From positions 9,548,001-9,612,000 of the forward strand of contig NZ_CP070225.1 in the NCBI RefSeq assembly GCF_021631985.1: a stretch of DNA of 64,000 nucleotides, given 5' to 3'. Source of the stretch: Sandaracinus amylolyticus. Lineage in GTDB: Bacteria > Myxococcota_A > Polyangia > Polyangiales > Sandaracinaceae. Made by a program: the position numbers and the translations under genes. The number at the start of each line of letters is the position of its first letter. The stretch's first letter is position 1. Shown here one piece after another: positions 1 through 64,000 of the stretch. The notes beneath the pieces are model-generated. The model was not told where the DNA came from and made no database searches. It saw nothing but the letters and a program-made list of their open reading frames with translations.

Positions 1-1
1 C

Positions 2-112
2 CACGTGCGCAGCGGGACGCCGTTCTGGTTCCCCCTGGTGATCGCCGCGATGCTCTGGGGCTCGCTCGCCCTGCGTGACTCGCGTGTGATCGCGCTGCTG
101 CGAGGGAAGTGA
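2..112 (+). CDS. C-terminal end of a membrane protein (partial)
   Basis: The window opens inside a reading frame that runs to a TGA at 110-112. The visible tail of about 36 residues has one hydrophobic stretch (WFPLVIAAMLWGSLAL) followed by a short basic end (RVIALLRGK), as expected for the last membrane helix and cytoplasmic tail of an integral membrane protein. The next gene starts 1 bp after the stop, so the two are probably cotranscribed. Too little is present to name a family. Confidence 0.55.
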   Translation, partial: HVRSGTPFWFPLVIAAMLWGSLALRDSRVIALLRGK

Positions 113-113
113 G

Positions 114-527
114 ATGCGCTCCTCGATCGCGCTCGTTCCCTCGGCGCTGCGCAGCACGCGCGCGGTGCTCGCCGGCGCCCTCGTCGTCGCGGTGGTGTCG
201 ACCGCGATCGACATGGCGCTCCACGCGACCGGCATCTATCCGCCCTTCGGAGAGCCGATGTCGGAGTCGCTCTTCGTGCTCGCGCTCGGGTATCGAATCG
301 TGGTGAGCGTCGCAGGCGGATGGCTCACCGCGCGCCTCGCCCCGTCGCGACCGATGACGCACGTGCACGTGCTCGGCGCGATCGGCCTCTTCGCGGGTGC
401 CATCGGTGCGATCGCGACGTGGGACGCGGGCCCGGAGTTCGGCCCGAAATGGTACGCAATCGCGGTCGCGGCGACGTCGCTGCCGAGCGTGTGGATGGGC
501 GGACGGCTGCGCGCGAAGCGGGCGTGA
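114..527 (+). CDS. Small four-helix membrane protein, function unknown
   Basis: The 137-residue product has four hydrophobic segments, at about residues 18-38, 54-72, 84-100 and 110-126, with short polar loops. No catalytic motif is visible. The ATG lies one base after the stop of the upstream partial membrane protein, which suggests translational coupling. Small multi-spanning proteins of this type are common in myxobacterial genomes and are usually annotated as hypothetical. I see no signature that would separate a transport role from a structural one. Confidence 0.7.
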   Translation: MRSSIALVPSALRSTRAVLAGALVVAVVSTAIDMALHATGIYPPFGEPMSESLFVLALGYRIVVSVAGGWLTARLAPSRPMTHVHVLGAIGLFAGAIGAIATWDAGPEFGPKWYAIAVAATSLPSVWMGGRLRAKRA

Positions 528-571
528 ATGCGATCTGCGCTCTCGAGCGTCAGCGCGAGCGCGCGTCGCAA

Positions 572-1294
572 TCAGAGCGTCGGGATGCTCTCCGCGAAGC
601 TCCGGTGCGCGACCGGCCCGTGCGCGAAGAGCGCGTCGAGCATCGCGCAGCGGTCGGGCTCTTCTTGCGCGCTACATGCGAGCCACTCGCTGCGCAGCAG
701 GTCGAGCTCCACGAGATCGGTGTCGCGCGGCCGGAGCGCGCGCGACACGAACGCGTCGGTGAAGTCGATCGTCTCGTCGCGCACCTCGCCGCTGTGGCAC
801 CCGCCGCACGTCGTGCCGCTCTCGTAGCGCACGCGCTCGTAGGGCGCGGCGGGCGAGACCGGCGTCTCGATCGGCAGGTGCAGCTCGGCCTTGCGGCTCC
901 GCGTCTCCTCGACGAATTCGGCGAGCTCGAGCAGCGGCGCGCCCTCTCCGTCGGGCACGACCGAGAGCACCACGTCGCCGATGAACAGGAAGATGCGCGG
1001 GCTGCGCTCGCCGAACGCCGGCTGCGCGCTCACCCGGCTGAGCGTCGCCTCCACGTAGAGCGGCCGATCGAGCGCCTCGAGGAAGCACGGGATCGTGACC
1101 GGCGAGGGCAGCGCGTTGATCAGCGTGACGACCTCGTCGATCGTCCGGGGCGATCCGCTCACACCCTCGGGCGGCGTGCAGCGCCTGCTCGTCGATCCAT
1201 CGCTCTGGGTCGACGCATCACTCGTCGCCCGAGGCGGCGCCGTCGAACAGCCCACCAGCACGATTATCAGGAGCGCGAGCGACCCACGAGCCAT
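572..1294 (-). CDS. Lipoprotein with a single CxxCH motif
   Basis: The start at 1294 is preferred over an in-frame start 30 bases upstream because it gives a clean lipoprotein signal (MARGSLALLIIVLVGC). The mature 240-residue protein opens with a low-complexity Ser/Thr/Asp linker typical of surface lipoproteins. Near the C-terminus it has TTCGGCHSGE, a CxxCH motif of the c-type heme kind, but no distal Met or His ligand can be assigned with confidence and the rest does not resemble a compact cytochrome. It may be a heme-binding lipoprotein or carry the motif by chance. It converges on the membrane-protein gene to its left. Confidence 0.75.
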   Translation of the reverse strand: MARGSLALLIIVLVGCSTAPPRATSDASTQSDGSTSRRCTPPEGVSGSPRTIDEVVTLINALPSPVTIPCFLEALDRPLYVEATLSRVSAQPAFGERSPRIFLFIGDVVLSVVPDGEGAPLLELAEFVEETRSRKAELHLPIETPVSPAAPYERVRYESGTTCGGCHSGEVRDETIDFTDAFVSRALRPRDTDLVELDLLRSEWLACSAQEEPDRCAMLDALFAHGPVAHRSFAESIPTL

Positions 1295-1371
1295 CGAGGC
1301 GCGATCGTGCCGAGAGTCACCCACGTTTCAAGCGCACCTCACGGCACACCCGCGCCCCGGACGAATCCCGA

Positions 1372-2110
1372 TCACGACACCGGCGGCGTCGGCGGCAGCG
1401 GCTCGTCGCCGTCGTCGTCGACCGGCGTCTCGGGCTCGGTGCTCGCGCGCGTCGACGCGCGGTACGCATCGAGCGGGCTCACCGCGCGGCGGAACCGCGC
1501 GACCGACGTCTCGTCGTCCTCGTCGAGCTCTGCGACCAGCACGCGGCTGTACCCGGCGATCGACTTCATCGCGCGCGCGATGGCGTCCTGCACCGCTGTC
1601 GTGCTCGGCATCTCCGGCGTCGACCGACCGAGCCCCAGCGCCTCGCCGAGGCTGGCGTGGGTGATCCGCACGCCATCCAGGAACGGCGCGCCCGCGATCG
1701 TGATCACGTCGCGCTCGACCACGCCGCTCATCTTCGCGAGGCGCGTCTCGCCCTCGAAGAACGCGGTGTCGTAGTTGCCCGCGACGAACGCGAGCCCGCT
1801 CGGGAAGATCGCCTCGAGCACCTCCGCCGCACGCGGCGCGAGCGGATAGACGTCGGGCGCGAGCTTGGTGCCGGCGTCATGCAGCGCGCTCCACGCGCGA
1901 GCGTGCGCGATGCCGAAGGGGCGAGTGCGCGCCGGCTCGCCGAGTCGCGCTCGTGGATGACGACGCGCAGCGATTCGCCATCGCTGCGCATCTGCCGGAG
2001 CGCGCGGTGCAGCAGCTGCGAGGGATCGGCGGGTGCGTGCTTGAGAGGCGGCGCACCAGCAGCACGCCGGAAGGCCCGTCGAAGCGGGGGAGTGGACACC
2101 CGCCTCGCCG
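1372..2110 (-). pseudogene. Decayed gene downstream of the RT gene, two frameshifts, no N-terminus
   Basis: Three stretches of plausible protein lie in three successive frames on the minus strand. Near 2050-2090 one frame reads RFDGPSGVLLVRRL. From about 2040 to 1920 a second reads SLRVVIHERDSASRRALA. From about 1920 to 1372 a third reads PFGIAHARAWSALHDAGTKL and continues to a normal stop. G/C-rich third codon positions follow these frames in turn. The first shift fits a TC duplication in CCTCTCAAG. The second fits loss of one C from a C run. The 5' end is missing and abuts the end of the RT gene. The family is not recognised. Sequencing error in C runs is an alternative cause. If only the last frame is translated it would start near 1821 and give about 149 residues. 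Confidence 0.6.
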
Positions 2111-2114
2111 ATCG

Positions 2115-5111
2115 CTACCGCGGCACTCGCCGTCGACGGCGCGACGCCTTGAACCCTGTCGGAAACGGTTTGAACTCGCTTCGTGAGTCCGGTGCGACTG
2201 TGGTCTGCGCCTCGCGCAACCGACGAATGTTCATCTCAGCCGTAACGAAGAAATCATGAACTCCGCCTTTGATGCGCACCACGTCGCGCCGGAACTCCTC
2301 GCGAAATGGTGCCCGAATTCGGCTGTCGCCGTACTCTCGATTGTTTGCCTGAACGATAAATGCGTGGAGGTCGTGCGCACTCGACTCAACTAGAGCGTTG
2401 AACGTGTTGACGTCAGGATTCCACTCTGGAATGAAGAGCGCGTCTACACTTCCTTGAAAACGTGCCCGGTTTTTAATGCTCGCGAGATCGCTGCAGATCA
2501 GGACCCCAAAAGCCACGTCGCCGTGCTCGTAGACCGGACGCGCCGCCTCCAACTGGCGCGACCCGACTTTCAGCACGCCCCGACCGGTGAGTCGCCGCAC
2601 TTCATCTTCCTCATGCCACGCTGGATGGATCTTCGGCTGCTCGAATGCGACCGCCACTCGGAAGCCGCCCGCATCGGACACGAGAGAGACGAGGGCATCA
2701 TTCCTCGAGCCCCTGTTCGTGCGCTTGTGCTCGAGACCAGCGATCAATGAGATGCCAGCGTTTGCCAACTTAGTCGCGACGGGTGCGGCCCAGTCCCGCG
2801 GTAGCGAGCATTCCGGTAGCGCTACGTAGTGCGGTCGTGCCGTGTCGGAAGTGATGAGTCCGTTCAGCAGGCGCATCAGCGAACTGTATCGCTCCAAACT
2901 ATGGTCCGGAACACCGAGAACCGCGTTGACGAACTGCTGCTCGCTCGTACGCAAATTCACGACGCTCACCCGAACCAGCGCATGCCGTTCGCCGGTGACA
3001 CGGATCGTCATATGACCATCGTTGTCGGTTTCGACGAACGGGAAGCTCGCGCCGCGAAGCCACGTTCCGCGGATCGCATTTACGAATCGATACATGTCGC
3101 CGAATCGGTCCGAACTTGGGCGAAGTGCGGACGAGATCTCGGGGATGCTGGGGCGACGTGTTGAGAAGACAACATGGTTCAGGCTCGGAAGCGGTCGCTT
3201 CGCCTCGTCCGCATACGTGGCGATGTCGCCCGCCGCGAACACGTTCGGGTAGACACCCGTTTCGGCGCTCTCCACTGTCTCGGCCGCGATGTCACCGCGG
3301 ATCCAGGCGCGGTAGTATGGAATCAGACCCCAGTCGACGTCCTTCAGCGCACGACTCTCGGCGGTGACCCACGCCGTCGATTTTCCGTTGTGCGCGTGTG
3401 TGCACCCAAAAACGTCGCACACCCGCGAAACCAGTGCTGCGATGCGAATCTCGTGCGCTGTGTCGCTCTGGGCGCCGAGGATCCGCTCGCGGACGCGGCT
3501 ACCCAGGTTCGCCCAGCAACTTCTCGCCTGCACCGTGCGACCCTGCGCAGTAGTCTCCTCGAGTGTTTCGAGAACGTCGCGTACACGGTCGATTGTCGCG
3601 TCAGCCTCCGACCAGTCGGCGCACCGAGTCATGATTGCAAAGAGATCGGGGATGTAGTTCGCATACTCGAAGAGACCACGCGGCGTGATGAGGTGCCGCT
3701 GGGCCAATCCGTAGAACTCCCGTCGTCTTTCCACCCAAACGTCGGGGTGTAGGTCGCGGACGTGCGAACGAACGTCATTGAGTAGTAGTCGGAAACCAGC
3801 GCGCCGGAGAGTGACCGCGTCGGCCTTGCGGAGCGCGTCCGACTCGAGCGTCGCATCGGAACTGGAGACCAGCGCGTCAGCTGCCATCTCCGACTCGCTT
3901 GGGGGCAGTACTGGAAGTCGTCGGTGCCGACTCGAGAGGCGACGAATCGACTCCTCGATCGGTTTTAGCAGATCGAGACCGGCGGTTCCGGAGAGCTGAA
4001 ATACGCGCTGCTTCTTCCCTTTGAATTCGAGTCTCGAGTTTTTTGCGTACGGGAGCTCGACCTCGATGCCGCCGTCTGGACCTGCTTTCGCCGTGACCAC
4101 CATACCGGCTCGTCTCGTTCCGTAGAGTCGGAGTCGCGCGGCGATCCACTCTAGGACTTCATCCCCGTTGCCGAACAGCTTCGATGGCCGGATGACCAGG
4201 AACACGTCATCAACGTATCGTCCGTAGTAGATGGGCAGCAACTCCTGCGCGACAGCAATGTCGAACTCGGCGAGCAGACAGTTGGCGATAACGCTCGACG
4301 CACTGAGTCCGACGGGCAATCCGCGGCTATGCGGTTCACGTTCGTCCGAGCGAGACCGCCAGAGATTGATCGCTTTTACTAACTTCTGCGTGAACGCGCG
4401 ATCACCCGCTGACAATCGAATATCGAGCGCGCTCAGATAGCTTTCTTCGAGTAGGAATCGGGCGTCGACCTCGTGGTAGAATCGATGAAGGTCCATCGTA
4501 ATGGCGACGATGTCGTGGCCCCGCTCGAGTTCACGACGCATTTCGAAAAGGCCGTTTCGGCGCCAGTTCCCATACCCGATGACGTATGGATCGAAAAGCC
4601 CGTACGCGCGCTCGTTGACACCATCGTGCGAGCCGTCTTGGCCGCGCCGCCTACGGATCCTGTTTCCGTATACGTGCTTTCTACTCAGCACACCATCGTA
4701 GTGCACGCCGACCTTCATGACCCACAGCGCTGACACGATCATGAAATCGACGGTAGCGTCGATTACTGGTCTGAACGTCGCCTTCGCCCTGTGGCCGTCG
4801 GGATTGGACCTCCTCCACTGACGCAGACCATCACTGTCGTAGAACTGCACGGCAGTCGTCGACTCGTCTTTGTCTCCTCTGTCGAGCGACTTCGGCACGT
4901 ATGTGATCGCGCCGAGGAAATCTGGATCCGTATGCCAGTCTGCCGTCCGACTCCGGAGTCGCGCGCTGAGTCCTGTGAGATTGCGCTCAAGATTCCGCTC
5001 GTAGGCAGCGAACTTCGCTCCGTGAGCGGTGTTTGCGTCGAAGTAGGCCTCCTGTTTCGCTTTTCGGTAGGCGATCATCAGATCGTCCATGCTGAACAGG
5101 AGTTTGCTCAT
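2115..5111 (-). CDS. Reverse transcriptase fused to a nitrilase-like domain (candidate class 1 defence-associated RT)
   Basis: The 998-residue protein has an N-terminal reverse transcriptase. Motif A is AITMDLHRFY with Asp207, motif B is GLPVGLSASS (264-273), and motif C is GRYVDD with the catalytic pair at 301-302. A helical linker follows (about 400-650). The C-terminal third is nitrilase-like, with the expected Glu-Lys-Cys triad: Glu767 in ALPECS, Lys827 in EQPKIHPAW and Cys873 in VLICSD. RT-nitrilase fusions are known in the UG1/UG5 group of unknown-group RTs, and DRT type 1 is an anti-phage system. Defence function here is inference. The start has a good ribosome site (GTGAGGA, 4 bases from ATG) and lies 28 bp after the ftsK stop. 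The gene is clearly richer in A and T than its neighbours. Its last residues (SRRRRRVPR) look like read-through into host DNA. There are no VR/TR repeats or maturase domain, so a diversity-generating RT or a group II intron RT is unlikely. Confidence 0.85.
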   Translation of the reverse strand: MSKLLFSMDDLMIAYRKAKQEAYFDANTAHGAKFAAYERNLERNLTGLSARLRSRTADWHTDPDFLGAITYVPKSLDRGDKDESTTAVQFYDSDGLRQWRRSNPDGHRAKATFRPVIDATVDFMIVSALWVMKVGVHYDGVLSRKHVYGNRIRRRRGQDGSHDGVNERAYGLFDPYVIGYGNWRRNGLFEMRRELERGHDIVAITMDLHRFYHEVDARFLLEESYLSALDIRLSAGDRAFTQKLVKAINLWRSRSDEREPHSRGLPVGLSASSVIANCLLAEFDIAVAQELLPIYYGRYVDDVFLVIRPSKLFGNGDEVLEWIAARLRLYGTRRAGMVVTAKAGPDGGIEVELPYAKNSRLEFKGKKQRVFQLSGTAGLDLLKPIEESIRRLSSRHRRLPVLPPSESEMAADALVSSSDATLESDALRKADAVTLRRAGFRLLLNDVRSHVRDLHPDVWVERRREFYGLAQRHLITPRGLFEYANYIPDLFAIMTRCADWSEADATIDRVRDVLETLEETTAQGRTVQARSCWANLGSRVRERILGAQSDTAHEIRIAALVSRVCDVFGCTHAHNGKSTAWVTAESRALKDVDWGLIPYYRAWIRGDIAAETVESAETGVYPNVFAAGDIATYADEAKRPLPSLNHVVFSTRRPSIPEISSALRPSSDRFGDMYRFVNAIRGTWLRGASFPFVETDNDGHMTIRVTGERHALVRVSVVNLRTSEQQFVNAVLGVPDHSLERYSSLMRLLNGLITSDTARPHYVALPECSLPRDWAAPVATKLANAGISLIAGLEHKRTNRGSRNDALVSLVSDAGGFRVAVAFEQPKIHPAWHEEDEVRRLTGRGVLKVGSRQLEAARPVYEHGDVAFGVLICSDLASIKNRARFQGSVDALFIPEWNPDVNTFNALVESSAHDLHAFIVQANNREYGDSRIRAPFREEFRRDVVRIKGGVHDFFVTAEMNIRRLREAQTTVAPDSRSEFKPFPTGFKASRRRRRVPR

Positions 5112-5139
5112 GAGTTCCTCACGATAGGGATGCGGTCAA

Positions 5140-7785
5140 TCACAGCGCACTGATCAAGACCTCTCGTCGCCCGCCCGCCTTCCCAGTTGCCGGCCCCACG
5201 ACGCCCTCGGCTTCCATCTTCTCCACCAGCTTGGCGGCCTTGTTGTAGCCGATGCCGAGCTGACGCTGGATGTGCGAGATCGAGCAGTATCCGGCCGTCG
5301 CCACGCACGCGACTGCGCGGTCATAAAGAGGATCGTCCGACTGCGACGGACCCTCGTCGCCGAGCACTTCGCCGCTCTCTTCGTCACGGGGCGCGAGGAT
5401 CTTCTCGTCGTAGACCGGCTTGCCCTGCTCGCGCAGGTGATCGCAGAGCCCCTGCACCTCGTGCTCCGAGACGTACGCCGAGTGCACGCGACGCAGGTCG
5501 CTGGCGCCCGGCGGGATCATCAGCATGTCGCCCTGACCCAGCAGGTGCTCTGCGCCAATCCGCCCGAGGATCGTCTTGCTGTCCTCGCGCTGGCTCACCT
5601 TGAACGCGATGCGCGCCGGGAAGTTCGCCTTGATCATGCCGGTGATCACGTCGACCGAGGGACGCTGGGTCGCGAGGATCACGTGGATGCCCGCCGCGCG
5701 CGCCTTCTGCGCCAAGCGCGCGATCGCCGCCTCGACGTCCTTCGCCGCGACCATCATCAGGTCCGCGAACTCGTCGACCACCACCACCACGTAGGGCAGC
5801 TTCGTCGGCATCGGCACCGCGTCCGCGGCCTCGTCGTCGACGGGATTCAGATAGACGTCTTCGCCGTCGACGCCCTGCGCCTTCTGCTTGCCCGCCTTCT
5901 TCGGCGCGAGCTTCTCGGGCGCGAGCTCTCCGCGCAGCACCTTCTCGACGCGCTCGTTGTAGGTCGTGATGTTGCGCGCGCCCGCGTCGGCGAAGAGCTG
6001 ATATCGACGCTCCATCTCGTCGACTGCCCACCTCAGCGCGAGACTGGCCTTCTTCATGTCGGTGACGACCGGAAGAAGCATGTGCGGAATCCCGTCGAAC
6101 ACCGCGAGCTCGACCACCTTCGGGTCGATCATCAACATCCGCACTTCTTCGGGGGTCCGCTTCATCAGCAGCGAACAGAGCATCACGTTCAGACCGACGC
6201 TCTTGCCCGCGCCGGTCGCGCCCGCGACGAGCAGGTGCGGCATCTTCGCGAGATCGCCGTAGACCGGCTGGCCCGCGATGTCCTTGCCGAACGCGGTGGG
6301 CAGCGCGGCCTTCTCCGCGTTCTCCTCCCACCGGCGATCCTCGAGGATGTCGCGCAGGAAGACGGTCTGTCGGTGCTTGTTCGGGAGCTCGAAGCCGACG
6401 CGCGCCTTGCCCGGGATCGGCGCGACGATGCGGACCTTCTGGGCCGCGAGCGCCATCGCGAGATCGTCGGCGAGGCCCGCGATCTTGCTGACCTTGGTGC
6501 CGCTCTCGGGCTCGAGCTCGTACATCGTGACGACGGGCCCGGGGTGGATCTCGTCGACACGGCCCTTCACGCCGTACGCCTCGAGCTTCTGCACCAGGCG
6601 CACCGCGTTGTTCTGCAGCGTCGCGGCGTCGATCTCGATCTGCTGCGACGGGGGCGAGTCGAGCAGCGAGGTGGGCGGCATCACGTACTCGGCTCTGCTG
6701 CTCTCGAGGACTCGGTGCTCGACGTCGTCGCTCTCGCGCGCGGGCTCCTGCTTCACGACGTCGGCGCGCGGCGCGACGATCGTCGGGCCCTTCGGGCCCT
6801 CGACCTTGGCGGGCGCGGGCTTGCTCGGGCGCTTGCTCGGCAGCGGGGGAGGGGCGGGCTCCTCGACCTCTTCCTCCTCGTACGCCTCCTCGGCGCTCGC
6901 GACGATCTCTTCCTCTTCCTCTTCGATCACCGGGGCGGCCACGCGCGCCGCCTTCGCCGGCTTCGCGGCGGGCGTGGTGTCGATCGTCGCGGGCTTCTCC
7001 TTCTTCGCGCGCGGCTTCTTCGCCTTCTTCTCGGCCACGACGGGCTCGGGCTCGGGCGGCGCGACCTCCTCGACGATCTCCTCTTCCTCGTCGAGCTCCT
7101 CGTCGGCCTCGGACTGCGACGCGCCGGGGATCACGATGCGCGGCGCGTTCCGCGCCTCTTCTTCCTCGCGCTCGCGCCGCTCGATCTCGCGCGCTTCCTG
7201 CCACGCCTCCCACACCGAGCTCGTCCACTCGCGCGCCGCGCTCGCACCGGCGGCCGCGCCGCCGAACACGGTGCGCGCCGCGCCGACGATCGAGAACGAG
7301 GTGCGCAGCACCATCGTCACCATGATCACCGCGGTCCCGACGACGAACGCGCCGACGAGCCCGAGCAGCGAGCGCAGCACCTCGCCCAGCACCTCGCCGA
7401 ACATGCCGCCCGGCAGGTGCCCACCGAGCACCTCTTCGCCCGGCATCGCGAGGTGCACCATCGCGCATCCGACCAGCACGATCACCAGCGTGCTCGCGAG
7501 GTGCGCGAGCCCGACCGGCGAGCGACGTCGCTGGAAGAGACGGATGGTCAGCAGCGAGAGCTCGAACGGCACCACCCACGCCGCCGCGCCGAACGCGGTC
7601 GCCGCGATGTTGGCGATCCACTCGCCGACCGGGCCGATCCAGTTCTCGCCGCCGCGCGCGTCGTAGGTGTAGAGCGAGAGCGCGAGCAACGTGGTCGCCG
7701 CGCCGCTCAGGATGCCGAGCACCTCGTGGCGACGTCCTTCCGTCGCCAGCGCTCCCATGGTGGATCCGTGCGCACTCATGCCCAC
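5140..7785 (-). CDS. ftsK: DNA translocase FtsK/SpoIIIE
   Basis: This is the 881-residue septal DNA pump that clears and segregates chromosome ends. About four membrane helices fall in residues 20-170. They are followed by a long acidic and Lys/Pro-rich linker to about residue 340, the alpha/beta motor, and a C-terminal winged-helix gamma domain (SISHIQRQLGIGYNKAA) that reads KOPS-type sequences. Walker A is VAGATGAGKS near residue 520 and Walker B is VVVVDEFADL near 670. A GTG at 7785 gives the longest form; ATG at 7779 or 7758 is equally possible. The YciC-like gene is transcribed divergently. The RT gene follows 28 bp after the stop, in a position that would allow read-through from ftsK. 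Confidence 0.96.
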   Translation of the reverse strand: MGMSAHGSTMGALATEGRRHEVLGILSGAATTLLALSLYTYDARGGENWIGPVGEWIANIAATAFGAAAWVVPFELSLLTIRLFQRRRSPVGLAHLASTLVIVLVGCAMVHLAMPGEEVLGGHLPGGMFGEVLGEVLRSLLGLVGAFVVGTAVIMVTMVLRTSFSIVGAARTVFGGAAAGASAAREWTSSVWEAWQEAREIERREREEEEARNAPRIVIPGASQSEADEELDEEEEIVEEVAPPEPEPVVAEKKAKKPRAKKEKPATIDTTPAAKPAKAARVAAPVIEEEEEEIVASAEEAYEEEEVEEPAPPPLPSKRPSKPAPAKVEGPKGPTIVAPRADVVKQEPARESDDVEHRVLESSRAEYVMPPTSLLDSPPSQQIEIDAATLQNNAVRLVQKLEAYGVKGRVDEIHPGPVVTMYELEPESGTKVSKIAGLADDLAMALAAQKVRIVAPIPGKARVGFELPNKHRQTVFLRDILEDRRWEENAEKAALPTAFGKDIAGQPVYGDLAKMPHLLVAGATGAGKSVGLNVMLCSLLMKRTPEEVRMLMIDPKVVELAVFDGIPHMLLPVVTDMKKASLALRWAVDEMERRYQLFADAGARNITTYNERVEKVLRGELAPEKLAPKKAGKQKAQGVDGEDVYLNPVDDEAADAVPMPTKLPYVVVVVDEFADLMMVAAKDVEAAIARLAQKARAAGIHVILATQRPSVDVITGMIKANFPARIAFKVSQREDSKTILGRIGAEHLLGQGDMLMIPPGASDLRRVHSAYVSEHEVQGLCDHLREQGKPVYDEKILAPRDEESGEVLGDEGPSQSDDPLYDRAVACVATAGYCSISHIQRQLGIGYNKAAKLVEKMEAEGVVGPATGKAGGRREVLISAL

Positions 7786-7910
7786 ATCGCAGGGTGCCGT
7801 CAGGGGGCTCGCGGGGTCAACTTTCCGGCACCGCGAATCCCCGCGATTCTTCGGGGGTTGGCGGGATGCTCGGCTTGGCGGACGTGGAGCGCTCTGCTAC
7901 CTGGGCCGCG

Positions 7911-8765
7911 ATGGAGAACCAGACCTGGGGCGCACCAAGCGCGCCTCCCGCGCCCTTGGAGCTCGGCGACGCGATCGCCTCGACGTTCCGCATCGTCGGC
8001 CAGAGCTTCGTGCCCTTCCTCGTGATCGCGCTGATCGTCGTGGTGCCCGCGACCGCGATCCAGACGGTGATCGAGCTCGTCGTCTACTGGGCCACCCAGC
8101 AGTCGCTCTCGTCGATCGGAGGGCCCGAAGAGGCGCTCTCGCTGATGGGCATGGCGAGCGCCGGCTACCTCGTCGTGCTGTTCATCCTGATGGTCACGTA
8201 CTCGCTCGGTCAGGGCGCGATCATGTACCTGACGATCGAGAGCATGGTGGGCCGCAAGGCCTCGGCGTTCGACGCGCTGCGTGCGGTGATCGGCCGGCTC
8301 GTGCCGCTCGTCGTGTGCGCGTTCGTGGTGGGCATCGTGACCGGGATCGGCACCCTCTTCTGCCTCGTGCCCGGCGTGATCGCGTGGGTGTGGCTCATGG
8401 CGGCGTTGCCCGCGTGCCTGGTGGAGCGCCTCGGTCCGATCGCGTCGATGCAGCGCAGCATCGAGCTCACGGAGGGGCACCGGCTCACGATCTTCCTGAT
8501 CTTCCTGGTGCTCTTCGGCGCGTTCTTCGGCGTGACGATGTGCGTGTCGTTGCCCGCGGGCATCGCGGCGGGCGCCCAGGGCGCGGCGGGTCAGATCGTG
8601 CAGAACCCGCTCGCGCCGATGCAGATCGTCGTGAAGCTCGTGACGATGGTCGTGCAGCTCGGGATGACGATGGTGCTCGCGGCCGCGACCGCGGTGGTCT
8701 ACGCGAAGCTGCGCGGGCTGCGCGACGGCGTCGATGCGCAGGCGCTCGCGCGCGTGTTCGCATAG
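7911..8765 (+). CDS. YciC/GPDPase-like multi-spanning membrane protein
   Basis: The start MENQTWGAP is chosen because the hydrophobic domain begins soon after it and upstream codons lie in the ftsK divergent promoter region. The 284-residue product has about six membrane helices and the layout of the YciC/glycerophosphoryl diester phosphodiesterase membrane-domain family. Signs are an N-terminal 'LGDAIASTFRIVGQSF', a mid-protein PGVIAWVWLMAALPA motif with a conserved Pro-Gly, and a C-terminal AVVYAKLRGL tail. No phosphodiesterase catalytic domain is present. It leads an envelope operon with DUF4129, DUF4350 and MoxR genes, which suggests a role in envelope maintenance rather than lipid catabolism. 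Confidence 0.8.
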   Translation: MENQTWGAPSAPPAPLELGDAIASTFRIVGQSFVPFLVIALIVVVPATAIQTVIELVVYWATQQSLSSIGGPEEALSLMGMASAGYLVVLFILMVTYSLGQGAIMYLTIESMVGRKASAFDALRAVIGRLVPLVVCAFVVGIVTGIGTLFCLVPGVIAWVWLMAALPACLVERLGPIASMQRSIELTEGHRLTIFLIFLVLFGAFFGVTMCVSLPAGIAAGAQGAAGQIVQNPLAPMQIVVKLVTMVVQLGMTMVLAAATAVVYAKLRGLRDGVDAQALARVFA

Positions 8766-8780
8766 TCTCGCGCCTCGACG

Positions 8781-9572
8781 ATGCGCGCCCACGCCATGGT
8801 GATCGCTGCGGGCGCGAGCATGATGCTCGCGCTCGCAGTCGTTCCCGCGGCGGCACAGGACGAAGATCCGGCGGCGGTCGCGGCGCGGGTGCGCGAGCAG
8901 GGCGGATATCCGCCCGACGTCAGGGTGCTGGTGCCCGACCACGAAGCGGGCAGCGACGTCGACGGCGCCGAGGGCGCGGGACGTGGGCCGCGCGGCGAGA
9001 CGATCGACGGCGAGCGCGAGTCGCCCGATCCCGGGCCGCAGGTCGAGCTGCCCTTCGTGCGGCGGATCCTCGAGTGGCTCGCGAGCGTGCTCGCGTCGCT
9101 CTCGGGTCCGCTCGGGTACGTGGTCCTCGCGCTCGGCCTCGCGGTGCTCGCGCTGGTGATCGTGTTCTTCGTCGCGAGCCTGCGCTTCCGCGCGCCGCGC
9201 ATCGAGGCGAGCGCGCGCTACGAGGGCACGGGCGAGGGCGCGATCGATCCGCTGCTCGTCGGCACCGGTGAGAGCGCGGACGCGCTCGCGGCGCAGGGCC
9301 GATGGCGCGAGGCGATCCACGCGCTCTTCCTCGACACGCTGGCGCGGGTCGGCGGTGCGGAGGGACGTCATCGATCGCGCACCGCGCGCGAGCTGGTGCG
9401 CGCGATCGACGCGGGTCGTACCGGGCGTGCGGAGCTCGAGTCGCTGCTCGATCTGACCGAGCTCGTGTGGTTCGGCGCGCGCGATGCCGACGAGGATCAC
9501 TTCCAGCAGGCGCGCGCGCTCGCCGAGGCCGCGCCGCGCGGCGCGGTCATCGAAGAGGAGGACGCGTCGTGA
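8781..9572 (+). CDS. DUF4129 domain protein, membrane-anchored
   Basis: The 263-residue protein has a signal peptide ending AAAQ near residue 26, then an acidic and Gly-rich spacer. One strong membrane helix (about 113-135) precedes a cytoplasmic DUF4129 domain. That domain shows the family features: an AAQGRWREAIHALFLDTL helix, an RTARELVRAI segment and a final ELVWFGARDADEDHFQQA signature. DUF4129 proteins are regularly encoded with MoxR ATPases, DUF58 proteins and transglutaminases. The stop overlaps the next gene by 4 bp (GTGA), indicating translational coupling. Biochemical role is unknown. Confidence 0.85.
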   Translation: MRAHAMVIAAGASMMLALAVVPAAAQDEDPAAVAARVREQGGYPPDVRVLVPDHEAGSDVDGAEGAGRGPRGETIDGERESPDPGPQVELPFVRRILEWLASVLASLSGPLGYVVLALGLAVLALVIVFFVASLRFRAPRIEASARYEGTGEGAIDPLLVGTGESADALAAQGRWREAIHALFLDTLARVGGAEGRHRSRTARELVRAIDAGRTGRAELESLLDLTELVWFGARDADEDHFQQARALAEAAPRGAVIEEEDAS

Positions 9573-10798
9573 GCGAGCGCGCGCTCTTCGGTGATCGCGT
9601 GCGCCTCGTCGTGATCGCGGTCGCGGTGATGTCGCTCGTCGCGACGGTCGGTGCGCTGGTGTTCGGGCGGCGGCTGACGACGCCCGAGGCGCAGCCCCGC
9701 GACTCGTACGGCGGGGGCGCGCTCGGACACCGCGCGTTCGTCGAGACGATGCGCGCGCTCGGCGTGCGGGTGCAGCGATGGACGCGCCCCGAGTGGGACT
9801 CGGTCAGCGCGCCGCTGTGGATCATCGAGCCCAACCAGCCGTGGGTGATGTGGCAGTCGAGCACGACGACGCTCGGCGAGCTGGTGCGCGCGCGCGCCGA
9901 CGCCGAGCGGGTCACCGTGATCGTGCTGCCGAAGTGGCGCCCCGGCGTGCTCGGCATGGTCGAGGACGAAGACGCGATCGCGATCGCCGCGATCCTCACC
10001 GAGCTGCCCTTCGCGGTGTCGCTGTCGCGCGGTCCGATCGAGGACGACTGGCAGACCATCGAGGCGCGGGAGCCGGGTCGAGAGGCGACGCGAAGGCTCG
10101 AGCTGCGATGGCCCCAGCGGGTGCAGGGCGGCGTTCCGGTGCTCTCGGACGACGAGGGCAGCTTCGTGGTGCACGACGACAAGGCGCTGATCTACGTGGT
10201 GTCCGATCCCGACCTGCTGCACTCGTTCAACCTGCAGCGCGGGGCGCACGCCGCGTTCTGGCGGGACTTCGCGCGCGACACGCTGCACGCCGAGGACATC
10301 GTCGTCGACGAGGTCTTCCACGGCGCGGTGCGCACGCGATCACTGCCCGAGCTCTTCGGGCGATGGCCCGGCGTGCTGGTGCTGGTGCACGGCGCGATCG
10401 TCGCGCTGGTGGTGCTCCTGATGGGACGGCGCCGCTTCGGTCCGCCCGATCCGATCCCCGAGGCGCTCGGTCGCGGGCCGCGCGAGGTGATCGAGGTCGC
10501 GGCGTCGGTGCTCGCGAACGGCTCGCGCGAGACGACGCTCGCGCTGCGCTACGTCGAGGACGTGATCGGCGATCTGCATCGACGGCTCGGCCTGAGCGAG
10601 GCCGCGACGGTCGACGCGCGTGCCGCGTTGATCGATCAGGCCGCGGAGCGACGGCGCGTGGGCGCGAGCGCGACGAAGCTGCTCGCCGAGGCGCGCGCCG
10701 TGGAGAAGACGCGGCGGCGGCGCGAGGCGCTGGTGATCGCGCGACGCGCCGCGGAATTGCGCGCGGCGCTGATGGGGAAGAAGGAGGAGCGGGCATGA
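9569..10798 (+). CDS. DUF4350 domain protein
   Basis: Translation from the GTG that overlaps the DUF4129 stop gives 409 residues: an N-terminal membrane helix (RVRLVVIAVAVMSLVATVGA), an extracytoplasmic alpha/beta domain and a second helix near residues 265-285 (GVLVLVHGAIVALVVLLMG). A basic helical cytoplasmic tail follows. The N-terminal 'GHRAFVETMRALGVRVQRW' and the YVVSDPDLLHSFNL segment are typical of DUF4350, a GATase-like fold often sited between DUF4129 and MoxR genes. In-frame upstream codons are ignored because they lie inside the DUF4129 gene. Function is unknown but probably linked to the MoxR chaperone-like system. Confidence 0.85.
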   Translation: MSERALFGDRVRLVVIAVAVMSLVATVGALVFGRRLTTPEAQPRDSYGGGALGHRAFVETMRALGVRVQRWTRPEWDSVSAPLWIIEPNQPWVMWQSSTTTLGELVRARADAERVTVIVLPKWRPGVLGMVEDEDAIAIAAILTELPFAVSLSRGPIEDDWQTIEAREPGREATRRLELRWPQRVQGGVPVLSDDEGSFVVHDDKALIYVVSDPDLLHSFNLQRGAHAAFWRDFARDTLHAEDIVVDEVFHGAVRTRSLPELFGRWPGVLVLVHGAIVALVVLLMGRRRFGPPDPIPEALGRGPREVIEVAASVLANGSRETTLALRYVEDVIGDLHRRLGLSEAATVDARAALIDQAAERRRVGASATKLLAEARAVEKTRRRREALVIARRAAELRAALMGKKEERA

Positions 10799-11751
10799 CC
10801 CCGGACGTGGTGCGGCATCACCTGCGCGCGCTGAGCGAGCAGATCGGGCGCGTGGTGTACGGCGCGGAGGAGCACACGCGCCTCGCGTTCGTCGCGATCG
10901 CGGTGCGCGGGCACGTGCTGCTCGAGGGCGTGCCGGGCACCGGCAAGACGCTCTTCGCGCAGTGCCTCAGCCGCGCGCTCGGCCTTCCGATGCGGCGCCT
11001 GCAGTGCACGCCCGATCTGATGCCCGGCGACGTGCTCGGCGCGAACGTCTTCGACTTCCGCACCCAGACGTTCCACCTGACGCAGGGCCCGGTGTTCACC
11101 GAGGTCCTGCTCGCCGACGAGATCAACCGCACGCCGCCGAAGACCCAGAGCGCGCTGCTCGAGGCGATGCAGGAGCGCAGCGTCACGATCGACGGCACGA
11201 CGCACTCGCTCTCCGATCGCTTCACCGTGATCGCGACCCAGAACCCGGTGGAGCAGGAGGGCACGTACCCGCTCCCCGAGGCCCAGCTCGATCGCTTCTT
11301 GTTCAAGCTCGACGTGGGCTATCCCGCGTTCGAGCAGGAGCTGCGCGCGGTGCTCACGCACGGCGGCCAGGCGGGCATGCCGCCGATCGACTCGCTCGGC
11401 ATCGAGCCGGTGATGGACCCGCAGCAGATCGATCAGCTGCGCACGATGCCGGGGCGCGTGCACCTCGATCCGAAGATCGGCGAGTACGTGGTCGGGCTCG
11501 CGCGCGCGACGCGCCAGCATCCGGCGCTCGCGGTCGGGCTCTCGCCGCGCGCGGCGACGATGCTCGCGGCCGCGGCGCGCGCGGCGGCGCTCTGCGCAGG
11601 GCGCGACTTCGTGGTGCCCGACGACGTGAAGAGCCTCTTCGTCCCGCTCGCCCACCATCGCGTGGTGATCACGCCGAGCGCGGAGATGGAGGGCGTGCGC
11701 GTCGAGACCGCGCTCGCCGAGATCCTCGCGCAGATCGCGCCCCCGAGGTGA
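10795..11751 (+). CDS. MoxR-family AAA+ ATPase
   Basis: The 318-residue protein is a complete MoxR ATPase. Walker A is GVPGTGKT (about residues 45-52), Walker B is LLADEINR (about 103-110), and the sensor region is ATQNPVEQEGTYPLPEAQLD with the MoxR signature. A lid domain follows. MoxR proteins act as chaperone-like unfoldases that work with VWA or DUF58 proteins. ATGA overlap with the DUF4350 stop shows coupling. The DUF58, SpoIIM and RDD genes normally found beside moxR are about 7 kb away at 18.8-22.2 kb on the same strand. An 84-bp repeat array follows the stop within 10 bp. Confidence 0.95.
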   Translation: MTPDVVRHHLRALSEQIGRVVYGAEEHTRLAFVAIAVRGHVLLEGVPGTGKTLFAQCLSRALGLPMRRLQCTPDLMPGDVLGANVFDFRTQTFHLTQGPVFTEVLLADEINRTPPKTQSALLEAMQERSVTIDGTTHSLSDRFTVIATQNPVEQEGTYPLPEAQLDRFLFKLDVGYPAFEQELRAVLTHGGQAGMPPIDSLGIEPVMDPQQIDQLRTMPGRVHLDPKIGEYVVGLARATRQHPALAVGLSPRAATMLAAAARAAALCAGRDFVVPDDVKSLFVPLAHHRVVITPSAEMEGVRVETALAEILAQIAPPR

Positions 11752-11757
11752 GTGCCC

Positions 11758-12009
11758 GCGGGAGTGCTCGTCCCGCCGGTCCCGGACGGGAGCGCGCGAA
11801 GCGCGCGGACGGTAGGGCCCGGTGGGCGAGCCGAGTTGTTTGCGGGAGTGCTCGTCCCGCCGGTCCCGGACGGGAGCGCGCGAAGCGCGCGGACGGTAGG
11901 GCCCGGCGGGCGAGCCGAGTTGTTTGCGGGAGTGCTCGTCCCGCCGGTCCCGGACGGGAGCGCGCGAAGCGCGCGGACGGTAGGGCCCGGCGGGCGAGCC
12001 GATTTCTTG
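11758..12009 (+). repeat. Three tandem 84-bp structured repeats
   Basis: Near-identical units start at 11758, 11842 and 11926. Each can fold into one long hairpin: GCTCG-T-CCCGCCGG near the left pairs with CCGGCGGG-CGAGC near the right, and the tip holds GCGCGC-GAA-GCGCGC. The unit length is a multiple of three, so the array stays open as a 28-residue repeat, but nothing suggests it is translated. A diverged single copy lies at 55846-55923. The array separates the MoxR gene from the next gene and could act as a transcription attenuator or mRNA-stabilising element, by analogy with REP/BIME sequences. Confidence 0.9.
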
Positions 12010-12019
12010 AGACAGTGAG

Positions 12020-12835
12020 ATGATCACCGATCGAGATCCCGAGCTGGTCGCGCTCGCGCCGCTCGCGCCGCCGCGGACCGTCGCGACGAGCTGGCTGCGG
12101 CTGGTGGTGCGCGATGCGAGCGGGTGCGAGCGCGGCGCGCGCACGCTCGACGCAGCGGACGCGCGGGTGTGGTGCGACGCGGCGTTCGCCGACGATCACG
12201 TGGTGGTCGTGATCGAGGAGACGTTGACCGGCGCCCAGCAGGTGCAGGCGTTCCACGTCGAGAGCGGCGCGCCCGCGGGCCTGCACGTGCGGGTCGACGA
12301 CGCGCGGATCGCGACCCATCCCGGGCTGCGCGAGGTGGTGATCGCGACGGCGCGCTCGCTCGCGGTGTGGGGCGTGGACGGCACGCGCCGCGGCGAGTGG
12401 AGCGGCGTGTACGTCGGCGAGAGCGCGCTCGGCGCGTCGATCGTGGTGCACGTCGACGAGGATCTGATCACGGTGCTCGATCGTGGGCGCGGGACGCGGC
12501 GGCACGTGCGCAACCCGCGACGTCGCGAGCCCGACGCGGTGTCGCTCGATCCCGACGAGCGGCACGTCGACGTCGTGTGGAACGGCGGCAAGGTCGATCG
12601 CATCTCGCTCGACGACGGACATCTCGCGCCGCTGGGGCATCACCTCGGCGCGCGGTGGATCGTGAGCCGGCCCGATCGCGTGTACACGGCGGACGAGAGC
12701 CTCGTGATCGAGCGGACGATCGCGACCGGCGCGACGCGGGTGATCGAAGGCGTGCACGGGCCGCTCGGGTGGGCGGCCCGCGAGGGTGTCCTCCTCGGCG
12801 TGTCGTGCGGGCGTGTCGTCGCGACCGACGTCTGA
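12020..12835 (+). CDS. Hypothetical protein, beta-rich
   Basis: The ATG at 12020 follows the repeat array by about 10 bp. The 271-residue product has no signal peptide. It is dominated by alternating short hydrophobic strands and turns (for example VVVVIEETL, REVVIATARSLAVWG and VDVVWNGGKVDRISLDDG), suggesting a beta-propeller-like fold without an assignable catalytic site. It may be the last gene of the MoxR operon, though the hairpin array could reduce read-through. The gene to its right is convergent with a 3 bp gap. I do not recognise the family. Confidence 0.7.
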   Translation: MITDRDPELVALAPLAPPRTVATSWLRLVVRDASGCERGARTLDAADARVWCDAAFADDHVVVVIEETLTGAQQVQAFHVESGAPAGLHVRVDDARIATHPGLREVVIATARSLAVWGVDGTRRGEWSGVYVGESALGASIVVHVDEDLITVLDRGRGTRRHVRNPRRREPDAVSLDPDERHVDVVWNGGKVDRISLDDGHLAPLGHHLGARWIVSRPDRVYTADESLVIERTIATGATRVIEGVHGPLGWAAREGVLLGVSCGRVVATDV

Positions 12836-12838
12836 CGC

Positions 12839-13297
12839 TCACGACGCGAGCGTGCCGACGCCGACCTCGCCGAGGAGCGCGGTGACCGGCGGATCGGGAT
12901 CGACGATCCCGCGTGCCGCGAGCTCGGCGATCGCGGTGGCGTGGTTCGCGAGCTGGACGTGCTTCGGTGCCGCGCGGACGCGCACGCGCTGCTTGAGCTC
13001 GACGACGACGCAGCGACGCAGCGCGCGCGGCGCGGACATGTCGACGACCACGAGATCGCCGCACGAGCGGAGCTGATCGCAGCGGAACACCCAGAGCTGG
13101 GTGCGCGCCGCGAGCAGCTCGCGCACGAAGCGACGCTCGTGGCTGTGGAGCCCGAAGCGGTATTCGAGCTCGCGCGGATCGCGCAGATCCCCGCGCGCCC
13201 GGGCGATGCGCGCGACGTCGAGCCCGACGCGCAGCGCGCGATGCGGGAGATGGAGGAGCCACGGCTCGCCCGGCGAGCCGTCTCGTGTCGTTGCCAT
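12839..13297 (-). CDS. Hypothetical protein
   Basis: A 152-residue soluble protein without signal peptide or membrane segment. It has a basic N-terminal half (HRALRVGLDVARIARARGDL), two cysteines (Cys73 and Cys79 region, FRCDQLRSCGD), and an alpha-helical C-terminus (VQLANHATAIAELAARGIV). Codon use is normal for this chromosome. It converges with the hypothetical gene on its left and shares no operon. The 214 bp to its right hold its promoter region and the terminator hairpin of the next leftward gene. No family recognised. Confidence 0.6.
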   Translation of the reverse strand: MATTRDGSPGEPWLLHLPHRALRVGLDVARIARARGDLRDPRELEYRFGLHSHERRFVRELLAARTQLWVFRCDQLRSCGDLVVVDMSAPRALRRCVVVELKQRVRVRAAPKHVQLANHATAIAELAARGIVDPDPPVTALLGEVGVGTLAS

Positions 13298-13456
13298 GAA
13301 TCGAGCCCACGTCGAGAGACCGAATCTCGACCGGGCCCACGTCGGACGGCTTCGGCGCGGATCAGCGCCGCCGTCCGTGAGCCCGGTTCAGCACGAAGAG
13401 GCGAGGGCGTTCATGGCGTCGGAGATGTGGTCCGAGCCCTCGTGACCGTCAAATGC

Positions 13457-13491
13457 GAGAGACCGCGGCACACCTGGCGCCGCGGTCTCTC
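13457..13491 (-). terminator. Hairpin terminator after the fibro-slime lipoprotein gene
   Basis: A perfect 12-bp stem (GAGAGACCGCGG with CCGCGGTCTCTC) with an 11-base loop lies 20 bases beyond the stop at 13512. On the minus strand it is followed by GCATTTGACGG, a very weak T stretch. Position and stem strength favour a transcription terminator. Confidence 0.7.
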
Positions 13492-13511
13492 TCGCTCTCG
13501 ATGTCGCTCGA

Positions 13512-15404
13512 TCAGAGGAGCGTCAGTCGGCACTCCGCGTCACAGGCGCTCGAGGTCGCGCCGTTCTCCTCGCCTGCGTCGCACTCCTCGGTGCCCTGCC
13601 GGACTCCGTCGCCGCACCGCGGTCCGGCCGTGCAGTCGGGGTTGCACCCGCCGTATCGACCGTCGTTGTCGGGACCCTCGTCGCACTGTTCGACACCGCT
13701 CGCGACCTCGCCGTCGCCGCAATACGGGCCACGACTGCGGCAATCCGCCCCGCAGCGACCGTACTCGCCCGTGTTCATCCCCGGCCCGTCGTCGCACAGC
13801 TCGAACCGGGTCACGATTCCGTCGCCACAGGTCCAGTCGCAGTCCGACTCGCGGGTGACGAACCCGGAGAGCGTCAGTCGGAAATTCGACGCGCAACAAC
13901 GACGCTCCGCGTGGAACACGATCACTTCGTACACCCCGCCGACCCGCAGTCGATCGCGGCACTCGGTGACGATCGCGGTCTGTCGCGCGTCTCCCGCGTT
14001 GGCGGGGTTCGCGAAGTCCATCACCGCGCCGACCGCGGGGTGCAGACCGCCGACGTCGAGGCAGAGATGTCCGTCGACGAACACCCACACATCGTCGTCA
14101 CCGCGGAAGTCGAGGCGCTCGTCACCTTGGTACTGGAACCAATATCGGATCTCGGTGGTGAACCCGTAGTTGTGGTCCTCCATGTACGTCTCGGGCGCGG
14201 TCGAGGTCGGCGAGTCCCAGCCCAGCGCGTCGAGCGGGAAGAACGCGGTGCTCGAGAATTCGTACTGATCGGTCGTGCCGACGCGCGTCAGCTCGAGGGT
14301 CGAGAGCACCGGCATGTTGCGCGCGCTGTCTCGATACCAGTCGTGGAACGACTCCGTGGAGAGCGCGCCCGCGCCGCCGACCACGAGACCGCTGAACACC
14401 GGTCGCCGCTCACCGTCGAGCGTGTCGGTGACCATGTCGAACGTGATTCCCTCACCCCCGCGCGTGTTGAAGTCGGGGTGGGTCGGACTGCCTGCCTGAT
14501 CGCCGCCGCGGAAGTCGCGATGGACGACCGGCAGTCGAATCGAGGGCGGCAGCGGCTGCTCGACGAGCGAGCACTCGAATCCGGCCTCTTCGTCGCAGGT
14601 CGCGGAGCAGCCGTCTCCGTCCTGCGTGTTGCCGTCGTCGCACTCCTCGGCGGTGCCCGGCAGGATGACGCCGTCGCCGCACACTGCGGTGCAGGTGCCG
14701 CCCATGCACGAGGGCTCGTTGCGACACTCGTTGTCGCAGCCGTCGTAAGCACGGACATTGCCGTCGTCGCACTGCTCGACGCCCTGGCGCAGTCCGTCGC
14801 CGCAGGTCGTCGCGACACACGCCGCGCCCGGCGTGGGGCAGTGATATCCGGGCTCGAGACGGCACTCCGCGCTGCAGCCCGGGCTCGCCGCGTCGCCATC
14901 GTCGCACTGCTCGAATCCCGCGATGATTCCATCACCGCAGCGCGCGGCCTGACACTCGAGGCCGGGAATCGTGCACTCCCACCCTGCCTCGACCTGACAG
15001 GTCGCGTCACATCCGTCGCCGGCGTCGTCGTCACCGTCGTCGCAGCGCTCGGGCGCCTCCACCCTGCGGTCTCCGCACACGATCGCGCGGCACGCGCCGC
15101 CGGCGGGAGGACAGCGGAATCCCTCTTCGACGGTGCAGGTCTCCGAGCAGCCGTCGGCGGGATCGGTGTCTCCGTCGTCGCAGGCCTCGGTGATCCCGCG
15201 CATTCCGTCGCCGCACAGGTCCCCGGCGTCGGCGCGCGGCAGTGCGTCGCGCGGCGGGGGTGTGCTCGCGTCGCGGACCGGGCCCGCATCGAGGGTGCCG
15301 AGCGGTGCGCCGGAATCGGGTGTGGGCCGCGCTGGATCGTCGGGATCACACGCGGCGAGACACACGAACGAGAACGAGACGACAGATGCGCAGACCAACC
15401 GCAT
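13512..15404 (-). CDS. Cys-rich lipoprotein with DUF4215 repeats and a fibro-slime domain
   Basis: Starting at the ATG at 15404 gives a 630-residue lipoprotein (signal ending VCLAAC). An Asp/Pro spacer precedes about five to six repeats of the CGDG...CDDG...GCS..C type (DUF4215, the myxobacterial disorganised Cys-rich repeat). Then comes a PA14-like fibro-slime domain (about 330-500) with the hallmark DFRGDDDVWVFVDGHLCLDV, and three more CGDG repeats at the C-terminus. Fibro-slime domains were named from Dictyostelium and Myxococcus surface proteins. The protein is most likely a cell-surface or extracellular-matrix component. In-frame codons upstream of the lipoprotein signal are not part of the gene. 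Confidence 0.9.
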   Translation of the reverse strand: MRLVCASVVSFSFVCLAACDPDDPARPTPDSGAPLGTLDAGPVRDASTPPPRDALPRADAGDLCGDGMRGITEACDDGDTDPADGCSETCTVEEGFRCPPAGGACRAIVCGDRRVEAPERCDDGDDDAGDGCDATCQVEAGWECTIPGLECQAARCGDGIIAGFEQCDDGDAASPGCSAECRLEPGYHCPTPGAACVATTCGDGLRQGVEQCDDGNVRAYDGCDNECRNEPSCMGGTCTAVCGDGVILPGTAEECDDGNTQDGDGCSATCDEEAGFECSLVEQPLPPSIRLPVVHRDFRGGDQAGSPTHPDFNTRGGEGITFDMVTDTLDGERRPVFSGLVVGGAGALSTESFHDWYRDSARNMPVLSTLELTRVGTTDQYEFSSTAFFPLDALGWDSPTSTAPETYMEDHNYGFTTEIRYWFQYQGDERLDFRGDDDVWVFVDGHLCLDVGGLHPAVGAVMDFANPANAGDARQTAIVTECRDRLRVGGVYEVIVFHAERRCCASNFRLTLSGFVTRESDCDWTCGDGIVTRFELCDDGPGMNTGEYGRCGADCRSRGPYCGDGEVASGVEQCDEGPDNDGRYGGCNPDCTAGPRCGDGVRQGTEECDAGEENGATSSACDAECRLTLL

Positions 15405-15486
15405 GCTGGTCCGATATCGTACCGAGTCAGCCTCGCTCCAACGGGTGCGCGATCGACGCGCATCGACTCGAGTGCGCGAGTGTCGA

Positions 15487-16935
15487 TCAGCCGCTTTCCG
15501 GCGTTCCCATGCACCGCACTGCGGGCCCTCGCTCGCACTGCGGCACGAACGCCACACCCTCGCGCCGCGCGTCGAGGAACTCGAGCAGCTCGGGGATCGC
15601 CCACAGCGTCCCTTGCACGTGCCCCGCGCCCTCGCACTCGAGGTACGTGAGCGGCATTCCCGCGGCGCAGAGCGTGTCGTACGCGGCGCGCTCGATCGGC
15701 GGGTGGATGAGCGCGTCATCGGCCGCGACGACGAAGAGGATTCCGTAGCCGGGATCGCTGGGCCCGATACGCGGAACCGACGTCGTGGTGAGCGAGCCCT
15801 CGCGCAGCCAGCACCCGACGGGCTCGACTGCGCCGGCGCCTTCGCTCGCGACCGCGTCGAGGAACGTCGTGGTGAAGAGCGCGTCGAGCGACGGAGGATC
15901 GTCGAGCGCGTCACCGGGATCGCACGAGGCCGCGAGCGCCGCGGGGATGTCGGCGTCGAGCGGCGACACGAAGATCGACGCGAGCGCGTCCTCGGCGCCG
16001 TACCACGGCGCTTGGGTCGTGATCATCGCGGTGAAGTTCGCGGTCGCGGGCACCACGCTCGCGAGCGCGCGCTCGGCCTGGCCCACGAGGTCCGCGGTCG
16101 GCACCGTCGCGGCTGCGCCGATCGGCGTGAGCTCGCGCGCGTAGTAGGGCGCGAGGCGATCGACCCAGAGCGTGGCGTGCCCGCCCTGCGAGCCTCCGAA
16201 GATCGCCATTCGCGGTGACGCGCAGAGCGCGCCCCGATCGTCCGCGAGCAGGCGAGCCGCAGCGCGCGCCGCATCGAGCGAGGCGATCGCGGTGGCCTCG
16301 CCGACGAGATACGGATGCAGCGCTCCGTAGGGCGCGCCCGCGCTCTCGAGACCGAGGTAGTCGGGCGCGACCGCGATCCATCCGAAGCTCGCGAAGAGCG
16401 CGGCGAGCGCGGCGGTGTCGGGATCGCCGGTGGGCCCGCAGCCCGCGGTGAAGCCCGACGTGCCGTGCAGCACGAGGAGGATCGGCAGCTCGTCGCGCTG
16501 CTCGAGATCACTCGGATACGCGATCAGCGCCGACGACTCGACGAGCGCACCGCGATCCTGGGTGACGTAGGCGACGGTCTCGGTGCGCACGACGTGCTCG
16601 GGGTCGCGCGGCAAGGTCACGTCGACGCCCGCGGCGAGGCCGCGCAGGAGCGCGGGGCTGTACGTGGTGCCGGTGTCGCGCGAGACGATCTCGCCGAGCC
16701 GATCGGAGCGCAGCCATGCTCCCGGCGACGCGCCGCAGCGCGGCGGTGCGCTCGCGATCGCGTCGGTCTCGGCGGTGCCCGCGACGATCGGCGCCAGCGC
16801 CGGGCACGCGGGGAACGTGGCCGCGTCGGGTGGTGGCGCGGACGCGTCGGGCATCGTCGCGGGCCCGTCGTCGTCGCCGCACGCGGCGAGCAGGAGAGAG
16901 AGCGAGAGGGCGAGGGAGACACGACGCGTCGTCAC
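15487..16935 (-). CDS. Secreted alpha/beta hydrolase (secretory lipase type), lipoprotein
   Basis: The 482-residue protein has a lipoprotein signal (LSLSLLLAACGDDD), an Asp/Pro linker, then an alpha/beta hydrolase. The nucleophile elbow is GGSQGGH (about residues 244-250). Asp in VVAADDALIHPP and His in GAGHVQG complete a plausible triad, and HGTSGF precedes the oxyanion region. The overall plan matches fungal-type secretory lipases and related bacterial prolyl-peptidase-like esterases. It is surface anchored and would hydrolyse ester or lipid substrates outside the cell. It is divergent from the Cys-rich lipoprotein gene on its right and shares its intergenic control region. Confidence 0.85.
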   Translation of the reverse strand: MTTRRVSLALSLSLLLAACGDDDGPATMPDASAPPPDAATFPACPALAPIVAGTAETDAIASAPPRCGASPGAWLRSDRLGEIVSRDTGTTYSPALLRGLAAGVDVTLPRDPEHVVRTETVAYVTQDRGALVESSALIAYPSDLEQRDELPILLVLHGTSGFTAGCGPTGDPDTAALAALFASFGWIAVAPDYLGLESAGAPYGALHPYLVGEATAIASLDAARAAARLLADDRGALCASPRMAIFGGSQGGHATLWVDRLAPYYARELTPIGAAATVPTADLVGQAERALASVVPATANFTAMITTQAPWYGAEDALASIFVSPLDADIPAALAASCDPGDALDDPPSLDALFTTTFLDAVASEGAGAVEPVGCWLREGSLTTTSVPRIGPSDPGYGILFVVAADDALIHPPIERAAYDTLCAAGMPLTYLECEGAGHVQGTLWAIPELLEFLDARREGVAFVPQCERGPAVRCMGTPESG

Positions 16936-16958
16936 GGGCGCGAGACTATCCCGCTCGG

Positions 16959-17026
16959 CGCTACGGATTCCGTAGCGGATCTGGTCGAGCGCGCTTTTCA
17001 GGCGCTTTCAGCACGGTTCAGGCGCG
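16959..17026. promoter_or_regulatory. Palindrome plus three 10-bp direct repeats in a divergent promoter region
   Basis: Between two divergent lipoprotein genes lies CGCTACGG-ATT-CCGTAGCG (16959-16977), an 8-bp inverted repeat. It is followed by three TTCAG/TTCAGC motifs whose TTCA begins at 16997, 17007 and 17017, exactly 10 bp apart. Such helically phased repeats are typical of binding sites for response regulators or extracytoplasmic regulators. No protein can be assigned. Confidence 0.45.
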
Positions 17027-17077
17027 TGTCGCGCAGCGCGGTGATAGCTCGCTGCTCTCTCGAGGAGGGCAGACGAG

Positions 17078-18013
17078 ATGAACCGTTCGATTCCGATCGT
17101 GATGTGGATCGCGATGCTCGCGGGGTGCGCCGCGGAGGCCCCGCAGGTCGAGCAGCGCGAGCTCGCGCTGACGCGAGAGGAGCTCGCCGAGGTGAGCTGG
17201 CGCGTCGACGGCCTGGTGCGCGATCCCGCGTTCGAGGCATGGCTCGGCATCGCAGTGCGCATCGCGGCGATCCGCGCGGTCGAGCTCTCGCGCGCGACCG
17301 ATGCCGCGCAGGAGGCGCACGCCGAGCTCGTCTCGGACTTCCCGCGCATTCAGGAGCAGTACTCGCCCGGTGCGTTCTACACGGCGCTCGCGCTCGACCC
17401 GGCGCTGATCGATCGCCAGGGCGCGCTCTACGCGGCGCTCGATCAGCGCTACGCGCTGAGCCCGCTCTCGCGCGACCTGCGGCGCGAGGTGCTCGATCGC
17501 GCGGTCACGCGCTTCTCCCGCGAGCGCCGCGCGATCGATGGATGGATCGAGTACGAGCTCGACCAGATCGATCCCGAGGGCACCGAGGACGTCAGTGACG
17601 CGTGCATCCTCGACTGCCAACGTCGCTTCGCGACCGCCGCCGCGCTCGCGCTGCAGGCGTACATCGCGTCGCTCGCCGCCGCGACGATCGCGGGCCCGGC
17701 GTGGCCGGTGCTCGTGATCGCGGCGACCGCGGCGTATTCGTATGCGCTCTACGAAGCGAACGAGGCGAACGAGGACTGCATCGCCGAGTGCGAAGGAATC
17801 CCGCCCACCGATTATTGCGAGGAGGACTCCGATTGTGCCGACGACGAGTACTGCTGGACTGGCGTGCTCGGTGTCGGGATGAACGAGTGCCGTCCGAAGA
17901 AGGACGAGGGACGGACCTGCTCCCGACATGGTCAGTGCGAGAGTGGCTGTTGTCGTCTTCACGTCCCGACGAACCCGGTCAGTCGGGTATGTCGGCCCTC
18001 GGATCGCTGCTGA
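17078..18013 (+). CDS. Lipoprotein with Cys-rich C-terminus
   Basis: The 311-residue protein has a lipoprotein signal (IAMLAGCAAE) and a helical middle. A hydrophobic stretch at about 185-220 (FATAAALALQAYIASLAAAT...) may be a membrane helix or amphipathic hairpin. The C-terminus is Cys-rich with the pattern DYCEEDSDC...YCW...EC...TCSRHGQCESGCC, resembling Dickkopf-like and other small disulfide domains common in myxobacterial secreted proteins. Start chosen because a GAGGAGGG-type ribosome site precedes it. Function unknown; probably surface exposed. Confidence 0.8.
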   Translation: MNRSIPIVMWIAMLAGCAAEAPQVEQRELALTREELAEVSWRVDGLVRDPAFEAWLGIAVRIAAIRAVELSRATDAAQEAHAELVSDFPRIQEQYSPGAFYTALALDPALIDRQGALYAALDQRYALSPLSRDLRREVLDRAVTRFSRERRAIDGWIEYELDQIDPEGTEDVSDACILDCQRRFATAAALALQAYIASLAAATIAGPAWPVLVIAATAAYSYALYEANEANEDCIAECEGIPPTDYCEEDSDCADDEYCWTGVLGVGMNECRPKKDEGRTCSRHGQCESGCCRLHVPTNPVSRVCRPSDRC

Positions 18014-18023
18014 GCACGGAGCA

Positions 18024-18056
18024 CGACGAGGGTGCGCTCGCGGCGCACCCTCGTCG
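18024..18056. terminator. Bidirectional hairpin terminator between convergent genes
   Basis: A perfect 14-bp stem (CGACGAGGGTGCGC with GCGCACCCTCGTCG) and a TCGCG loop fill the 48 bp between two convergent genes. Position and stability indicate termination in both directions, although T tracts are absent, as is common in very GC-rich genomes. Confidence 0.8.
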
Positions 18057-18061
18057 GATCG

Positions 18062-18640
18062 TCACGCCGGCGTCGCTGCGCCCTCGACGACGCGACGCTC
18101 GCCCTCGCGCACGATGCGACGCATCGCGAGCGACCCGACGATCCACGCGATGCCGCGCGAGACGAGCTCGACGCCGACCAACGTCCCCACGAGCCAGAGC
18201 GCGGAGACCGGCCAGGACGCGAGCAGGTACACGCCGAGCAGGATCGCGACGACGCCGTAGAGCGCGTCCCAGCCCCAGCTCGGATATCGATCCGCGATCG
18301 CCGCGATGCCGCGCACCAACCCGGCGGCGACCATGAACGACGCGATCAGCAGCGTCGCGGTCGCGAGCCCGGTGAAGGGGCGCGAGACGATCGCGATGCC
18401 GACGACGATCGAGAGCGCGCCGCCCAGGAAAGGCAGCCACATCGAGCCGTGACGGCGCAGGCGGAAGCCCGCGATGATCTCGGCGACACCACCGGCGACG
18501 AGCAACACGCCGGTGAGCACGACGGTGACGAGCCCGGTCGCGAGGCTCGCGCCGATGCAGAAGATCCCACCGAGGATCATCAGGACGCCCATCGCGACGC
18601 CGGCGGCCCAGCCGTACGAGAACGAACGATTCGTGGTCAT
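18062..18640 (-). CDS. HdeD family membrane protein (DUF308)
   Basis: The 192-residue protein has six membrane helices arranged as repeated pairs with the DUF308 pattern: GVLMILGGIFCI, LLVAGGVAEIIAGFRLR, LGGALSIVVGIAIV and LLGVYLLASWPV. In E. coli HdeD is an acid-resistance protein; homologues are widespread and mostly unstudied. The start at 18640 is the first Met compatible with the family. It ends at a shared terminator hairpin and is divergent from the DUF58 operon, from which it is separated by 190 bp that should hold both promoters. Confidence 0.9.
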   Translation of the reverse strand: MTTNRSFSYGWAAGVAMGVLMILGGIFCIGASLATGLVTVVLTGVLLVAGGVAEIIAGFRLRRHGSMWLPFLGGALSIVVGIAIVSRPFTGLATATLLIASFMVAAGLVRGIAAIADRYPSWGWDALYGVVAILLGVYLLASWPVSALWLVGTLVGVELVSRGIAWIVGSLAMRRIVREGERRVVEGAATPA

Positions 18641-18830
18641 GATCCGACTCCGGTCGAACGGAGAGCCAGCCAGCGTCGTGCCACCTCGCGACGAGGGAGA
18701 AACGCACGTCCCGCGGCGCGTGCTGCGTCGCATCGAGCGCCAGTGACGTGCTGCGCGAGGGGCGCCGCGCGCCAGCGCGCAATCCACGTGAGCGCGCGGG
18801 GATTCCTCAGCTACGCTCGTCGCCTCCGCC

Positions 18831-20276
18831 GTGGTCCCGACCCCGCGTCTCCTCGTCGTCCTGCTCGCGATCGCGCCGCTCGCGATCCTGCCGCTCGCGC
18901 TCGAGCCAGCGTGGATCGCGCTCGCGATCGCTTGGGTCGCGGTCGCCGTCGCGGTCGGCATCGATCTCGCGTTGCTCGCGAGCGCGCGCCTCGACATCGC
19001 GCTGCAGCGCCCCGCGAGCGCCGGGGTGGGGCGCACGGTGCGCGCGAAGGCGGCGATCGATCTGCGCGCCGCCGCGCCCCTGCACGGAACGCTGCGCGCG
19101 ATCGCCGACGCGCCGCTCACCGCGAGCGCGCCGATCGCGGTGCGCATCCCGCGCGGCGCATCCGAGCTGCCGATCGATCTGCACGCCGACTCGCGCGGCA
19201 CCGGCACCCTGCGCGAGATCTGGCTGCGCCTCAGCGGGCCGCTCGGGCTCGTCGCGCGCATCGAGAAGGCGGATCGCGGCGCGGGCCCGATCGCGGTGGT
19301 GCCCGACGTCGAGCACGTCGATCGCACGACGATGGCGGTGCTCGGCGCGCAGCCGATGCTCTCGGGCCTCAAGCGCGAGAAGTGGACGGGCGAGGGCGGC
19401 GAGTTCGAGTCGCTCCAGCAGTACACGCTCGGCATGGACCTCGGCTCGGTCGACTGGAAGGCCTCGGCGCGCCACCAGCAGCTGCGCGTGCGTCGCTTCC
19501 ACGTCGAGCGCCGCCAGCGCATCGTCGTGTGCCTCGACGTCGGCCGCGCGATGCGCGATCCGATCGCCGACACGGCGCCGAGCGAGAGCAAGCGGGGGTG
19601 GGGCCCCGCGCGCAGCGTTTGGGGAGGGGGGACCCGATCCGGCTCTGCCGGTCGGGGGGAGGGGTCTTCCAAGACCCCTCCGGAAAACGCGCGCGATCCC
19701 ATTCAAGGCCTCGAGCGTCTCGATCACGGCGTGCACACCGCGCTCGTGCTCGCGAAGGCGGCGCTGCGCGCCGGTGATCTCGTCGGCATGCACGGCTACG
19801 GCGGCGAGCCGCGCGCGTGGGTCCCGCCGCGCTCGGGCGTCGGTCAGTTCGCGCGGCTGCGACAAGCGGCGGCCGCGCTGCGCGCCGAGACCGACGAGAC
19901 GAACCACGTGCTCGGTCTGCACGATCTGCTGCGCCGGCTCAGCCGCCGCACGATGGTCGTCGTCTTCACCGAGTTCTCGGACGCGACGACCGCCGAGCTG
20001 ATGCTCGACGCGCTCGGTCAGCTCGCGCGCAAGCACGTGATCGTGTTCGTCGCGCTCGACGATCCGCTGCTCGAGGAGCCGCTCTCGACGCTGCCCTCGG
20101 ACGCGTCGGATCTCGCGGCCGCGGTGGTCGCGTCGAACCTCGCGCAGCGCCGCCACCTCGTCCTCGCGCGCCTGCCGCGCCTCGGCGTGCACGTCGTGCA
20201 CTCGCGCCCCGGTGCGGTCGCCGCGGATCTCGTCGAGCGATACGTGAACATCAAAGCGCGAGGGCTCATCGGATGA
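18831..20276 (+). CDS. DUF58 domain protein carrying an in-frame repeat insertion
   Basis: The GTG start yields a 481-residue protein with two N-terminal membrane helices (about 7-50). A beta domain and the DUF58/VWA-like region follow, including the family hallmark EFESLQQYTLGMDLGSVDWKASARH. DUF58 proteins are partners of MoxR ATPases. Residues about 252-287 do not belong to the family: they are the translation of a dispersed DNA repeat, falling between VCLDVGRAMRDP and GLERLDHGVHTALVLAKAAL. Both flanks continue in frame and look intact, so the protein may still be functional with a Gly/Ser-rich loop. The stop overlaps the SpoIIM gene (ATGA). Confidence 0.9.
   Translation: MVPTPRLLVVLLAIAPLAILPLALEPAWIALAIAWVAVAVAVGIDLALLASARLDIALQRPASAGVGRTVRAKAAIDLRAAAPLHGTLRAIADAPLTASAPIAVRIPRGASELPIDLHADSRGTGTLREIWLRLSGPLGLVARIEKADRGAGPIAVVPDVEHVDRTTMAVLGAQPMLSGLKREKWTGEGGEFESLQQYTLGMDLGSVDWKASARHQQLRVRRFHVERRQRIVVCLDVGRAMRDPIADTAPSESKRGWGPARSVWGGGTRSGSAGRGEGSSKTPPENARDPIQGLERLDHGVHTALVLAKAALRAGDLVGMHGYGGEPRAWVPPRSGVGQFARLRQAAAALRAETDETNHVLGLHDLLRRLSRRTMVVVFTEFSDATTAELMLDALGQLARKHVIVFVALDDPLLEEPLSTLPSDASDLAAAVVASNLAQRRHLVLARLPRLGVHVVHSRPGAVAADLVERYVNIKARGLIG
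19585..19681 (+). repeat. Dispersed palindromic repeat element, copy 1 (inside DUF58 gene)
   Basis: This stretch matches, in opposite orientation, the element at 25116-25204. Shared blocks are AGCAAGCGGGG, GGGGCCCCGCGCGCAGCG, GGGGAGGGGGG, and a terminal hairpin GGAGGGGTCTT-CC-AAGACCCCTCC. The central segment differs (a CCGGCTCTGCCGG hairpin here, CCCCGACGAAGTCGGGG in the other copy), as expected of a mobile or recombining palindromic element. It is translated through in frame, much like Rickettsia palindromic elements. Confidence 0.85.
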
Positions 20277-21295
20277 CCGATCGCGTCTCCGATCCGATGC
20301 GCGTCGAGCCGCGCTCGGTGCGCTTCCGCGCCGAGCGCGAGGCCGAGTGGAGCGAGCTCGAGCAGATGCTCGATCGTGCGCTCTCGAGCGGCCTGCGCGG
20401 CCTCAGCGAGGACGAGCTGCATCGCCTCCCGATGCTCTACCGCAGCGCGGTCTCGTCGCTGAACGTCGCGCGCAAGACCGCGCTCGATCGCGCGCTGGTC
20501 AACTACCTCGAGTCGCTCGTCGGTCGCGCGTACCTCGCGGTCTACACGTCGCGTCGTCCCGAGCGCGGCCCGCTGCGGCGCTTCTTCTTCGAGCGCTTCC
20601 CCGCGGCCGTGCGCTCGATGTCGCGCGAGCTCGCGCTCTCCACCACGATCTTCCTGCTCGGCCTGCTCGTCGCGTACGCGATGGTGCGCGTCGATGCCGA
20701 GTGGTACTTCGCGTTCGTCGACCCCGGGCTCGCGAGCGGTCGCTCGCCCGGCGCGAGCACCGAGTTCCTGCGCGAGGGGCTCTACGCGCCGCAGCACGAC
20801 GGGCTCTCGATCTTCGCGACGTCGCTCTTCAGCCACAACGCGGGCATCGGGCTGCTCGCGTTCGCGCTCGGGTTCGCGGCGGGCGTGCCCACCGCGCTGC
20901 TGGTGTTCACCAACGGGCTGATGCTCGGAGGCTTCCTCGCGCTCTACGACGAGCGCGGGCTCCTGATCCCATTGCTCGGTTGGCTCCTCCCTCACGGCGT
21001 TCCGGAGATCGGCGCGATCCTCCTGTGTGGTGGCGCGGGGCTCGCGCTCGGTCGCAGCGTGCTCGCGCCGGGCGCGCGCAGCGTGCGCGATGCGCTGGTC
21101 GACGCGGGGCGACGCGGCGCGGTGGTCGCGGCGGGCTCTGTCGTGCTCTTCCTGATCGCAGGGTTCGTCGAGGGCGTGTTCCGTCAGGTCGTCACCCACG
21201 ACCTGCTGCGCTTCGCGCTCGCGCTCTTCAACGCCGCGTGGCTGAGCGCGTGGATCGTGCTCGGCGGTCGCGCCCTCGTGAGGCGGCGATCATGA
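20273..21295 (+). CDS. SpoIIM-family membrane protein (stage II sporulation protein M-like)
   Basis: The 340-residue protein has a soluble, basic N-terminal domain of about 115 residues and then about six membrane helices. The family region LFSHNAGIGLLAFALGFAAGVPTALLVFTNG and PHGVPEIGAILLCGGAGLAL is clear. In Bacillus SpoIIM is part of the DMP engulfment machinery. In non-sporulating bacteria homologues sit with MoxR-DUF58-RDD genes, as here. ATGA overlaps join it to DUF58 upstream and RDD downstream, so the three form one translationally coupled operon. Confidence 0.9.
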   Translation: MTDRVSDPMRVEPRSVRFRAEREAEWSELEQMLDRALSSGLRGLSEDELHRLPMLYRSAVSSLNVARKTALDRALVNYLESLVGRAYLAVYTSRRPERGPLRRFFFERFPAAVRSMSRELALSTTIFLLGLLVAYAMVRVDAEWYFAFVDPGLASGRSPGASTEFLREGLYAPQHDGLSIFATSLFSHNAGIGLLAFALGFAAGVPTALLVFTNGLMLGGFLALYDERGLLIPLLGWLLPHGVPEIGAILLCGGAGLALGRSVLAPGARSVRDALVDAGRRGAVVAAGSVVLFLIAGFVEGVFRQVVTHDLLRFALALFNAAWLSAWIVLGGRALVRRRS

Positions 21296-22170
21296 GCGAG
21301 CGCAGCGTCCGCCTGCTCGCGCCCGAGGGCACCGAGATCGGCCTGACGCTCGCGAGCGTCCCCGAGCGCGCGATCGCGTACGTGCTCGACGTCGTGTTCT
21401 CGCAGCTGCTGCTGATCGTGTTCCTGATCGTCGGGTTCCTCGCGGCGGCGATCACGGCGAGCGAGCACGTGCTCGCGCTGATCGTGCTCGGCATGTTCGT
21501 GATCCGGCACGGGTACTTCCTGTTCTTCGAGACGCGCTTCCAGGGCTCGACCCCGGGCAAGCGACTCCTGCGCCTGCGCGTGGTCTCGCGCGACGGCGCG
21601 CAGCTCGGGCTCGACGCGATCGTCGCGCGCAACGTGATGCGCGACCTCGAGGTGATGCTGCCGATCGTGCTGCTCGTGGCGCCCGAGGCGGCGATCGGCC
21701 GGGCGCCGGGGTGGCTCGCGTATCCCGCGGTCGCGTGGTTGATGCTGGTCGCGCTCCTGCCGGTGCTCACCCGCGAGCGCACCCGCGCCGGGGATCTGGT
21801 GGCGGGCACGGTGGTGGTGCGGGTGCCGAAGAGCGAGCTGCTGCGCGACGAGGCGCGAGGCACCCGGGCCACCCGGCTGCGCTTCACGCGCGAGCAGCTC
21901 GCGGTCTACGGCGAGCACGAGCTCGAGACCCTCGCGCAGCTGCTGCGCTCGGCCGAGGCGGGCAAGGCGGACGACGACGACCTCCGGGTGGTGGCGACGA
22001 CGATCGCGCGCCGCATCGGGTTCGAAGGCACCGAGCCCCAGCGCACTCCGGGCACGTTCCTGCGGGCGTTCTACCGGGATCAGCGCACCGAGCTCGAGCG
22101 CAACCTGGTGCTCGGCCGTCGCATCGCGGACAAACACGAGCGCAAGAACGCACCCGGACGCCGAGACTGA
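21292..22170 (+). CDS. RDD family membrane protein
   Basis: The 292-residue protein begins with an RDD domain. SVPERAIAYVLDVVFSQL places the conserved Arg and Asp in helix 1, and GSTPGKRLLRLRVVSRDG is the usual loop motif. Helices follow, and RTRAGDLVAGTVVVRV ends the domain. A charged cytoplasmic tail of about 100 residues is extra. RDD proteins are structural partners of SpoIIM/DUF58 clusters. It is the last gene of the coupled DUF58-SpoIIM-RDD operon; a short CCGGAT/ATCCGG hairpin lies about 35 bp after the stop. Confidence 0.9.
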   Translation: MSERSVRLLAPEGTEIGLTLASVPERAIAYVLDVVFSQLLLIVFLIVGFLAAAITASEHVLALIVLGMFVIRHGYFLFFETRFQGSTPGKRLLRLRVVSRDGAQLGLDAIVARNVMRDLEVMLPIVLLVAPEAAIGRAPGWLAYPAVAWLMLVALLPVLTRERTRAGDLVAGTVVVRVPKSELLRDEARGTRATRLRFTREQLAVYGEHELETLAQLLRSAEAGKADDDDLRVVATTIARRIGFEGTEPQRTPGTFLRAFYRDQRTELERNLVLGRRIADKHERKNAPGRRD

Positions 22171-22272
22171 ACGACCGAGCACCTCGGACGTGTTTCCTCG
22201 CACCGGATCCTACCCATCCGGTGGGGCGCATCCGCCCGGGCCGCCGGACCCCGCATAGGTCCCTCCGCGCTC

Positions 22273-22302
22273 TTGATCCCTCGGCCGATTCCTCCGTACT
22301 AT
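22273..22302 (+). promoter_or_regulatory. Sigma70-like promoter for the HEAT-like lipoprotein gene
   Basis: TTGATC (22273-22278) and TACTAT (22297-22302) are separated by 18 bp, a good match to a housekeeping promoter in otherwise GC-rich DNA. It lies about 120 bp upstream of the lipoprotein start, leaving a leader with several short inverted repeats. Confidence 0.55.
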
Positions 22303-22419
22303 CGAGCACCCATCGCCAGGCCGAGGTGTGCGGAACGCCTGGTGTGACGCACGCGGCGGGGCCCCTCTCGGGGGCGATACCGGCCGGGCACCACGCGCGT
22401 GGTGCCTTCACGAGGATCC

Positions 22420-24000
22420 ATGCACCTCCACGTTCGCTCGCTCCGGAACCTGTTCACCGTGCTCTGCTCCGTGGCGCTCCTCGCCGCGTGCGCGGTGACG
22501 CACGAGGACGTCGACACGTGGATCGGCACGGTCCGCGGCCCGGGGAAGATCAAGGCGGTCCTGCTCTCGGACAAGTACGACGACGACCTGCGCATCCACG
22601 CCGGTCTCGCGCTCGTGCGCATGGAGCGACAGGACGTCGAGGGCGTGACCGAGCTGCAGAGCGCGCTGCGCCAGCTCGACGAGGAGACGCGCCGCCGGAT
22701 CGTCGACGGCATGGCGCCCGGCCTGCTCGAGCTCATGCGCGGCGAAGGTCAGCCGCAGCAGGCCGAGGAGGGCCCGCCGCCCACGCTCCAGGTGCGCGCG
22801 AAGGACGCCGCGTTCCTCGTGCTCCAGTACGCGAGCCCGACCCAGCAGGGCCAGCTCACCGACGGCGTCGTCGGCTGGTTCGTCGAGGACTTCAACGGCC
22901 GCAGCCTCGCCGGCAACTTCAGCGCGGAGCAGGTCGTCCGCCAGCTCGGCGCGCCCGCCGCGCAGCGCCTCGTCGACGCGATGAACTCGCGCATCCCGCA
23001 GCAGGCGCTGGTGAAGATCGCGGAGCTCGTCGCGGCGCTCGGCACGCCCGAGACCAAGACCCGCGCCGCGGAGCGTCTCGTCGCGATCGAGCGCGAGATG
23101 GAGGGCCCGGAGTTCGGCAACTGGCTCGGCGAGCGCATCCGCACCCAGCTGGCGGCAGCGGGTGGCGCGGCGCCCGACCCGGCGCGCGTGCAGGCCGCGG
23201 TCGCGCTCAACCGCGAGCAGTTCATCACGACGGGCGCGCTGCCCGCGATGCACCACCTCGCCGGCGAGCCGACGGTGTCGAACCGCCTGCTCGAGATGGC
23301 GACGCAGACGACGGGCAGCAGCGAGGAGCGCCGCGTCGTCGCGCTCCAGGCGATGGAAGGCCACGTGCGGGCCGATCAGAACGCGGCGCTGCTCGCGCTC
23401 GCGCTCGATCAGAATTCGCCGGTGCGCGTGCGCGACTACGCGTTCGATCGCATCGCCGACAGCCGCGCGCGCGAGGCGATCCCGCAGCTCTGGCCGCTCG
23501 CGACGAGCGCCGACAACGCGCAGTGGCGCCAGCGCTGGCGCGTGGGGACGCTCATCCTGACCCTCGGTGGCCCGGAGATCCTGCCGGAGTGGCTCGGCCG
23601 CCTGCCGAACGCGCGCGAGATCCAGTACGCGCGCGAGGAGCTCAACGGGTACGCGACGCGCATCGCCGCGATGCGCCCCGAGCCCGACGCGCTGATGACG
23701 GCGCAGCTCGCGTCGCCGAACTGGTGGAACCGCGCGATCGCGCTCTACTACTTCGAGCGCCAGGGCGACGAGGCGGATCTGCCGCGCATCCAGGCGATGG
23801 CGGGCGACACCACCGCGACCCGCGGCGAGCACTGGGAAGAGCACGACACGGTCGGGAAGATCGCGCAGGACGTGGTCACCGCGATCCGCGAGCGCATGAC
23901 GCGCGGCGCGGCGGGGGCCGGTGCGACGGGCGCGACGGGGGCCGGGAGCACGGGAGGAGCGAGCGCGGGTGGCGCTGGCTCCGCCGGTGCGCCCGGTTGA
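22420..24000 (+). CDS. HEAT-repeat-like lipoprotein
   Basis: A 526-residue lipoprotein (signal SVALLAACAVTH). The ATG at 22420 is chosen because an AGGATCC ribosome site precedes it and the signal peptide then has normal length. The mature part is almost wholly alpha-helical, with repeated helical pairs in which Ala/Leu and Arg alternate (for example VKIAELVAALGTPETKTRAA and NRLLEMATQTTGSSEERRVV), consistent with HEAT or ARM repeats. The C-terminal 35 residues are an Ala/Gly/Thr low-complexity tail. A scaffold role in the cell envelope is possible. The FHA gene starts 16 bp later and is probably cotranscribed. Confidence 0.8.
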   Translation: MHLHVRSLRNLFTVLCSVALLAACAVTHEDVDTWIGTVRGPGKIKAVLLSDKYDDDLRIHAGLALVRMERQDVEGVTELQSALRQLDEETRRRIVDGMAPGLLELMRGEGQPQQAEEGPPPTLQVRAKDAAFLVLQYASPTQQGQLTDGVVGWFVEDFNGRSLAGNFSAEQVVRQLGAPAAQRLVDAMNSRIPQQALVKIAELVAALGTPETKTRAAERLVAIEREMEGPEFGNWLGERIRTQLAAAGGAAPDPARVQAAVALNREQFITTGALPAMHHLAGEPTVSNRLLEMATQTTGSSEERRVVALQAMEGHVRADQNAALLALALDQNSPVRVRDYAFDRIADSRAREAIPQLWPLATSADNAQWRQRWRVGTLILTLGGPEILPEWLGRLPNAREIQYAREELNGYATRIAAMRPEPDALMTAQLASPNWWNRAIALYYFERQGDEADLPRIQAMAGDTTATRGEHWEEHDTVGKIAQDVVTAIRERMTRGAAGAGATGATGAGSTGGASAGGAGSAGAPG

Positions 24001-24016
24001 GGGACGAAGCACGACG

Positions 24017-25108
24017 ATGAACGACCAGAACAAGAAGACCCTGCGGCAGTTCCAGTGCCGGGACTACCTCTGGGAGATCTTCGAGCAGATGAGCGGCGAG
24101 CTCGAGTGCTCCGTCGACTATCTGATCAACGAGGCCATGCGGCAGTACGCGCGCTCGCGGAACTACGGCGCGCGCACCGGTCCGACGCCCGATCCCACCG
24201 GCCAGCGCGCCCGCCCCGAGCCGACCGCGCAGCAGGGCCGACAGCGCGTCCCGAGCCAGCCCGCGATTCCCTCGGCGCCGCCGCCCCCGCCCGCGCGCGC
24301 GTCGTATCCGCAGCCCGGCGCGCCCTCGTACGGGCAGCCCTCGCCCGCGCCGATCCAGGGCTCGGGCCCCGGTGGATATCCGCCGCCCCCCGGTCGCTCG
24401 TCGCCCGGTGGGTATCCCGCGCCGCCCGCCCAGCAGCCGCCCGCTGCGTACGGTGGCGCGGGCTACGGTGCCCCGGCGCCCCAGGCGTACGGGGCGCCGC
24501 CGATGCAGCCGCAGTCGCAGGCCGGCTACGGCGGAGCGCCCTACGGGGGCGCACCGGCGCCGGGTTATCCCGCGCAGCCGCCCTCGTATCCCGCGGCATC
24601 GTCGCCCGGCGGCTATCCCGCGCCGCCCGGGTACGGCGCGCCCCCGCCGCGGCCTGCCGCGCCCGCTGCACCGTCGTCGTATCCGCCGCCGCCCCAGACC
24701 ACGCGTCCGCCTGCGTACGGCGCGGGTGGGGGCGCGCCCGCGCCCTCGTCGTACGGCGCGCCGCCTCCGCTCCCGAGCGCAGCGCCGCCGCTGCCCGGCG
24801 CGGGAGGAGGCACGCATCCCGCGGGCATGCCGACGCTCTTCGTGATCTTCAACGGGCAGAAGTTCCCGGTGAACAAGGAAGAGTTCATCATCGGCCGCGG
24901 CACGAAGACCGCTGATCTCGCGATCAAGGACGGCAACATCTCGCGTCGTCACGCGGCCGTGATCTTCCAGAACGGCGGCTTCTACATGAAGGATCTCGGC
25001 AGCACGAACGGCGTCGAGTTCCAGGGCCGCCGCGTGGACGGAAAGCGCATCGAAGAGGGCGACGTCTACCAGCTCTGCGACTACGAGCTGCGCTTCACGT
25101 ACCGCTGA
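24017..25108 (+). CDS. FHA domain protein with RHH-like N-terminus and a Pro/Gly/Tyr-rich linker
   Basis: The 363-residue protein has three parts. Residues 1-50 (LRQFQCRDYLWEIFEQMSGE...DYLINEAMRQYAR) resemble a ribbon-helix-helix DNA-binding module. Residues 55-270 are extremely rich in Pro, Ala, Gly and Tyr, with PPPGYGAP-type repeats, and are probably disordered. Residues 275-363 form a forkhead-associated domain (FIIGRG, ISRRHA, LGSTNGVEFQG) that should bind phosphothreonine. This suggests a phosphorylation-responsive regulator acting downstream of the Ser/Thr kinases common in myxobacteria. The ribbon-helix-helix assignment is tentative. A 'GACGATGA' start follows the lipoprotein stop by 16 bp. 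Confidence 0.85.
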   Translation: MNDQNKKTLRQFQCRDYLWEIFEQMSGELECSVDYLINEAMRQYARSRNYGARTGPTPDPTGQRARPEPTAQQGRQRVPSQPAIPSAPPPPPARASYPQPGAPSYGQPSPAPIQGSGPGGYPPPPGRSSPGGYPAPPAQQPPAAYGGAGYGAPAPQAYGAPPMQPQSQAGYGGAPYGGAPAPGYPAQPPSYPAASSPGGYPAPPGYGAPPPRPAAPAAPSSYPPPPQTTRPPAYGAGGGAPAPSSYGAPPPLPSAAPPLPGAGGGTHPAGMPTLFVIFNGQKFPVNKEEFIIGRGTKTADLAIKDGNISRRHAAVIFQNGGFYMKDLGSTNGVEFQGRRVDGKRIEEGDVYQLCDYELRFTYR

Positions 25109-25115
25109 GCTTCCT

Positions 25116-25204
25116 GGAGGGGTCTTGGAAGACCCCTCCCCCCGACTTCGTCGGGGCCCCCCTCCCCGAACGCTGCGCGCGGGGCCCCAGCCCCGCTTGC
25201 TCTT
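25116..25204 (-). repeat. Dispersed palindromic repeat element, copy 2
   Basis: In reverse orientation to the copy inside the DUF58 gene and alike over most of its length. It begins 7 bp after the FHA stop with the hairpin GGAGGGGTCTT-GG-AAGACCCCTCC, which here could serve as a terminator. It runs directly into a tandem repeat array. Confidence 0.85.
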
Positions 25205-25440
25205 CGTCGCTGCCGTTCCCGAGAGCTGCGCGGGCTTGCCGTTGCTCGCTGCGGTGGGTGCCCGAGGGCTGCGCGGGCTTGCCCTTGCTCGCTGTGGTGG
25301 GTGCCCGAGGGGCTGCACGCGCGTGCTCTTGGTCGCTGCGGTGGGTGCCCGAGGGCTGCGCGGGCTTGCTCTTGGTCGCTGCGGTGCCCGAGGGCTGCGC
25401 GCGCTTGCTCTTGGTCGCTGCGTGTGGTCGCGCGGGAGCG
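25195..25440. repeat. About six tandem repeats of a roughly 43-bp unit
   Basis: Units follow the pattern CTTGCTCTTGGTCGCTGCGG then TGGGTGCCCGAGGGCTGCGCGGG, with lengths of about 39-44 bp and scattered substitutions. Repeats are continuous without unique spacers, so this is not a CRISPR array. Together with the adjacent palindromic element it fills the 415 bp between the FHA gene and the GH15 gene. Short reading frames cross it on both strands but none looks like a gene. Confidence 0.8.
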
Positions 25441-25523
25441 GGGCGTGGTGTCGCCTCGACAGAAGTGCGAGACACGGCGCGACGCGTCCGCGACGGGGCA
25501 CGCGCGCTGCAGCGACCGCGGCG

Positions 25524-27350
25524 ATGGCCTCTCGCATCGAAGACTACGCGTTCATCGGCGACATGAAGGGCTCGGCCCTCGTCTCGCGCAATGCCGACAT
25601 CGACTGGCTCTGCGTGCCGCGCTTCGACTCCGAGGCGTGCCTCGCCGCGCTGCTGGGTCGCGACGAGCACGGGCGCTGGGCGATGCGCCCGACGACGCGC
25701 GTGCGCGAGACGCGGCAGCGTTATCGCGGCGACACGCTGGTGCTGGAGACCGAGCTCGAGTGCGACGAGGGCGTGGTCCGCATCGTCGACTTCATGACGC
25801 CCACGCTCGATCGCAACGACGTGATCCGGATCGTCGAGGGCGTGAGTGGCGCCGTGACACTCGAGATGGTGCTCGATGTGCGATTCGGCTACGGCGCGAA
25901 CCTGCCCTGGATCCGCTGTTACGACGGGCTCGTCACACTCGTCGCGGGGCCCGACTCGATGCACCTGCGCGCATCGGTGCCCCTCACCGCCGGGCGCTCC
26001 CGCGTGTCCTCGACGTTCACGATCCGCGCAGGCGAGCAGGCGTCGTTCGTCGCGACGTGGACCGCATCGGATCGTGCGGCGCCTCAGCCGCTCGACGTCC
26101 CTCGCGCGCTCGAGGACACGGAGCGCTTCTGGCTCGAGTGGGCGAGTCGCTGCACCTATCGAGGCAAGTGGCGCGACGCAGTACTGCGCTCGCTGCTCAC
26201 CCTGAAGGCGCTCACGTACGCACCGACCGGCGGCATCGTCGCGGCCCCGACGACCTCGCTCCCCGAGGAGATCGGTGGAGTGCGCAACTGGGACTATCGA
26301 TTCTGCTGGTTGCGCGACGCGACTCTGACGCTCGATGCGCTGATGATCGGCGGCTACTCCGACGAAGCGCGCGCGTGGCGCGACTGGATCGCGCGCACGG
26401 TGCTCGGAGATCCGTCGCGCCTGCAGATCATGTACGGGCTCGCGGGCGAGCGGAGATTGACCGAATTCGAGCTCGACTGGCTCCCTGGATACGAGGAGTC
26501 GCGACCGGTGCGAGTCGGCAATGGCGCATGGAGCCAATTCCAGCTCGACGTCTACGGCGAGACGATCAGCTGTCTGTACCAGGCGCGCCGCGCGGGCCTG
26601 CCGCCGCTCGAAGAAGCGTGGGAGATCGCGCGCGAGGTCTTCGAGCGCGTCGAGCACATCTGGCAGCGACCCGACGAAGGCATCTGGGAAGTGCGCGGCG
26701 GTGGTCTGCGCCACTTCACGCACTCGAAGGTGATGGCGTGGGTCGCGATCGATCGCTCGATCCGACTCGTCGAGGAGTACGGCGTCGGTGGCGATCCGTT
26801 GCAGAGCGAGCTGCCCCACCTGCGCGCGCTGCGCGAGCGCATCCACGAGGACGTGTGCACGCGCGCGTGGAACCAGGGCATCGGCGCGTTCGCGCAGTCG
26901 TACGGCTCGGACGCGCTCGACGCGAGCGTGCTGATCATCCCGCACGTCGGGTTCCTGCCCGCCGACGATCCGCGCATGCTCTCGACGGTCCGCGCGATCG
27001 AGAAGCGACTGCTGCGCGGCGGGTTCGTGCAGCGCTACTCGACCGGCCTCGGGCTCGACGGATTGCCCGGCGACGAGAGCCCGTTCCTCGCGTGCAGCTT
27101 CTGGCTCGCCGACAACTACGCGTACCAGGGGCGCATCGACGACGCCGAGAAGCTCTTCGAGCGCCTGCTCGCGCTCCAGAATCACGTCGGTCTGCTCTCG
27201 GAGGAGTACGATCCGATCGCGGGGCGGCAGATCGGGAACTTCCCCCAGGCGTTCTCGCACCTCGCGCTCATCTTCTCCGCGAACGCGATCGAGATCTGCC
27301 GCGCGAAGAAGACGCGCCCCCGCGCCGAGGCCCAGCCCGCACATCCCTGA
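25524..27350 (+). CDS. Glycoside hydrolase family 15 protein (glucoamylase/trehalase type)
   Basis: The ATG at 25524 begins the conserved N-terminus MASRIEDYAFIGDMKGSALV. The 608-residue protein has the N-terminal beta-sandwich of bacterial GH15 enzymes (about 1-210), with IDWLCVPRFDS. The (alpha/alpha)6 catalytic domain follows, with LPEEIGGVRNWDYRFCWLRD carrying the first conserved acid cluster. A second region at SFWLADNYAYQGRIDDAEKLFERL and EEYDPIAGRQIGNFPQAFSH is also typical. It lacks a signal peptide and so is cytoplasmic, fitting breakdown of glycogen, maltodextrin or trehalose. The gene is isolated from other sugar genes; the histidine kinase 18 bp downstream may be cotranscribed. 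Confidence 0.95.
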   Translation: MASRIEDYAFIGDMKGSALVSRNADIDWLCVPRFDSEACLAALLGRDEHGRWAMRPTTRVRETRQRYRGDTLVLETELECDEGVVRIVDFMTPTLDRNDVIRIVEGVSGAVTLEMVLDVRFGYGANLPWIRCYDGLVTLVAGPDSMHLRASVPLTAGRSRVSSTFTIRAGEQASFVATWTASDRAAPQPLDVPRALEDTERFWLEWASRCTYRGKWRDAVLRSLLTLKALTYAPTGGIVAAPTTSLPEEIGGVRNWDYRFCWLRDATLTLDALMIGGYSDEARAWRDWIARTVLGDPSRLQIMYGLAGERRLTEFELDWLPGYEESRPVRVGNGAWSQFQLDVYGETISCLYQARRAGLPPLEEAWEIAREVFERVEHIWQRPDEGIWEVRGGGLRHFTHSKVMAWVAIDRSIRLVEEYGVGGDPLQSELPHLRALRERIHEDVCTRAWNQGIGAFAQSYGSDALDASVLIIPHVGFLPADDPRMLSTVRAIEKRLLRGGFVQRYSTGLGLDGLPGDESPFLACSFWLADNYAYQGRIDDAEKLFERLLALQNHVGLLSEEYDPIAGRQIGNFPQAFSHLALIFSANAIEICRAKKTRPRAEAQPAHP

Positions 27351-27368
27351 GCGGACCGGGTCCGAGAT

Positions 27369-28562
27369 GTGCTGTCACGCGATCGCGTGACCGGCCCCCT
27401 CGACCCGCGTTGCCACGAGCTCGCGCGCGTCCTGCGCGAGGAGAAGCAGGTGATCCTCGACACCTGGGTCGAGCGCGTGCGCGCCGACCCGCGGGTGCCG
27501 CGCGCGAGCACGCTCCCCGACGACGAGCTGCTCGATCACGCACCGATGCTGCTCGACGAGGTCGCGCGCGCGCTCGAGGGGCACGATGCACCGCAAGAGC
27601 GTCACGCTGCGGCCTCGGAGCACGGTGCCCAGCGCGCGGGCCACGGCTACGACATCCCCGCCGTCGTGCGCGAGATCGCGGTGCTGCGCGACATCGTGGT
27701 CGAGCGGCTCGTGCCGCACCAGACGCTCTTCGACGGCGCCCCGGGCCGCACGTTCCACGGCGTGTTCGACGACGCGATCGCCGCCTCGGTCGAGCGCATG
27801 GAGAACGTCGTGCGCGCGGCGATCGAGCTCCAGCGCGACGACGCCGAGCAGGCCAAGCGACGCGCCGAGCGCTCCGATGCCGAGAAGGATCTCTTCGTCG
27901 CAGTGATCGCGCACGAGATCCGGACGCCGCTGCAGGCGGTGCTGGGCTGGGTCGCGCTCGCGCGAGAGCGGGTGCGGGGCGACGACCTCCTGGCGCGCGC
28001 GATCGACACGATCGATCGCAACGTCGGGCTGCAGCGCCGGCTCGTCGAGGACCTGCTGGATCTCGCGCGGGTGCGCAGCGGGAAGCTCTCGCTCGATCTG
28101 CAGCGCGTCGAGCTCGCGCACCTCCTCGCGGCCGCCGTCGAGTCGGCGCGGCCGTTCGCGGCGAGCAAGGACGTCGAGCTCGCGCTGGAGCACGCCGCGC
28201 CGGCGTACGTGGACGGCGATCGCGAGCGCTTGCTGCAGGTGCTCTCGAACCTGCTCACGAACGCGATGAAGTTCACGTCGCGAGGAGGGCACGTGATCGT
28301 GCGCGTGCGCCCCGCCGAAGATCACGTGCGCGTGGAGGTGAGCGACGACGGCGCGGGCATCGCGCCGGAGATCCGCGCGTCGGTGTTCGATCCGTTCCGC
28401 CAGGGCGACCCGCTCGCGGGGAGCCGCAGCGGCGGGCTCGGCCTCGGGCTCGCGATCGTGCGCGAGGTGGTCGAGGCACATCGGGGCCGCGTCGGCGTGG
28501 AGAGCGAGGGCGTCGGCAAGGGCGCGACGTTCTGGTTCGAGCTGCCGCGCGCGCAGCCGTGA
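27369..28562 (+). CDS. Soluble sensor histidine kinase with RsbRD-like N-terminus
   Basis: Read from a GTG, the 397-residue protein has an N-terminal all-helical domain (LREEKQVILDTWVERV...) resembling the RsbRD/RsbR non-heme globin-type sensor. A coiled-coil linker leads to a HisKA domain with His182 in AHEIRTPLQAVLGW, then a HATPase domain with N box NLLTNAMKF, DDGAGIAP and GLGLGLAIV. No membrane segments or receiver domain are present, so it is a cytoplasmic orphan kinase; no response regulator lies nearby. It starts 18 bp after the GH15 gene. Confidence 0.92.
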   Translation: MLSRDRVTGPLDPRCHELARVLREEKQVILDTWVERVRADPRVPRASTLPDDELLDHAPMLLDEVARALEGHDAPQERHAAASEHGAQRAGHGYDIPAVVREIAVLRDIVVERLVPHQTLFDGAPGRTFHGVFDDAIAASVERMENVVRAAIELQRDDAEQAKRRAERSDAEKDLFVAVIAHEIRTPLQAVLGWVALARERVRGDDLLARAIDTIDRNVGLQRRLVEDLLDLARVRSGKLSLDLQRVELAHLLAAAVESARPFAASKDVELALEHAAPAYVDGDRERLLQVLSNLLTNAMKFTSRGGHVIVRVRPAEDHVRVEVSDDGAGIAPEIRASVFDPFRQGDPLAGSRSGGLGLGLAIVREVVEAHRGRVGVESEGVGKGATFWFELPRAQP

Positions 28563-28564
28563 GC

Positions 28565-29425
28565 TCAAGCGGGAGCGGGCGCGCCGAGCTCGCGCCGGCG
28601 GCGCATCAGCGCGAGATAGAGCGACTGCACGACGAAGGCCGTGACGACGTAGGGCACGAGCACCTCGAGCGGGCGGCCCGACGGGAACGCGACCGACGCG
28701 ATGAGCAGCGCGAGCCCGGGGTTGCGGAACGAGGCCTCGAGCGCGAGCGTGACGCGATCCTCGCGGCGAGGGCCTCCGAGCAGGTGCCCGATCGCGAGCG
28801 CGCCCGCGACGAAGAGCGCCATCGCGACGTACGAGGTCGGGTCCATCGCGAACATCGACCCCGACGACGCGACGAGGATCAGCACGACGGCGGCCGCGAG
28901 CGCGAGCTTCGCGATCGCCCCGAGCGGGCTCGCGAGCCGCGCGAGGAGGGGCGCGCGGCGCGCCGCGACGATCCCGAGCACCATCGGCGCGAGCAGCGCC
29001 GTCGCGAGCTGGCCCGCGACCTGGCTCGGGCCGACCGACGCGCGGAACCCGAGGATCGCACCGAGGGTCGCGAGCACGAGCGGCGTCGTGAACACCGCGA
29101 GCGAGCCCAGCGTCAGGTGCATCACGGTCGCGAACGACGCGTCGGCATCGCGCTCGCCCGCGATCCGCTGCAGCGCGAGCGGCGCCACCGGCGACGCGGC
29201 CATGATCGCGATGCCGACGTGCACGCGAGGGCTCGTGGGGACGATCGTGAGCACGACCAGCGCGAGCAGCGGGACCAGCACGATCACCGCGAGCGCCGCG
29301 CGCGACATCAGCCAGGGTCGATCCGCGCTCGCCGCACGTCGATCGTCGACGCGCATCGAGAGCCCGTGCGCGAACATCAGCGCGGGCAGCGCGACCGCGA
29401 TGATCGCCCGGATCGCGTCGGCCAT
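28565..29425 (-). CDS. Bile acid:sodium symporter family (BASS/SBF-like) transporter
   Basis: The 286-residue protein has about nine hydrophobic segments and the SBF/BASS plan: MFAHGLSMRVDD near helix 1, a Pro-rich segment VGIAIMAASPVAPLAL, and a late helix FRNPGLALLIASVAF. The last matches the conserved 'RNxxLAL' motif of this fold. The substrate could be a bile-acid-like organic anion or pyruvate/pantoate type; it cannot be told from sequence. It converges tail to tail with the histidine kinase gene (2 bp apart) and lies just downstream of the lipoprotein gene on the same strand. Confidence 0.85.
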   Translation of the reverse strand: MADAIRAIIAVALPALMFAHGLSMRVDDRRAASADRPWLMSRAALAVIVLVPLLALVVLTIVPTSPRVHVGIAIMAASPVAPLALQRIAGERDADASFATVMHLTLGSLAVFTTPLVLATLGAILGFRASVGPSQVAGQLATALLAPMVLGIVAARRAPLLARLASPLGAIAKLALAAAVVLILVASSGSMFAMDPTSYVAMALFVAGALAIGHLLGGPRREDRVTLALEASFRNPGLALLIASVAFPSGRPLEVLVPYVVTAFVVQSLYLALMRRRRELGAPAPA

Positions 29426-29437
29426 CCGCGCCCGACC

Positions 29438-29959
29438 TCAGTCGTCCTGGCCGCGCAGCGTCGCGTACTCGATCTGCTCGCCGGTCGAGATCTCGCAGTC
29501 GCCCATCCCACCCGACGCCGGGCCGTCCTCGGGGCGCGCGAGCACGAACGCGCAGCGCATCCGCTCCTCGCCGGGGCCCTCCAGCTGCGCGATCACGCGG
29601 CCCGAGTACGTCCGGACGAAGCCCGGATAGTCGTAGTACATCAGCGGGTAGCCGTAGCCGCCGTACCAGGCGTGTCCCCACGTGGTCCAGTACGGCGAGA
29701 CGTCCGAGGTCAGCGTGCTCGACGTGATCTGCAGGAACGTGCCGCGGAACACGCGACCGTCGGGCAGCGTCGCGCTGATGTCGCCGCGCGTCGCGTCGGG
29801 CTCGGCGATCCACGCGAACTCGACGTCGCCCTCGCGCTGCTTGCCGACGGTCTGGAGCTCGCCGCGCCCGCTGCCGCTCGTCGCGCACGCGCCGAGCGCG
29901 AGCACGGAGACGACGAGCGCTGCTGCGCCGTACCGGTGGATCGATCGTTCGCGTCGCAT
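29438..29959 (-). CDS. Small lipoprotein, Tyr/Gly-rich centre
   Basis: Translation from the Met at 29959 gives 173 residues with a lipoprotein signal (VVSVLALGACATSG). Upstream in-frame codons are GC-rich leader and are excluded. The mature protein contains an OB-like or beta-rich stretch (FAWIAEPDATRGDISATLPD and VFRGTFLQITS) and a striking aromatic segment (WGHAWYGGYGYPLMYYDYPG), often seen in outer-membrane associated lipoproteins. It probably forms a two-gene unit with the downstream transporter, 12 bp away. No family recognised. Confidence 0.75.
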   Translation of the reverse strand: MRRERSIHRYGAAALVVSVLALGACATSGSGRGELQTVGKQREGDVEFAWIAEPDATRGDISATLPDGRVFRGTFLQITSSTLTSDVSPYWTTWGHAWYGGYGYPLMYYDYPGFVRTYSGRVIAQLEGPGEERMRCAFVLARPEDGPASGGMGDCEISTGEQIEYATLRGQDD

Positions 29960-30199
29960 CGTCGTCCTCGTGCGTAGGGCCGTGCACCGACCAAGAAGCA
30001 GGCGACGTGCCTCGTGGCGATCGTGAGCTGCGCCCGTCGCGCGATGCCGTCGAGCGCGAGCGGCGGGCACGGTGCCGCGTGTCGACGTGCACGATCGATT
30101 ACCTCCCGCGGCGCGATCCGACCGGTCGCGAAGAAGCCGCGTCGCAGCGCCCCGGATGGGAGGCGAGGCCGATCTCCCCGCGCTCGGCGGTGCTCGCGG

Positions 30200-30252
30200 C
30201 GAGGTACCTCGAATCGCTCGACGCCGAGCACGTGATCGCGAGCGATCACGTG
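30200..30252. promoter_or_regulatory. Two perfect palindromes upstream of a lipoprotein operon
   Basis: CGAGGTACCTCG (30200-30211) is followed after 17 bp by CACGTGATCGC-GA-GCGATCACGTG (30229-30252). They sit in the 350 bp between divergent lipoprotein genes, 58-110 bp upstream of the rightward start. The rest of this interval shows no gene I can support. These are candidate operators; an mRNA hairpin is the alternative. Confidence 0.5.
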
Positions 30253-30309
30253 GCGCGCGAGAGCTGGCGTGAGCCGTGCTCGACCCGCTCTCGCCAGGGA
30301 GGTCGACGG

Positions 30310-30957
30310 ATGCGGAAGGCGTGGACCAACGCGGTCGTGACGGGGTCGCTCGGCGTCGCGCTCTGCGCGGGATGCGGCGCCGAGACGCCTCCGCGCCCGC
30401 CGGCGCCGATCGTCAGCCACGGTGGAGAGCGCGCGGAGGGGACGCCGCCCGCGCTCATCGAGATCGCCGAGTCGTCGCTCGTCGATCTGCCGACCGCGCC
30501 CGGCCCCTCGACCGCGCCGACGCCGAGCGCCGTCGCGACCCCTTCGACCGTGGTCGAAGGCGAGCCGCCGGCGCCGGTCGCGCTCGAGTGCCCGAGCGAC
30601 GTGGCGGGGCTCGAGGCGCGCGCGATCTCCACCGCGCGCGGCGCCGCGCTCGTGCTGCGCACGACGGAGACCGATCAGGTCGACGAGCTCCGGCGACGCG
30701 TGCGCGCGCTGGCGAGCGCGCTCGACGAAGAGCGCCGCGAGAGCGAGGCCGCGCCCGCGATGCCGCGCTTCGCGGCGGACGGAGCGATGCACCAGACGCG
30801 CGAGGTGCGCCTGCAGGACGTCGCGCGCGGCGTGCGCATGGAGCTCTTCCCTCGCGACGGCGAGCCGGCCGCGCGACGCGAGCTGCGCGACGAGCTGCGC
30901 GAGGACGCGCGCGTGCTGGCCGAAGGCCGCTGTCCGCTGCGCTTCCAGTCGACGTGA
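30310..30957 (+). CDS. Hypothetical lipoprotein
   Basis: The ATG at 30310 is preceded by AGGGAGG, a strong ribosome site, so longer in-frame readings are rejected. The 215-residue product has a signal with a slightly unusual lipobox (VALCAGC). A Pro/Ala/Thr-rich linker is followed by a helical charged C-terminus with a coiled-coil look (DELRRRVRALASALDEERRE). No enzymatic motif is seen. It lies 17 bp before a barrel-like outer membrane protein and is probably cotranscribed, so it may be a periplasmic or outer-membrane partner of that protein. Confidence 0.75.
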   Translation: MRKAWTNAVVTGSLGVALCAGCGAETPPRPPAPIVSHGGERAEGTPPALIEIAESSLVDLPTAPGPSTAPTPSAVATPSTVVEGEPPAPVALECPSDVAGLEARAISTARGAALVLRTTETDQVDELRRRVRALASALDEERRESEAAPAMPRFAADGAMHQTREVRLQDVARGVRMELFPRDGEPAARRELRDELREDARVLAEGRCPLRFQST

Positions 30958-30974
30958 CGCGAGGAGAGGGAGAC

Positions 30975-31844
30975 ATGCAGCGCGAGCGATCGAACGAAGG
31001 TGCACGTTGGCTGGCCGCGTGGATCGTGGTCGCGGCGTGCGTGATGGCGTCGGGTGCGAGCGCGCAGGTCGCCGAGGGCGGCCTCGTCTACGTGCAGGAC
31101 GACGACGGGGCCCTCGTGCTCTATCGCCGGATCGACGCGCCACGAGAAGGCGACGGGCGCGCGCGCTTCGTGCGCGTGACCCAGGAGCCCACCGGCCCGG
31201 AGGCGCAGTCGATCCCGGTCGTGCCGCGCAGCGCGGTGCTCACCGAGGTCGGCACCGAGACGCCGGAGGTCGACGTCTTCGAGTCCCCGACGACGCCCGA
31301 GGGCGTCGAGCTCGCCTCCCACGCACGGCAGCCCGCCGACGCCCCGATGTACATCGAGCAGCCCGCCGCGGAGCTCGCGCGCTTCCGCCTCGGCGCCTCG
31401 GTGATCGGCGGCGGGATGCTCGGTGACCTCGATGGCTGGCTCGTCGGCGGGAACCTCCGCGTCGGCACCCAGCTCGGTCCGTGGTTCGCGTTCTACTACG
31501 CGCCGACGTTCCTCTACGCGGGGCTGAGCGACTCCGACGGCGCGTTCGTGTTCTGGAGCTCGTTCGTCGGCGAGGTGACGTTCTGGGACCTCGTGTCGGT
31601 CGGCGTCGGGCCCTCCGTCGACATCTACGACGACTGCAACCCGCGGGTGCGCGGGAACGCTGCGTGCTCGCGCGTCGACGAGGCGTTCTTCGGCCTCCAC
31701 GGGCGCGTGGCGGTGAACCTCGGCGCGGGCGGGCCCGGCGAGCGCGGCGCAGTGAGCGTCTCGTTCGAGGTGCACCCGACCTGGTTCGGCAACGACCTCT
31801 CGGCCGTCGCGATGCTCGGCGGCGTCGGCGCCGAGCTGTACTGA
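30975..31844 (+). CDS. Barrel-like envelope protein, paralogue A
   Basis: The 289-residue protein has a Sec signal (VVAACVMASGASAQ) and a variable N-terminal region of about 115 residues. The C-terminal part has alternating Gly and aromatic strands (LGASVIGGGMLGDLDGWLVG, GTQLGPWFAFYYAPTFLYAG) ending in a short aromatic C-terminus (GAELY), typical of outer-membrane beta barrels. The last 165 residues are clearly related to the protein at 33113-33706, with shared GWL.GGN.RVG.QLG, CxRxxxxFG.HGRV and VHPTWF motifs. The start is preceded by GAGGAGAGGG. Confidence 0.8.
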   Translation: MQRERSNEGARWLAAWIVVAACVMASGASAQVAEGGLVYVQDDDGALVLYRRIDAPREGDGRARFVRVTQEPTGPEAQSIPVVPRSAVLTEVGTETPEVDVFESPTTPEGVELASHARQPADAPMYIEQPAAELARFRLGASVIGGGMLGDLDGWLVGGNLRVGTQLGPWFAFYYAPTFLYAGLSDSDGAFVFWSSFVGEVTFWDLVSVGVGPSVDIYDDCNPRVRGNAACSRVDEAFFGLHGRVAVNLGAGGPGERGAVSVSFEVHPTWFGNDLSAVAMLGGVGAELY

Positions 31845-31854
31845 GACCTCGTCG

Positions 31855-32997
31855 TCACCCGAGCAGGCCGCGAAGCCGCTTCAGGATCTCGGCGATCGGG
31901 AGCTGCTGCATGTACACCGCGACCATCGGCAGCGCGGCGCATGCGGCGAGCAGGATCATCGTCGTGCGCCGGACCGGCAGTCGCGTCGTGTCGATCGTGT
32001 TCTGGAAGCTCGACGACATGTCGATGTGGGTCGAGGGCTCGGGCCCGTCGAGCGCGAACGGCGTCGCGCTCGGCGCGGCGATGTGCGTCGCGACGTAGCG
32101 CCTCGAGAGATCGGCGGCGGCGGCGCCGTAGTCGTCGTGACGCTTGCGCCGCGCGCGCTCGAGCGGCCACGCGAACGCGAGCATCGGCCCGATCGCGACG
32201 AGCGGCGCGGCGATGCAGAAGGTCGCGATCGACGGAGTGAGCGCGTCGACCGATCCCCCGGTGCGCCGCAACTGCGTGATCAGGCTCGCCGCGAGCGTGC
32301 ACGAGAGCGCGAGCACCACCCATCCCAGCGACTCGTGCGCGTCGGACAGGAAGCGCAGGCCCGCCATGCGATCGGGGTGCGTCGCCTCGAGCCGCAGCGG
32401 CACCCGGGCGATCCGGACGAGCAGCACGAACCAGAGCCCGAGGTGCCAGAGCCAGCGGCCCACGAGGAAGCGATAGATCGGCAGCGCGACGCAGAGGTCC
32501 CACGCGCCGGCGAACGAGAGCGTCGCGTTGGGCGCGCGCACCGGCTCCATCCACCGCTCGAAGTCGCCCTTCGCGACGTCGTCGGCCGCGAGCGCCGCGA
32601 CCAGCACCACCAGCACGACGTCGGGCCACGTCGCGCGACGCAGGCGCCCCACCGACTCGATCGCCGCGTGGAAGCCGGGGCGCCGCTCCGCGGGGACGAG
32701 CCCGGCGCGCTCGAGGTGGTCGAGCGCCTCGCCGAAGCGCCGCTCGATCGCGCGCGCTCCCATCATCAGCAGCGGCACGGACACGAGCAGGCGCGTGTGG
32801 ACGAGCACGTCGCGCGCGAACGAGCCCGTTCCACCGAAGAACGTGCCCTCGACGTACGACGCGATGGCCATCGGTGCCCACGCGACGAGCGCGATCACCA
32901 CGCATCGCTCGAGCACGCGGCGCCGCGGCCCGGCCCGCGGATCGAGCGCATCGAGCACGCGGTCGAAGGGACCGCCCGAGAAGAGCGCCTGTTGCAT
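31855..32997 (-). CDS. Multi-spanning membrane protein, function unknown
   Basis: The 380-residue product has about six hydrophobic segments, around residues 28-48, 68-84, 118-136, 160-180, 220-245 and 262-285, plus a C-terminal helix near 350. Met at 32997 is chosen because an alternative start at 33114 would overlap the start of the divergent gene and its ribosome site. The segment LRFLSDAHESLGWVVLALS is distinctive but I cannot link it to a named family. It separates two paralogous barrel-like genes and converges with the first. Confidence 0.75.
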   Translation of the reverse strand: MQQALFSGGPFDRVLDALDPRAGPRRRVLERCVVIALVAWAPMAIASYVEGTFFGGTGSFARDVLVHTRLLVSVPLLMMGARAIERRFGEALDHLERAGLVPAERRPGFHAAIESVGRLRRATWPDVVLVVLVAALAADDVAKGDFERWMEPVRAPNATLSFAGAWDLCVALPIYRFLVGRWLWHLGLWFVLLVRIARVPLRLEATHPDRMAGLRFLSDAHESLGWVVLALSCTLAASLITQLRRTGGSVDALTPSIATFCIAAPLVAIGPMLAFAWPLERARRKRHDDYGAAAADLSRRYVATHIAAPSATPFALDGPEPSTHIDMSSSFQNTIDTTRLPVRRTTMILLAACAALPMVAVYMQQLPIAEILKRLRGLLG

Positions 32998-33112
32998 GCG
33001 CGAGGCCGAAGCGCGTGCCGTGCCGGCACACGCGAGTGGCACGCGCGCTGCGAGAGCACGCCACGGAGCGCCGATGATCGAGCCGCGTCGAGCACGTCCA
33101 GGAGGTGTCGTC

Positions 33113-33706
33113 ATGCGAGTCGATCGTTGCGTGCTGGTCTCGCTCTGCCTCGCCTTGCTGGGCGGGGTGGGGCGCGCCGCGGCACAGGACGACGAAGGCT
33201 TCTGGGTGCGACCGCGCGCCGGCGGCTCGCTCGTCCTCGGCGGCACGCTCGGCGAGCCCGAGGGCTGGCTCGCGGGCGGCAACGTGCGCGTCGGCGCGCA
33301 GCTCGGCGAGTACTTCGCGACGTACTACCAGGCCACGATGATGTACGCGGCGCTCGCGGGTGGCACCGAGATCGACGATCCCGACGACGACGGCGACTCG
33401 GACAACGCGTTCGTCATGTGGAACGTGTTCCTGTTCGAGGCGACGGTGCTCGACGCGCTCTCGTTCGCGGTGGGGCCCTCGGCCGATCTCTACGAAGACT
33501 GCGAGGGGAGCGTGCAGGCGACGCGCGGCTGCGCGCGCGACTCGGTGTACTTCGGCATGCACGGGCGCGTGTCGGTCGGCTTCGGCGCGCACGATCGCGG
33601 CCGGCGTCAGGCCCTGACGCTCTCGTTCGAAGCGCACCCGACGTGGTTCGACGAGGACCACATGACGGTCTCGATGCTCGGCGGCATCGGCTTCGACCTC
33701 TATTGA
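33113..33706 (+). CDS. Barrel-like envelope protein, paralogue B
   Basis: The 197-residue protein begins with a signal peptide (VSLCLALLGGVGRAAAQ) after a GGAGGTG ribosome site. The mature part aligns with the C-terminal half of paralogue A: GGTLGEPEGWLAGGNVRVG, NAFVMWNVFLFEATVLDALS, VYFGMHGRVSVGFG and HPTWFDEDHMTVSMLGGIG. It ends in FDLY, an aromatic terminus of outer-membrane barrels. Its length suits an eight-strand barrel. An Asp-rich loop (DDPDDDGDSDN) could bind calcium. Its stop overlaps the convergent crotonase gene by 7 bp. Confidence 0.8.
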   Translation: MRVDRCVLVSLCLALLGGVGRAAAQDDEGFWVRPRAGGSLVLGGTLGEPEGWLAGGNVRVGAQLGEYFATYYQATMMYAALAGGTEIDDPDDDGDSDNAFVMWNVFLFEATVLDALSFAVGPSADLYEDCEGSVQATRGCARDSVYFGMHGRVSVGFGAHDRGRRQALTLSFEAHPTWFDEDHMTVSMLGGIGFDLY

Positions 33707-34656
33707 GGCCGGCCCTTGTAAGTCGACAGGCCGAAGTCGCCGAAGGGCTCGTCGCGCTCTCGCACCGCCTGCTTGAACCCCACCTCGGCGGCGCGCTGCT
33801 GGAACGCGTAGCCCTCCTCGGTGTGGCGCGTGAGCCCGTCGAAGACCGTCCCGACGAGCTGCGTGGTGTGGAGCCCCTGCGCCATCAGCGTCTGATTGAG
33901 CAGCAGCTTCATCATGACGAGCTGGTTGATCGGCATCTTCGCGATCCGCGCGAGCAGGATCTCGAACCGCTCGTCGAGCCGATCCGGCGGTGCCGACTCG
34001 ATCGCGAGGCCCCACTCGTGCGCTTCCTTTCCGGAGAGACAATCACCGGTGAAGAGGAGGCGCTTCGCCTTCTCGATGCCGAGGCGGTGCACCCAGATCG
34101 ACGTCGTGGGAGAGCCCCAGACGCGCGCCGGCGGATATCCGATCTTCGCGTCGTCGGCGATCACCAGCAGATCGGAGCACAGCGCCATGTCGGTGCCGCC
34201 CGCGACGCAGAAGCCGTGCACCTTGCACACGACCGGCTTCTCGCCGTGGAAGAGGCTCATGAAGCCGCGGACGTTGCGGCTCATCATCGCGTAGTCGACC
34301 ATCGGATCCCACGCGCTGTTCGGCACGTGGTTCTGCATCTGCACCGCGGGATCGAGCGGTGAGCCCGGGAGACGCGAGGGGTCGTCACTCCCGAGGGTGC
34401 TCCGCTCACTCGTTCGCGGACTGATCGCCGCGAACTGCTCGGCGCTCTCGACGAGGTCGTAGCCGCCGCAGAACCCGGAGCCGTTGCCCGAGAGCGCGAT
34501 GACGTGCACCGCCGGATCGAGGTTCGCGCGCTCCACGCACGCCGCGAGCTCGCGCGGCATGTCCATCGTGATGCCGTTGCCGCGCTTCGGGCGGTTCAAC
34601 GTGATGCGCGCGATTCGCCCGGTGACCTCGAAGGTCATGGTCTTCAGCGTGTCCAC
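33700..34656 (-). CDS. Crotonase / enoyl-CoA hydratase family protein
   Basis: The 318-residue protein has the crotonase fold. An N-terminal ARITLNRPKRGNGIT is followed by an oxyanion hole at ALSGNGSGFCGGYDL and a second at VHGFCVAGGTDMALCSD. An insert of about 45 residues between them carries DPMVDYAMMSRNVRGFMS. This longer form resembles actinobacterial enoyl-CoA hydratases. Whether the catalytic acid matches a hydratase or an isomerase is not decided. It is divergent from a PaaX-type regulator with an operator-like palindrome between them, so PaaX control is likely. Confidence 0.9.
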   Translation of the reverse strand: MDTLKTMTFEVTGRIARITLNRPKRGNGITMDMPRELAACVERANLDPAVHVIALSGNGSGFCGGYDLVESAEQFAAISPRTSERSTLGSDDPSRLPGSPLDPAVQMQNHVPNSAWDPMVDYAMMSRNVRGFMSLFHGEKPVVCKVHGFCVAGGTDMALCSDLLVIADDAKIGYPPARVWGSPTTSIWVHRLGIEKAKRLLFTGDCLSGKEAHEWGLAIESAPPDRLDERFEILLARIAKMPINQLVMMKLLLNQTLMAQGLHTTQLVGTVFDGLTRHTEEGYAFQQRAAEVGFKQAVRERDEPFGDFGLSTYKGRPQ

Positions 34657-34676
34657 GACAGCCTCCTTACGATCGA

Positions 34677-34719
34677 TTGCAGATGTTGCGATGGTCCGTC
34701 ATGTTACGGATCTCTGCAA
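34677..34719. promoter_or_regulatory. Nested inverted repeats in the crotonase/PaaX divergent promoter
   Basis: TTGCAGA (34677-34683) pairs with TCTGCAA (34713-34719). Inside it lies TCCGT-CATGTT-ACGGA (34695-34710). The interval is only 73 bp between divergent starts and is richer in A and T than its surroundings. It is a good candidate for PaaX autoregulation and control of the crotonase gene. Confidence 0.55.
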
Positions 34720-34729
34720 GAGTTGATGT

Positions 34730-35539
34730 GTGCGTGTATTGACGCCTCCGAACCCGCGTGACCTCATCCTGAAGCTGCTCCTCGGGGCGGAGGGCGCGTC
34801 GTTCTCCGCGCGCGATGCAGTCGCGGCGTGCGCGCTCTTCGGCATCCGCGAGAACAACGCGCGGGTCGCGCTGGTGCGGCTCTCGGCGACCGGGATGATC
34901 GAGGGCACCGGGCGCGGCGCGTACCGCATCGGGCCGAGCTCTTCGGATCTCGCCGAGGAGGTCCGGGCCTGGCGCACCGCCGAGTCTCGCGTCCGGAAAT
35001 GGAGCGGCGCGTGGCTGGTCGTGCACTCGGCCGCGCTCCTGCGGAGCGATCGCGCCGCGTGGAGGCGATGTGATCGCGCGCTGCGGATGCTCGGATTCCG
35101 CGAGCTCGAGAAGGACCTCTTCGTGCGCCCCGACAACCTGGCGGGCGGCGTGAAGTCGGTCCGGGCGCGGCTGCGCAAGCTCGGGCTCGCCGCCGACGCG
35201 CCGGTGTTCTCGGCCGACGAATTCGACGACGAGCTCGATGCACGGGCGCGCTCGCTCTGGAACGCCGATGCGCTCACCGAGTCGTACGCGCGGACGCGCC
35301 GCGAGCTCGAGCGCTGGCTCCATCGCATGCACACGCTCGATCCCGAGGTCGCGGCGCGCGAGTCGTTCCTCCTCGGCAGCGACGCGATCCGACAGCTCGT
35401 GTTCGATCCGCTGCTGCCCGACCCGCTGGTCGACGTGGACGAGCGGCGCGCGTTCGTCGACGTGGTGCTGCGCTTCGACGAGGCCGGACACGCGATCTGG
35501 CAGACCGTGCTCGGCGCATCGCCCAAGGAGATCCCATGA
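34730..35539 (+). CDS. PaaX-family transcriptional regulator
   Basis: The 269-residue protein, read from GTG, has an N-terminal winged helix (RDLILKLLLGAEGAS...RENNARVALVRLSATGMIEG) with the PaaX recognition helix and the GRGAYRIG wing. The PaaX central domain and C-terminal domain follow. In E. coli PaaX represses phenylacetate catabolism and senses phenylacetyl-CoA. Here the neighbours are a crotonase and a desaturase, so the ligand is more likely an acyl-CoA of lipid metabolism; that is inference. The stop overlaps the desaturase start (ATGA), so both are coupled. Confidence 0.9.
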   Translation: MRVLTPPNPRDLILKLLLGAEGASFSARDAVAACALFGIRENNARVALVRLSATGMIEGTGRGAYRIGPSSSDLAEEVRAWRTAESRVRKWSGAWLVVHSAALLRSDRAAWRRCDRALRMLGFRELEKDLFVRPDNLAGGVKSVRARLRKLGLAADAPVFSADEFDDELDARARSLWNADALTESYARTRRELERWLHRMHTLDPEVAARESFLLGSDAIRQLVFDPLLPDPLVDVDERRAFVDVVLRFDEAGHAIWQTVLGASPKEIP

Positions 35540-36579
35540 CGACGATCGACTCCGCGACTCCGTCCGAGATGCCGGCGAACACGATCAAGACCGTCGGGCG
35601 CATCTTCACGCGCGACGAGATCCGGATGTTGAACGAGTGTTCCAATACGATGGGGCTGCTCGCGGTGGGCTCGACCTGGGCGGTGATCGCCCTGACCTTC
35701 GCGGTGCTCGCGTGGGCCAGCACGCAGCCTGCGTGGATCGCGATCCCGACGTTCGCGCTCGGCCTCGTCGTGCTCGGCGGGCGTCACCTCGCGCTCGCGA
35801 TCCTGCACCACGACGCCGCACACCAATCGCTCTTCCGCTCGCGCTGGCTGAACGACTTCGTCGGTGACTGGCTCTGTGCGCGCCCGGTCTGGAACGACCT
35901 CGCGAAGTACCGCGCGCATCACTTCGTGCATCACCGCAAGACGAGCCAGCCCGAGGATCCCGATCTCTCGCTGATCGAGCCGTTCCCCACGACTCGCGCC
36001 TCGTTGATGCGCAAGCTCGCGCGCGATCTGGTCGGGCTCACCGGCCTCAAGTACCTGCTCGGCCGCGTGCTGATGGACGCGGGCGTCGTGCGGTGGACCG
36101 TCGCGAGCGACGTGGTCTGGCTGCCGCGCGAGGGCCGTCGCTGGTGGAGCTATCCGCTCGAGTTCGTGAAGAACGCCTGGGGGATGATGCTCACCAACGC
36201 GCTGCTCCTCGCCGCGTCCTGGGCGAGCGGGCACGCGTTGCTCTACGCGGTCTGGGTGCTCGCGTACCTCACGCCGTATCCGCTCTTCCTGCGCATCCGC
36301 TCGCTGGCCGAGCACGCGTGCACCGAGCGGAGCACCGACATGTTCGCGAACACCCGCACCACGCGCGCCGGCTGGCTCGCGCGGATGACGGTCGCGCCGA
36401 TCCGCGTGAACTACCACCTCGAGCACCACGTGCTGCCGGGCGTGCCGTTCTTCCGGCTGCCGCTCTTGCATCGCATGCTGCGCGAGCGGCGCGTGGTCGC
36501 CGACCCGCCGGGCTATCTCGACGTGCTCCGGATCGTGTCGTCGGGCGCGCCGCGCGATGCGAGCACGGCGCGCCCCTGA
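35536..36579 (+). CDS. Membrane fatty acid desaturase
   Basis: The 347-residue di-iron desaturase has the three His boxes: HHDAAH (about 91-96), HFVHH (about 132-136) and HLEHH (about 294-298). Four membrane helices lie around 45-85 and 215-250. The spacing fits the fatty-acid desaturase/carotene ketolase superfamily, so the substrate could be a phospholipid acyl chain or another lipid. Translational coupling to the PaaX-type regulator suggests direct acyl-CoA responsive control. The gene converges tail to tail with the DUF3857 gene 7 bp away. Confidence 0.9.
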   Translation: MTTIDSATPSEMPANTIKTVGRIFTRDEIRMLNECSNTMGLLAVGSTWAVIALTFAVLAWASTQPAWIAIPTFALGLVVLGGRHLALAILHHDAAHQSLFRSRWLNDFVGDWLCARPVWNDLAKYRAHHFVHHRKTSQPEDPDLSLIEPFPTTRASLMRKLARDLVGLTGLKYLLGRVLMDAGVVRWTVASDVVWLPREGRRWWSYPLEFVKNAWGMMLTNALLLAASWASGHALLYAVWVLAYLTPYPLFLRIRSLAEHACTERSTDMFANTRTTRAGWLARMTVAPIRVNYHLEHHVLPGVPFFRLPLLHRMLRERRVVADPPGYLDVLRIVSSGAPRDASTARP

Positions 36580-36586
36580 TCGACGA

Positions 36587-39500
36587 TCACATCCCGACGC
36601 GCAGCTCGATCGCCTCGGCCTCGTCGTACGCGCGGGCGAACCGCGCGAGCTCCGGGTACTGCTCCGGCGTCACGCGGGCGCGCGGCAGGCGCACCCGACG
36701 CTCGACGGTCACGACGTTGCCCTGGGCGCTCGCCCGCCACGTCGCCTGCATGCCCGAGGGACCGCCCATCGTGCGCTCGTCGGGCAGCACCGGCGCCTGC
36801 GCGCCCTCAGGGAGGTGCACCCGCATCGTCACGTCGCGCGCGCCGCCGGGCATCACCTGCGTCGTCGCGCGTCGCGCGAGCGGCGCGTAGCTGCTCGCGA
36901 GCTCGAGCGAGTAGAGCTGCGGCACGAGGTGCGCGTCGCCGGTGAGCCGCCCGAGGCGGGCGACGTCGAACGCGTAGTGCAGCACCAGCGGCTGCTCCGC
37001 GTCCTCGCGCCCGGTGATGCGCAGCTCGGTCATGCGCGCGCCGCCCGCGATGCGCGCGACGTACTGGCGCTCGAAGATCTCCTCGAGGTGCGCCGCGGGC
37101 ACGCCCTCGAGCTGGTTGCGCCACGCCACCGCCGCCGCGCCGCGGAACGTCTCGACGACCTCCACGTGCGCGCCGCCCTCGCCGTCGAGCCGCACGTCGA
37201 GCTCGATGTTCGTCAGGTCGCTCTCGATGCCGGGATCGCCGACCGTCGTGCGCTCGCCGCGCTCGTCCAGCACCAGCGCCTGCTGGCCGCGGATCATCGG
37301 CTCGAGCGGGAGGAACCCGAAGGGCGCGCCGCGCGCGCCGGGCCAGAGCCAGTTCGGGCCCGACGATCCCTGCATCCGCACGACGAGGAACGCGTAGGTC
37401 TCGTCGTCCGCGACATCGCTCTGGGTCGCATCGCCCGCGAAGCTGCGCGCGAGCGCGAGGTCCGCGTCGATGCCCGCGATGTGCAGCAGATAGAGCAGCA
37501 CGCGCGAGCGGTTGCCGGTGCGCGCGTGCACCATCGTCGCCGCCTGACCGAAGGGATCGTTGGTGTCCTCGACGTTCGTGAGGACCCACTGGTAGATGCG
37601 GCGCGCGCGCTGCTCGGGCGACGCATTGCCGTCCTGGCCGACGATCTCGCGCACCAGGCGCACGTGCGCGGGGTCGCGCACCTCGCGGTCCGCGAGCACG
37701 TCGCGCAGGCTCTCGACGTACGCGGGCCACGTCGCGTTGTGGGCCCAGAGGATCGACGGCAGGTACTCGCGCGCCGCGACCGCGCCGGGCTCCTGGGTGT
37801 GCGGGCGGCTCTCGCGCACGCGCCAGCGGCGCACGCGGAGGCCGTCCTCGGTCGTCGTCTCGGTCTCGGGCGCGGGGCCGCGCGGATCGACCTCGAGCTC
37901 CATCGCGAGCGGCGAGATCACCGTGAGCTCGCTGCGATCGAAGGGCACCTCGAACGACGCGAAGTAGAAGCGATCGCCGAGCGCGCCGTTGGGGAACCCG
38001 CCGGGCGCGGGCGAGGCGCGCAGGTACTCGTACTCGACGTAGTCGCCCACCGCGAGGTTGGGCATCGAGATCGTGTCCTTGCCCTGGATCTCGTCGGGCT
38101 CGAGGCGGCGACCGTCGGCCTTGATGGTCCGCAGCGTGAGCAGCTGCGCGTCCTCGGGCGGGCTGAACTCGCCCTCGTCGTCGACCGCTTCTTCGCTCTG
38201 CACGCGCACGATCTGGTGCGTGAGCTCGAGCTGCGAGCCGTCGTCGAACACGCGCACGACGGTGTAGTCGAGCACGAGCACCTTCGGTCCGTCGTAGCTG
38301 TGGCCCGACGCCTCGTACTCGCGGATCACGCGCGCGCCGTCCTGACGGAACGCCTCGATCGGGCTCGCGCCGCCGATCGCGCGCAGGATGCGACGCAGGT
38401 CGCCCATCGACTCCGGCTCTTCGCGCAGCGCGGCCTCGATGCGCTGGTGCGCGGCCTGGGCATCGCCCGCCGCGAGCATGCGATCGGCCTGCATCATCAC
38501 CACCGCTTCGGCGCGCGGGCGCAGCTCCGCGAGCTCGGTGAGCAGGCGCGCGACCGCGGCGTCGTCACCGCGCTGGCGCGCGAGCGTGAGCTCCGCGTCG
38601 GCGGTCTGATAGCGGCTCGACTGGGGCTCCAGCGACGCGATGCGCGCGACCTCTCGCTGCGCGTCCTCCCAGCGGCGCTGACGCACCGCGTGCTGCAGGC
38701 GCGCGTCGCTGCGCGCGTCGCACGCGACGAGCGCCTCCGAGAGCTCGCCGACCTCGCTGCTGCGACCACGACGGAGCGCGGCGTTGAGCGCGGCGCGGCG
38801 CGGACGGCACGCCGTCGGCGCGACCTGACGCGCGAGGGTGATCGCCGCGTCGGTCTGCGCCTCCCAGCCGCGCGCCTCGAGCACGTCGATCAGCGTCAGC
38901 GGCAACACGAGCACCTCGGGCCACTGCTGGATCGCGTCGCGCAGCATGCGGATCTTCGTGAGCTCGTCGGGCTCGAGGTTCGCGAGCTGCATCCGCGGGT
39001 ACCACGCGCGCGGATCGCGCTCCGCGGCGAGCGTGAGCAGGCGACGACCTTCGTCGGCCGCGACCTGCTGGCCGGTGAGCGGATCCGAGAGCGCGACGAT
39101 GCTGCCGAGCACCAGCATCGCGCCGGTGGCCTGATCGTCGCGCAGGTGGGGCGCGAGGGTCTCGCGCGCGCCGACGAAGTCCGCGCGCGCGATCGCACGC
39201 GCTGCGCGCAGCGCGACGCCGAGCGGGCGATCGGCCGCGGGCGCCTCGTCGCCGAAGTCGTCGCCGAACGTCGACGCCGGGAGCACCGAGAGCACGAGCA
39301 GCGGGTTCGGATGACGCGTGGCCGTCTTCACCATCACGCGGTGCGTGCCCGCGGTGAGCTGCACCGGGTGATAGGTGATGCGCGAGATCATCTCGCTGCG
39401 GCGATCGATGCGCGTCACGCGCGCGTCGTCGACGGTGAGCTCGACCGAGTTCGGGCTCTCGAGGCGGACGAGGTACTCACCCGCCGCGGGCACCGTGATC

Positions 39501-40288
39501 TCGGTCTCCGCGTAGGTCGTGCCCGGCCCCGCGACCGGACCGTTGCCGAGGTGCAGCGAGCACGCGCGCGGATCGAGCGCGCGCGTCGGGCGCGTGCCGC
39601 GTCCCGGCCCGAGATCGTAGGTCTCGGCGAGCGGTCCCGGCTCCTCGGGCGCGAGCTGCTGGTCGAACCCGAGCAGGTGCCGCGGACCGAAGGGCCCCGC
39701 GACGCGCCAGCTGCTCGAGCAGCCCTGCGCGGTCGAGATCGCGCGCACCGCGTCGAGGTTCCCGTCGCGGTAAGCGAGCTCCGAGAGCGCCGACCCGATC
39801 CCGTGGCGCGCCGAAGGACCGATCGCGCCGGGCTCGGCGTGGATCGGGGTCAGCGCGTCGCGCACCCGGCGCGCGTAGTCGGGCACCGCGTCGTCGAACT
39901 CGAGGACGAACGCCACCGAGACCTCGGCGAGCGAGGCCGCGAGCGGCGTGCGACCGGCGCGCGCGAGCGCGATCGTGCGCAAGTGCGCGTCGAGCGACTC
40001 GTCGAGATCACCGTGGAGCTGGCGCTCCATCGCGTGCAGGAACTCGATCTCCGCGCTCTCGGGGTCGAGCTGGCGCGCCCGCGCGATCGCGCGCTCCGCG
40101 GCCTCGCCGTCACCGCCCGCCATGAAGAGCTCGGCCTCCGCCCACGCCGCCTGCGCGGCGGGATCGTTCGGACGCTCCTCGGCGCGACGACGGATCGCGT
40201 CGATGCCCTCGTTCTGCCCGGCATGCTGCGCGCCGCCGCACGCGACGATCAGCAGCGCGGCAACGGCCATCCAAGCCCGACGCATCAT
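36587..40288 (-). CDS. DUF3857/TPR lipoprotein with a transglutaminase-like domain lacking the catalytic Cys
   Basis: The 1233-residue protein starts at the first of two adjacent ATGs, which overlap the upstream stop. It has a lipoprotein signal (AVAALLIVACGG) and TPR-like helices (about 25-110 and 380-590). A PA14-like beta segment, a DUF3857 domain (about 700-850) and a transglutaminase-like region complete it. In the paralogue upstream the active-site segment is GFGDCKDKASLIYTML; here the aligned segment is ARTGNRSRVLLYLLHIAG, with no Cys. It is therefore probably a binding or scaffold protein rather than an enzyme. The gene is coupled to its paralogue. Confidence 0.85.
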   Translation of the reverse strand: MMRRAWMAVAALLIVACGGAQHAGQNEGIDAIRRRAEERPNDPAAQAAWAEAELFMAGGDGEAAERAIARARQLDPESAEIEFLHAMERQLHGDLDESLDAHLRTIALARAGRTPLAASLAEVSVAFVLEFDDAVPDYARRVRDALTPIHAEPGAIGPSARHGIGSALSELAYRDGNLDAVRAISTAQGCSSSWRVAGPFGPRHLLGFDQQLAPEEPGPLAETYDLGPGRGTRPTRALDPRACSLHLGNGPVAGPGTTYAETEITVPAAGEYLVRLESPNSVELTVDDARVTRIDRRSEMISRITYHPVQLTAGTHRVMVKTATRHPNPLLVLSVLPASTFGDDFGDEAPAADRPLGVALRAARAIARADFVGARETLAPHLRDDQATGAMLVLGSIVALSDPLTGQQVAADEGRRLLTLAAERDPRAWYPRMQLANLEPDELTKIRMLRDAIQQWPEVLVLPLTLIDVLEARGWEAQTDAAITLARQVAPTACRPRRAALNAALRRGRSSEVGELSEALVACDARSDARLQHAVRQRRWEDAQREVARIASLEPQSSRYQTADAELTLARQRGDDAAVARLLTELAELRPRAEAVVMMQADRMLAAGDAQAAHQRIEAALREEPESMGDLRRILRAIGGASPIEAFRQDGARVIREYEASGHSYDGPKVLVLDYTVVRVFDDGSQLELTHQIVRVQSEEAVDDEGEFSPPEDAQLLTLRTIKADGRRLEPDEIQGKDTISMPNLAVGDYVEYEYLRASPAPGGFPNGALGDRFYFASFEVPFDRSELTVISPLAMELEVDPRGPAPETETTTEDGLRVRRWRVRESRPHTQEPGAVAAREYLPSILWAHNATWPAYVESLRDVLADREVRDPAHVRLVREIVGQDGNASPEQRARRIYQWVLTNVEDTNDPFGQAATMVHARTGNRSRVLLYLLHIAGIDADLALARSFAGDATQSDVADDETYAFLVVRMQGSSGPNWLWPGARGAPFGFLPLEPMIRGQQALVLDERGERTTVGDPGIESDLTNIELDVRLDGEGGAHVEVVETFRGAAAVAWRNQLEGVPAAHLEEIFERQYVARIAGGARMTELRITGREDAEQPLVLHYAFDVARLGRLTGDAHLVPQLYSLELASSYAPLARRATTQVMPGGARDVTMRVHLPEGAQAPVLPDERTMGGPSGMQATWRASAQGNVVTVERRVRLPRARVTPEQYPELARFARAYDEAEAIELRVGM

Positions 40289-43200
40289 CGACGCCCCCCG
40301 ATCGCGATCCGCTGCCGAAGGATCAAGTCCGCCTGCTCCACCCATCGCCGGAACGCCTCGTACTCTTCGGGCGCGATGCGATCGCGCGTCAGCGCCATCT
40401 CGGTGCGCGCGACGATCTCGCGCTCGCTCTGCTCGAAGCGCAGCGAGAGGCGCCCGTACTCCGAGCTGACCTCGCCGCCCTCCGGCACGTGCAGCACGCG
40501 CATGCCCTGGGGCACGCGGATGCGACGCTCTTCGACGTAGCGAGTCGTGCCGCGCAGATCGAGCGGATGACGGCGCGTCGCCGAGCGCGCGAGGCTGCGC
40601 GTCAGATCGTCGAGCACCGTCGCCTGCACCCGCAGCCCGTCGGCGTCGGCGACCGCGAGGCGCGGCACGTCCGCGGTGTAGCGGATGCGGATCGGCTCCT
40701 CGTAGTTGGTCAGCCCGGCGAACTCCTGGGTGCGCAGCTCGATGCCGGGGAAGAGCCCGCGCAGCGCACGCTCGAAGCGCTCGCGACGCGTCCCTTCCGC
40801 CTGATAGGTCACGCGATAGCCGGGCGCCTCCGAGCCGCGCACCTGCTCCGTCACCTCGATGCGCCCGGTGCCGTCGTTCTGCAGATCGATCGCGATCTGT
40901 CGCGAGCGCTCGTTCTGCTCCGCGGGCAGCACCGGCGTGCGGCGCAGCTCCGCGCCGTCGGGCCCGACGATCAGCACCGTCACGCCCTGATCCATCTGCG
41001 GGAACTCGTTCGTGCCGCTGTACTCGGCCGTTCCGTCGAGGAACAGGTCGAGCTCGGGCACGTACGCGATCGCGTGATCGAACACCGAGAGCGACGCCGG
41101 CAGGTCGGTGATCGCGCCGTTGTTGCGGGTGCGCACCAGCACGATGCGCGCGTCGATCCCGGCCTCGCGCAGCATCGTGTAGATGAGCGACGCCTTGTCC
41201 TTGCAGTCGCCGAACCCGCGCTGGACGATCTGCGGGACGCGATACGGCAGGAACCCGTGGATGCCGAACTCGAGGCCCACGTAGCGCGTGTTCTGGATCA
41301 CCCAGCCGTAGATGCGCTGCACCTTGGTGCGGGTGTCCGGCGCGTCGCGCACCAGGTCCGCGACCACCCGGCGCAGGTTCTCGTCGGCGTAGAGCTGATC
41401 GCGGATCAGCCCCCAGTACCAGCGGCCGACGTCCTCCCACGTGCGGTAGGTCGACACGTGCAGGTAGGGCGCGACCTCGGTCATGCCCGGCATGTTGTCC
41501 TCGCTCTGGATCGCGGGGACGTCGGTCGCGACGAAGCGATCGATGCGGCGACCTTCCTCGACGCGCTGCTCGTGCTGCAGGCCCGGCAGGCGCGGCTCGT
41601 TGAAGTGGAACTGCCGCGACGCCGGCGTCATCAGCACGTACTCGATGCGCGCGTTGGGCACCGGCCCCGCGAAGTACGTGAGGTCGCCGTAGTAGTCGTC
41701 GAACTGGTTGCGCTCCGCGACGTCGTCGATGCGCCAGCGCAGCTCCACCACGTCGCCGGGCTCGAGATCCGGGAACACCACGACGAGCGCGCGGGTGTCG
41801 TACCAGATGCGGTACCAGGGCTCGCCGAGCTGCTGCTCGAACGTCTGCATCGCCTCGAGCCGCTGCCCGCCGCGATAGACGCGCGCCGCGCGGATGGTCA
41901 CGCGCTGCACGTCGGGATCGAACTGGATCGGGAACGTGCGCCAGTCGCGCGCCCCTTCGTCGTCCGCGATCTGCACCGCGAGCTGGCGGAAGCTCGTGCC
42001 GAGGCCGCTCTCGAACACGGTGTTGACCGTCAGGTTCTGCAGCACCCGCGCGGGATAACCCGACTCCTCGCGCACCCTCGCGAGGATGTCGCGCTCGCTG
42101 GCCGCGAACGCCTCGTCGGCGCGCTGCGACTCGGGCGCCATCGTCTCCAGCAGCTCGCGCGTCTCGGCGTCCTGGGGGCGCAGCGCGAGCGCCTCGCGCA
42201 GCATCGTGGCGGCGACGTCCTGTTGTCCGCCGCGCAGCAGCGCGCGCCCGTACGCGACGCGCGCATCGGCGTCCTCGGGCGCGAGATCGAGCGCGGCGCG
42301 GTACGCGCCCATCATCTCCGCTTCGTCGCCCAGGGCGTCGAGCACCTCGGCGACCGCGACGTAGGTCGTGACCGAGTCCGCGCCGAGCCGGCGATACACC
42401 TCGAGGTGACGCATCACCTCGTCGCGCTCCCCGCGCTGCAGCGCGTCCGCGATCAGCGCGCGACGGTTGCCGAGATCGTCCCAGCGCAGCTGCGCGAGCT
42501 CGGCGCGCATCGCCACCGCGTCGTCGCGACGCTCGGTCGCGCCCGCCGCCGAGATCCGCATCGCGAGCCAGCGCGGCGTGCCCGGTGCGAGCGCCGCCGC
42601 ACGGTTCACCACCGTGCGCGCGCTCTCGGGCAGGCCCATCGACATCAGGAGCTCGGCGCGCAGCGACACGCCGTCCATCCACTCGAGCGTGCCCTCGGGG
42701 ATGCGATCGAGGATCGGCAGCGCGGCCTCGGGCGAAGGGCCCGTGCTGGCGAGGCGCGCCTGCGCGAGCAGCACCCGCGGATCGGCGGGCGCGACCTGCG
42801 CCGCGCGATCGAGGAAGCGCATCGCCTCGCCGCGCTCGTCCGCGAGCTGCGCGGCGAGCACGAGGTGCGGCGCGATCGGCTGCATCTGCGCGGCACGCGC
42901 CGCGAGCTGCTTCGCGCGCTGCTCCGCGGGATCGTCCGCGCCGGTGAACGCGAGGAAGCGCGCGAGATCGAAGATCGCCGACGCGCTCGCGCGCTCACCG
43001 CTCGCCGCGCGCTCCAGCGCCGTGAGCGGCGCCTCGGGGGGATTCGGCAGGCGCACGCCCGACGCGTGCCCGCTCGGCAGCGACGACGAGGTCGGCATCG
43101 TCGCGCTGCGCACGCCGCGCGCCGGCGCGCCGGTCGCGTCACCGAGCCGCGCGAAGAAGCCCCACGTCGTGCTGGTCACGCACGCCTTCACCAGCAGCAC

Positions 43201-43992
43201 GTTCTCGCCCTGGTGGGCGCCGACCATCGCGACCGCGCGATCGGGATCGGGCTGGCGATACGCAGCGTCCTCGATCACGCGCTCGCCGTTCCACCACGCG
43301 CGCACCGCGCCGCCGCCGCCGAGCCACAGCGAGAGCGGCTGCGCGCGATCGCTCGTGACGATGGTGCGCGCGTAGCCGCACACGTTCGTGTCGGGCCGAT
43401 AGACCGCGTCGAACGAGACGTACCCGTACTGCGAGACGTCGGGGAAATCGCGCCAGTCGACCGAGCGCACGCGGCCCTCGAAGGGACCGGCGTCGGGGGT
43501 CGTCTCCGGCGCGTCCGCCCGGGCGAAGCCGGCCTTGCCCTCGTTGTCGAAGGGCCCGACCACGCGCCAGTTGCGCAGGTACCCGAGCTCGTCGAACGCG
43601 CGCCGCGACGCATCGGGATCGCCCATCCGCGTGCGGGCCCGCGCGAGCATCTGTGCTGCGTATTGCCTCACCGCGCCGTTCAGCCGGCGGTCCGCGACGA
43701 TGCGCTCCAGCGACGCGACGGTCGTCGCGGGCGGAACGTCGTTCCACATCCGCCACAGCTCGATCAGCGGGAGGATCGCGCGCGACGAGCGCCCCGCGCG
43801 CCCGATCTCGGCGACCAGCTCGCGGTGTCGCGCCTCGTAGGGACGTGCGCTGCCGGTGGTGGTCGCGCTCGCCGTCGCGCGACGCTGAGCGTCCGCGTGC
43901 GGCGCATGGATCGAAGCAGCGAGGGACAGCGCGAGGCCCAGCGCGGCCGCGCTGCGGTGGCGCGTGCGCGCGAGGAGGGTGCGATCGTGCAA
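40285..43992 (-). CDS. DUF3857 domain-containing transglutaminase-like protein with TPR repeats
   Basis: The 1235-residue protein has a Sec signal (LGLALSLAASIHAPHADAQ). An N-terminal helical region and PA14-like domain (about 135-280) are followed by TPR repeats (about 340-620). DUF3857 (about 660-830) leads to a transglutaminase core with Cys930 in FGDCKDKAS, His in FDHAIAYV and Asp in DLFLDGTAEY, an intact triad. The C-terminal DUF3858-like beta region ends it. Such proteins are periplasmic or surface proteins of unknown substrate in myxobacteria and Bacteroidetes. It overlaps the downstream paralogue by 4 bp, pointing to joint expression. Confidence 0.9.
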   Translation of the reverse strand: MHDRTLLARTRHRSAAALGLALSLAASIHAPHADAQRRATASATTTGSARPYEARHRELVAEIGRAGRSSRAILPLIELWRMWNDVPPATTVASLERIVADRRLNGAVRQYAAQMLARARTRMGDPDASRRAFDELGYLRNWRVVGPFDNEGKAGFARADAPETTPDAGPFEGRVRSVDWRDFPDVSQYGYVSFDAVYRPDTNVCGYARTIVTSDRAQPLSLWLGGGGAVRAWWNGERVIEDAAYRQPDPDRAVAMVGAHQGENVLLVKACVTSTTWGFFARLGDATGAPARGVRSATMPTSSSLPSGHASGVRLPNPPEAPLTALERAASGERASASAIFDLARFLAFTGADDPAEQRAKQLAARAAQMQPIAPHLVLAAQLADERGEAMRFLDRAAQVAPADPRVLLAQARLASTGPSPEAALPILDRIPEGTLEWMDGVSLRAELLMSMGLPESARTVVNRAAALAPGTPRWLAMRISAAGATERRDDAVAMRAELAQLRWDDLGNRRALIADALQRGERDEVMRHLEVYRRLGADSVTTYVAVAEVLDALGDEAEMMGAYRAALDLAPEDADARVAYGRALLRGGQQDVAATMLREALALRPQDAETRELLETMAPESQRADEAFAASERDILARVREESGYPARVLQNLTVNTVFESGLGTSFRQLAVQIADDEGARDWRTFPIQFDPDVQRVTIRAARVYRGGQRLEAMQTFEQQLGEPWYRIWYDTRALVVVFPDLEPGDVVELRWRIDDVAERNQFDDYYGDLTYFAGPVPNARIEYVLMTPASRQFHFNEPRLPGLQHEQRVEEGRRIDRFVATDVPAIQSEDNMPGMTEVAPYLHVSTYRTWEDVGRWYWGLIRDQLYADENLRRVVADLVRDAPDTRTKVQRIYGWVIQNTRYVGLEFGIHGFLPYRVPQIVQRGFGDCKDKASLIYTMLREAGIDARIVLVRTRNNGAITDLPASLSVFDHAIAYVPELDLFLDGTAEYSGTNEFPQMDQGVTVLIVGPDGAELRRTPVLPAEQNERSRQIAIDLQNDGTGRIEVTEQVRGSEAPGYRVTYQAEGTRRERFERALRGLFPGIELRTQEFAGLTNYEEPIRIRYTADVPRLAVADADGLRVQATVLDDLTRSLARSATRRHPLDLRGTTRYVEERRIRVPQGMRVLHVPEGGEVSSEYGRLSLRFEQSEREIVARTEMALTRDRIAPEEYEAFRRWVEQADLILRQRIAIGGRR

Positions 43993-44205
43993 ACGAGTCC
44001 TCCGGCGAAGAGCCAGGAAACAGCGAAGACGACGACGGGATCGATGGGACCCCGCCGATCCGGGCGACCTTAGTGGGCGGTGAAACGCTGGACAAGCGCG
44101 GTCCCGGGGATGTTCCCGGTGTGTCCCTGCGCGGAAGGGGCGTGGCCGCGGGAAGATCCGGAACAGCGGCGGCGGAGAGAGTTCCGGCTATATTGCCGCG
44201 CTCTC

Positions 44206-45090
44206 ATGCTGATCGGTCTCCTCCGCACGATGCGGCCGCACCAGTGGGTGAAGAACCTCGTGGTGCTCGCGCCTCTCGTCTTCGCGCGCGAGCTCTTCGA
44301 CGTTCCGGCTCTGCTGCGCGCCCTCGCGGGCTTCGCGCTGTTCTGCGTGCTCGCCGGCGCGGTCTACGTGCTCAACGATCTCGTCGACGTCGAGGCCGAT
44401 CGTGAGCACCCGAAGAAGAGGCATCGGCCGATCGCGAGCGGTCGGGTCAGCGAGTCGCAGGCGAAGGGCGCGCTCGTGGTGCTCGCGACGATCGCGGTGG
44501 CGGGAGGCCTCGCGCTCGGCGGTGCGTTCCTCGCGGCGGCGCTGGGCTATCTCGCGCTGAACCTCGCGTACTCGTTCAAGCTGAAGAAGATCGCGTACCT
44601 CGACGTGCTGTGCATCGCCGGTGGGTTCGAGCTGCGCGTGCTCGGCGGCTCGTTCGCCGCGCAGGTGCCGCCCTCCTGGTACCTGCTGATCGTCATGTTC
44701 CTCGCCGCGACGTTCCTCGGCCTGGGCAAGCGCGCGCACGAGCTCGCCGCGATGGAGGAGCACGCTGGCGGCAAGGCGTCGAAGACGCGCGCCGCGCTCG
44801 GCTCGTACGACCTGCGCGTGCTGATGCCGATGCTCTACGTGATGGGCGTCGCGACGCTCGTGACGTACGTCGTGTACACGCTCGACCCCGACACGATCGC
44901 GGCGTTCGGCACGCGCTGGCTCGTCGTCAGCGTGGTGTTCACGACGATCGGCGTGGGGCGCTTCCTCTATCTCGTGCGCCGCAAGGCCGACGCGGACAGC
45001 CCGACCGACGCGATGCTCAAGGACCCGCCGTTCCTCGCGAGCGTCGGAGCGTGGGCGCTCTGCGTCCTCCTGGTGCTCTACTTCACCTGA
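44206..45090 (+). CDS. UbiA-family prenyltransferase, decaprenyl-phosphate phosphoribosyltransferase-like
   Basis: The Met at 44206 gives the family start MLIGLLRTMRPHQWVKNLVV, so earlier in-frame codons are excluded. The 294-residue protein has nine hydrophobic helices and the two Asp-rich motifs, NDLVDVEADREHPKKRHRPI and a second near GKRAHELAA...YDLRVL. This pattern is that of the DPPR synthase branch of UbiA, which makes decaprenylphosphoryl-5-phosphoribose for arabinose-type cell-wall donors. Partners DprE1/DprE2 are not in this window, so the product assignment is moderate. A TATATT -10-like element lies about 15 bp upstream, and an inverted repeat CCGGAAC/GTTCCGG at 44158-44187. Confidence 0.85.
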   Translation: MLIGLLRTMRPHQWVKNLVVLAPLVFARELFDVPALLRALAGFALFCVLAGAVYVLNDLVDVEADREHPKKRHRPIASGRVSESQAKGALVVLATIAVAGGLALGGAFLAAALGYLALNLAYSFKLKKIAYLDVLCIAGGFELRVLGGSFAAQVPPSWYLLIVMFLAATFLGLGKRAHELAAMEEHAGGKASKTRAALGSYDLRVLMPMLYVMGVATLVTYVVYTLDPDTIAAFGTRWLVVSVVFTTIGVGRFLYLVRRKADADSPTDAMLKDPPFLASVGAWALCVLLVLYFT

Positions 45091-45105
45091 GAGCGCGCAC
45101 ACGCG

Positions 45106-45129
45106 CCTTCATCCGAGAATGGATGAAGG
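45106..45129 (+). terminator. Hairpin terminator after the prenyltransferase gene
   Basis: CCTTCATCC-GAGAAT-GGATGAAGG is a perfect 9-bp stem 16 bp after the stop. No T tract follows. The remaining 214 bp up to the next gene contain no supported gene and should hold the promoter of the small protein gene. Confidence 0.6.
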
Positions 45130-45343
45130 ATCCGCGGCGCGTGGACGTGAAGGGGAACGCGCGCGATCCGCGCGCGTGATTCCGCGAACACTGCAGCTCG
45201 CCAGCGCCGAGAGCGCGCCCCGCTCCGCGGGAGCGTGTCCCGCGGTCGACTCCGTGCGCCCTGCGATCGCGTGATCGCTCGCAGAACTGCGCAAATCTCG
45301 TGCGGCCCGGAACGTGCTGAACGGGACCTCGACGGAGGTTCTC

Positions 45344-45826
45344 ATGGCGGACGAGGCGCGCAGCACGGTGGAGAGCAACGAGTGGTCGCGTCGTGACTCG
45401 GGCGTGTTCGAGCAGGCCCGACCGGACCGCGCGCGCGTGCTGCTCTGCGTGCTCGGGATCCCCGATCGCGCGACCGAGCGGGTGGTGAGCCGCGCGCTCG
45501 ATCGGCTGCCGTGGACCGAGAGCTCGCGCGATCTCGTCGAGCGCCTGCTGCGCTCCGAGGACGGCGAGGCGCGTGCGCGCGCGCTGGTCGCGAAGGCGCG
45601 CGGGGAGGGCGCGTCGGTCGTCGCCGACGTGCTGCGCGAGATCTCGCGACGCACCGAGCACGACGGGCCGGTCGACCCCGAGGAGGCGCGCCTCTTCGGC
45701 GTCGCGCTGGGCGCCGCGGATCGCAAGCGCGCGATCGACATCGTGCGCGCGCAGATCCTCCGCGCGCGCAGCCCCGAGCACCGCGAGATGTGGAAGCGGA
45801 TCGCGGTCGGCGTCGCGAAGGGCTGA
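45344..45826 (+). CDS. Hypothetical protein, helical
   Basis: The Met at 45344 has a CGGAGG ribosome site 5-6 bases upstream, so the in-frame start 30 bases earlier is not used. The 160-residue product is soluble, highly charged and all-helical, with repeated Arg/Ala/Glu helices (VVSRALDRLPWTESSRDLVERL and RKRAIDIVRAQILRARSPEH). It has no cysteine-rich or catalytic motif beyond a single Cys. It ends 4 bp before the convergent exporter gene. I do not recognise a family. Confidence 0.65.
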   Translation: MADEARSTVESNEWSRRDSGVFEQARPDRARVLLCVLGIPDRATERVVSRALDRLPWTESSRDLVERLLRSEDGEARARALVAKARGEGASVVADVLREISRRTEHDGPVDPEEARLFGVALGAADRKRAIDIVRAQILRARSPEHREMWKRIAVGVAKG

Positions 45827-45830
45827 TCGT

Positions 45831-47162
45831 TCAGAGCGCCCGGCGCGGGGGCACTGCCGCGGTCGCGACCAGGATGCCCGCGGCGAGCGCCATCGCGATG
45901 ATCGCCATGCGGAACGCGGTGCTCACCGCGCCCTCGACGTCGTTCTCGAGCAGCGATCGGATCGACAGGAACCCGATGCTCCCGGGGACCAGGAACAGGA
46001 TCCCCGGCACCAGCATCAGGTTCACCGGGCGATCGCGCCATCGCGCGAACACGTGCGACGCGCTCGCGACCGCCAGCGCGCCCACGAACGCGCCGAGCTC
46101 GGCGCCCATCACGCGACCGCCGAGCTGGGATCCCGCGAGCGCGAGCACCACCGCGAGCAGCACCCACACTCCGTCCGCCGGCTTCGCGCGCAAGAGCACC
46201 GTGAACCCGAGCGCCGAGCCCAGCGGCGCGACGAGCACGGCCCACGCGGGCAGCGCGTCCGGCGGCAGCGGCGCTGGGATGTGCGGCAACATCTTCGCGA
46301 TCTCGAGGCCGAGCGCGACGCCGAACCCGAGCTGAAGGAACGTCACGACGCCGCCCATCAAGCGCGCGGTGCCGGACACCAGGTTCGCGGTCGCGAGCTC
46401 GAGCGTCGCGGTCGTCACGGTGAGCCCGGGCAGCAGCACGACGATCGACGCGAGCAGCACGACGCTCGGCCGCACCGGCACGCCCTGCCACGCGAGCATC
46501 GACGCGAGGAACGACACCGAGCTCGCGGCGAGCGCCGGCAAGAGCCGCTGCACCGCGGGCACCCGATGTCCGATCGCGTCGAGCACCCCGACCAGCACGC
46601 CGAGCGCGCCGGCGATCGGCAGATCGAGGCCGCCACCGCCGAGCAGGATCGACGCCGCCATCGACACCAGCCCGAACGCGAGCGCGATCGACGTGTCGTT
46701 CCATCGCGGCCGGCGCGCGAGGATCGCCTCGATGCGGCGCGCTCCGTCCCCCGGCGTGATCTCGCGGCGCTCCACACGCCCCACGAGATCGTGCAGCGCG
46801 CTCAGCCGCTCGAGATCGGTCGCGCCCGGCTCGACGCGCACCACCCGCGTGCGCACGTCCTGCGGTGCGGTCGCGCCCTCCTTCGACATCGTCACGAGCA
46901 GCGCGGTCGGCGTGCAGAACGCGTCGATCTCGAAGCCGAGCGCCTCGGCGAGCCGATGGAGCGACTCCTCCACCCGCTGTGCGGGCATCCCGCACCCGAG
47001 CAGCGCACGTGCGAGGCGCAGCGTGAATGCGAGCGAGGGATCCAGCCCATCCGCCGCGTGCTCGGCGAGCGCCTCTCCGTGCACCAGCGAGTCGAGGCTG
47101 CCGCGCTCGCGGCGCCGGTCCCGCTGGAGCACCCGAGCGGCCTGGAGAATCCAGAGATCCAC
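45831..47162 (-). CDS. Threonine/serine exporter (ThrE) family protein
   Basis: The 443-residue protein joins an N-terminal ThrE/DUF1212 domain (about 40-300) to a C-terminal ThrE_2-like domain (about 310-440), both present in one chain as in actinobacterial ThrE. The cytoplasmic start contains ALLGCGMPAQRVEESLHRLA and EIDAFCTPTALLVT, typical of the family. About ten membrane helices follow, with PVRPSVVLLASIVVLLPGLT in the middle and PVNLMLVPGILFLVPGSIG near the end. It should export Thr/Ser or small amino acids. It is convergent with the small hypothetical gene and shares its strand with the dehydrogenase downstream of the LysR locus. Confidence 0.9.
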   Translation of the reverse strand: MDLWILQAARVLQRDRRRERGSLDSLVHGEALAEHAADGLDPSLAFTLRLARALLGCGMPAQRVEESLHRLAEALGFEIDAFCTPTALLVTMSKEGATAPQDVRTRVVRVEPGATDLERLSALHDLVGRVERREITPGDGARRIEAILARRPRWNDTSIALAFGLVSMAASILLGGGGLDLPIAGALGVLVGVLDAIGHRVPAVQRLLPALAASSVSFLASMLAWQGVPVRPSVVLLASIVVLLPGLTVTTATLELATANLVSGTARLMGGVVTFLQLGFGVALGLEIAKMLPHIPAPLPPDALPAWAVLVAPLGSALGFTVLLRAKPADGVWVLLAVVLALAGSQLGGRVMGAELGAFVGALAVASASHVFARWRDRPVNLMLVPGILFLVPGSIGFLSIRSLLENDVEGAVSTAFRMAIIAMALAAGILVATAAVPPRRAL

Positions 47163-47210
47163 GCGGCGCGCTCTCTAGCTCAGCGCGCAACGTCGTGCTC
47201 GCGACCCTCC

Positions 47211-48230
47211 TCACGCGCGCGTCACGACCATCTTCGTCGCGGGCTCGCCCCACGCCTCGCGCGCTTCGCTCCACGCGACCCGCGTCATCGTGATCGCGTC
47301 GATCGCGAGGGTGCGATCGGCCAGCTTCGCGAGGACCTCGGGCAGCGTGGCGCGCGCGTGGGCGCGACCGGTGAGGAAGCGGATCCCCTTCGAGTACAGC
47401 TCGAGCAGCGGGAAGGGCACCTCGGTCGTGTACACGCCGACGCTGGTGCACGTGCCCTCGACGTCGGTGCACGCGAGGGCGAGACGCAGCCCCTCGGTGC
47501 GCGCGCTCGCGTCCACCGTGATCGCGAACCGGCCCGGCGTCGCGTCGCGCGCGAAGGGGATCGCACGCGCCCCGAGCGCACCGGCGATCGCGAGCCGCGT
47601 CTCGTCGTGATCGACGTACACCACCTCGCTCGCGCCGAGCGCGCGCGCCGACGCGACCGCGTAGAGCCCGATGCTCTCCGCGGCGCCGCCGACCACCAGC
47701 ACCGGCGCGCCGGGCAGCTGTGCGAGCGGCTCGGCCACGGTGCGCCATCCGTCGCTCACGTTGTCGGCCGCGCCCGCGGCGATCACCGGATCGAGCTCCG
47801 GCGGCAGTGCGACCAACATCGCGTCGGCGTAGGGCACGCGGATCACGTCGGAGAGCGCACCGCCCCACTCGCGCCCCGAGAGCGGCGCGAGCCCGAACGA
47901 CGATCGCAGCGGCACCGCGCGGCACGATCCGGTGAAGCCGCGCGCGCAGCGGTCGCACACGCCGCACGAGATCTGGAACGGGACCACCACACGATCCCCG
48001 GGCTCCACGCCGGTCACCGCGCTGCCCACCTCGAGCACCTCGCCGACCGTCTCGTGCCCCACCGCGAACGGTCCCGGCATCGGGAACACACCGGTCACGA
48101 TCGCACGGTCGAGATCGCAGCGCGTGACCGCGAGCGGCCGCACCAAGGCCTCGCCCGCGCCCTCGATCCGCGGCGCATCGCGCTCGCGCCACTCGAGCTT
48201 CCCGCGCTCCACGAAGACCAGCTCCTGCAT
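47211..48230 (-). CDS. Zinc-dependent medium-chain alcohol dehydrogenase
   Basis: The 339-residue protein is a medium-chain dehydrogenase. A GroES-like N-terminus has the catalytic zinc ligands Cys (RCDLDRA) and GHETVGEV. Structural-zinc cysteines appear as CGVCDRCARGFTGSC, and a Rossmann domain has VLVVGGAAESIGLYAV, a variant of the GxGxxG loop. The acid VDHDET after the second strand suggests NAD(H) preference. It starts 96 bp from the divergent LysR regulator, which probably controls it. Substrate is not evident. Confidence 0.9.
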   Translation of the reverse strand: MQELVFVERGKLEWRERDAPRIEGAGEALVRPLAVTRCDLDRAIVTGVFPMPGPFAVGHETVGEVLEVGSAVTGVEPGDRVVVPFQISCGVCDRCARGFTGSCRAVPLRSSFGLAPLSGREWGGALSDVIRVPYADAMLVALPPELDPVIAAGAADNVSDGWRTVAEPLAQLPGAPVLVVGGAAESIGLYAVASARALGASEVVYVDHDETRLAIAGALGARAIPFARDATPGRFAITVDASARTEGLRLALACTDVEGTCTSVGVYTTEVPFPLLELYSKGIRFLTGRAHARATLPEVLAKLADRTLAIDAITMTRVAWSEAREAWGEPATKMVVTRA

Positions 48231-48288
48231 CGCGCACCTCCGTCGATCGCAAGGTGCGCCACGCTCGTTCGCGACGGGTGTTGCGAAG

Positions 48289-48319
48289 ATGCAAGACCCC
48301 CTTGCGAGAACGCTACACT
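48289..48319. promoter_or_regulatory. LysR-type operator candidate between ADH and LysR genes
   Basis: GCAAG-ACCCC-CTTGC (48291-48305) is an inverted repeat in the 96-bp divergent interval. A further half-site GCAAG lies at 48249-48253. TACACT at 48314-48319 may be the -10 box of the LysR gene. Overlap of repeat and promoter fits autorepression. Confidence 0.5.
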
Positions 48320-48326
48320 GCCCGCG

Positions 48327-49256
48327 ATGGACTGGGGCGATCTCGCGTTCTTCCTCGCGGTCACGCGCACCGGCTCGTTCGGCGCGGCGGCCAAGCGGCT
48401 CGGGGTCGCGACCACCACGGTCTCGCGGCGCATCGACGCGCTCGAGGCCTCGCTCGGCCTGCCGCTCCTCGAGCGACGTCCCGACGGAGTACGCCCGACG
48501 GTGCACGGCGCGCGCATTGTCGCGCTCGCCGAGCCCATCGAGGCCCAGGCGGCAGAGCTCGAGCGGGCCGCGCTCGTCCTCCGCGAGGGCGGCACGTCGC
48601 GGGTTCGCGTCTCCGCCACCGAGAGCGTCATCGCCGACCTGCTCGCGCCCCGGCTGCCGCGCCTGATCGAGCGCGCGCCCGACGTGCGCGTGGAGCTGCG
48701 ATCGAGCGCGGCGCTGGTGAGCCTCGCGCGGCACGAGGCCGACCTCGCGATCCGCATGTCGCGCCCCACCGACTCCGCGCTGATCGCGAAGCGGCTTCCC
48801 GCGCTGCGCCTCGGGCTCTGGGCGAGCGCGCGGTATCTCGATCGCCGCGCGCCCGACACGCTCGAGCTCTCGTGCGAGCGCCTGCTCGGCTACGACGAGG
48901 GCTACGGCCTCATCCCCGAGGTGCGCTGGTTCCGCGAGAGCGGCCTCGAGGACGCGCTGGTGATGCGCACCACGAGCACGCGCGCGCTGCTCGCGAGCGC
49001 AGTCGCGGGCGCGGGGATCGCCCTGCTGCCCGAGGCGCTGGCGCGACCCGCGGGCCTGATCGAAGTGCCGATCGCGCGCGGTCCGGTACCGCGATCACCG
49101 TGGCTGCTGGTCCACCGCGATCTCGCGAGGGTGCCGGCGGTGCGGGCAGTGAGCGCGTGGATCGTCGAGTCGATCGAGCACGCGGTGAGCGGCGGTCGGC
49201 CCCGCCGGCCGGCGAATGGCCCGGATCGCCGGTTCCGCGCGCGGCCGGGGGGCTAG
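48327..49256 (+). CDS. LysR-family transcriptional regulator
   Basis: The 309-residue protein starts with the classic winged helix MDWGDLAFFLAVTRTGSFG and AAKRLGVATTTVSRRIDALE. The substrate-binding domain follows from about residue 90. The C-terminal 25 residues are Arg/Pro-rich and not part of the family. Its divergent neighbour is a zinc alcohol dehydrogenase, its likely target. The acyl-CoA ligase gene lies 38 bp downstream in the same direction and could also be coexpressed. Confidence 0.93.
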   Translation: MDWGDLAFFLAVTRTGSFGAAAKRLGVATTTVSRRIDALEASLGLPLLERRPDGVRPTVHGARIVALAEPIEAQAAELERAALVLREGGTSRVRVSATESVIADLLAPRLPRLIERAPDVRVELRSSAALVSLARHEADLAIRMSRPTDSALIAKRLPALRLGLWASARYLDRRAPDTLELSCERLLGYDEGYGLIPEVRWFRESGLEDALVMRTTSTRALLASAVAGAGIALLPEALARPAGLIEVPIARGPVPRSPWLLVHRDLARVPAVRAVSAWIVESIEHAVSGGRPRRPANGPDRRFRARPGG

Positions 49257-49294
49257 ATGGACGGTGTCGGCGCTGTTACCCTCCCGAAACTCCC

Positions 49295-51135
<1,841 letters not shown>

Positions 51136-51136
<1 letters not shown>

Positions 51137-51717
51137 TGCGCGCGAGCATCGCGGCGATCGTGCTCGGGCTCGCGTCGGCGGCGTGTGGCGGCGGCGGGAG
51201 CGGCGAGACGGCGCGAGAGACCCCGGCGACGTCGGGCGCGGAGACCGCGCGCTCGGCGTCGTCGCCTTATGCGAGCGGGCCGCTGCCCGAGACCGTCGCC
51301 GCGAACCAGCAGGGCGAGCGCGTGGCGAGCACGGGTGTGCTCGGCGAGGGCGCGAGCGCGCCGAGCGAGGCCGACGTGCTCGGGCGGTCGGGCTACGGCG
51401 GGGCAGGGCGCGGCGCGGGCGGCGGTGCGGGGTTGATCGGCGCGGATCGCGAGCACCCGGTGCCGACGTGCGGACCGCAGGAGAGCTATCTGTTCGTGGC
51501 GCGCGACTTCCAGTGCCCGGGCGGACAGCCGAACCCGCTGGGCGGAGATCCCGGGGCGGGCGCGGCAGCGCGGCGAGGGAACGTGGGACCCCACGCGTAC
51601 TCGGGACCGCTCACCGGGGATCCGCTGCAGGACGCGCACATCGTCGACGTGTACGAGGTGCCGTGCCCGAGCGGGCCGGTCGAAGTGTTCGTCTGCATGT
51701 ACCACTGCGCGCCCTGA
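51136..51717 (+). CDS. Gly-rich lipoprotein
   Basis: The ATG overlaps the ligase stop. The 193-residue product has a lipoprotein signal (IVLGLASAACGGGG) and a long Gly/Ala/Ser-rich disordered region (about 20-115). A small C-terminal domain with five cysteines follows (PTCGPQESY, FQCPGG, YEVPCPSG, VFVCMYHC), probably two disulfides. No known family. Coupling to a fatty acyl-CoA ligase gene is curious but may only reflect convenient expression. Confidence 0.75.
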
Positions 51718-51748
51718 GGTGATCTCGAGGTCACCCGCGCTTCGGCCG

Positions 51749-51934
51749 GGCGCGGGGGCGTGGGTCCGTCGCTCCGGTGCTCGCGGGCTGCTGATCGCGA
51801 AGGGCGCGAGCTTCGGGTGGCGGAGGGTCGATCGCGGCGCGCGCGTTGCGCTCTGCCGCGCTCGACCTGAACGGTCTGTGGTCGACGTCGTGTGGCCCCG
51901 CTGCGCGGGAGCGCCGGACCCACGCCCCCGCGCC
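51749..51934. repeat. Long inverted repeat in a 520-bp gene-poor stretch
   Basis: GGCGCGGGGGCGTGGGTCCG (51749-51768) is the exact reverse complement of 51915-51934, with imperfect pairing continuing inwards and a loop of about 146 bp. Further right, 52089-52117 and 52133-52161 carry a direct repeat of CGCGCCGTGAGGCG and GATGCG. The whole of 51718-52238 lacks a gene I can support; several long GC-rich frames cross it but have the wrong codon pattern. Confidence 0.7.
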
Positions 51935-52238
51935 GTGGACGGCGTGTGCACCCTCGTTGGCTGAGGCTGAGGAGAGCTCACGAGCGAGTCGCGCTGCTCG
52001 CGCGCCTCGCGCGTTCGCGGGTCGCAGCGCGCGGCGGAGCCGCGCGACGGCGCGCCTTTCGCGCGGGATTGGGGTGAGTCGCGCGGCACGCGCCGTGAGG
52101 CGAGGGATGCGTGGTGTCGGGTGAGCGCAGCGCGCGCCGTGAGGCGCGTGATGCGCGGTGCGTGATCGATGATCGGGGATGCGCGATGATCGGCGTGCGT
52201 CGTGCGGGTGGATGCGCGGCGTGTCAGCGGGACATCGG

Positions 52239-52952
52239 ATGCGCGACGAGAAGAACGACGTGAGCAACGAGCGCGAGCCGCGTGCGCCGAGCGGGCCGCA
52301 GCGGCGAGTGGTGCGCGGCGGGGCGTGGGTGCTGGTCGTGCTGCTCATGGCGTCGATCGGCGCGGGGGTGGTGCAGCTCGGGTGGAACCTCGCGCACGTC
52401 GCGGTGCCGGACGGTGAGTCGCGCACGGTGCGATCGGGGCCCGACGTGGTGGTCGCGGTGCGTGATCTCGCGCGGCTCGAGTCGGCGTCGTTCCACATGG
52501 AGCGGGTGATCGAGCTGACGAGCACCCAGCGTCGGGTGTTCGGGCTGCTCGAGGCGGAGGACTCGATCCTGCTCGTCGCCGCGGCCGACGTGATCGCGGG
52601 CGTCGATCTGAGCGAGCTGCGCGAGGGCGACGTGGTGGTCGATCCCGAGACGCGTCGCGTGCGCGTCACGCTGCCGCCCGCGCGCGTGCTCTCGGCGCGG
52701 CTCGATTCGGAGCGGACCTTCGTGCACTCGCGACGGACCGACGTGCTCGCGATGCGACGCGAGCAGCTCGAGAGCGAGGCGCGCCGGGAAGCGGAGCGCA
52801 CGCTCCAGGCGAGCGCGATCGAGGCCGGGATCCTCGAGCGCGCGTCGACGAACGCGGAGCGCACGGTCGAGGCGCTGGTGCGCTCGCTCGGATACCAGGA
52901 CGTCGTCGTCGACGTGCGCCCGTCGGGTCCGGTGATCGAAGCGCCGCGGTGA
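52239..52952 (+). CDS. DUF4230 domain protein, membrane-anchored
   Basis: The Met at 52239 is the best start before the membrane helix (WVLVVLLMASIGAGVVQLGW, about 30-50). The 237-residue protein carries a DUF4230 domain with the pattern ADVIAGVDLSELREGDVVVD, RVTLPPARVLSARLD and a final helix-rich segment ending AVEALVRSLGYQDVVVDVRP. DUF4230 proteins are membrane-anchored and uncharacterised. It lies 20 bp upstream of the reductase-like gene and is likely cotranscribed. Confidence 0.88.
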   Translation: MRDEKNDVSNEREPRAPSGPQRRVVRGGAWVLVVLLMASIGAGVVQLGWNLAHVAVPDGESRTVRSGPDVVVAVRDLARLESASFHMERVIELTSTQRRVFGLLEAEDSILLVAAADVIAGVDLSELREGDVVVDPETRRVRVTLPPARVLSARLDSERTFVHSRRTDVLAMRREQLESEARREAERTLQASAIEAGILERASTNAERTVEALVRSLGYQDVVVDVRPSGPVIEAPR

Positions 52953-52972
52953 TGCGGTAGCCTCTCGCGCGC

Positions 52973-54145
52973 ATGGCGGACACATCTCGCGCGCTCGACG
53001 TGGTGGTCTTCGGCGCGACCGGGTTCACCGGGCGCCTCGTGTGTGAGCACCTCGCGCAGCACGCGCCCGACGGCACGCGCTGGGCGATCGCGGGGCGCGA
53101 CGAGCGGCGGCTCTTCGCGTTGCGCAGCGAGCTCGAGACCCGACGCTGCCCGCCGCGCGAGGCAGTCCTCGCGAACGTCGACGATCCGCGCTCGCTGCGC
53201 GCGATGGCCGACAAGGCGCGCGTGGTGCTGACGACCGTCGGGCCCTACGCGCGCTACGGCGAGCCGGTCGTCGAGGCCGCGGTCGAGGCGGGCAGCGACT
53301 ACGTCGACATCACCGGCGAGCCCGCGTTCGTCGATCGCTGCGTCGAGCGCTTCGACGCGAAGGCGCGCGAGCGCGGCGCGCGCATCGTGAACAGCTGCGG
53401 GTTCGAGAGCATCCCCGACGATCTCGGCGCGCTCTTCACCGCGAAGATGCTGCCCCAAGGCGCGCCCATGACGATCGAGGCGTTCGTGCGGATGCGCGCG
53501 ACGTTCTCGGGCGGCACCTGGAACACCGCGATCACCGGGATGGCGAACGCGCGCGAGAACACCGTCGGGCGCAAGCGACCGCGGCCGCGTGATGCCGCGC
53601 GGCGCGTGCGGCCGATGCCGCGACGGGTTCGCTGGGTGCCGCAGCTCGAGGCGTGGGCGGTGCCGATGCCGACGATCGAGAACGAGGTCGTGCTGCGCAG
53701 CGCGCGCGCGCTCGACGTGTTCGGGCCCGACTTCCAGTTCGGACATCACCTGCGCATGCGCAACCTGCGCGGTGTGCTCGGCCTCGCGATCGGCGTCGGT
53801 GGGGTCGCGGCGCTCGCCCAGCTGGGGCCGACGCGCGAGCTGCTCGAGCAGGTGCGCAAGCCCGGCGAAGGGCCCGATGCCGCGGCGCGCGCGCGCTCGT
53901 GGTTCGAGCTGACGCTGATCGGCGAGGCCGCGAGCCACCGTGTGATCACCACGGTGAGCGGGGGTGATCCCGGCTACGACGAGACCGCGAAGATGGTGGC
54001 GGAGTCGGCGCTCTGCCTCGCGCTCGATCGCGCGTCGTTGCCGCACCGGGCGGGCGTGATCACGCCCGCGGTGGCGATGGGCGATCGACTGCGCGAGCGG
54101 CTGCAGCGCGTGGGGATCCGCTTCCAGGTGAAGGAGAAGATCTGA
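52973..54145 (+). CDS. Saccharopine dehydrogenase-like / trans-acting enoyl reductase family protein
   Basis: The 390-residue protein starts with a Rossmann nucleotide-binding loop, VVVFGATGFTGRLVCEHLA. Family motifs follow: LTTVGPYARYGEPVVEAAVE, DYVDITGEPAFVD, NSCGFESIPDDLGALF and a C-terminal ITPAVAMGDRLRERLQRVG. It belongs to the group containing mycobacterial trans-acting enoyl reductase, which assists polyketide or lipid synthesis. No polyketide synthase is near, so the substrate is unknown. A membrane association is possible through a hydrophobic stretch near 270-290. Confidence 0.9.
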   Translation: MADTSRALDVVVFGATGFTGRLVCEHLAQHAPDGTRWAIAGRDERRLFALRSELETRRCPPREAVLANVDDPRSLRAMADKARVVLTTVGPYARYGEPVVEAAVEAGSDYVDITGEPAFVDRCVERFDAKARERGARIVNSCGFESIPDDLGALFTAKMLPQGAPMTIEAFVRMRATFSGGTWNTAITGMANARENTVGRKRPRPRDAARRVRPMPRRVRWVPQLEAWAVPMPTIENEVVLRSARALDVFGPDFQFGHHLRMRNLRGVLGLAIGVGGVAALAQLGPTRELLEQVRKPGEGPDAAARARSWFELTLIGEAASHRVITTVSGGDPGYDETAKMVAESALCLALDRASLPHRAGVITPAVAMGDRLRERLQRVGIRFQVKEKI

Positions 54146-54218
54146 GGGCGAGCGCTCCAGCTGGACGAGGCTGGACATCGCGTGCGAGCGCCGTAGATCT
54201 CGGCTCGGCATCCGTGCC

Positions 54219-54276
54219 CCGGACGAGGCGCGTCGTACCCGGTGAGGACAAGACGACGCGAGGAAGGACGTTCCTC
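54219..54276 (+). ncRNA. Guanidine-III riboswitch (ykkC-III) with ribosome-site hairpin
   Basis: Positions 54219-54259 match the guanidine-III aptamer: CCGGACGAGGCGCGTCGT, then ACCCGGTGAGGACAAGA, then CGACGC. The stem GCGTCGT/ACGACGC is kept, and CCGG pairs with ACCCGGT in the pseudoknot. Immediately downstream GAGGAA-GGACG-TTCCTC (54260-54276) can fold and hide the ribosome site. The gene it precedes is a SugE/Gdx exporter, the classic target. Guanidine binding should release the ribosome site and switch the exporter on. Confidence 0.88.
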
Positions 54277-54281
54277 TCGTC

Positions 54282-54602
54282 ATGGCATGGGCTCTTCTCG
54301 TCGTCGCCGGTCTGCTCGAGGTCTGCTGGGCCATCGGGCTGAAGTACACCGACGGATTCACGCGTCCGCTGCCGAGCGTGCTCACCGCGTCGGCGATCGT
54401 CGCGAGCATGTATCTCCTCGCGCGTGCGGCGCGCGACATCCCGATCGGCACGGCCTACGGCGTGTGGGTCGGGATCGGCGCGCTCGGCGCGGCGGTGCTC
54501 GGGATCGTGCTGTTCCGCGAGCCGGTGAGCGCCGCGCGCGTGGTGTGCCTCGTGATGCTGGTCGGCGCGATCGTCGGACTGAAGCTCACCGCACCGGTGT
54601 GA
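54282..54602 (+). CDS. gdx: Guanidinium exporter, small multidrug resistance family (SugE/Gdx)
   Basis: The 106-residue protein has four membrane helices and the conserved Glu in helix 1 (VAGLLEVCWAIGLKYTDGF). It has a small-residue rich helix 3 with the GTAYGVWVGIGALGAAVLG motif and the helix 4 dimer motif. These are diagnostic of the Gdx branch of the SMR family, which exports guanidinium by proton antiport. A guanidine-III riboswitch lies directly upstream, supporting the assignment. Its last 17 bp overlap the convergent FHA-type regulator gene. Confidence 0.95.
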   Translation: MAWALLVVAGLLEVCWAIGLKYTDGFTRPLPSVLTASAIVASMYLLARAARDIPIGTAYGVWVGIGALGAAVLGIVLFREPVSAARVVCLVMLVGAIVGLKLTAPV

Positions 54603-55797
54603 TCCCGTACTGCTCGAGGTATCGCCGCACCTGCCTGCGCGATCGCCTCATCCTCCGCGCGACCTCGCTGACGTTGCCGTCGGCCTCGCGCCACACGCGC
54701 TCGACGTCCTCGCGGCTCGGTGCGCCGAGCTTCGACCGCACGCCCGACGCCGGGCCCACGCTCGGCGTCGCGGCGTGCGGTGCGTCGAGGCGCGCCGCGA
54801 CGAGGTCGAGCTCGAGGCTGGTCGCGCCGGCGCCCCGCACCCGCAGCTCGGTCGCGACGGTGAGCAGCTCGCGCACGTGGAAGCGCCAGTCGTGCGTGAG
54901 GAGCGCCTCGACGAGCGATGGCGCGAGCGGTGGCGCGTCGGCGCCGAGCGCGTGACGCAGGATCGGGAGGACGTCCTCGCGTCGATCGCGCAGCGGTGGC
55001 GCCACCAGCGTCCGCTCGGCGAGGAGCGCGTGGAGGTCGGAGCGCAATCGTCCGTCGGCGATCGCGCGCGAGAGATCGCGATGGGACGCGGCGATCAGCC
55101 GGACGTCGACGCGCATGCACGCTTCGCGCGTGGAATCGTGCACCAGCGTCACCTGCGCGGCCGCCGGGACCTCGTCGACGTCGCTCAGGAACAACGTGCC
55201 TCCGCGCGCCTGCTCGATCCGCGCGGCCACCGACGCGGGGCCGGCGAGGGCGCTGCCCCGCATCGCCACGAACGCGCCGATGCGCCCGCTACGCGCGTGG
55301 AGCGCGCGCGCGATCGCCGACGTCCCGGTGCCGCTCTCGCCCGTGAGAAGCACGCTCGATCGTGATGCCGCGAGCGCGTCGACCGCCGCGCGCAGCGCGA
55401 CCATGCGGGGCGCGCGACCGATCAGGCCTTCGATCTCCACGTCGCCCTCGGCGTCCGGCACTTCGCGCAGCAGCAGGAACGTGTCGCCCGCGCGCAGCAC
55501 GTCTCCGTCGCCGATCATCGCCTCGTACCGCACGCGCCGTGCGCGCGCGCCCTCGCGCATCACGAAGGTCCCGTTCGTGCTCGCGTCGCGCACCCGCGCG
55601 CTGCGACCCTCGCGCGTCACCGAGAGATGCCAGCGCGACAAGCGCGGATCGCGGATGCTGATCGAGCGGGGGCCGTTCGAGGCGCGTCCGATGACGAGCG
55701 ACTCGTCGCGCAGCGGGATCTCGACGGGCAGATCGCGATCCGGGGCGTCGAGCACGCGCAGCACGAGGCGTGGCGAGGGAGCGAGACGAGCGAGCAT
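54586..55797 (-). CDS. FHA protein with a degenerate sigma54-activator-like ATPase domain
   Basis: The 403-residue protein has an N-terminal FHA domain (LVIGRASNGPRS, LSRWHLS, STNGTFVM), an AAA+ region like that of sigma54 activators and a C-terminal Fis-type helix (GNVSEVARRMRRSRRQVRRYLE). The AAA+ domain is degenerate: Walker A reads GESGTGTS with Thr159 for Lys, and Walker B reads LFLSDVDEV. About 30 residues including the GAFTGA loop that contacts sigma54 are missing. It is therefore unlikely to hydrolyse ATP or open promoters, and may be a phosphorylation-responsive repressor or DNA-binding adaptor. Confidence 0.85.
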   Translation of the reverse strand: MLARLAPSPRLVLRVLDAPDRDLPVEIPLRDESLVIGRASNGPRSISIRDPRLSRWHLSVTREGRSARVRDASTNGTFVMREGARARRVRYEAMIGDGDVLRAGDTFLLLREVPDAEGDVEIEGLIGRAPRMVALRAAVDALAASRSSVLLTGESGTGTSAIARALHARSGRIGAFVAMRGSALAGPASVAARIEQARGGTLFLSDVDEVPAAAQVTLVHDSTREACMRVDVRLIAASHRDLSRAIADGRLRSDLHALLAERTLVAPPLRDRREDVLPILRHALGADAPPLAPSLVEALLTHDWRFHVRELLTVATELRVRGAGATSLELDLVAARLDAPHAATPSVGPASGVRSKLGAPSREDVERVWREADGNVSEVARRMRRSRRQVRRYLEQYGITPVR

Positions 55798-55845
55798 CCG
55801 TCGAGGCGTGGGTCGCCTCGCGCGCGATGGATTTTCGAGCGGGTT

Positions 55846-55923
55846 CGGGAGTGCTCGTCCCGGAGGTCCCGGACGGGAGCGCGCGGAGCGCGCGGACGGC
55901 AGGGACCGGAGCGGCGAGCCGAT
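55846..55923 (+). repeat. Single diverged copy of the 84-bp structured repeat
   Basis: This copy shares CGGGAGTGCTCGTCCCGG, GGTCCCGGACGGGAGCGCGC and GGCGAGCCGA-type blocks with the array at 11758-12009. It keeps the fold: GCTCG/CGAGC at the base and GGTCCC pairing with GGGACC, where the other copies have GGTCCC with GGGCCC. The change keeps pairing. It lies in the 141 bp between two leftward genes. Confidence 0.85.
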
Positions 55924-55938
55924 CTATCTGCCCCGCGA

Positions 55939-56796
55939 TCAGGGGCGATCGATCTCGACCGTGCGCGCGCCCTCGCCGGTGAGCAGCAGGATCACGTCGA
56001 TCGCGACGAGCACCGCGCCGAGCGCGGCGACGCCGATCGAGACGTTCGTGAGGTCGGTCGCGAGCATGCCCTCGTCGCGCAGCGCGTGCGTGGCCTGACC
56101 GGGCGTGTGGTACGCGTCCCAGAGCGACTGCGCGTGCACGCCGAGCCCGATGGTGCCGCCGATGCCGATCGCCGCGATGCCCGCGCCGACGTAGGTGAGC
56201 CAGCTCGGATCGCGCAGCACGGTGCGCGTGGCGCGATGCTCGGGCGGTGCGATCGCGGCGGGCGCGGGGAGCGAGAGCGCGACGTCGAGCTGCTGTCCGC
56301 GCTCCACGGTGACGCGGTGGATCGACTCGCGATCGCCGGCGCGCGCGGTGAGCACGTGCGGGCCCGGTGCGAGGCGCGCTTCGAGCGGAGCGGGCCCCTG
56401 AGGGTCGCCGTCGATGCGGATCTCGGCGGGCTCGGACGTCGTGACGCGGACCACGGCGAGACGTGACTCGAGATCGGCGAGGAGCTCGGCGGCGTAGGCG
56501 CGCTGGGCCTCGTCGAGCGCGTCGCTGGTGGTGAGCGAGCGGTACTCGCGCCACGCGTCGCTCCATCGTCCGAGGCGCTGGAGGCAGATCGCGACGTTGA
56601 AGCGCACGACGTCGTGGGGATCGATCTGCTGGGCGCGGAGGAAATGCTCGAGCGCCTCGGCGTAGCGCTCTTCGTCGTAGGCGAGCTCTCCCGCGTGGAA
56701 CTCGGTGCGGGCGCGCGCTTCGAGGGTCGACGTGTCCTGCGCGTGCGCGAGGGGCGCGACGAGGAGGACGACGAGCGCGAGGGCGAGGCGTGTCAT
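55939..56796 (-). CDS. TPR-PEGA domain protein
   Basis: The 285-residue protein has a signal peptide (ALALVVLLVAPLAHAQ). A TPR pair (about 25-95, HAGELAYDEERYAEALEHFL) is followed by a PEGA domain (about 110-185, VTTSEPAEIRIDGDPQGPAP). Two C-terminal membrane helices complete it (LTYVGAGIAAIGIGGTIGLG and TNVSIGVAALGAVLVAIDVI). PEGA-TPR proteins are typical partners of myxobacterial Ser/Thr kinases. ATGA overlap with the upstream kinase gene places both in one operon. Confidence 0.88.
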   Translation of the reverse strand: MTRLALALVVLLVAPLAHAQDTSTLEARARTEFHAGELAYDEERYAEALEHFLRAQQIDPHDVVRFNVAICLQRLGRWSDAWREYRSLTTSDALDEAQRAYAAELLADLESRLAVVRVTTSEPAEIRIDGDPQGPAPLEARLAPGPHVLTARAGDRESIHRVTVERGQQLDVALSLPAPAAIAPPEHRATRTVLRDPSWLTYVGAGIAAIGIGGTIGLGVHAQSLWDAYHTPGQATHALRDEGMLATDLTNVSIGVAALGAVLVAIDVILLLTGEGARTVEIDRP

Positions 56797-58309
56797 TCGC
56801 GGCCGTAGGGCGAAGGAAGAAGGCGGAGATCGGGCGCGCCGCGTGGCGCGTCGTGGGGCTCGGTCGGGTCGGGCACGACCGCGGGGGGCTCGATCGGCGC
56901 GGGCTCGATCGTGACCGGCGAGGAGGGCGAGGGTTCGACGCGCGTCCGCCGCACGCGCGGCGGCTCGATCGCGGCGGGCTCCACGACGACGGGCTCGGTC
57001 GCGGCGGGCGAGACCGTGGGAGCAGGGGGAGGAGGCGGCGGCACGACCTCGGGCGGCGGCGGCGGAGCGACTGCGTCGGTCGCGACCTCGCGCGGCGCCG
57101 GTGTCTCGTCGCGCGACGCGAGCCAGAGGCTCGTCCCGATGCCGACGATCACCGCGGCCCAGAACGCGACGAGCGGCCAGCGCCGCGGCGCGTGCGCCGG
57201 TGGGCGGCGCGATCGACGCACACCCGAGCCCGGCGGCGCGTCCTCCGCGCTCGGCGCGTCGTCGTCCTCGCGCACCGGGCTCGCACCACCGGGCAGCGTG
57301 GTCTCGTCCGCGGCGGCGCGGGTGCGGATGCGCGACGCGAAGCGCGCCTGCATCCACTGCTCGACCTGCTCGGTGCTCGTGTGCCCGCTCGCCTCGGCGG
57401 CCTTCGCGAGCCCTCGCGCGATCGGCTCGAGCGACGCCACGCGCTCCTCGACCTCGCGCGCCAGACATCCCTGCACCAGCGCCGCGATCGCAGGATCGAT
57501 CCCCGGCACCTCGCTCGTGAGCGCGGGGATCTCCGCGGCCTCGACTTGGCGCATCCGCGCGCTCGCGGCCTCGGCGTCGAAGAGCCGACGCCCCGCGAAG
57601 CACTCCCACGCCATCACGCCGAACGCCCACACGTCGGCGGCGCGGGTCGCCGGTCGCTTCACGCTCAGCAGCAGCTCGGGCGCGAGATAGCCGATCTTCC
57701 CTTGAGCTCGCCGGTCGCGGTGTGCGCGAGCCGGCCGCGCGCCGCGGCGATGCCGAAGTCGACGACCTTCACCCGACCATCGAGCGCGACGAGCACGTTC
57801 TGCGGGCTCACGTCGCGATGCACGATCCCGAGCGGCGCGCCCGATGGGTCCTTGGCCTCGTGCGCGGCATGCAAGCCGAGCGCGGCGCGCGCCAGCACGT
57901 GCGCGAGGAACGCGGCCGGTGGTCGCTCCGCTGCGACCTCCGCGAGCGAGCGTCCGTCGATCAGCTCCATCACGAGCCAGGGCAGGCCGCGATGGATCCC
58001 GGTGTCGATCACCTCGACGACGTTCGCGTGAGCGACCTGCGACGCGATGCGCGCCTCGTCGAGGAACATCGCGACCATCGCGGGATCGATCGCGTGATGC
58101 GGGTGCATCACCTTCATCGCGAGGTGCTTCTCGAAGCCGCCCGCGCGACGCCGGCGCACCAGCAGCACCTCGCCCATGCCGCCGCCCGCGACGAGGCCGA
58201 CGATCTCGTAGCCGTCGACGATCTCCCCGGTGCGCGGCCGCTCGGGCAACGTCCCGGATCCCTCGTGCGAACGCCTCACCTCGCGCGACTCTGCGAGCCG
58301 ATCCCCCAT
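56793..58309 (-). pseudogene. Ser/Thr protein kinase split by a one-base frameshift
   Basis: The upstream part (58309 to about 57700) holds a kinase N-lobe and catalytic loop: [33 protein letters not shown] and VVDFGIAA. It then runs off frame after GELKG. The downstream frame continues exactly where the family expects, with [27 protein letters not shown], then a helical region, a membrane helix (PLVAFWAAVIVGIGTSLWL) and a Pro-rich extracytoplasmic tail. Restoring one base in CTTCCCTT near 57696-57703 would rejoin both halves into a protein of about 505 residues. A real frameshift, a programmed shift or a base-call error are all possible. Confidence 0.75.
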
Positions 58310-58367
58310 CGACGTGGCCGCGAATCCTGTACCGAGAATCCCGTCGACGCCCGCCCCCGCGCGTGCG

Positions 58368-61300
58368 TCAGCCCACCCAGCGCGCTCGCTCGAGCGCCCG
58401 ATCGGCGCCGAGCCGCGCGAGGACCGCGTCGGCCTCCGCCTCGACGCGCAGCCCCTCGCTCGCATTCCCCGACGCGCGGAGCACGGCCGCCCACACGAGC
58501 TGGGTGGTCGCGCGCTCGTAGGGATCGTGCGCGGCGATCGTGAGCCGTGGCTCGAGCTCGGCGCGCGCGCCCTCGACGTCGCCCGCCGCGAGGCGCGCTC
58601 GGGCGGCGACCCGCGCTGCGACCTCGTCCTCGGCTGCGTCGGCGATCGCGCGGGCCTGCGCGATCGCGCGCTCGGCCTCGTCGATCGCGCCCTCGCGCAG
58701 CGCGAGGCGCGCCAGCGTGATCCACGTCTCGCCGATCCCGCGGGCCAGCCCGAGGCGCGCGTGCAGCGCGAGCACCTCGCGCGCGTGGACGCGCGCTTCG
58801 TCGTCGCGCCCCTCGTCGAGCGCGATCATCGCGAGGTTGTTGTGGGCGATCTGCGCGGGCGCGAGCCATCCGTAGGTGCGCGAGAGCGCGAGCGCTTCTT
58901 CGGTGTGCGCGCGTGCGAGCGGGAGATCGCCGCGGTTCGTGAAGCACACGCCGAGGTTCACGTGGGCGCGGATCGTCCCCCGCGGATCGCGCGCCTGGGT
59001 CGAGAGCGCGAGGTCCTCCTGGTTGATGGCGAGCTGTCCGTCCCAGTCGCCGTCGCGCAGGAGGTTCGCGCCGAGCCTGCCGCAGAGCGAGGCACGGAAC
59101 GCGGGCGCGTCGATGCGCGCCGCGACCTCGAGCGCGCGACGCCCGAGCGCGATGCCGCGCGCGTTCTCGCCCTGGAGATAGCCGACGATCCAGCCCTGGT
59201 GCGCGAGCAGGCTCGCGAGCTCCTGGGGATCGCCCTCGGGGCCGAGGAGCGCGAGGCCTTCCTCGATCGCGGCGAGCGCGGGCTCGAGGGCGCGACGATC
59301 GACGAGGGCGCGCGCGCGGAGCCCGTGCATGCGCGCGCGGAGCACGACGCGCGAGGGCTGCGCGACCTCGAGCGCGCGGATCGCGAGGGCCTCGGCGCGT
59401 GGTGCGTCGCCGGCGTCGGTGATCACCTCGGCGAGCAGCGCGAGCACTGCCGGCACGTCGACCGACTCGGCCGCCTCGGGCCACGTCGCGGCGCGCTCGA
59501 GCGCGCGCTCGAGCAGCGATGCAGCGAGCGGTGCGTCGACCGGCGCGGCAGTGCGTCCTGCTTCTTCCCAGGCGTAGGCCGCGAGGGCGCGCGCGCCGCC
59601 GTGCTCGGCGTGGGCCGCGAGCCGTGCGATCGATCCGTGCCCGTCGTCGTGCGACTCGCGCGCGAGCCATCGCGCGGCGCTCGCGTGGGCCCGGGCGAGC
59701 GTGTCGGGATCGAGCGCGTCGAGGAGCACGCGCCGCAAGTGCTCGGACCCGATGCGCACCGCGACCTCGAGCAGCGCCGCAGGACGCGGCACCGAGACCA
59801 GGAGGCCTTCGCGCGCGAGCCGCACCGTGCGATCCGCTGCGTGGCTCGCGACGCCCGACGCGCCGAGCGCGGTCGCGACGTCGGGGAGCGCATCGAAGGG
59901 CGCATCGCCGTCGAAGATCGCGGCGGCGGAGATCAGTCCACGCTCGCTCTCCGGCAGCGCGTCGCGCAGCGCGCGCAGCGCGGCGTCGCGATCGACGAAC
60001 GATGCGCCCGCGGGGCGACGCCATGCGGCGGCGAGCACGATGGCGGTCGCCGGCGCTCCTTCCGCGAGCGCAGCGAGCCCGGGCGCGTCGACACCGTGGG
60101 CCTCGAGCAGCGCGCGCACGTCGGCTTCTTCCAGCGGGGCCAGCGTGATCGTCCGCGTCTCCCGCGAGAGCACGAGCGCGCTCGTCGCGGTGACCACGGC
60201 GCGCACCCGTCCGTCTTCGCGCGCGAGCAGTCGCTCGAGCACGTCGCGCGAGTCCGCGTCCATCGCGTCGGCATCGTCGATCGCGAGCACCACGCGATCG
60301 CTCCGTCGTGCGGCCGCCGCGCGCGCGATCAGCGCGTCGAACGCGCGGTACGCCGACAGCCGCAGGGTCGTGGTCGCGACCGGCAGCGGAAGCGCGAGCA
60401 GCGCGCCCACCAGCGCGTCGCGCCCCGGATCTCCCGGCGCGATCCCCGCGTCGTCGAGCGCGCTCGCGACGCGCTCCGCCGCGTCGAACGCATCGCGATC
60501 GAACGCCGGGGACGCTGCGCGCAGCGCGAGACCGGCGAGCGTTCCGAGCGCGGTGCTCGCGCTCCCGCGCGGCGCCGACACCCGCACCACGAGCGCGCCC
60601 TCGTCGGCGAGCGCGTCGCACGCCGCGGTGAGCACCCGGGTGCGACCGATGCCGCGCGCGCCCTCGATCGTCACGTCGTGATCGCGGAGCGCACCGACCA
60701 CGCTCGCCACTTCGCGCGCTCGACCGACGATCAGCCCCGAGCCCGGCTCGCGCGCACGCACCTCGGAGCCGCCCACCGCCTTCCACGTCGTGCTGTGGTC
60801 GAGGCGCATCGTCGGCTGCGGCACCGCGAAGGCCTCGGTCGCGACGGCCTCGCGTGGATCGCGCCGTGTCGTCGCGCGGGACGCGGCGAACGAAGGACGT
60901 GCACCACGCGCCGCGCGCTCCCATGCATCGCGCGCGTGCGCCGCCGACGCGTAGCGCAGCTCGGCCTCGCGCGAGAGCAGCCGCGCGATCACCTCGAGCA
61001 GGCCTTCCTCGATCGCCAGTCCCGCGCGCGGCACCGGTGCGCCCACGTCGACGCTCCGCGTCCGCACGAGCACGGCCCACAGCGTCTCCGCGTCGTGCGG
61101 CGCGTGCCCGGTGACCAGCCGGTAGAGGAGCGCGCCGAGCGAGTAGAGATCCGAGCGCGGGCCCACGCGCATCGCACCGCGCGCTTGCTCGGGACTGAGG
61201 TATCCCGCGGTGCCCGCGACCACGCGCGAGCCGAGCCACTCGGTCACCAGCGGACGGCGCGCGCTCGCGAGCCCGAAGTCGGTGAGCTTCACGACGACGG

Positions 61301-61751
61301 GCCCGCGTGACGCGACGAGCACGTTGGAGGGCTTCAGGTCGCAGTGCACGACCCCGACGTCGTGCGCGTACGTGAGCGCGTCGAGGAGCTGCGAGCCGAT
61401 CTCCACGATCGCATCGCGATCGAGCGTGTCGGCGATCGCCTCGAGGTTCGGCCCGTCGACGTGCTCGAGCACGAGGTAGGGGCGCTCGTCGTCGAGCGTG
61501 CCCGCGGCGACGAGGCGCACGACGTGCGGATGGCGCAGCCGCGCGGCGAGCGAGGCCTCGCGACGGAACCAACCGGCGCGCCAGTCCGCGCTGCGGCTCG
61601 CGATCTTCAGCGCGACCGGTCGTCCGTCACGCTCGTCGATCGCGGCGTGCACGACCGCGCTGCCGCCGACGCCGATCACCGCGCGCAGCACGTACGGCCC
61701 GACGCGCTCGGGCCGACCGAGGGCCCGCGGCGTGTCGCGTCCCGTGCTCAC
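58368..61751 (-). CDS. Ser/Thr protein kinase with STAND-like ATPase and TPR repeats
   Basis: The 1127-residue protein is read from a GTG at 61751; longer readings run into the tRNA cluster. Residues 15-290 form a protein kinase ([49 protein letters not shown]). Residues 340-700 are an AAA/STAND-like ATPase whose Walker A reads [11 protein letters not shown], with Arg in place of Lys, while Walker B ([12 protein letters not shown]) is normal. The rest is TPR repeats (for example [19 protein letters not shown] and [20 protein letters not shown]). This matches large PknB-type signalling proteins of myxobacteria. It lies 58 bp upstream of the other kinase, same strand. Confidence 0.9.
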
Positions 61752-61874
61752 GCGACGAGCGTATACGAGCGGAAATCGGAGGTCCTGCCCCTCACACCCT
61801 GCAAGAGGTGCGCGCCGGGTAGCGGCCGGCCCCGGGCCTCGCCCGGTTCGATTTCCAAGAGAACGAAGAAGAGA

Positions 61875-61957
61875 GGAGGGCGGAAGAGTCGAACTCCACA
61901 CCGCGTGGGTGCCCTCGGTTTTCGAGACCGCGCCGATCCCGGATCGGATCACCCTCC
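61875..61957 (-). tRNA. Noncanonical tRNA-Ser-like structure, anticodon CGA
   Basis: Read on the minus strand the 83-nt stretch folds with an 8-bp acceptor (GGAGGGTG with CGCCCTCC) and a 6-bp D stem with a 3-base loop (CCGATC-CGG-GATCGG). The anticodon arm has loop CTCGAAA with anticodon CGA at standard positions 34-36 (one G-A mismatch at 27-43). A long variable arm (GCACC-CACGC-GGTGT) and a 4-bp T stem around TTCGACT complete it. The 8/4 geometry and long D stem recall tRNA-Sec and published allo-tRNAs rather than ordinary tRNA-Ser. The discriminator base would be T and no CCA is encoded, so function is uncertain. It is third in the tRNA cluster. Confidence 0.6.
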
Positions 61958-61970
61958 GAACGAATGCTGA

Positions 61971-62044
61971 TCGGCACGGCAGGACTCGAACCTGCGTCGT
62001 CTCCGCCCCAAACGGAGTGCCTGAAGCCACTAGGCTACGCGCCG
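61971..62044 (-). tRNA. tRNA-Pro(TGG)
   Basis: On the minus strand the acceptor is CGGCGCG with CGTGCCG, the D stem GCCT/AGGC, and the anticodon arm CTCCG-TTTGGGG-CGGAG with anticodon TGG. The T arm is GCAGG-TTCGAGT-CCTGC and the discriminator A. CCA is not encoded. It lies 8 bp after tRNA-Tyr and 13 bp before the Ser-type structure, so the three are probably one transcript. Confidence 0.92.
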
Positions 62045-62052
62045 AGAACGAA

Positions 62053-62135
62053 TGGAGCGGGAAGGACTCGAACCTCCCGTGCCCGAAAGGGCCGCGGCTT
62101 TACAGACCACTTGCCGCACCCGCGGCGTCCGCTCC
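62053..62135 (-). tRNA. tRNA-Tyr(GTA)
   Basis: On the minus strand: acceptor GGAGCGG/CCGCTCC and anticodon arm GTGGT-CTGTAAA-GCCGC, giving anticodon GTA. It has a long class II variable arm (CGGCCCTTTCGGGCA) and T arm GGGAGGTTCGAGTCCTTCC. The discriminator is A and CCA is not encoded. It is the first gene of the tRNA cluster. Confidence 0.94.
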
Positions 62136-62144
62136 GTGGTCGAG

Positions 62145-62172
62145 AACAATTGCGATTGAATGCGGAAGACAA
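62145..62172 (-). promoter_or_regulatory. Possible promoter of the tRNA cluster
   Basis: On the minus strand TTGTCT (62172-62167) and ATTGTT (62150-62145) are 16 bp apart, with a start expected just before the 5' end of tRNA-Tyr at 62135. The matches are partial but the interval is unusually A/T-rich for this chromosome. Confidence 0.35.
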
Positions 62173-62280
62173 CTGCGTTTGATGACGCAGGTCTCATCAC
62201 GCGCAAGCGCGCATGGTCGCGGTGCTCGAGGGCGAGCAGGGGCGGCGATCCGCGCCGCGAGCACGAGCGGCCAGAACGAC

Positions 62281-62313
62281 GAAGGCCGCCCCGGGGAACC
62301 CTGGGCGGCCTTC
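62281..62313. terminator. Strong hairpin in a gene-poor stretch
   Basis: GAAGGCCGCCC (62281-62291) pairs perfectly with GGGCGGCCTTC (62303-62313) across an 11-base loop. Within 62136-62631, which holds no gene I can support, it is the most stable structure. It could end transcription in either direction; no T tract is present. Confidence 0.5.
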
Positions 62314-62631
62314 GCGCAGCACACGTGTGCGACGACGGATCCGCCTAGGGGCTCGGGCTCGGATAGTACGCGGCCACTGGACTCGACGGGAGCACCGCAC
62401 TCGACGGGCGAGCCGGCATCTCCACCGCGCACGGGAGCGAGCCCGCGCGACCGGAAGAACCGGAGCGGCCGGAGCGCGACGAGCGCGCGATCGAGAGCAG
62501 GAGCGCCATGACGTTGAGCCTGGTCTACGGGATGGGGCGCGATGCGTCAAATGAAAAAGTGATCGTTGCTCAATCCATCAATCCGGCGCGTGCTTGGAGC
62601 GCACCGACGGTTTCGGCAGAATCGCGAGCTG

Positions 62632-63747
62632 ATGTCCTCTCCGATGCGATCCGTCCTCGCGCTCGCCCTGCTCTCGTCGCTCGCGGGATGCGGTGACGAC
62701 TCCGACGCGCCGCCGCTGCCGCGCGCCGAGGACCTGCCGCTCGGCGAGTGGACCGAGATCGCGCCAGGCGGCGACACCATCTGCTCGCGCGGCGAGCCGT
62801 ACTCGTTCTTCGTGCGCCCCGGCGCGGTCGATCGTGTGATCGTCGACTTCATCGGCGGCGGCGCGTGCTGGGACGAGTTCACGTGCAGCGTCGCCGACGC
62901 GATCTTCAGCGACTCGGTCGACGAGATCCGCGACGCCGTGCAGAACGCCGAGCCCGCGGGCCTCTACGATCACGAGAACGCCGACAATCCGTTCGCCGAC
63001 TACTGGCACGTCGTCATCCCCTACTGCACCGGCGACATCCACTGGGGCAACGCGACGACGACCTACGGCGAGGGCGAGAGCGCGGTCACGATCCACCATC
63101 GCGGCGCGGTGAACGCGCGCGCCGTGCTCGACTGGGTCTACGACTCGTTCGAGTCGCCGGAGCGCATCCTCGTCACCGGCTGCAGCGCGGGCTCGTACGG
63201 CTCGGTGATGTGGAGCGCGCACATCATGCGGCACTACGAGGGCGTGCCGATCCTGCAGTTCGGCGACAGCGGCGCGGGCATCATCACCGACGAGTTCTTC
63301 CGCAACAGCTTCCCCTCGTGGAACGCGCTCGAGGTGTTCCCGTCGTGGATCCCGGCGCTCGATCCCGAGCAGCACGACATCTTCGCGATGGCGCTGCCCG
63401 ACCTCTACTCGGGCATCGCGAACGCGTACCCGACGCAGCACATGAGCCAGTACAACACCGCGCTCGACGACAACCAGACGTTCTACTTCCGCGCGATGGG
63501 CGGCAGCGGCGTCGAGGAGTGGAGCGAGCGCATGCAGATGTCGGTCGCGGAGATCGAGGATCGCGCGACGAACTTCTCGTCGTTCATGGCGCCGGGCCAG
63601 CAGCACTGCATCGTCCCCTACGACAACTTCTACACGGTCAACGTGGGTGGCCGTCGCCTCGTCGACTGGTTGCGCGAGCTCGAGCGGGGAGAAGATCCGC
63701 CGAGCGTGGCGTGCAGCGGCGACGAGTGCAGCGCAGCGACGCCCTGA
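62632..63747 (+). CDS. Pectinacetylesterase-family lipoprotein
   Basis: The 371-residue protein starts at 62632 (a second Met at 62644 is possible) with a lipoprotein signal (ALALLSSLAGCGDD). The mature protein has the pectinacetylesterase/NOTUM-like pattern: FIGGGACWDEFTCSV, the nucleophile elbow VTGCSAGSYGS with Ser, and a late His in PGQQHCIVP. The family cleaves acetyl or acyl esters from carbohydrate or lipid substrates; the substrate here is unknown. It is a surface enzyme. The following gene starts 13 bp after its stop. Confidence 0.9.
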   Translation: MSSPMRSVLALALLSSLAGCGDDSDAPPLPRAEDLPLGEWTEIAPGGDTICSRGEPYSFFVRPGAVDRVIVDFIGGGACWDEFTCSVADAIFSDSVDEIRDAVQNAEPAGLYDHENADNPFADYWHVVIPYCTGDIHWGNATTTYGEGESAVTIHHRGAVNARAVLDWVYDSFESPERILVTGCSAGSYGSVMWSAHIMRHYEGVPILQFGDSGAGIITDEFFRNSFPSWNALEVFPSWIPALDPEQHDIFAMALPDLYSGIANAYPTQHMSQYNTALDDNQTFYFRAMGGSGVEEWSERMQMSVAEIEDRATNFSSFMAPGQQHCIVPYDNFYTVNVGGRRLVDWLRELERGEDPPSVACSGDECSAATP

Positions 63748-63760
63748 CCGGAGCAGAGGG

Positions 63761-64000
63761 ATGGCTGGATACGTGCTCCTCGACCGGTTCGCGCCGGTGC
63801 TGGTGTCTCGTCGTGTCGGTCCGATGAACGCGGAGTCGATGACGTCGTTGCGCAACGACGTGAACGCGCGCATGCGCGCCTCCAACGAGAAGATCGCGCT
63901 CGTGTACGACGCGCTGCCGAGCGCCGCGGGACCGCCCGACGCCGCGGCGCGCAAGGTCGTCGCGGACTGGTGGCGCGAGGATCGAGAGCTGCTCGTGCGG
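63761..64000 (+). CDS. Hypothetical protein, truncated at the window end
   Basis: The reading frame starts with MAGYVLLDRFAPVLV and stays open to the last base, about 80 residues. A GAGCAGAGGG stretch immediately precedes it. A second possible start is the Met at 63826 (MNAESMTSLRNDVNARMRAS). The part seen is helical and charged with no signal peptide or membrane segment. Its spacing from the esterase gene (13 bp) suggests one operon. Function cannot be inferred. Confidence 0.5.
   Translation, partial: MAGYVLLDRFAPVLVSRRVGPMNAESMTSLRNDVNARMRASNEKIALVYDALPSAAGPPDAAARKVVADWWREDRELLVR

What the first reader, a model, noticed from the sequence alone, without database searches (positions are those of the whole stretch)
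2115..5111. RT-nitrilase fusion: candidate anti-phage reverse transcriptase in a myxobacterium
Seen: RT motifs A (MDL, Asp207), B (GLPVG) and C (YVDD), plus a C-terminal nitrilase-like domain with Glu767, Lys827 and Cys873, all in a gene that is visibly A/T-richer than its neighbours. Known: RT-nitrilase fusions of the UG1/UG5 unknown-group RTs, and DRT type 1, protect against phages. Inference: this is a class 1 defence-associated RT acquired by transfer. It stands alone rather than in a defence island, and no ncRNA space exists between it and ftsK.
Basis: partly seen in the sequence, partly recalled or inferred. Interest (0 to 1): 0.85.

Follow-up and report, generated by a model that had tools for sequence, protein, structure and literature searches.

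The report
Intact UG5 reverse transcriptase–nitrilase defence gene
An apparently intact, horizontally acquired single-gene anti-phage candidate that joins a DNA-making reverse transcriptase to a nitrilase-type enzyme; it belongs to a family (UG5-nitrilase) already named in databases and tested in E. coli, so it is a good new member rather than a new kind of system.

Summary
ORF 2115-5111 (-) encodes 998 aa and matches PADLOC RT_UG5-nitrilase over residues 6-997 (E 5e-254). RT aspartates D207/D301/D302 and nitrilase tetrad E767-K827-E834-C873 are invariant in 76 of 76 aligned proteins; the AlphaFold2 model (pLDDT 90) has a nitrilase fold at 708-988 (Z 24). The gene has low GC3 (0.70 against 0.89-0.94), no full-length relative in 37 other related genomes, and abuts a gene that is intact in a same-genus genome but broken here: transfer. 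[quoted passage not shown] New here: S394, the only invariant serine, as candidate primer; a C-terminal K-x-x-P-x-G motif aligned with the DRT1 lid; and relatives inside BREX operons, in 10 of 81 loci between the two halves of a split pglX. A UG5 RT-nitrilase with a membrane partner already defends E. coli. No activity was tested here.

The parts
2115..5111 (-). UG5-type RT-nitrilase gene, 998 aa
   Evidence: PADLOC PDLC03780 E 5e-254 over residues 6-997
3912..5111 (-). N-terminal part with the RT domain (about residues 1-400, limits set by eye)
   Evidence: Pfam RVT_1 residues 198-325, 31.7 bits, cut-off 29.6; AF2 model; Foldseek matches to G2L4 RT, DRT2, Abi-P2
4491..4493 (-). Asp207, motif A
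   Evidence: 76 of 76
4308..4322 (-). GLPVG, residues 264-268, motif B
   Evidence: column counts (G264 66, P266 61, G268 75 of 76)
4206..4217 (-). YVDD, residues 299-302, motif C
   Evidence: Y299, D301, D302 76 of 76, V300 74 of 76
3930..3932 (-). Ser394, candidate DNA-priming residue (prediction)
   Evidence: Only Ser invariant in 76 of 76; also in L098 and L099; near the DRT1 priming stretch, not exactly on it
2994..3818 (-). mostly helical middle region, about residues 432-706
   Evidence: AF2 secondary structure
2148..2990 (-). nitrilase-fold domain, residues 708-988
   Evidence: VIA-align Z 24.3, rmsd 2.7, 240 aligned to amidase 4kzf
2811..2813 (-). Glu767, nitrilase tetrad
   Evidence: 76 of 76
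2631..2633 (-). Lys827, nitrilase tetrad
   Evidence: 76 of 76
2610..2612 (-).
   Evidence: 76 of 76
2493..2495 (-). Cys873, nitrilase nucleophile
   Evidence: 76 of 76; aligns with DRT1 C1116 (alignment; C1116 named)
2151..2171 (-). C-terminal K981-P-F-P984-T-G986-F987, candidate active-site lid
   Evidence: K981, P984 76 of 76, G986 73, F987 68; hhalign aligns it with the DRT1 C terminus, while hmmsearch ends in another register; DRT1 K1219A and A1223F act like C-terminal deletions
5140..7785 (-). ftsK, host gene 28 nt upstream, left junction of the insertion
   Evidence: 96% identical to same-genus G001
1375..2089 (-). broken remnant of the next host gene (three frames, first 16 codons not found), right junction
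   Evidence: tblastn of the intact 262-aa G001 protein

Best explanation
A complete UG5-type (class 3 UG/Abi) defence-associated RT, gained by horizontal transfer and inserted between ftsK and its neighbour. Proposed mechanism: without any RNA template, the RT domain adds deoxynucleotides to a residue of its own chain, predicted to be Ser394. The attached DNA assembles the protein into oligomers, which builds a nitrilase/amidase active site (E767, K827, E834, C873) but keeps it shut by the C-terminal lid (K981-x-x-P984-x-G986-F987). A phage process that disturbs the DNA or the assembly opens the lid, the nitrilase acts on an essential small molecule, and the infected cell stops before phage release (abortive infection). 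Shown here: gene integrity, family, predicted fold, catalytic residues, transfer. Inferred by analogy with DRT1 and with purified DRT5S/DRT5L (which I take to be UG5-small and UG5-large): everything about activity. Unknown: trigger and substrate.
For: Full-length UG5-nitrilase profile match; tree position with UG5-nitrilases L016, L017, L049, L026 (SH-aLRT 99); 76 of 76 conservation of the RT and nitrilase catalytic residues, S394, K981 and P984; nitrilase fold; AF2 pLDDT 90, pTM 0.92. Papers: DRT1, DRT5S and DRT5L make covalently attached DNA without template; DRT1 needs both active sites and works by abortive infection (PMC13275509, sections 4, 5, 7-10 and passages); a UG5 RT-nitrilase with a transmembrane partner protects E. 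coli (PMC9122126, section 8 and passages). Transfer. BREX or type I RM genes near 28 of 81 relatives.
Against: No activity was tested. The DRT1 authors say S402 is not conserved in other class 3 DRTs; the profile alignment puts S394 five residues before S402 and ends there. For the lid, hhalign and hmmsearch give different registers, and the residue at the DRT1 A1223 position is variable in UG5, mostly Asp or Glu. The UG5 system shown to defend had a 1-TM partner, absent here; a crude hydropathy scan found a downstream TM-bearing ORF in 5 of 81 loci. 53 of 81 relatives have neither BREX nor type I RM genes in the fetched flanks. Identity to any relative found is at most 43% full length (L016). 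S394 could be structural. That DRT5L means UG5-large is my inference.
Confidence: 0.75

Rival explanations
1. Same family, but the nitrilase is a structural scaffold and the effector is the DNA product or a separate membrane protein, as the P4-satellite system might suggest.
For: The UG5 system proved in E. coli carries a transmembrane gene, and L098 shows such a gene overlapping the RT stop; about 18% of drt1 genes are next to drt1b.
Against: E767, K827, E834 and C873 invariant in 76 of 76; DRT1 C1116A abolishes immunity; no TM gene beside the window copy apart from ftsK, and 5 of 81 loci with a downstream TM-bearing ORF by a crude scan.
Confidence: 0.1
2. A decaying, non-functional acquired gene.
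For: The neighbouring host gene is a broken remnant; no partner genes found; one full-length copy in the genome.
Against: 998-aa ORF without a stop, every family-invariant residue kept, confident fold, start codon with a purine-rich leader 28 nt after ftsK.
Confidence: 0.08
3. Not defence: an RT-nitrilase adopted for a host role next to ftsK.
For: 28 nt behind the conserved ftsK, possibly co-transcribed; no promoter-like site in 1900-8000 (0 found, 0.7 expected; that scan covers sigma-70-type sites only).
Against: Absent at the same site in the same-genus genome and no full-length copy in 37 other related genomes; 28 of 81 relatives near BREX or type I RM genes.
Confidence: 0.05

Closest known systems
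UG5-nitrilase RT (PADLOC PDLC03780 / PDLC02995; class 3 UG/Abi RT; probably 'DRT5L' of PMC13275509)
   Same: Whole-length profile match, RT and nitrilase active sites, S394, C-terminal motif
   Different: At most 43% identical to any relative found; no BREX, RM or TM partner found; sits behind ftsK
RT-nitrilase + 1TM system of P4-like satellites (Rousset 2022, PMC9122126; a like architecture at L098)
   Same: UG5 RT-nitrilase fusion with the same catalytic residues (L098)
   Different: L098 is 22% identical; integrase and an overlapping 229-aa gene with a hydrophobic N terminus there, none here
DRT1 (UG1), PDB 9YFD
   Same: RT plus helical region plus nitrilase, Cys aligned with C1116, C-terminal K-x-x-P-x-G aligned by hhalign
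   Different: Separate branch in the RT tree; 1229 aa; best Drt1a stretch covers only the nitrilase here; priming-site position not identical
UG5-small RT with a separate nitrilase gene (L099)
   Same: Related RT, S394 kept; the second gene matches the nitrilase end of the same UG5 profile
   Different: Two genes: 646-aa RT and a 307-aa nitrilase

Membership tests
UG5-nitrilase (class 3 UG/Abi RT) | Full-length match to the family profile | tested here: met
   E 5e-254, residues 6-997, profile 21-900 of 907
UG5-nitrilase (class 3 UG/Abi RT) | RT domain with motif A Asp and YVDD | tested here: met
   D207, D301, D302 76 of 76
UG5-nitrilase (class 3 UG/Abi RT) | C-terminal nitrilase fold with Glu-Lys-Glu-Cys | tested here: met
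   Fold Z about 24, residues 76 of 76; pocket geometry not measured
UG5-nitrilase (class 3 UG/Abi RT) | Phylogenetic placement within the group | tested here: met
   Quick ML tree of 90 RT regions: SH-aLRT 99 subclade with L016, L017, L026, L049; the fork that parts all UG5 rows (and the odd row L193) from five DRT1 RTs has only 80; 22 of 87 inner branches open
[quoted passage not shown]
   Reported for DRT1, DRT5S, DRT5L
UG5-nitrilase (class 3 UG/Abi RT) | Anti-phage activity | not testable with these tools
   Reported for another UG5 RT-nitrilase with a TM partner
DRT1 / UG1 | Full-length Drt1a profile match and DRT1 clade | tested here: not met
   81.4 bits, best stretch 764-986; outside the SH-aLRT 100 group of five DRT1 RTs
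Class 1 UG/Abi RT | RT with HEAT-like repeats, no nitrilase | tested here: not met
   Nitrilase domain present; class definitions
DRT class 2 / retron | Associated template ncRNA | tested here: inconclusive
   No Rfam family at gathering score in 1-12000; 28 nt upstream gap; undescribed ncRNAs not excluded

The most novel reading that the evidence does not exclude
UG5 RT-nitrilases are add-on effectors of DNA-modification defences: single proteins that prime DNA on a family-wide serine (S394 here), hold a nitrilase under a C-terminal lid, and in some lineages have become built into BREX, with the gene lodged between two halves of pglX. The window copy would be a free-standing member of that set, showing that the module can be mobile alone.
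Probability: 0.25. Interest if true: 0.6.

Novelty: new member of a known kind. Interest (0 to 1): 0.36.

Why it matters
RT-nitrilases are the least understood class of defence RTs: how DNA attached to the protein controls a nitrilase, and what the nitrilase destroys, are open. This member comes with an alignment that names exact residues to test (S394 for priming, K981/P984/G986 for the lid, E767/K827/E834/C873 for catalysis) in a compact 998-aa protein without an evident partner. The recurrent placement of relatives inside BREX operons, between halves of pglX, is a lead on cooperation between DNA modification and RT-based defence.

Tried and rejected
Rejected: class 1 (nitrilase present); DRT1 membership (partial profile match, separate branch). 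9YFD is not among the Foldseek rows shown, but that library ends at 2026-04-08; the link to 9YFD comes from sequence. Rfam scan of 1-12000: nothing. Phage records: no tblastn match. Repeat scan of 1950-5200: only short imperfect repeats, none reading as terminal or target-site repeats. Promoter scan: nothing; terminator-like sites 8 found, 3.3 expected, not used. First genome-contig scan with the single protein: none of 17 stretches confirmed; the second, with alignment A1, gave 80 kept loci. Profile comparison of full-length alignments aligned only the nitrilase parts, so RT parts were compared apart. A search for UG5-small in 377 genomes of the phylum found only the window gene itself. Family controls: at E 0.001 the UG5-nitrilase profile also rings in 2 and 1 of 14 control genomes, at 1e-30 in none. 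Paper searches for BREX together with reverse transcriptase and pglX, with nitrilase, and with pglX/pglZ insertions, and term finds in PMC9716671, PMC9122601 and PMC8565348, showed no report of this RT inside BREX; a Mestre 2022 paper by its recalled DOI is not held, so it may be described there.

Rows dropped: of 80 loci, 69 went into A2; left out were L027, L032, L058, L067, L070, L077, L079, L087 (incomplete ORF, broken ORF or contig end), L037 (near copy of L034), L075 and L084 (no start codon found by my script). L098 and L099 were not in A2. Five kept rows (L033, L038, L043, L073, L076) were translated from a non-start codon near the match start. The context counts use 81 loci: those whose ORF covers over 90% of the match, plus L014 and L015. 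They are biased to what the pattern scans found, gene families were assigned by blastp clusters with PADLOC on representatives, and no background rate was measured.

PADLOC scans of single neighbours and of the L099 and BrxB ORFs were added.
Full report
OBSERVATION. The ORF at 2115-5111 (-) is real and uninterrupted, 998 aa from ATG 5111. It starts 28 nt after the ftsK stop and has a purine-rich leader. PADLOC gives RT_UG5-nitrilase over residues 6-997 with 843.9 bits, E 5e-254; next come another UG5-nitrilase model (166 bits), RTasNitrilase (148), RT_UG5_small (99.5) and Drt1a (81). Pfam reports only RVT_1, just above its cut-off. NCBIfam has no model above its cut-off. In the PDB by sequence, the single protein matches DRT1 (9YFD) and Drt3a, and the profile of 76 relatives matches 9YFD at 1.5e-25 in an RT and a nitrilase stretch.

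RELATIVES. tblastn finds ten plasmid records, five of them matched over at least 80% of the query (Sinorhizobium meliloti, E. coli), and no phage record. A scan of viral contigs confirmed 107 of 218 and kept 80, of which L096 and L097 are full-length at 35-37% identity, L098 a more distant full-length one and L099 a split one. In 377 genomes of the same phylum, 3 had a match at E 1e-30 or better, the window's own included. Of 38 related genomes only the window's own has a full-length copy; six others that reached E 0.001 gave partial matches, best 2.2e-11.

CONSERVATION. In 76 aligned proteins (A2) D207, D301, D302, E767, K827, E834 and C873 are 76 of 76, as are S394, K367, K981 and P984. S394 is the only serine invariant in all 76; it is also kept in L098 and in the UG5-small RT L099.

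FOLD. AlphaFold2 from 72 sequences: mean pLDDT 90.0, pTM 0.92, one segment of three or more residues under 50 (417-424). Residues 708-988 superpose on nitrilase-superfamily amidases with Z up to 24.3, rmsd 2.7 over 240 residues. Foldseek also lists G2L4 RT, DRT2, Abi-P2, DRT4 and AbiK. The VIA list is filled by the nitrilase domain, so the RT part was not tested there.

PHYLOGENY. A quick maximum-likelihood tree of 90 RT regions places the window protein with L016, L017, L049 (Verrucomicrobiota) and L026 (Armatimonadota), SH-aLRT 99; five DRT1 RTs form a separate group with support 100, and the fork that holds the UG5 rows has 80. Of 87 inner branches 22 are open and several rows are long. The row named DRT1_L193 was so named before its profile was known: one search shows it is no full-length DRT1, and it falls outside that group.

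TRANSFER. GC3 of the gene is 0.698 against 0.89-0.935 in four neighbouring ORFs. In the same-genus genome G001, DNA matches the window up to 2096 and again from 5139, at 87-93% identity in the matching blocks, but the RT is missing; G001 has about 1.7 kb of other sequence there, with a lipoprotein-like reading frame on the other strand and repeated motifs by eye. The next gene is intact in G001 (262 aa), but in the window its first 16 codons are not found and the rest lies in three frames (1375-2089). So the site behind ftsK differs between sister genomes, and the arrival of the RT most simply explains the damaged neighbour. The repeat scan shows no mark of the mechanism.

SOLITARY. Of 18 other ORFs scanned one by one on both sides, only a protein-kinase-like ORF and FtsK matched PADLOC models, both plausibly by shared domains. 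The scan of 59 ORFs listed 25 of 83 families.

MECHANISM. PMC13275509 (outline, abstract, sections 4, 5, 7, 8, 9, 10 and passages) shows for DRT1: template-free, protein-primed synthesis from S402, RT (D324/D325) and nitrilase (C1116) both essential, abortive infection, tetramers and filaments, and a domain-swapped C terminus that closes the nitrilase pocket. It also reports DNA synthesis by purified DRT5S and DRT5L. I take DRT5S/L as UG5-small/large because they are called class 3 and S/L; the parts I read do not spell this out. The window's C873 aligns with C1116. Its C-terminal K981-P-F-P984-T-G986-F987 aligns by hhalign with K-T-K-P-A-G of the DRT1 relative L195. The 9YFD C terminus reads K-T-Q-P-A-G-F at 1219-1225 (letters, numbering worked out by me and agreeing with the named mutants K1219A and A1223F, which act like C-terminal deletions). 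Against this, hmmsearch ends in another register, setting UG5 F-K on DRT1 1225-1226, and the UG5 residue at the A1223 position is variable. The DRT1 priming stretch reads G400-T401-S402-S403. UG5 S394 lies at the end of the matching helix: from the conserved lysine it is 27 residues on in UG5 and about 29 in DRT1 (my count), while the profile alignment sets S394 five residues before S402 and stops there. The authors state that S402 is not conserved in other class 3 DRTs. S394 as primer is therefore a prediction, not a result.

ARCHITECTURES AND CONTEXT. Three gene arrangements were seen: a fused single gene (window and the loci counted below); a fused gene with an overlapping 229-aa gene whose N terminus is hydrophobic, in a contig with an integrase (L098), like the P4-satellite system that protects E. 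coli (PMC9122126, section 8; that L098 is that very system was not checked); and UG5-small followed by a separate 307-aa nitrilase, which matches profile positions 636-898 of UG5-nitrilase at 1.4e-92 (L099). Of 81 loci, 16 have BREX genes and 12 have type I RM genes in the fetched flanks, none both, and 53 neither (families by PADLOC on representatives). In 10 of 81, pglX is in two pieces with the RT gene between: the N-terminal pieces match L038 PglX up to residue 544-596, the C-terminal pieces from 592-605. The C-terminal piece begins within 250 nt of the RT stop in all 10; the N-terminal piece ends within 150 nt of the RT start in 4 of 10 (L047, L050, L074, L081), and 0.5-2.0 kb away in the other 6, so other sequence or genes also lie between the halves there. 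In L074 the RT ORF overlaps both neighbours. PADLOC itself has half-length PglX models, so split pglX as such is known. In L038 the RT lies between a full-length pglX and pglZ. The window's close relatives L016 and L049 have a large Eco57I/MmeI-type methyltransferase upstream, and L016 also a helicase-domain gene and an RNA-ligase-domain gene; L026 has a type I restriction enzyme gene downstream. The window copy has none of these.

VERDICT. Sound observation, largely sound interpretation with one wrong class label. A new, divergent, apparently intact member of a described and partly tested family. The residue-level predictions and the BREX context of relatives are the parts a specialist might not know; I saw no paper on the latter in the searches named, but the classification paper could not be read.

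Noticed in passing
L028, L034, L037, L047, L050, L074, L078, L081, L084, L088: The UG5 RT-nitrilase gene lies between the two halves of a split pglX in BREX operons (10 of 81 loci); the C-terminal half follows within 250 nt in all 10, the N-terminal half is within 150 nt in 4.
   Followed up: partly
L021, L022, L026, L033, L039, L053, L065, L069, L072, L083, L085, L087: UG5 RT-nitrilase relatives with type I restriction-modification genes in the flanks (12 of 81 loci).
   Followed up: partly
L099:5983-8851: UG5-small RT (646 aa) directly followed by a separate 307-aa nitrilase matching the nitrilase end of the UG5 profile: a split version of the fusion.
   Followed up: yes
window 1375-2089 (-): Broken remnant of a host gene of unknown function that is intact (262 aa) in the same-genus genome G001.
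   Followed up: yes
L187:2750-4424 (G001): The site behind ftsK in the sister genome holds a different 1.7 kb with a lipoprotein-like reading frame and repeated motifs, so the spot varies between genomes.
   Followed up: partly
window about 11750-12020: ORF translations show a unit of about 25 residues repeated three times, hinting at a tandem DNA repeat.
   Followed up: no
L193:1-3504 (Leptospira plasmid): 1167-aa RT-nitrilase-like protein matching neither UG5 nor DRT1 profile at full length: possibly another class 3 group.
   Followed up: no
L194:3998-6391 (Sphingopyxis plasmid): 797-aa DRT1-like RT that ends before the nitrilase region; a weak nitrilase-type match (E 0.1) lies elsewhere on the same plasmid.
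   Followed up: no
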